A stretch of DNA of 16,531 nucleotides from Melioribacteraceae bacterium (GTDB taxonomy: Bacteria > Bacteroidota > Ignavibacteria > Ignavibacteriales > Melioribacteraceae): NCBI GenBank assembly GCA_026987055.1, contig JALSNL010000104.1, forward strand, positions 1 to 16,531. Direction: 5' to 3'. Below are positions 1 through 16,531 of the stretch, in pieces (position 1 is the stretch's first letter; every line of letters begins with the position of its first letter). The translations under genes were made by a program, and so were the position numbers. Under the pieces are notes generated by a model, which had not been told where the DNA came from, searched no databases, and saw only the letters and a program-made list of their open reading frames with translations.

Positions 1-57
1 CATTTTTCAGTTTGCAATAATTTTAGTGTTATGTTAATATATAAATGACGGTAATCT

Positions 58-131
58 AAAAACTCACCCCAACCCCTCTCTTAAAAAGAGAGGGACTGCT
101 CCCTCTCCCTTTGGGAGAGGGTTGGGGTGAG
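58..131 (-). terminator. Probable intrinsic terminator of the der-to-TPR unit
   Basis: The GC-rich palindrome lies 35 bp past the stop of the TPR gene. On the minus-strand transcript it is followed directly by five U residues (AAAAA at 58-62 on the plus strand), then AT-rich sequence. No comparable T-run follows it on the plus strand, so the element looks oriented to stop leftward transcription. The long branched stem is not a textbook single hairpin, but the arrangement of stable stem plus U-tract is right. This is inferred from sequence only. Confidence 0.6.
63..131. repeat. Three-armed (cloverleaf) palindromic element
   Basis: The outer arms, CTCACCCCAACCC (63-75) and GGGTTGGGGTGAG (119-131), are exact reverse complements. 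Inside lie two perfect 9-bp hairpins: CCCTCTCTT/AAGAGAGGG (74-82 with 86-94, loop AAA) and CCCTCTCCC/GGGAGAGGG (101-109 with 113-121, loop TTT). The outer stem can alternatively extend inward to 80/115 with one bulged C, competing with the inner hairpins. It is far more GC-rich than its surroundings. From memory, CTCACCCCAACCC...GGGTTGGGGTGAG elements recur between genes in many unrelated bacteria, so this is probably one copy of a dispersed palindromic repeat. Other copies cannot be seen in this window. Confidence 0.8.
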
Positions 132-166
132 GGTTCATTTGCCGACAAAATACAGTTAACTTTACA

Positions 167-1177
167 TTAGTTTAATAATTTTTTCCGTAACTTTTTTACA
201 CGCTCTAATCTGCTTTCCAGTTTTTCTTTAATTTTAACAGAATTAATTTGAAAGTCAAGTATTTCATTACATAATTTCAAAGCTTTTTTCTTCTCGCCTT
301 TTTTATTATAAAGCATTGCTATTTTATGTCTAAGCACAATATCATTATACACATTTCTATTTTCTAATGTTTCAACTGAATTTAATAACTCAGTATAAAC
401 AGAAATTGATTTATCTATATCCGTATCTTCATAAGCTCTTGCCAAGCCCCACTTAAAAAATCTTGAGTCAGGATATTTTTTCAGCATTTTCAAAGAGAGT
501 GAAATTGCCTTATCACTTTGTTCATAATCTATGTAAATCCAAATTAAAGAGTAGGCGGCAAGATAATAATTATATGTTGAATGTTGAACAGCTTTTTCCA
601 AAAGCTTAATTCCCTTTTCTCTGTTATCACTAATAAAAGGAAGCCAAGAAAGGAATTTTGTTTGTGCACTTTTCCAATAGTTATAAGTTCCGGCAGCAAT
701 GTATGCTTCATAAAAATTAGAATCTGTTTCCAGACATTTTTTAAAACCTTGTAAAGATTCTACACCGTTAGAGAGGGCACGCATTATATTATTTTGTAAT
801 GCTTGATAATATGCCATATAACCATAAATTAAAGCATTGTAGTAATTATACCAAATATTATTTTCATCTTGTTCCAAAAGGGTTTCTGTTTTTTCTTCGG
901 CAAGTGTTAGAAGACTATCAATAAAATTACTATTAAAAGATTCTTCGTAGTCAACGGATTTAGCAATTTCCGTAGCGGCTAAATATATTTTACCAAGAGG
1001 ATTGTTAGAATATTGTTTATCCAGTTGAACAAATATTTTATTAGCATCAGAATAATTTTGTAATAAAATTTCATTGATTCCCGTTGTAAGTAAGGAATCT
1101 ATAATTTTATTAGGATGTGTTTGAGCAAATGTATTTGCAACAACAAACAAAAAGAAAAAAAATTTAGAGCGTGCCAA
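167..1177 (-). CDS. Secreted tetratricopeptide-repeat protein, function unknown
   Basis: The product is about 336 residues, starting with a Sec signal peptide (MARSK, a Phe-rich hydrophobic core, then NTFAQ). The rest is almost wholly helical with TPR-like pairs: a region around KCLETDSNFYEAYIAAGTYN, one around EKAVQHSTYNYYLAAYSLIW, another around KMLKKYPDSRFFKWGLARAY, and a final GEKKKALKLCNEIL unit before a basic coiled tail. The segment with FLSWLPF followed by REKGIKLLEKA resembles TPR39/Iml2-type repeats. I chose the TTG at 1177 because GGAG lies 9 bases upstream and it gives a clean positively charged signal peptide. The ATG at 1198 would add the acidic leader MMPEIEL, which is unlike a Sec n-region, although automated callers may prefer it. 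The gene overlaps the end of upp by 14 bp (35 bp from the ATG), so translation is probably coupled. It is likely a periplasmic protein-interaction scaffold; there is no Cys for a lipoprotein anchor and no enzyme motif. Confidence 0.85.
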   Translation of the reverse strand: MARSKFFFFLFVVANTFAQTHPNKIIDSLLTTGINEILLQNYSDANKIFVQLDKQYSNNPLGKIYLAATEIAKSVDYEESFNSNFIDSLLTLAEEKTETLLEQDENNIWYNYYNALIYGYMAYYQALQNNIMRALSNGVESLQGFKKCLETDSNFYEAYIAAGTYNYWKSAQTKFLSWLPFISDNREKGIKLLEKAVQHSTYNYYLAAYSLIWIYIDYEQSDKAISLSLKMLKKYPDSRFFKWGLARAYEDTDIDKSISVYTELLNSVETLENRNVYNDIVLRHKIAMLYNKKGEKKKALKLCNEILDFQINSVKIKEKLESRLERVKKLRKKLLN

Positions 1178-1790
1178 AAGTTCTATCTCCGGCATCACCT
1201 AAACCTGGTAAAATATATCCGTTTTCATTTAGTTCTCTATCAAGCATTGCAGTATAAATAGGAACATCAGGATGTTCTTTAGTTAAACGTTTAACTCCTT
1301 CCGGAGCAGCAATTAAAGAAGCCATTACACAATCATTGGCTCCTTTGTCTTTTAGAAATTGAAAAGCCGCCGAAGCACTTCCACCGGTTGCAAGCATCGG
1401 ATCTAAAACTATCACTTTTGAAGTATCAAGGTTTTTAGGTGCTTTATAATAATAATCTATAGGTTTAAGTGTTTTTTCATCACGCTGTAAACCAATGTGA
1501 CCAACTTTTGCATTAGGTATCATTTCAATAAATGAATTAACCAAACTTAATCCCGCACGTAAAACCGGGACAAGCACAACTTGTTTTTTTAAGTTATAAC
1601 CTTTTGTAATTTCAAGAGGTGTTTCAACTTCAAATTCTCTTAGTTCAAACTCGTTACTAATTTCAATTGCAAGTGCGTAAGCTATTCTTCTTAAAGCCAA
1701 ACGGAATTGGTATTCCTTTGTTTCTTTATTTCTTAAATATGTAATGTCTCTGCTAATTAAAGGATTGGAAACAATTTTTAGATTATCCAT
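1164..1790 (-). CDS. upp: Uracil phosphoribosyltransferase
   Basis: This 208-residue protein has the usual length for bacterial UPRT, which converts uracil plus PRPP to UMP in cytosolic pyrimidine salvage. The PRPP-binding loop VLDPMLATGGSA is at residues 128-139. The upstream PVLRAG motif is at 75-80. The C-terminal uracil-binding segment YILPGLGDAGDR is at 192-203, and the protein ends in the family-typical FGT plus one residue. The ATG at 1790 has GGAG eight bases upstream (AAGGAGAATATTTATG). The start overlaps the stop of the upstream flavoprotein by 8 bp, and the 3' end overlaps the TPR gene, so upp sits in the middle of a translationally coupled trio. No link to uracil metabolism is evident in its neighbours. 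All key motifs are intact. Confidence 0.97.
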   Translation of the reverse strand: MDNLKIVSNPLISRDITYLRNKETKEYQFRLALRRIAYALAIEISNEFELREFEVETPLEITKGYNLKKQVVLVPVLRAGLSLVNSFIEMIPNAKVGHIGLQRDEKTLKPIDYYYKAPKNLDTSKVIVLDPMLATGGSASAAFQFLKDKGANDCVMASLIAAPEGVKRLTKEHPDVPIYTAMLDRELNENGYILPGLGDAGDRTFGTL

Positions 1791-3150
1791 AAATATTCTC
1801 CTTTACTTTTCTGCCAAGCACCGAAAGTAAATTAACAAACGGCGATAGTGGCGGTGTATAATTAAATTGCATATCTGCAAGAGTTAAGACAGAGTTTTTA
1901 TTATAAATCATATTGCTTATTAAATCGGCATAACCGGCAACTTCGGTTCCTCCTATAAATGAAGCTCCGAGTATTATTTTTCTGTTTTTATCATAAATAA
2001 TTTTTCCGAATACTTTTCTGGAACCGGGCATTACGTGAACTTTATTCGGCACAACTGCTGTAACACTTTGAGCATTAAAATTTAGCATAAGTATTTGTTT
2101 TGTAGTTAAACCGACTTGAGCAATAAAATTATTAAAAAGTTTAAATGCAGAGTTTGCAAAAACCGGCTCGGCTATTAGGTTTCCACCGGCTGCATTTTCT
2201 CCGGCAATATGTCCGTGGCGGTGTGCAAATGTTGCTAACGGAATGTAATCACTTCTATTTGTAATTTTATTTTTAATTTCAATATTATCACCGGCTGCAT
2301 ATATATTCGGGTTTGATGTTTTGAGTCTGCTATCAACAACTAAACCGCCAAATTTACCAAGTTTGAGATTTGCTTCTTTAGCTAAAAAAATATTTGGTTT
2401 TACTCCGGCTGCAACAACTGCCAAATCAAAATCAATATATCTTCCTTCATATTTGAATTGTTTAAATCTATTATCGGCAATAATAAATCTGCTTTGTTCA
2501 TTAGAAGTTAAAAAACTTATTTGGTTACGCGTTAGTATATCTTGAATTAAATACCTTACTTCTTCGTCGGCAGCCGGCATCGGTAATTTTTCCAAATCGA
2601 GAATTGAAACTTGATAACCAATTTCTTTGAATGCTTCGGCTGTTTCCAAACCAATATAACCGGAGCCGATTACAAGTACTTTTCCATTTTTAATAGGAGT
2701 AATATGGTTTTTTATTCTTATAAAATCTTTAACCGATTTAAGACTAAAAACATTTTCCAGAGAAAATGGCAACTCATTAATTTCATTTGCAATTGAGCCT
2801 GTAGTAAGGATTAATTTATCAAAATCAAAAAGTACAATTCTATTTGTATTTTTTTCTATAATTTCCAATACTTTTTTATTAGTATCTATTCTCTTTACAA
2901 AATGTTTTGTAAAAACTCTAACACCTTTTGCTTTGTAAAAAGACTCCGGATTGAAATAAACAATTTTATTATAATCGGAAATTTCATCGGAAATAAGATA
3001 CGGCAATTCACACGTACCGGTAGAAATAAACTCTCCGGCTTCAATAAGAATAACTTCGGCATTAGGGTTTGTACGTTTTGCTTTAGCCGCAGCTGCAGGT
3101 CCGGCAGCATTACCGCCTATAACAATTATTTTGTTTGAGGATTTATACAT
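1783..3150 (-). CDS. CoA-disulfide reductase-like FAD/NAD(P)H oxidoreductase
   Basis: This 455-residue flavoprotein belongs to the pyridine-nucleotide-disulfide oxidoreductase family, in the single-cysteine subgroup of CoA-disulfide reductase and NADH oxidase. It has an N-terminal FAD-binding GGNAAG (residues 12-17), one redox-active Cys47 in STGTCELPY, an NAD(P)H-binding GSGYIG (162-167), a second FAD motif YAAGDN (284-289) and a C-terminal dimerisation domain ending in NYTPPLSPF (430-438). The Tyr there corresponds to the YAPPF tyrosine conserved in CoA-disulfide reductases. The family cysteine box is normally NCGLPY; here Glu replaces the Gly after Cys. No rhodanese domain is attached. The likely role is cytosolic thiol/disulfide redox control or NADH oxidation; CoA, persulfide and O2 as substrates cannot be told apart from sequence. 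The ATG at 3150 has a weak AGG upstream. It follows der by 40 bp and overlaps upp by 8 bp. Confidence 0.85.
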   Translation of the reverse strand: MYKSSNKIIVIGGNAAGPAAAAKAKRTNPNAEVILIEAGEFISTGTCELPYLISDEISDYNKIVYFNPESFYKAKGVRVFTKHFVKRIDTNKKVLEIIEKNTNRIVLFDFDKLILTTGSIANEINELPFSLENVFSLKSVKDFIRIKNHITPIKNGKVLVIGSGYIGLETAEAFKEIGYQVSILDLEKLPMPAADEEVRYLIQDILTRNQISFLTSNEQSRFIIADNRFKQFKYEGRYIDFDLAVVAAGVKPNIFLAKEANLKLGKFGGLVVDSRLKTSNPNIYAAGDNIEIKNKITNRSDYIPLATFAHRHGHIAGENAAGGNLIAEPVFANSAFKLFNNFIAQVGLTTKQILMLNFNAQSVTAVVPNKVHVMPGSRKVFGKIIYDKNRKIILGASFIGGTEVAGYADLISNMIYNKNSVLTLADMQFNYTPPLSPFVNLLSVLGRKVKENIYG

Positions 3151-3190
3151 TTAACCTAGAACGATAAAAAATATTTAATTTTAAATATAA

Positions 3191-4504
3191 CTATTTTTCT
3201 TTAAAACTAACGGTAATAGGTACGCCTTTAAAACCAAAGTGCTCACGAATTTTTCTTTCTAAAAATCGTCTGTAATGTTCCGGCATTTCTTTGCTGTTAC
3301 TTGTAAAGAAAAGGAAAATGGGATATTTGTCTCCTACTTGCGTTACATATTTAATTTTAATTTCTTTCCCTCTCTTGGTTGCCGGAGGTTGGTTACGCTG
3401 TATTTCTTCAAGAAGTATTTCATTTAATGTACTTGTAGGTATTTTCTTTTTTCTTTCTTCTTGTAGTTCTTTAGCCATTTCAATTAGTTTAAAAACACGT
3501 TGCTTGGTTAGAGCAGAAATAAATACTATTGGGAAATATGCATGACTGCCAAGTTTATCTAATATTTTTTCCGAAAATTCCTTTGCGGTATTTGTTTCTT
3601 TTTCAATCAAATCCCATTTATTAACTGCAAGAATAATAGCCTTTCTTCTTCTAACAGCTTCATCAATTATTTTTTGATCTTGATTTTCCAATCCGCTTTG
3701 CGCATCTATCATAATTATGGCAACGTCACATTTACTTAGTGCACGCCAAGTTCTAACATTGGAATAAAATTCTATATTCTCTTTTACTTTTGTTCTTTTT
3801 CTTAAACCGGCGGTATCAACAAGAATAATTTCTTCTCCGTAATATTTCAATACGGAATCCAAACTGTCTCTGGTAGTTCCGGGGATATCGGTAACAATGC
3901 TTCTATCGTAACCTAACAATGCATTGGTTAGAGAAGACTTTCCAACATTAGGTTTCCCGAGCAGAGCAATCTTAAGTCGTTCATCTTCTTCCAAATCTTC
4001 TTCGGGAAAGCTTAACACATTTACCAAATCATCTAAAATATCTCCGGTGTTTCTTCCGTTAAGAGCGGAAACATCGTAAACATTTTCCAAACCGAATTCA
4101 TAAAATTCCAATTTATCATTTTCAAATTTCGGAGTATCCGCTTTATTAACCAAAACAAAAGTAGGTTTTTTAGTTTTCCTTAAAAGTTCGGCTACTTCGG
4201 AATCCAGTGCGGTTATTCCGGTTCTTCCATCAACAATAAATAGTAAAGCATCCGCTTCTTCAATTGCAATTTCCACTTGCTCTTTTATTGCTATTTCAAA
4301 TTTGTCGGTACTTTCCGTAACATATCCGCCGGTATCCATAATGCGAAAAGGCTTACCGTTCCAAATTACTTCTCCGCTTATTCTATCACGTGTTACTCCA
4401 CTGGAATCATGTACAATGGAATCTTTACTTTTTGTTAAGCGATTAAATAAAGTTGATTTTCCAACATTAGGTCTTCCGACAATTACAACTAAAGGTATTG
4501 GCAT
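3191..4504 (-). CDS. der: Ribosome-assembly GTPase Der (EngA)
   Basis: This 437-residue protein has the diagnostic tandem GTPase layout. G-domain 1 contains GRPNVGKS (10-17), GVTRD (36-40), DTGG (57-60) and NKAD (120-123). G-domain 2 contains GKPNVGKS (183-190), PGTTRD (208-213), DTAG (230-233), NKWD (295-298) and SAL (330-332). A C-terminal KH-like domain runs from about 350 to the end. Der acts in the cytosol in maturation of the 50S ribosomal subunit and is essential in most bacteria. All nucleotide-binding motifs are intact. The ATG at 4504 gives the canonical N-terminus two residues before the first beta strand, but only a poor GGA serves as Shine-Dalgarno. It is the first gene of the left-hand unit, after a gene-free gap of about 250 bp where its promoter should lie. 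Confidence 0.98.
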   Translation of the reverse strand: MPIPLVVIVGRPNVGKSTLFNRLTKSKDSIVHDSSGVTRDRISGEVIWNGKPFRIMDTGGYVTESTDKFEIAIKEQVEIAIEEADALLFIVDGRTGITALDSEVAELLRKTKKPTFVLVNKADTPKFENDKLEFYEFGLENVYDVSALNGRNTGDILDDLVNVLSFPEEDLEEDERLKIALLGKPNVGKSSLTNALLGYDRSIVTDIPGTTRDSLDSVLKYYGEEIILVDTAGLRKRTKVKENIEFYSNVRTWRALSKCDVAIIMIDAQSGLENQDQKIIDEAVRRRKAIILAVNKWDLIEKETNTAKEFSEKILDKLGSHAYFPIVFISALTKQRVFKLIEMAKELQEERKKKIPTSTLNEILLEEIQRNQPPATKRGKEIKIKYVTQVGDKYPIFLFFTSNSKEMPEHYRRFLERKIREHFGFKGVPITVSFKEK

Positions 4505-4522
4505 TGTTAGTCCAAAGTTAAA

Positions 4523-4545
4523 AATTAAAAGTTATGAATTAAAAG
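4523..4545. repeat. Short AT-rich direct repeat upstream of der
   Basis: AATTAAAAG occurs at 4523-4531 and again at 4537-4545, with related AAGTTAAAA just before, giving a roughly 14-bp period. It sits 19-41 bp upstream of the der start, in its untranslated leader. It may be low-complexity drift; no function is claimed. Confidence 0.4.
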
Positions 4546-4588
4546 AAATCTTTGTTCACAAAACTCTCACAAAGCAAAACATCATTTT

Positions 4589-4668
4589 GTTGTACTTGAG
4601 CGGAGCCAAAGATCTCTATTTCGAGTGGCATTAAGATTCTTCATTCGCCACAGCGAATTCAGAATGAC
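4589..4668. repeat. Degenerate inverted-repeat element between the two gene units
   Basis: Read on the minus strand, the element starts with GTCATTCTGA (4659-4668) and continues through AAGAATCTT. Read from the other end on the plus strand it starts with GTTGTACTTGAGCGGAGCC and continues to AAAGATCTC (4589-4616). The two ends are imperfect inverted copies of a GTCATTCTGA...GAAGAATCT-type motif, which I recall as a common dispersed intergenic repeat. Nested inside is a perfect small hairpin, ATTCGC-CACA-GCGAAT (4643-4658). No coding capacity is seen. The element probably lies in the der leader, or is a decayed mobile palindrome. Confidence 0.55.
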
Positions 4669-4708
4669 AAATTTTAATTTCTCTTTTCACGAAAATTATT
4701 TTGTTTTT

Positions 4709-4738
4709 AGTATATTTTATAAAATTGCCCAGGTACAA
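4709..4738 (-). promoter_or_regulatory. Candidate sigma70-like promoter for der
   Basis: On the minus strand TTGTAC (4733-4738) and TATACT (4709-4714) are separated by 18 bases, each a partial match to -35 and -10 boxes. It lies just past the stop of the DUF5683-like gene (4755), in a gap where a promoter for der is expected. The AT-rich background makes chance matches easy, and a start here would give a leader of about 200 nt that includes the inverted repeat. Confidence 0.25.
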
Positions 4739-4754
4739 AAACCCAAATTTTTTA

Positions 4755-5657
4755 TTAAAAATTCATTTTAATATTTAATCTGGGATAATAATCCGTATAA
4801 TAACCAATTGTTTCTTTTTGCACCGAAACATTCATCTGAATTTTTTTATTATATCTACTGGCACCCCAAGCCGCTTCTAGCGCACTAATAAAATGATTAG
4901 TAACAATTGTTATAACAGCCCACTTTGCTCCGTTGTAATAATCATTTGCTTTGCCGCGTTGTTTTGAATAATACTTAAATTGCGGTATTACCGGATCTAC
5001 ACCAAAAGTAAAATCAGTATTTTCATCACCGAATTCATCCCAGCCGACATTGAACTGCGTATATTTTCCAATCATTTCATAATATTGCTGATCACCATAA
5101 GGAGCTAGACGATGCGAATAATACTGTCCGCCGGGAGAACGGCTAACTTCATTTTCCAATTCGTTAAGTACATCCCAATTAACTTTATTATTAACAATTA
5201 AATTTTGATTGTAGTAATTCACTCGCTCTTGATTATTATAAATATCAGGATTAAGTTTTTCCAAATGATTCAATGTCCATTTAGCATACCGAACCGAGCT
5301 CCAATGTTGATTTGCATAGCTTTCAAAAATCTCCGTTTGGTCGTCACCCTTTTTATCATAAATAATTGTTAATGCAACTGCGGCAGCTTCAACACCAATG
5401 AATACTCCGGCAAGCAAATAGTCTTCATTATAAATTTGTCCAATTCCCGGTAATAAAAACGAATATGATCCTGCTAAAATTGGTATTTTTCTTTTATGAT
5501 TAAAAATATCGGAATTAAATTTTTCCGGCTTATTATCAATATTTTGATAAATAAAATGAGAATCACTTTTTAATGAACCGGTTAAATAATTTTTCCCCGA
5601 ATTTTGTGCAAATACTACATTTAATGAAATAAACAAAAATAAAAATTTCTTAATCAT
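4755..5657 (-). CDS. DUF5683-like exported/membrane protein, function unknown
   Basis: This 300-residue protein starts with a short signal sequence (MIKKFLFLFISLNVVFAQ). A hydrophobic segment at about 62-100 contains SFLLPGIGQIYNEDYLLAG, the PG-x-GQ-x-YN motif characteristic of DUF5683-type small membrane proteins common in Bacteroidota and Ignavibacteria. A second hydrophobic or amphipathic segment near 246-265 contains NHFISALEAAWGA. The polar middle (about 105-235) is rich in Tyr, Asn and Asp and has no catalytic motif I recognise. The ATG at 5657 is preceded by AGAGGA five bases away, and it starts 9 bp after the stop of the peptidase-barrel gene, so it is almost certainly co-transcribed and probably works in the same envelope process. 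The family assignment rests on the motif and layout; no biochemical role is known to me. Confidence 0.75.
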   Translation of the reverse strand: MIKKFLFLFISLNVVFAQNSGKNYLTGSLKSDSHFIYQNIDNKPEKFNSDIFNHKRKIPILAGSYSFLLPGIGQIYNEDYLLAGVFIGVEAAAVALTIIYDKKGDDQTEIFESYANQHWSSVRYAKWTLNHLEKLNPDIYNNQERVNYYNQNLIVNNKVNWDVLNELENEVSRSPGGQYYSHRLAPYGDQQYYEMIGKYTQFNVGWDEFGDENTDFTFGVDPVIPQFKYYSKQRGKANDYYNGAKWAVITIVTNHFISALEAAWGASRYNKKIQMNVSVQKETIGYYTDYYPRLNIKMNF

Positions 5658-5666
5658 TTTAATCCT

Positions 5667-8600
5667 CTAAAAAGAAAAGTCAAAAAGTATTCCGCCATAA
5701 AATTTCCATTCTTTACCATAATTAACGGTTTCACCTCTTATGGTTTTTTGATATTTATCGAACGAATAGGAAGCGTTGAAAAACAAGCTTGTAGGAAATA
5801 AATAAAATGAAATCATTTTTAATCTTACTTCGGCACCTATACCTTTTTTGAAATCATTTAATTTTGGAAAACCTTCTGTCCAAGCATTTCCGAAATCTCC
5901 GCTTACCGAAAAGAAAAGTTTATCGAAATATAAATGTCCTAAACGGTAATCTATGTTTTTAAATACCGGAATTCTGTAAGTTAAATTTAACCAAACAATT
6001 TCATTCCCGCTAATTGCATAGAAAGGATAACCTTTCATTCCAATCAAACCGCCAAGATAAAAATCAAAAAAATCGGGTACTTTGGGACCTAAAATTGTTC
6101 CGCCTCTAAATCTTGCCGAAAGCGTATGATTGTTAAATACCGAAAAGTACTTTCTTATGTTCAGTTCCAATCTATGGAAATTAAAATTTTGATAAACAGG
6201 AACCAAAACACCATTTTCCGCTTCGTACTCACTTTCCGGATTATATTTATTCATTTCGTAATTATATTTCAGTTCAATATCCGTTCCTACGGGATTTATG
6301 TCTCTATCAATTGTAGGAGCTAATGATTTATATGTATATTTTAATTGTAAATTTCTTCCGATAAAATATTCATCGCTGCTGCTTGGATATAACACACTAG
6401 AGTTTGGGAAAATAAAACTACCGATACTTGCCGAATATTGACTATATATAAATCTAAATTCAACATGATTTTTTGAGGAAAAAATTTTATGCTTTGCCGC
6501 CAAATCAACTTCAAATAAATTATATGTTACATTTGTATTTACAATGTCTTCATAAGTCGGCGGATCTGTGGTATTATCAACACCGAATTTAATATCAACA
6601 TCAGACTTTCTGCTAATGGAAAATAAATCCAACGAAATTACCGGTTTTAAGCCGAGACTAAAAAGTAAAGGGACTTTGTTTCTGTAGAAGAAAGATAAAA
6701 ATAAATCACGCTCCATTCTTTTGTTTATTGAACCTCCGGCAAACAACGAATATCTGTTAAGCATATCGGTAGAACCGAGATAAACACCGGGCTTAATTTT
6801 ATCAAGAAAATTTTTTGATGTATTATAATTGTCATAACGGATAAACGGCAGAATTGTCAATTTTGTAAATGCACTTGAATATTTTTCACGTTTGATATCA
6901 GGTAAATTATAATCATTAAAATTTTTAAGTTTGGCAATTTCTTGTTTGGTAAAATCACCATTGCTTTTTACTTCATCAAGAGGTGGATTTTTACGTTGAA
7001 TATATTTTTTATTCGGATCTACTTTTTTAGATTCTTCTTTACTAATTTCAAATAATTTGTATCCCGTTGCAGTGTAACCGGCATAAACAATATTTTCTTT
7101 GTTGTTAACCACCGGCATAAATGCTCCGCCTGTAACATTAGTTAGCTGTGTTCTTTCTTTTGTTACCGGATTTAATTTATAAAGGTTATATATACCAGTT
7201 TCATCGGAGGCGTAAATTATATTTCCATCTTTGTCATAAGTAGCGTTACGTTCATCGTAAGGTTTGTTCAGAATAAATTTTTTACCGGAACCATCGGCTT
7301 TAATTGTGGCAATGTCTCTACCTTGGTGATAAGCATAACCAAAAATTATTGCAGAATCATCATTAGAAAATTTAGGATTAAAAACTTGCTCCCCCATTTC
7401 ATAAAAAGTTAATCTTGTAAAATTCTTTCCGTTAATATCAACGATACCAAGATTTGACGTTCCGTCTTGTTGAAAAACAAAAACTATTTTTTTACCATCG
7501 TGGGAAACATTAGGATTGTTTGCACGCAAACCGAATGTTATTCTTGTTTCTTCTTCTTCGTCCAAATCGTAAATGTAAAGATCATGAACCTTTCTCCATT
7601 TAGGATTTTCCTCACTTAATTTTGCATAAACAATTTTATTGGTTCCTTTAATAAAATTAAAGGTTGAACGAATACCGGACCGAACCAATTCTTTTTCTTT
7701 TTTCTTAATATCATATTTATAAATTCCCGAAGTAGCAAAATAATCACCGCCGGCATTTGAGATGAAGTAAATTTGTTTTTCGTCAGGTGAAAAAACCGGA
7801 TAAAAATTACCGAATCCATCTTCAACAAGTTCTTTACCTTTAACTAAATTTTCTTGAACGCTTTTTATTCTTCTTTTATAATCTTTTTTTATAAAGGAAC
7901 TCCATTCGTCATAAATTTCATTACCGTCTTTACCAAGCACATCTTCAAAAGCAGCATCAATTGTAAAGTTTGTAAGTTTGCCAAGCTTGTATGTAATTTC
8001 TCTTATTTTATCTTCGCCATATTTTTGAGAAATGTATTTTGTTAAAGCAAAGCCAGAATTATAAACCGATTCATTGCCTAAGCTGGTTTTACTAAACACA
8101 CCCATTTGGTTCCAGCTAAGCATTTTATTTTCAATTGCGTAAGAACGCAAAATCATATCGCGGTGCGAATCCCAATTATCATAATTGAATTCCGGTCTCA
8201 TATATTGTGCAGTTCCTTCGGCAAACCAAGCGGGCATATTAATTGAAGCAATTGGATATGAAGCAATAAAATTAGGGAATCCGTAAAGTATATCCGGTCT
8301 TCTTTTATCTTCGTAATTTAGATATTGCAAATATATTGCCGGTGTTGATCTTCCTATTTTCATAGAAGCTTGTATTTGCACCATGTGAGTAAACTCGTGA
8401 GAAATTACATTGCGTAACCAATTATGAGTTCCCCGCAAATCAAAATCCAAAGCTGATGACCAAATTTCAATTTTGTTATCAAAGAAATATGTTGCACCGT
8501 TTGAATAATCATCAATATCTTTTATAACAAAATGTACAATGTCGGGTTCGTACTGATATAAACGTGTTATAGGTCCCCAAACTTCTTCGGCAATTTTCAA

Positions 8601-8762
8601 AACTGTTCTGGCGGAACGTTCGGTTTCTTCGTGATAATGTACATAAACATGCTTGCCTTTTAATGTGTACCAATTAAACTCAGGATCAAAATCATCTAAC
8701 TGTGCATTGGTGATTTTTGTTTGTACAATAAACAGTATAAGCAATAGGGTTATTTTTTTCAT
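5667..8762 (-). CDS. Gluzincin-type peptidase + TolB-like propeller + Omp85-like outer-membrane barrel
   Basis: The product is 1031 residues with a signal peptide (1-20, cleaved after TNA). The N-terminal domain (about 25-300) looks like a peptidase-MA-type zinc metallopeptidase. HEFTH at 122-126 supplies two zinc ligands and the catalytic Glu, and WFAEGTAQY supplies the third ligand, Glu182; both motifs are intact. A propeller of five or so PD40/TolB-type blades follows (about 310-590), for example YPVFSPDEKQIYFIS and PNVSHDGKKIVFVF. From about 640 to the end is an outer-membrane barrel. It carries GGLIGMKGYPF near 900, as in the strand-13 region of BamA/TamA-like proteins, then LNLTYRIPVF, and ends in a terminal Phe as an outer-membrane beta-signal. 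It starts 29 bp after the pseudo-M6 gene, without an obvious Shine-Dalgarno. Location in the outer membrane is well supported. Peptidase activity and substrate are inferred; a role in surface-protein maturation or quality control fits the T9SS neighbours. Confidence 0.85.
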   Translation of the reverse strand: MKKITLLLILFIVQTKITNAQLDDFDPEFNWYTLKGKHVYVHYHEETERSARTVLKIAEEVWGPITRLYQYEPDIVHFVIKDIDDYSNGATYFFDNKIEIWSSALDFDLRGTHNWLRNVISHEFTHMVQIQASMKIGRSTPAIYLQYLNYEDKRRPDILYGFPNFIASYPIASINMPAWFAEGTAQYMRPEFNYDNWDSHRDMILRSYAIENKMLSWNQMGVFSKTSLGNESVYNSGFALTKYISQKYGEDKIREITYKLGKLTNFTIDAAFEDVLGKDGNEIYDEWSSFIKKDYKRRIKSVQENLVKGKELVEDGFGNFYPVFSPDEKQIYFISNAGGDYFATSGIYKYDIKKKEKELVRSGIRSTFNFIKGTNKIVYAKLSEENPKWRKVHDLYIYDLDEEEETRITFGLRANNPNVSHDGKKIVFVFQQDGTSNLGIVDINGKNFTRLTFYEMGEQVFNPKFSNDDSAIIFGYAYHQGRDIATIKADGSGKKFILNKPYDERNATYDKDGNIIYASDETGIYNLYKLNPVTKERTQLTNVTGGAFMPVVNNKENIVYAGYTATGYKLFEISKEESKKVDPNKKYIQRKNPPLDEVKSNGDFTKQEIAKLKNFNDYNLPDIKREKYSSAFTKLTILPFIRYDNYNTSKNFLDKIKPGVYLGSTDMLNRYSLFAGGSINKRMERDLFLSFFYRNKVPLLFSLGLKPVISLDLFSISRKSDVDIKFGVDNTTDPPTYEDIVNTNVTYNLFEVDLAAKHKIFSSKNHVEFRFIYSQYSASIGSFIFPNSSVLYPSSSDEYFIGRNLQLKYTYKSLAPTIDRDINPVGTDIELKYNYEMNKYNPESEYEAENGVLVPVYQNFNFHRLELNIRKYFSVFNNHTLSARFRGGTILGPKVPDFFDFYLGGLIGMKGYPFYAISGNEIVWLNLTYRIPVFKNIDYRLGHLYFDKLFFSVSGDFGNAWTEGFPKLNDFKKGIGAEVRLKMISFYLFPTSLFFNASYSFDKYQKTIRGETVNYGKEWKFYGGILFDFSF

Positions 8763-8791
8763 ATGAGATATTAAACGATTTTTTTTTGTTA

Positions 8792-11740
8792 TTATTTTAC
8801 AACTGCAATTTTAATTATTTTACTATCGGCTCTACCGAAATTGGACTTAACTTCAATTTTAGCAAAGTAAGCTCCGCTTTGAATATTACTAACATCCCAA
8901 GCTATTTCATTATCCAAACCACCTGTTGCATTGTACTCAAGTTTATCAACCAAGTCGCCTGCCAAATCGAAAATACGGATTGTTATTTTGGAATCTTCCG
9001 CAACGTAAGTTCTTATAAAAGTTTGGTTACCGTAAACAGGATTGGGCCAATTGTAAGTTCTGTTTTTGGGGAAAAAATCTTCCGTAAAACTTTTGCCGGT
9101 AGAAGCTTCAACAAAAGCATTATTGTTATTATTTCCAAATTTGTTTCCCCAAACAACTTTGCCGTTAGATTTTATGCTCCATGTAAAAAATGCATTATCA
9201 TCGGTTAGGCTTGTAAACAATAAATCATTTTCTCTTTTAATTATTGTTTGAGCACCGGTAAAACTGCTACCGATTGAAATAGGGAAACCTTGCAACAAAC
9301 TTCCGTCCAAACCGGAATATGCAAATATCAAACCGTTACGGGATGTGGAAATTATATCGGGATTATCGTCGTTATCAATATCGGCAATCATCGGATAGGA
9401 AACAAATTCCGAAATATCATTTTGTTCCACCGGAAAATATTCTGCCATATTGCCTTTAATATTAACGGCATTTAGTTTATTTCCAAGGTTGAAAAGAATA
9501 TAATTTTCACCGTCTTGTTTTATATCGGCAAGTGAAAAGTCATCTATTATTAAATCGTCTGCAATATTAAATTCATATAAAATGGAAAAATCTTTAATTA
9601 CGTAAAAAGTGTTTCCTTTAGCTAGAGCAATAATTAAATCCTTACCGTTACTATCTTTAGTAATTATTGTTTTTTTAATTTCCTTATCCAAAGTAACGGA
9701 ATTTGTTCTACTTGAGATTTTTTTACCTGATATTGCATAAAGATTATTGCCGGAAAATATTACTTGAGAAATCATCGGATTTTGCATATCAATTGTTTCT
9801 ATCAAGACCGGTTTATCTTCTGTATTTGTATCGAACGAATAAACAGCAATTGTTCCGTCATACAAACCGATATATAATTTAACATTATTTCCATTTTTTT
9901 TATACACAATAGGAGCATTACTATATTTACCCAAATCAATTGCACCTATTCCTAAAGAATTTAAATATCTTCCTTGAACACCAAATAAATATTTTTTGTT
10001 ATTTTCTTCAATTAGTACAAAATTACTATCGGCAAAATTTTGACTGCTTAAGGCAATAGAATTTGATGAATCAATTCTATAAAGATTTGAATTTGATAGA
10101 ATCCAAAATTCGGAATTTTTATTAGTATGTTTTATTCCCATAATTTTAGAGGTCAAATTCAGTTTATTAGAACCAAGCAGTTCAAGTTTTTCATTTCCTA
10201 TTTTTAAATCAAACGTCATTGTATTAGAAATTTCCGAAAAATTTGAAAATGAAATTAAACTATTAGCTCCGTCGTTTGTGTTTGTATTAGGTTTTGTTGC
10301 AGCATCAAATTTATTTTTATAAAATTCGGATGGATTTCCTTTGTACCAAAAATCAAATTCATCACCTTCGGCAATAATTGTTGTTCCGAAAATAGTATTA
10401 AACTCTTCACCAATATCTTGAATGCCGTCAGCTTCTTCCAAATCAACGCCTCTTCTATTTTTATCGGCATTAATTTTATTGCCAGCTAAATTTTCTTCTA
10501 TCACTTTGTTATCAATGTGCCAAATAAGAATACCGCTGCCCGGGACTGCCCAATCAAATTCATCAACATCAATAACAACACCATTGATTGTATCAACCTC
10601 TACATTATTAAAATTTAAAGTATCTTTTGGTAAGGATAAAGATTTAATAACACCGGCGACCTTATATGTAATTTTAATTCCGTCTTTGTTTGCATCACGT
10701 TGACGGTTTTCAACCAAATAATATTCGGATGAGTTAATTGGAATTTTAATTATTCGCGCATCTGTATTTTGTGCAACTTGTTTTGCAAAAACTTTAATAT
10801 TGTTTTGTGTTGAATTAACAACAACAGGTTCTTCCCAGCCGAGAAATATTTTTTCCCAAGCGGAAGGTTCGGGCGGAAACAATCCTTTATAGGCAAACAG
10901 AGATTGTCCGTCCATTAGCCCAAAGCGTCCGATGGCACTTTTCCCATTTTCGGAATTAAACAAATCCGGTAAACCGAGATGACTTGCTATGCTTGAGACC
11001 AACAAACCGTTGATTGATAATTCCAATAAAACAGATTCACCTATTCCTTTTTCTTCCCTTGATTCTGTTTCCGGTAATATCATTGTATTGGTAATTGTTC
11101 CGTTATTTCCGGCGGCAAAGCCGGTAAAAGAATCGCCAAAATATTTTTTGTAAGTTTTCAAGTTAAAATAAATAGAGGGTAAGTCTCTAGCTTCTCCCAA
11201 CAATTGATTCGTACTAATATCTTTTCCAACACCGGCATGAAAAATTGCAAAAAGATTATAATCGGCAAAATTTATATTCTGATTTTGCTCCACCGCCAAT
11301 TGCCAAACCTCTTTGGAAAAATCCGCCAAAGGCTTGAAGTCTTCATTTTCTTTTGGAGAATAATCCCGCATAACTTTGGAAACCGTTACAACATTAGGTA
11401 AAACGGTATATTCTATACTTAGATTATTATTAGAAACTTTTGCAAAATAATTTTGTGCAAATTTCAGATGATCGGAAAAATAATTAACATCGTGAGGTAA
11501 CGGATCTATAATTGAATTACCATAATCTTTTGTATAAATTGTTCCGAATTTTCCATCACCTTGAGTAAGATCAAATTTATCTTTTTGAAATTCAACCATC
11601 ACTGCTAATATTTTAACTTTACTTAGCTTGATTGGATTAGCTGCTATTCCGGAAGATATCTTTTTTGAAATAAAAGCTTGAGCAGTTAAACTACTCAAGC
11701 TTATTAAAATAAGTACAATACTAATTTTTATTTTGGTCAT
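8792..11740 (-). CDS. Secreted M6-metalloprotease-like protein with inactivated zinc site and T9SS sorting domain
   Basis: The product is 982 residues with a signal peptide at about 1-21 (MTKIKIS, a hydrophobic core, LTAQA). Residues about 45-470 follow the M6 (InhA-like) family: NYFAKVSNNNLSIEY, then GLPDLF...GRFGLMDGQS...PSAWEKIFLGW, then ILIWHIDNKVIEENL and GVDLEEADG. The zinc-binding HEXXH that should precede LGLPDLF reads SSIAS (residues 249-253; bases 10982-10996), so neither His nor the catalytic Glu is present, and no other HEXXH occurs. A propeller-like region (about 540-880) includes a calcium-loop motif DIDNDDNPD near 785. The last 90 residues start with YNWPNPV and form a type A T9SS sorting domain. 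The gene begins 6 bp after porV ends. It is expected to be exported through T9SS and act non-catalytically, by binding or scaffolding; this role is inferred. Confidence 0.85.
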   Translation of the reverse strand: MTKIKISIVLILISLSSLTAQAFISKKISSGIAANPIKLSKVKILAVMVEFQKDKFDLTQGDGKFGTIYTKDYGNSIIDPLPHDVNYFSDHLKFAQNYFAKVSNNNLSIEYTVLPNVVTVSKVMRDYSPKENEDFKPLADFSKEVWQLAVEQNQNINFADYNLFAIFHAGVGKDISTNQLLGEARDLPSIYFNLKTYKKYFGDSFTGFAAGNNGTITNTMILPETESREEKGIGESVLLELSINGLLVSSIASHLGLPDLFNSENGKSAIGRFGLMDGQSLFAYKGLFPPEPSAWEKIFLGWEEPVVVNSTQNNIKVFAKQVAQNTDARIIKIPINSSEYYLVENRQRDANKDGIKITYKVAGVIKSLSLPKDTLNFNNVEVDTINGVVIDVDEFDWAVPGSGILIWHIDNKVIEENLAGNKINADKNRRGVDLEEADGIQDIGEEFNTIFGTTIIAEGDEFDFWYKGNPSEFYKNKFDAATKPNTNTNDGANSLISFSNFSEISNTMTFDLKIGNEKLELLGSNKLNLTSKIMGIKHTNKNSEFWILSNSNLYRIDSSNSIALSSQNFADSNFVLIEENNKKYLFGVQGRYLNSLGIGAIDLGKYSNAPIVYKKNGNNVKLYIGLYDGTIAVYSFDTNTEDKPVLIETIDMQNPMISQVIFSGNNLYAISGKKISSRTNSVTLDKEIKKTIITKDSNGKDLIIALAKGNTFYVIKDFSILYEFNIADDLIIDDFSLADIKQDGENYILFNLGNKLNAVNIKGNMAEYFPVEQNDISEFVSYPMIADIDNDDNPDIISTSRNGLIFAYSGLDGSLLQGFPISIGSSFTGAQTIIKRENDLLFTSLTDDNAFFTWSIKSNGKVVWGNKFGNNNNNAFVEASTGKSFTEDFFPKNRTYNWPNPVYGNQTFIRTYVAEDSKITIRIFDLAGDLVDKLEYNATGGLDNEIAWDVSNIQSGAYFAKIEVKSNFGRADSKIIKIAVVK

Positions 11741-11746
11741 GTCAGA

Positions 11747-12913
11747 TTAAATTCCTCTTGGAAAACCTTTAGTGGATTTGTGTTTGGTTCCGCCCCAGCC
11801 AATAAGCAAACTAAAACGTAAAGTATCAGAAAGAGGATGATTTTCGCCGCCTTTAAATACATCGGTTGTAATATAACTAAAGTCAAAGCCGTAAAGATCA
11901 TATCTTAAGCCGGCACCAATTGTAACAAATTTTCTATTTCCAAAATCCGGATCTTCATAAAAGAAGCCTGTTCTTAAAGCAAATTTAAAATCATCATCTC
12001 CGTACCAATATTCAAGTCCCATTGAAGTAACAACATCTCTCATTTCAGTACTAAAATCATCATCAAACCAAGATGTAAAAATTGCTTTATAGAATTTATC
12101 TCTTTTACCATCAGCATTTTTCTTTCTATCAACAAGCAACTTGCTCATATCACCTGTCCAAGTAAGTGAACTGTAATCATCTTGCATTAGCATAATAGCT
12201 AAACCCAACCTAAAATTTGTAGGTATCGGGTCAGCTTGAGCTTGATCGATATAATAAATTTCAGGTCCAATATTGCTAACATTAATACCTAAGCTAAATC
12301 TGTTACTTAAATCTCCAATAAGCGGAATTTTAAATTCTTCCGGTCTCCACATAGTTGCAATATCAAAACTAACTGATGTAGCAACACCTTCACCAACTTC
12401 ACCGGCTGTCGGTTTATCGGAAAGACGACTGTGAATAATTCTAAAGTTTAATCCTAAACCCCAATCAGGATGAAGCTTTGTAGAATAACCTAACGTCAAA
12501 GCAGCATCAAAAGATCTGAATTTTCCTAAAGGATCAGGGGAACCTTCTCCGGTTCTAATAAATTCACCAAAGTTCATATAGGTTATGCTGGAAGTAACAC
12601 TGCCACCAATTTCTTCTATATATTGTCTGTAGGTTAAATAATCGTAAAAAAGATCATCCAAACCGAATTGTGGTAACCAGTTACTATGTGTTATGCTTAC
12701 TTCCGTTCCATCTAAAAATGCAATTCCCGCAGGGTTCCAAAAAATTGCTGCAGAATTATCTGCCAAACCACCACCGGATTCTCCGATTCCGCCGGCTCTG
12801 GAATCGGGAGCTAATAACAAGAAAGGAACAGCCGCCTCGCCTTGCGCCATAATTTTGTTGCTATTAAACAATGTCAGAACTCCTAAAATAAGCATCATTG
12901 TTAATCGTTTCAT
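11747..12913 (-). CDS. porV: T9SS outer-membrane shuttle protein PorV
   Basis: This is a 388-residue outer-membrane barrel of the FadL-like PorV (LptO) family. In the attachment complex PorV collects sorting-domain cargo after translocation and delivers it to the sortase PorU. Signal peptide MKRLTMMLILGVLTLFNSNKIMAQ is followed by the family hallmark FLLLAPDSRAGGIGESG and NSAAIFWNPAGIAFLDG. The rest is alternating amphipathic strands with aromatic girdles and a Gly-rich last strand (LRFSLLIGWGG). I place the start at the ATG at 12913 because TAGGAGG lies 10 bases upstream and it gives a clean signal peptide. A TTG at 12955 in frame would add 14 residues without a ribosome binding site. It follows porU by 55 bp, the same porU-porV order as in Porphyromonas gingivalis. 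Confidence 0.92.
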   Translation of the reverse strand: MKRLTMMLILGVLTLFNSNKIMAQGEAAVPFLLLAPDSRAGGIGESGGGLADNSAAIFWNPAGIAFLDGTEVSITHSNWLPQFGLDDLFYDYLTYRQYIEEIGGSVTSSITYMNFGEFIRTGEGSPDPLGKFRSFDAALTLGYSTKLHPDWGLGLNFRIIHSRLSDKPTAGEVGEGVATSVSFDIATMWRPEEFKIPLIGDLSNRFSLGINVSNIGPEIYYIDQAQADPIPTNFRLGLAIMLMQDDYSSLTWTGDMSKLLVDRKKNADGKRDKFYKAIFTSWFDDDFSTEMRDVVTSMGLEYWYGDDDFKFALRTGFFYEDPDFGNRKFVTIGAGLRYDLYGFDFSYITTDVFKGGENHPLSDTLRFSLLIGWGGTKHKSTKGFPRGI

Positions 12914-12923
12914 ATCTAAGTTT

Positions 12924-12930
12924 CCTCCTA
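12924..12930 (-). promoter_or_regulatory. Strong Shine-Dalgarno that fixes the porV start
   Basis: TAGGAGG on the minus strand lies 10 bases before the ATG at 12913. It is the best ribosome binding site in the window and rules in favour of that ATG over the upstream TTG at 12955. Confidence 0.75.
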
Positions 12931-12968
12931 CTAAATGTATATTATTTTTATTCAAGGCAATTTTAATT

Positions 12969-15900
12969 TTACCTAATTACTGCTATTTTTCCAAGTATAT
13001 TATCTTTATATTTACCATCGATAGTTTCAATATTTAATTTATAAAGATAAGTTCCGTTTGCTATGGCATCATTATCTTTATCTTTTCCATCCCACTTAAT
13101 TTTAACAAATTTATCGGGAATGCTTTCCTTTTTTATTTCTTTAATCAATCTTCCGGCAACAGTATAAATTTTAATTTTTACATTTATAGCATCGTTAAGA
13201 TTATGCTGAAATGTAAAATATGTGTATGATGAAAAAGGATTAGGATAATTATACACTTCGCGAACTATTAGTTTACTATCATCAACAACAGTAAAAAAAT
13301 TCTCTTGTGATGAAAAGTTATTGTAAACGTCCCATGCTTTTATTTTTATTTTATAATCACCTTTTTCCAAAGCCGAAAATTTATAACTTATCTCTCCTTT
13401 CTTTCCACCGGAGTTTAAGTCTCCAATAAAATAATCTGTTAAATCAATGGAGTTTTGTTCATCATCATTTAACACAGCTTCTAATTTATGTCCTATGCCA
13501 GCACCGGTTGTGTTAAGTCCGGTTTTATCAAAAAGTTTTACATGAAGCATAAAATTAGGACCTACCAAATATGAGTTTTCCATTTCGTCATCGTCATATA
13601 AAATTTCAATTTCAGGACCTTTGCCATCATTGCTTTTTGTAGTATCTGTTCCACCTACAATAATATTATCAGTATATCCGATTCCATCAACATCATCATT
13701 AAAAAAGTAAACAACTATTTTACCATTTTTATTTTCATAAGAAATATCTTTTGGAACAGTAAAACTTGTAGCAAATTCTCCGTTGGCAATAGATACACGT
13801 CCTCTAAAAATTACTCCGTCTTGCACTTCCATATTATAGCTTATATCATCAAGATGTATCATTCTTTTAGAATCAAAAACCGTAATAATTCCCTCGCCAT
13901 TAAATGATGAGTTATTACCATTTGCATCTAAAACTCTACCTTTGATATTTACATTGCTTAAAGCTTTTATTTGTACAGGGGTTGTTAAATCGCTATTGTT
14001 TACCTTTTCAACCTTAGCCGGTAAATTTGGAATATCCAACCTTAAATAAGGATCACAGAACAAATGATATTTTTCATCATTAGTCTCTATTCTGGTTTGT
14101 TTTAGTCGGAAATATGCATTACCCACCGGAACAGGGAAACCTTTTGAATCTTTTGTCCCTAGCAAATTATCGTAAAACAAATTATTTAATGCAGCATTAG
14201 AACTTGAATAAACAGGACGAACAGCAGACAATCCACCAATCATTCCTGCATCTTCCATTAAAACCATTTCTTCGGTTGCACTTTGCAAATTCGGGTCATC
14301 ATATTTCCCAAAATCGCATGTAGCTGCCGTAAGGAAAAAATATTCTTTATTTTTTAATTGAGGAATTGAAATGCTTCTTTGGAATACTCTTTCATGTGCC
14401 CAAACATCGGGATTACCATGACCAATATAATTAAATATTAAAGTTCCATTATTCATTGCGTCAAGTATTGCTTTGTTTACGTCCGGCTTTCTACGTCCTA
14501 AACCGGTGTTAACTGTTTTATAATTCGACAGGTAAATTTTATTTAGTTGAAAGTTTTGCGGAATGTGATGTTTAGCCAGTTGTTCCGATTGTCTTGTATG
14601 TCTAGCTCCGTCATTCCCACCTTTTGATGTTAGACCATCATCCGCCAATAAACTAATTTTGTTGCGCCATAATCCTTTCTGTAGAACTGTTTCATATTTA
14701 ATAATTTTATCAACAACACTTTTTGCTTCATCGGTAGTTGTAACATTTAATCTTCCAATTGCTAAATCCGCTTTATCGTCATTGCCGCTAATTCGCGAAT
14801 AAAAATCATCGTACGGATACGAATCTAACTCGCTTAAAGATTTTAATGTTTGATATGTAGGGATAAAATTTAATCCCTTCCCTAGTAAATCATAATAATC
14901 ATAATCTCCGTCGCCTAAAAGTAAAACATATTCGGGTTTAATTTCCCAATTGTTATAAGCGTATTTTAGAAAATCTCTTATAGATGTAGGATCTAATAAT
15001 CCTCCGGAAAATTCATTATAAATTTTATCTATATAAACCAGTTGACCGGAAATTTTAAATCTTGATTCATTTTCTCTATAGTTTAATAAGCGTTCAGCTT
15101 GTTCTTGAAATTTTTTATGTGTGATAATAACATATTTTCCACCGGTAGATATTCCCCTAATATTGGAGTTATCAATTTTTTCTCCTTTTGCCGGAACTTT
15201 AAGTTTTCCTGTATGTAAAGCAATATATTTTGTTATGGAATTATTCGGTTCGTTACTTTTAAAAGTAATTTGTCCGCCGGATTTTTCAACTTCAACCATT
15301 TTTACATTTGAATAATCAGAGATGTTAAATACTAAAATATCACTTCCGGAAAATCCAGGCACAGTATATTCGTTTACTCCTACTTTTGATTGAGAATAAA
15401 AAATTAAATTATCATCAACAGCATAAAGTTTTTGATAATATTTTATTTCATAATAATCCAAGTAAGCTCTGTCACCAATAGAAGTAGGTGTAATTGTAAA
15501 CTTTAATACACTCCGGTTATTAGGTAATGCTCCAATATATTTAGCCGTACCATATTTATCATTTCCTGCTTTATATTGTGCATTATCATCAAAGCCAATA
15601 CCCGGGACGGAGGTATTTAATATTTTTTTATTGTTTTCGTACAATGCCAATTTAATACTTGCCGGAGAACTATTAATAAAATGATACGAATAGTTAATTG
15701 TACTATCCGCTATAAATTCATTCAGCATATTTGTGTAAGTATTACTTGTTTTGGAATTGGAAAAATTATCTCCTACATTTATCAATCCGGACCCTAATAA
15801 ATTCTCTTTATCGTCGTCATAAAATTTAAATGCAACGGTTGAAGTTTGTACAAAATCAGCTTGACTGTTAACACTATTTTGCAACTGCATTCTTTTTCCG

Positions 15901-16531
15901 TTACTACCGCCAAAGGTAATCCAGTAATAATTATGTTTGGAATACCAATGTTTATTCCTCTTTATTTTTCTTTGAGTTTTGTTGTATTCAAAAAAATCAA
16001 CTCCTCTTGCGTAAAATAAAATATAATCGTTATCATTAAATTTTCCGTCTTCTTCGCCTGAAACAATTATTGCATTTTCAACTAAATCTTCAGGTCTTGT
16101 GTTGCTAATTTCCCAAGGTAAAATATATCCGCCATTGTTATATATTTTTATTGTTCTGGGATCAATTGTATTTACATTAATTCCCAAATTGGATAAATAT
16201 GATTTATCAATTTTATAAATTCCTTCTTCGTTTATATCAAATCTATACCAATCCCCTTTTGCCAAAACGGAATTATGAACAGATTTTTTAAGAACCTTTT
16301 GTTCAACTCCCCATTTTTTTAGTGCTTTGGAATTTATAACTATGTTAGTAAGGAAATCCGAATCTTGAATTTTTACAAAGTTTTTTGTGGAATTGAAAGA
16401 AATTTTAAATATTATTTTACTGTACAATTTTAATTGTTTATTGTTTACATCAAATTGCAGCGGATGAACATTAATTGTTTGAACCTTTACATTTCTGATT
16501 AAACCGAATTCACCGAAAGTAACTAACTCTT
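12969..16531 (-). CDS. porU: T9SS sortase PorU, C25-family cysteine peptidase (5' end outside window)
   Basis: The reading frame stays open to the right edge, so the gene is N-terminally incomplete; 1186 codons are visible. The TTG at 16427 is not the start: 34 more residues precede it (for example NVKVQTINVHPLQFDVNNKQ) and look like the usual PorU N-terminal propeptide region. The C25 peptidase core contains LLLGDGDYDYYD, AIGRLNVTTTDEAKSVVDKI, the catalytic His in NYIGHGNPDVW (codon 14418-14420) and the catalytic Cys in TAATCDFGKYDDP (codon 14316-14318), 34 residues apart, as expected from gingipains. C-terminal Ig-like and sorting regions follow, with YNYPNPFSSYTYFTF starting about 96 residues from the end. 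PorU cleaves the sorting domain from T9SS cargo and attaches it to surface lipopolysaccharide. Its own sorting domain matches the known retention of the domain in P. gingivalis PorU. It is followed by porV after 55 bp. Confidence 0.93.
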   Translation of the reverse strand, partial: ELVTFGEFGLIRNVKVQTINVHPLQFDVNNKQLKLYSKIIFKISFNSTKNFVKIQDSDFLTNIVINSKALKKWGVEQKVLKKSVHNSVLAKGDWYRFDINEEGIYKIDKSYLSNLGINVNTIDPRTIKIYNNGGYILPWEISNTRPEDLVENAIIVSGEEDGKFNDNDYILFYARGVDFFEYNKTQRKIKRNKHWYSKHNYYWITFGGSNGKRMQLQNSVNSQADFVQTSTVAFKFYDDDKENLLGSGLINVGDNFSNSKTSNTYTNMLNEFIADSTINYSYHFINSSPASIKLALYENNKKILNTSVPGIGFDDNAQYKAGNDKYGTAKYIGALPNNRSVLKFTITPTSIGDRAYLDYYEIKYYQKLYAVDDNLIFYSQSKVGVNEYTVPGFSGSDILVFNISDYSNVKMVEVEKSGGQITFKSNEPNNSITKYIALHTGKLKVPAKGEKIDNSNIRGISTGGKYVIITHKKFQEQAERLLNYRENESRFKISGQLVYIDKIYNEFSGGLLDPTSIRDFLKYAYNNWEIKPEYVLLLGDGDYDYYDLLGKGLNFIPTYQTLKSLSELDSYPYDDFYSRISGNDDKADLAIGRLNVTTTDEAKSVVDKIIKYETVLQKGLWRNKISLLADDGLTSKGGNDGARHTRQSEQLAKHHIPQNFQLNKIYLSNYKTVNTGLGRRKPDVNKAILDAMNNGTLIFNYIGHGNPDVWAHERVFQRSISIPQLKNKEYFFLTAATCDFGKYDDPNLQSATEEMVLMEDAGMIGGLSAVRPVYSSSNAALNNLFYDNLLGTKDSKGFPVPVGNAYFRLKQTRIETNDEKYHLFCDPYLRLDIPNLPAKVEKVNNSDLTTPVQIKALSNVNIKGRVLDANGNNSSFNGEGIITVFDSKRMIHLDDISYNMEVQDGVIFRGRVSIANGEFATSFTVPKDISYENKNGKIVVYFFNDDVDGIGYTDNIIVGGTDTTKSNDGKGPEIEILYDDDEMENSYLVGPNFMLHVKLFDKTGLNTTGAGIGHKLEAVLNDDEQNSIDLTDYFIGDLNSGGKKGEISYKFSALEKGDYKIKIKAWDVYNNFSSQENFFTVVDDSKLIVREVYNYPNPFSSYTYFTFQHNLNDAINVKIKIYTVAGRLIKEIKKESIPDKFVKIKWDGKDKDNDAIANGTYLYKLNIETIDGKYKDNILGKIAVIR

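Follow-up and report, generated by a model that had tools for sequence, protein, structure and literature searches.

Proteins that join an inactivated M6 metalloprotease to a type A C-terminal sorting domain of the type IX secretion system (T9SS) are already on record. NCBIfam release 20.0 holds them as the equivalog NF052323 (T9SSA_dep_M6i), under the name "T9SS-dependent M6-like inactivated metalloprotease". That name carries neither a function nor a companion gene, and we found no description of the family in open-licence PubMed Central text, nor any known job for it. PorV recognises type A sorting domains, as described in PMC12618676, and cryo-EM has shown PorV and SprA with a trapped type A substrate bound to them, as reported in PMC10994853.

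The member of this family studied here, M6i, has two further points of comparison. The M6 metalloproteases (TIGR03296; immune inhibitor A, PDB 4yu5) have a domain that matches residues 37-519 of M6i by profile, whereas M6i has lost all three residues of the HExxH zinc motif. PorZ, of the attachment complex, resembles M6i in being a propeller protein with a C-terminal sorting domain in T9SS bacteria; to our knowledge it has no M6 domain, unlike M6i. In the account given in PMC8545088, PorZ has two 7-fold propellers, again unlike M6i, as well as an uncleaved CTD, and acts together with PorU, PorV and PorQ. The PorZ N-terminal propeller family PF21544 was not among the Pfam matches of M6i at E values up to 1.

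The M6i locus

The window (the whole stretch of DNA analysed, 16,531 nucleotides from a Melioribacteraceae bacterium) holds the following features.

12969..16427, minus strand: PorU sortase (NF033707 975.5 bits, cut-off 420); the frame continues to 16529, the window edge
11747..12916, minus strand: PorV-family outer-membrane protein (NF033709 307.4 bits, cut-off 90)
8792..11740, minus strand: M6i, M6-like pseudo-metalloprotease with T9SS sorting domain, 982 aa (translation; NF052323 973.1 bits, cut-off 600)
11678..11740, minus strand: N-terminal hydrophobic stretch of M6i, putative Sec signal peptide, residues 1-21 (sequence; helix 2-15 in the model)
10184..11632, minus strand: M6-like domain of M6i, residues 37-519 (hhalign against active M6)
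11006..11011, minus strand: N244-G245 of M6i (alignment with active M6)
10982..10996, minus strand: former zinc site of M6i, SSIAS replacing HExxH, residues 249-253 (translation, alignments)
10964..10966, minus strand: D259 of M6i (alignment with active M6)
9167..10195, minus strand: beta-propeller of M6i, residues 516-858, resembling WD-repeat, designed eight-bladed and BamB propellers
8810..9049, minus strand: T9SS type A C-terminal sorting domain of M6i, residues 898-977 (TIGR04183, PF18962)
5667..8762, minus strand: companion, with an HExxH zinc-protease-like domain, a TolB-like propeller and a C-terminal predicted barrel, 1031 aa
8385..8399, minus strand: intact HEFTH of the companion, residues 122-126 (alignment, 64 rows)
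4755..5657, minus strand: DUF5683-like protein, 3' of the companion gene (PF18935 23.4 bits, below the cut-off of 26.7; conserved position)

The M6i reading frame is open throughout its 982 codons and begins 6 bp after the porV stop, as a preliminary description made from the sequence had stated. Translation also reproduced the SSIAS that the description had placed where HEXXH should be (residues 249-253 map exactly), together with the flanking M6 motifs LGLPDLF, GRFGLMDG, SAWEKIFLGW and ILIWHID. The T9SS sorting domain that it had assigned scores over cut-off with both PF18962 (33.8 bits, cut-off 27) and TIGR04183 (27.3 bits, cut-off 23). That description mentioned neither that NCBIfam already curates the family as inactivated nor that M6i has its closest genomic companion in the next gene, whose metalloprotease motif is intact. 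The NF052323 match runs over residues 6-982 and model positions 5-1043 of 1043, and we found no difference between M6i and the catalogued family, both being inactivated M6 proteins with a type A sorting domain. The inactivated-M6 reading is therefore not new.

The gene order is widely kept. In 81 neighbourhoods, window included, porV lies directly upstream of M6i in 80 and porU no more than 3 kb upstream in 67, while the companion lies downstream in 70 and two more end at a contig edge. In 80 public contigs, which overlap with these neighbourhoods in organisms, porV was found in 74, the companion in 73 and porU in 71, with contig ends in a further 6, 6 and 9, respectively. The sole public contig then left for the companion (L199) is 3.8 kb long and has M6i in two pieces, with pieces of the companion just beyond. 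The porV product of the window scores just under the cut-off of the narrower PorV equivalog NF033710 (249.2 bits, cut-off 250). Two porV-family genes stand in tandem upstream of M6i at L054 (6445-8893) and L163 (3464-5912), which are probably the same contig in two collections. All 58 genomes of one search hold an M6i match at E 0.001 or better; one of them, G024, has weak matches only, and the listed ones fall in the sorting-domain end.

Loss of the zinc site

Two alignments were used to follow the zinc site among orthologues. A1 holds 41 proteins (the window and 40 of 80 orthologue references) and A2 holds 80 rows (the window and 79 of the 80 public-contig loci, the broken L199 being left out); they overlap in organisms and are thus not independent samples. 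None of H249, E250 and H253 is found in any of the 41 rows of A1. Neither H249 nor E250 occurs in the 77 lettered rows of A2, nor H253 in 78. In A1, position 249 is A, S, G or T, position 250 is S, N, T, Q, M or I, and position 253 is S, N or G; one A2 row has H at position 250. The only HExxH string in the rows of either alignment is an HEMAH at residue 129 of the L088 protein, which lies in another segment and is not shared. In the L186 protein about four residues are missing across the former zinc-site stretch, the frame being otherwise open; this gap could be natural or an assembly slip.

The preliminary description had proposed to look for SSIAS-like substitutions among orthologues, and the loss is common to all readable rows of the two alignments. 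Since no aligned orthologue has the zinc residues, SSIAS cannot be put down to chance or error. It is near certain that M6i is a pseudo-enzyme. That an isolated mutation, decay or a sequencing error explains SSIAS has a negligible probability given the family-wide loss, the intact frame and the conserved neighbours, and isolated mutation was rejected on the ground that the orthologues in A1 and A2 likewise lack the zinc residues.

The M6 ancestry itself is clear at the level of profiles. M6i reaches 67.8 bits with TIGR03296, under the cut-off of 110.8. Eight matches in 24 relative genomes pass this cut-off, and HExxH stands at the aligned place in every one of them; an active M6 paralogue matches 4yu5 at 7.8e-15. 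The A2 profile aligns with these eight active proteins over residues 37-519 at a probability of 99.8% and E 2.3e-30 (hhalign). A FastTree phylogeny of the 41 M6i and eight active M6 proteins, rooted on the latter, places all 41 M6i in one clade; the label there read 0.504 after re-rooting and is not taken as a support value. Searched against PDB sequences, the M6i profile found the propeller protein SMU1 (two sequences, E 0.00032) and a ribosomal protein (E 0.49), and matched no M6 chain. The match lists of Foldseek, run with the M6i model, and of VIA-align, run with the M6i and companion models, were filled by propellers, so the evidence for M6 ancestry comes from the sequence profile.

R228, N244 and D277 are invariant in all 41 M6i rows and found in none of the eight active rows, whereas H168, D259, E344, H408, D410, D438 and D463 are largely common to M6i and active M6. 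Between the two, G256, P258, D259 and D463 are present in all rows and H168, Y340, H408 and D438 in most or all; G245 is shared with seven of the eight active rows. D259, kept in 41/41 M6i and 8/8 active rows, occupies what we take to be the position of the metzincin-type third zinc ligand. The invariant polar residues R228, N244 and D277, near the old site in sequence, would speak for a remaining enzymatic activity of M6i, based on a metal at another place or on new chemistry in the old cleft (H168, R228, N244, D259, D277, E344). We regard this as very unlikely, because no HExxH is shared elsewhere in the aligned M6i rows, and because H168, D259 and E344 are common to most of the ordinary M6 proteins compared and so need no new explanation.

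In A1 the mean column conservation is 0.57 for the M6 domain, 0.32 for the propeller and 0.54 for the sorting domain; in A2 the values are 0.67, 0.38 and 0.71, respectively, and there the sorting domain stands above the M6 domain. The structure model of M6i is confident. A shared loss of zinc residues, a set of invariant residues of its own and an M6 domain better conserved than the propeller form the pattern of a selected pseudo-enzyme and not of decay, which agrees with the earlier view of an intact frame that is not decaying. With the confident model, the family-wide loss and the conserved M6 domain also make the non-enzymatic role suggested earlier likely.

The companion gene and its pairing with M6i

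The companion combines a zinc-protease-like domain, a TolB-like propeller and a predicted 16-strand barrel, and we found no characterised member with this combination. The window copy scores 28.6 bits with Peptidase_MA_2, below the cut-off of 32.4, and 36.3 bits with PD40 (cut-off 20.9); it matches TolB chains at E values down to 4.8e-19. Residues H122, E123, H126 and E182 are invariant in 64 aligned rows, and HExxH is present in 135 of 136 copies. The model has a pLDDT of 84.9, and 16 long strands were counted in residues 636-1027. The closest described arrangement is the WD40-Omp85 subfamily, with which the companion shares the N-terminal TolB-like propeller; its C-terminal region, with the 16 predicted long strands, is a putative counterpart of the 16-stranded Omp85 barrel. 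The companion differs in having an extra HExxH protease-like domain in front. The Omp85 metalloprotease group has a different domain, PF00149, from that of the companion.

Co-occurrence was scored in 296 genomes drawn from one phylum, Bacteroidota. M6i exceeds the NF052323 cut-off in 110; in a further five, long M6-domain matches fall under it (E 3.8e-107 or lower). Counting these five, 115 genomes have both M6i and the companion, 181 have neither and none has one alone (Fisher p 2.8e-85, kinship ignored). The best companion E value is 3.4e-86 or lower in the 115 genomes and no lower than 2.4e-21 elsewhere. This genomic pairing is what is new here.

The pairing also holds where the two genes are apart, as they are, by their listed places, in 14 genomes; no M6i over 70 bits was found at seven companion loci fetched from among these. 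Within-family losses were examined in two families that otherwise have both genes. In one (f30), four genomes (G196, G266, G288, G322) keep porV and lack both M6i and the companion. In G196 and G288 the DUF5683 gene is the first one recognised downstream of porV, which means that exactly the M6i-companion pair is gone. In the other family (f38), G277, which is 97% complete, keeps porU-porV, followed by 3.6 kb to the contig end without either gene, and neither was found anywhere in the genome. The relatives G130, G310 and G134 have M6i and the companion adjacent, so that one deletion could remove both. When distance matrices from 35 loci were correlated with der partialled out, M6i-companion (0.62) was the highest of ten pairs, followed by M6i-PorU (0.49).

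Relation to PorU and PorZ

PorU fits the distribution of M6i less well than the companion does. With M6i counted over cut-off, 101 of the 296 genomes have both, nine M6i only, 97 PorU only and 89 neither (Fisher p 1.8e-13); with the five sub-cut-off matches included, the counts are 106, 9, 92 and 89. In family f30, SprA was found in 35/35 genomes and PorV over cut-off in 38/38, these 35 and three others. Nine genomes of the family have consecutive genes for PorV, M6i, the companion and the DUF5683 protein but no PorU over cut-off, and eight of the nine have no PorZ match. These PorU-less genomes (L084-L091, L114) are 97-100% complete and keep the SprA translocon and PorV.

The preliminary description had tied M6i to the secretion machinery within a sortase cluster. 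That tie stands, for porV rather than for the sortase porU: M6i directly follows porV in 80 of 81 neighbourhoods, and a link of M6i to PorU is weakened by the nine genomes in which M6i persists without a PorU over cut-off. M6i as a replacement for PorZ was rejected, since 99 of the 110 genomes whose M6i passes the cut-off also have PorZ.

Proteins with sorting domains were counted in 25 genomes, including 11 of the 22 PorU-bearing f30 genomes. The nine M6i genomes that lack PorU have 7 to 32 of them, against 14 to 85 in the 11 f30 genomes with PorU; four genomes with neither have 5 to 9, and the genome of the window has 57. The lower counts agree with reduced T9SS traffic after PorU loss.

Discussion

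M6i is strictly paired with a protein whose zinc-protease motif is intact, and for this reason we prefer to read it as a pseudo-protease partner. In this reading, M6i would be exported by the PorV route and would serve as the non-catalytic partner of the companion, a putative outer-membrane protein; we give this partnership an even chance. M6i would be made with a signal peptide and would cross the outer membrane by the type IX system via its type A C-terminal domain, with PorV as the shuttle. Given that M6i has a type A domain and PorV recognises such domains, export with PorV is the most likely route. Lacking zinc chemistry, M6i could then be a substrate receptor, a regulator or a docking platform for the companion, presumably through physical contact, with the old M6 cleft as the probable binding part and any proteolysis probably the work of the companion. 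By analogy with Omp85 proteins, the propeller and protease of the companion would face the periplasm, so that contact may come about while M6i is in transit, or by way of barrel loops at the surface. A periplasmic protease domain would also face away from the surface to which M6i would be exported, which counts against the partnership. So do the association of M6i with PorU, the sub-cut-off score of the protease domain in the window copy of the companion, and the sorting domain being better conserved than the M6 domain in A2. The co-occurrence, moreover, comes from a single phylum with kinship ignored, and the within-family losses cover two families in which one deletion could have taken both genes. 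More tentatively, and on balance somewhat doubtfully, the two could form a two-part proteolysis module on a PorV branch of the type IX system that is independent of PorU. The dead M6 protein, exported by PorV, would sense or present a substrate or the status of export, and the live outer-membrane zinc protease would act on that substrate or status or be held in check by M6i.

The same association with PorU (p 1.8e-13 over 296 genomes), the gene row porU-porV-M6i with PorU within 3 kb upstream in 67/81, and the precedent of PorZ, a propeller protein with an uncleaved CTD that PMC8545088 describes as working with PorU, PorV and PorQ, could also point to M6i as a structural part of the PorU-PorV attachment machinery, aiding the sortase or its anchor lipid in a PorZ-like way. 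This is unlikely in view of the nine genomes that have M6i, PorV and SprA without a PorU over cut-off, eight of them without PorZ, and of the 92 genomes with PorU and no M6i; nor does M6i take the place of PorZ, which accompanies it in 99/110 genomes. T9SS cargo often consists of adhesins. If M6i had reused the M6 fold and propeller to become a scaffold or adhesin at the surface, with the companion kept simply through a common lifestyle, this would account for the large propeller and its low sequence constraint (0.32 in A1). It would not explain why constraint is stronger on the pseudo-protease domain than on the propeller, why co-occurrence with the companion is perfect even where the genes are unlinked, or why both are absent together where the neighbours are kept, and we consider it quite improbable.

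The strict pairing of M6i with the companion, a putative outer-membrane protease encoded next door, and the survival of this pair where the sortase is missing provide a two-gene hypothesis, open to testing, for a protein with no known job. They further suggest a conserved PorV client, in Ignavibacteria and other lineages of the phylum, that may not be apparent in the well-studied Porphyromonas and Flavobacterium systems.
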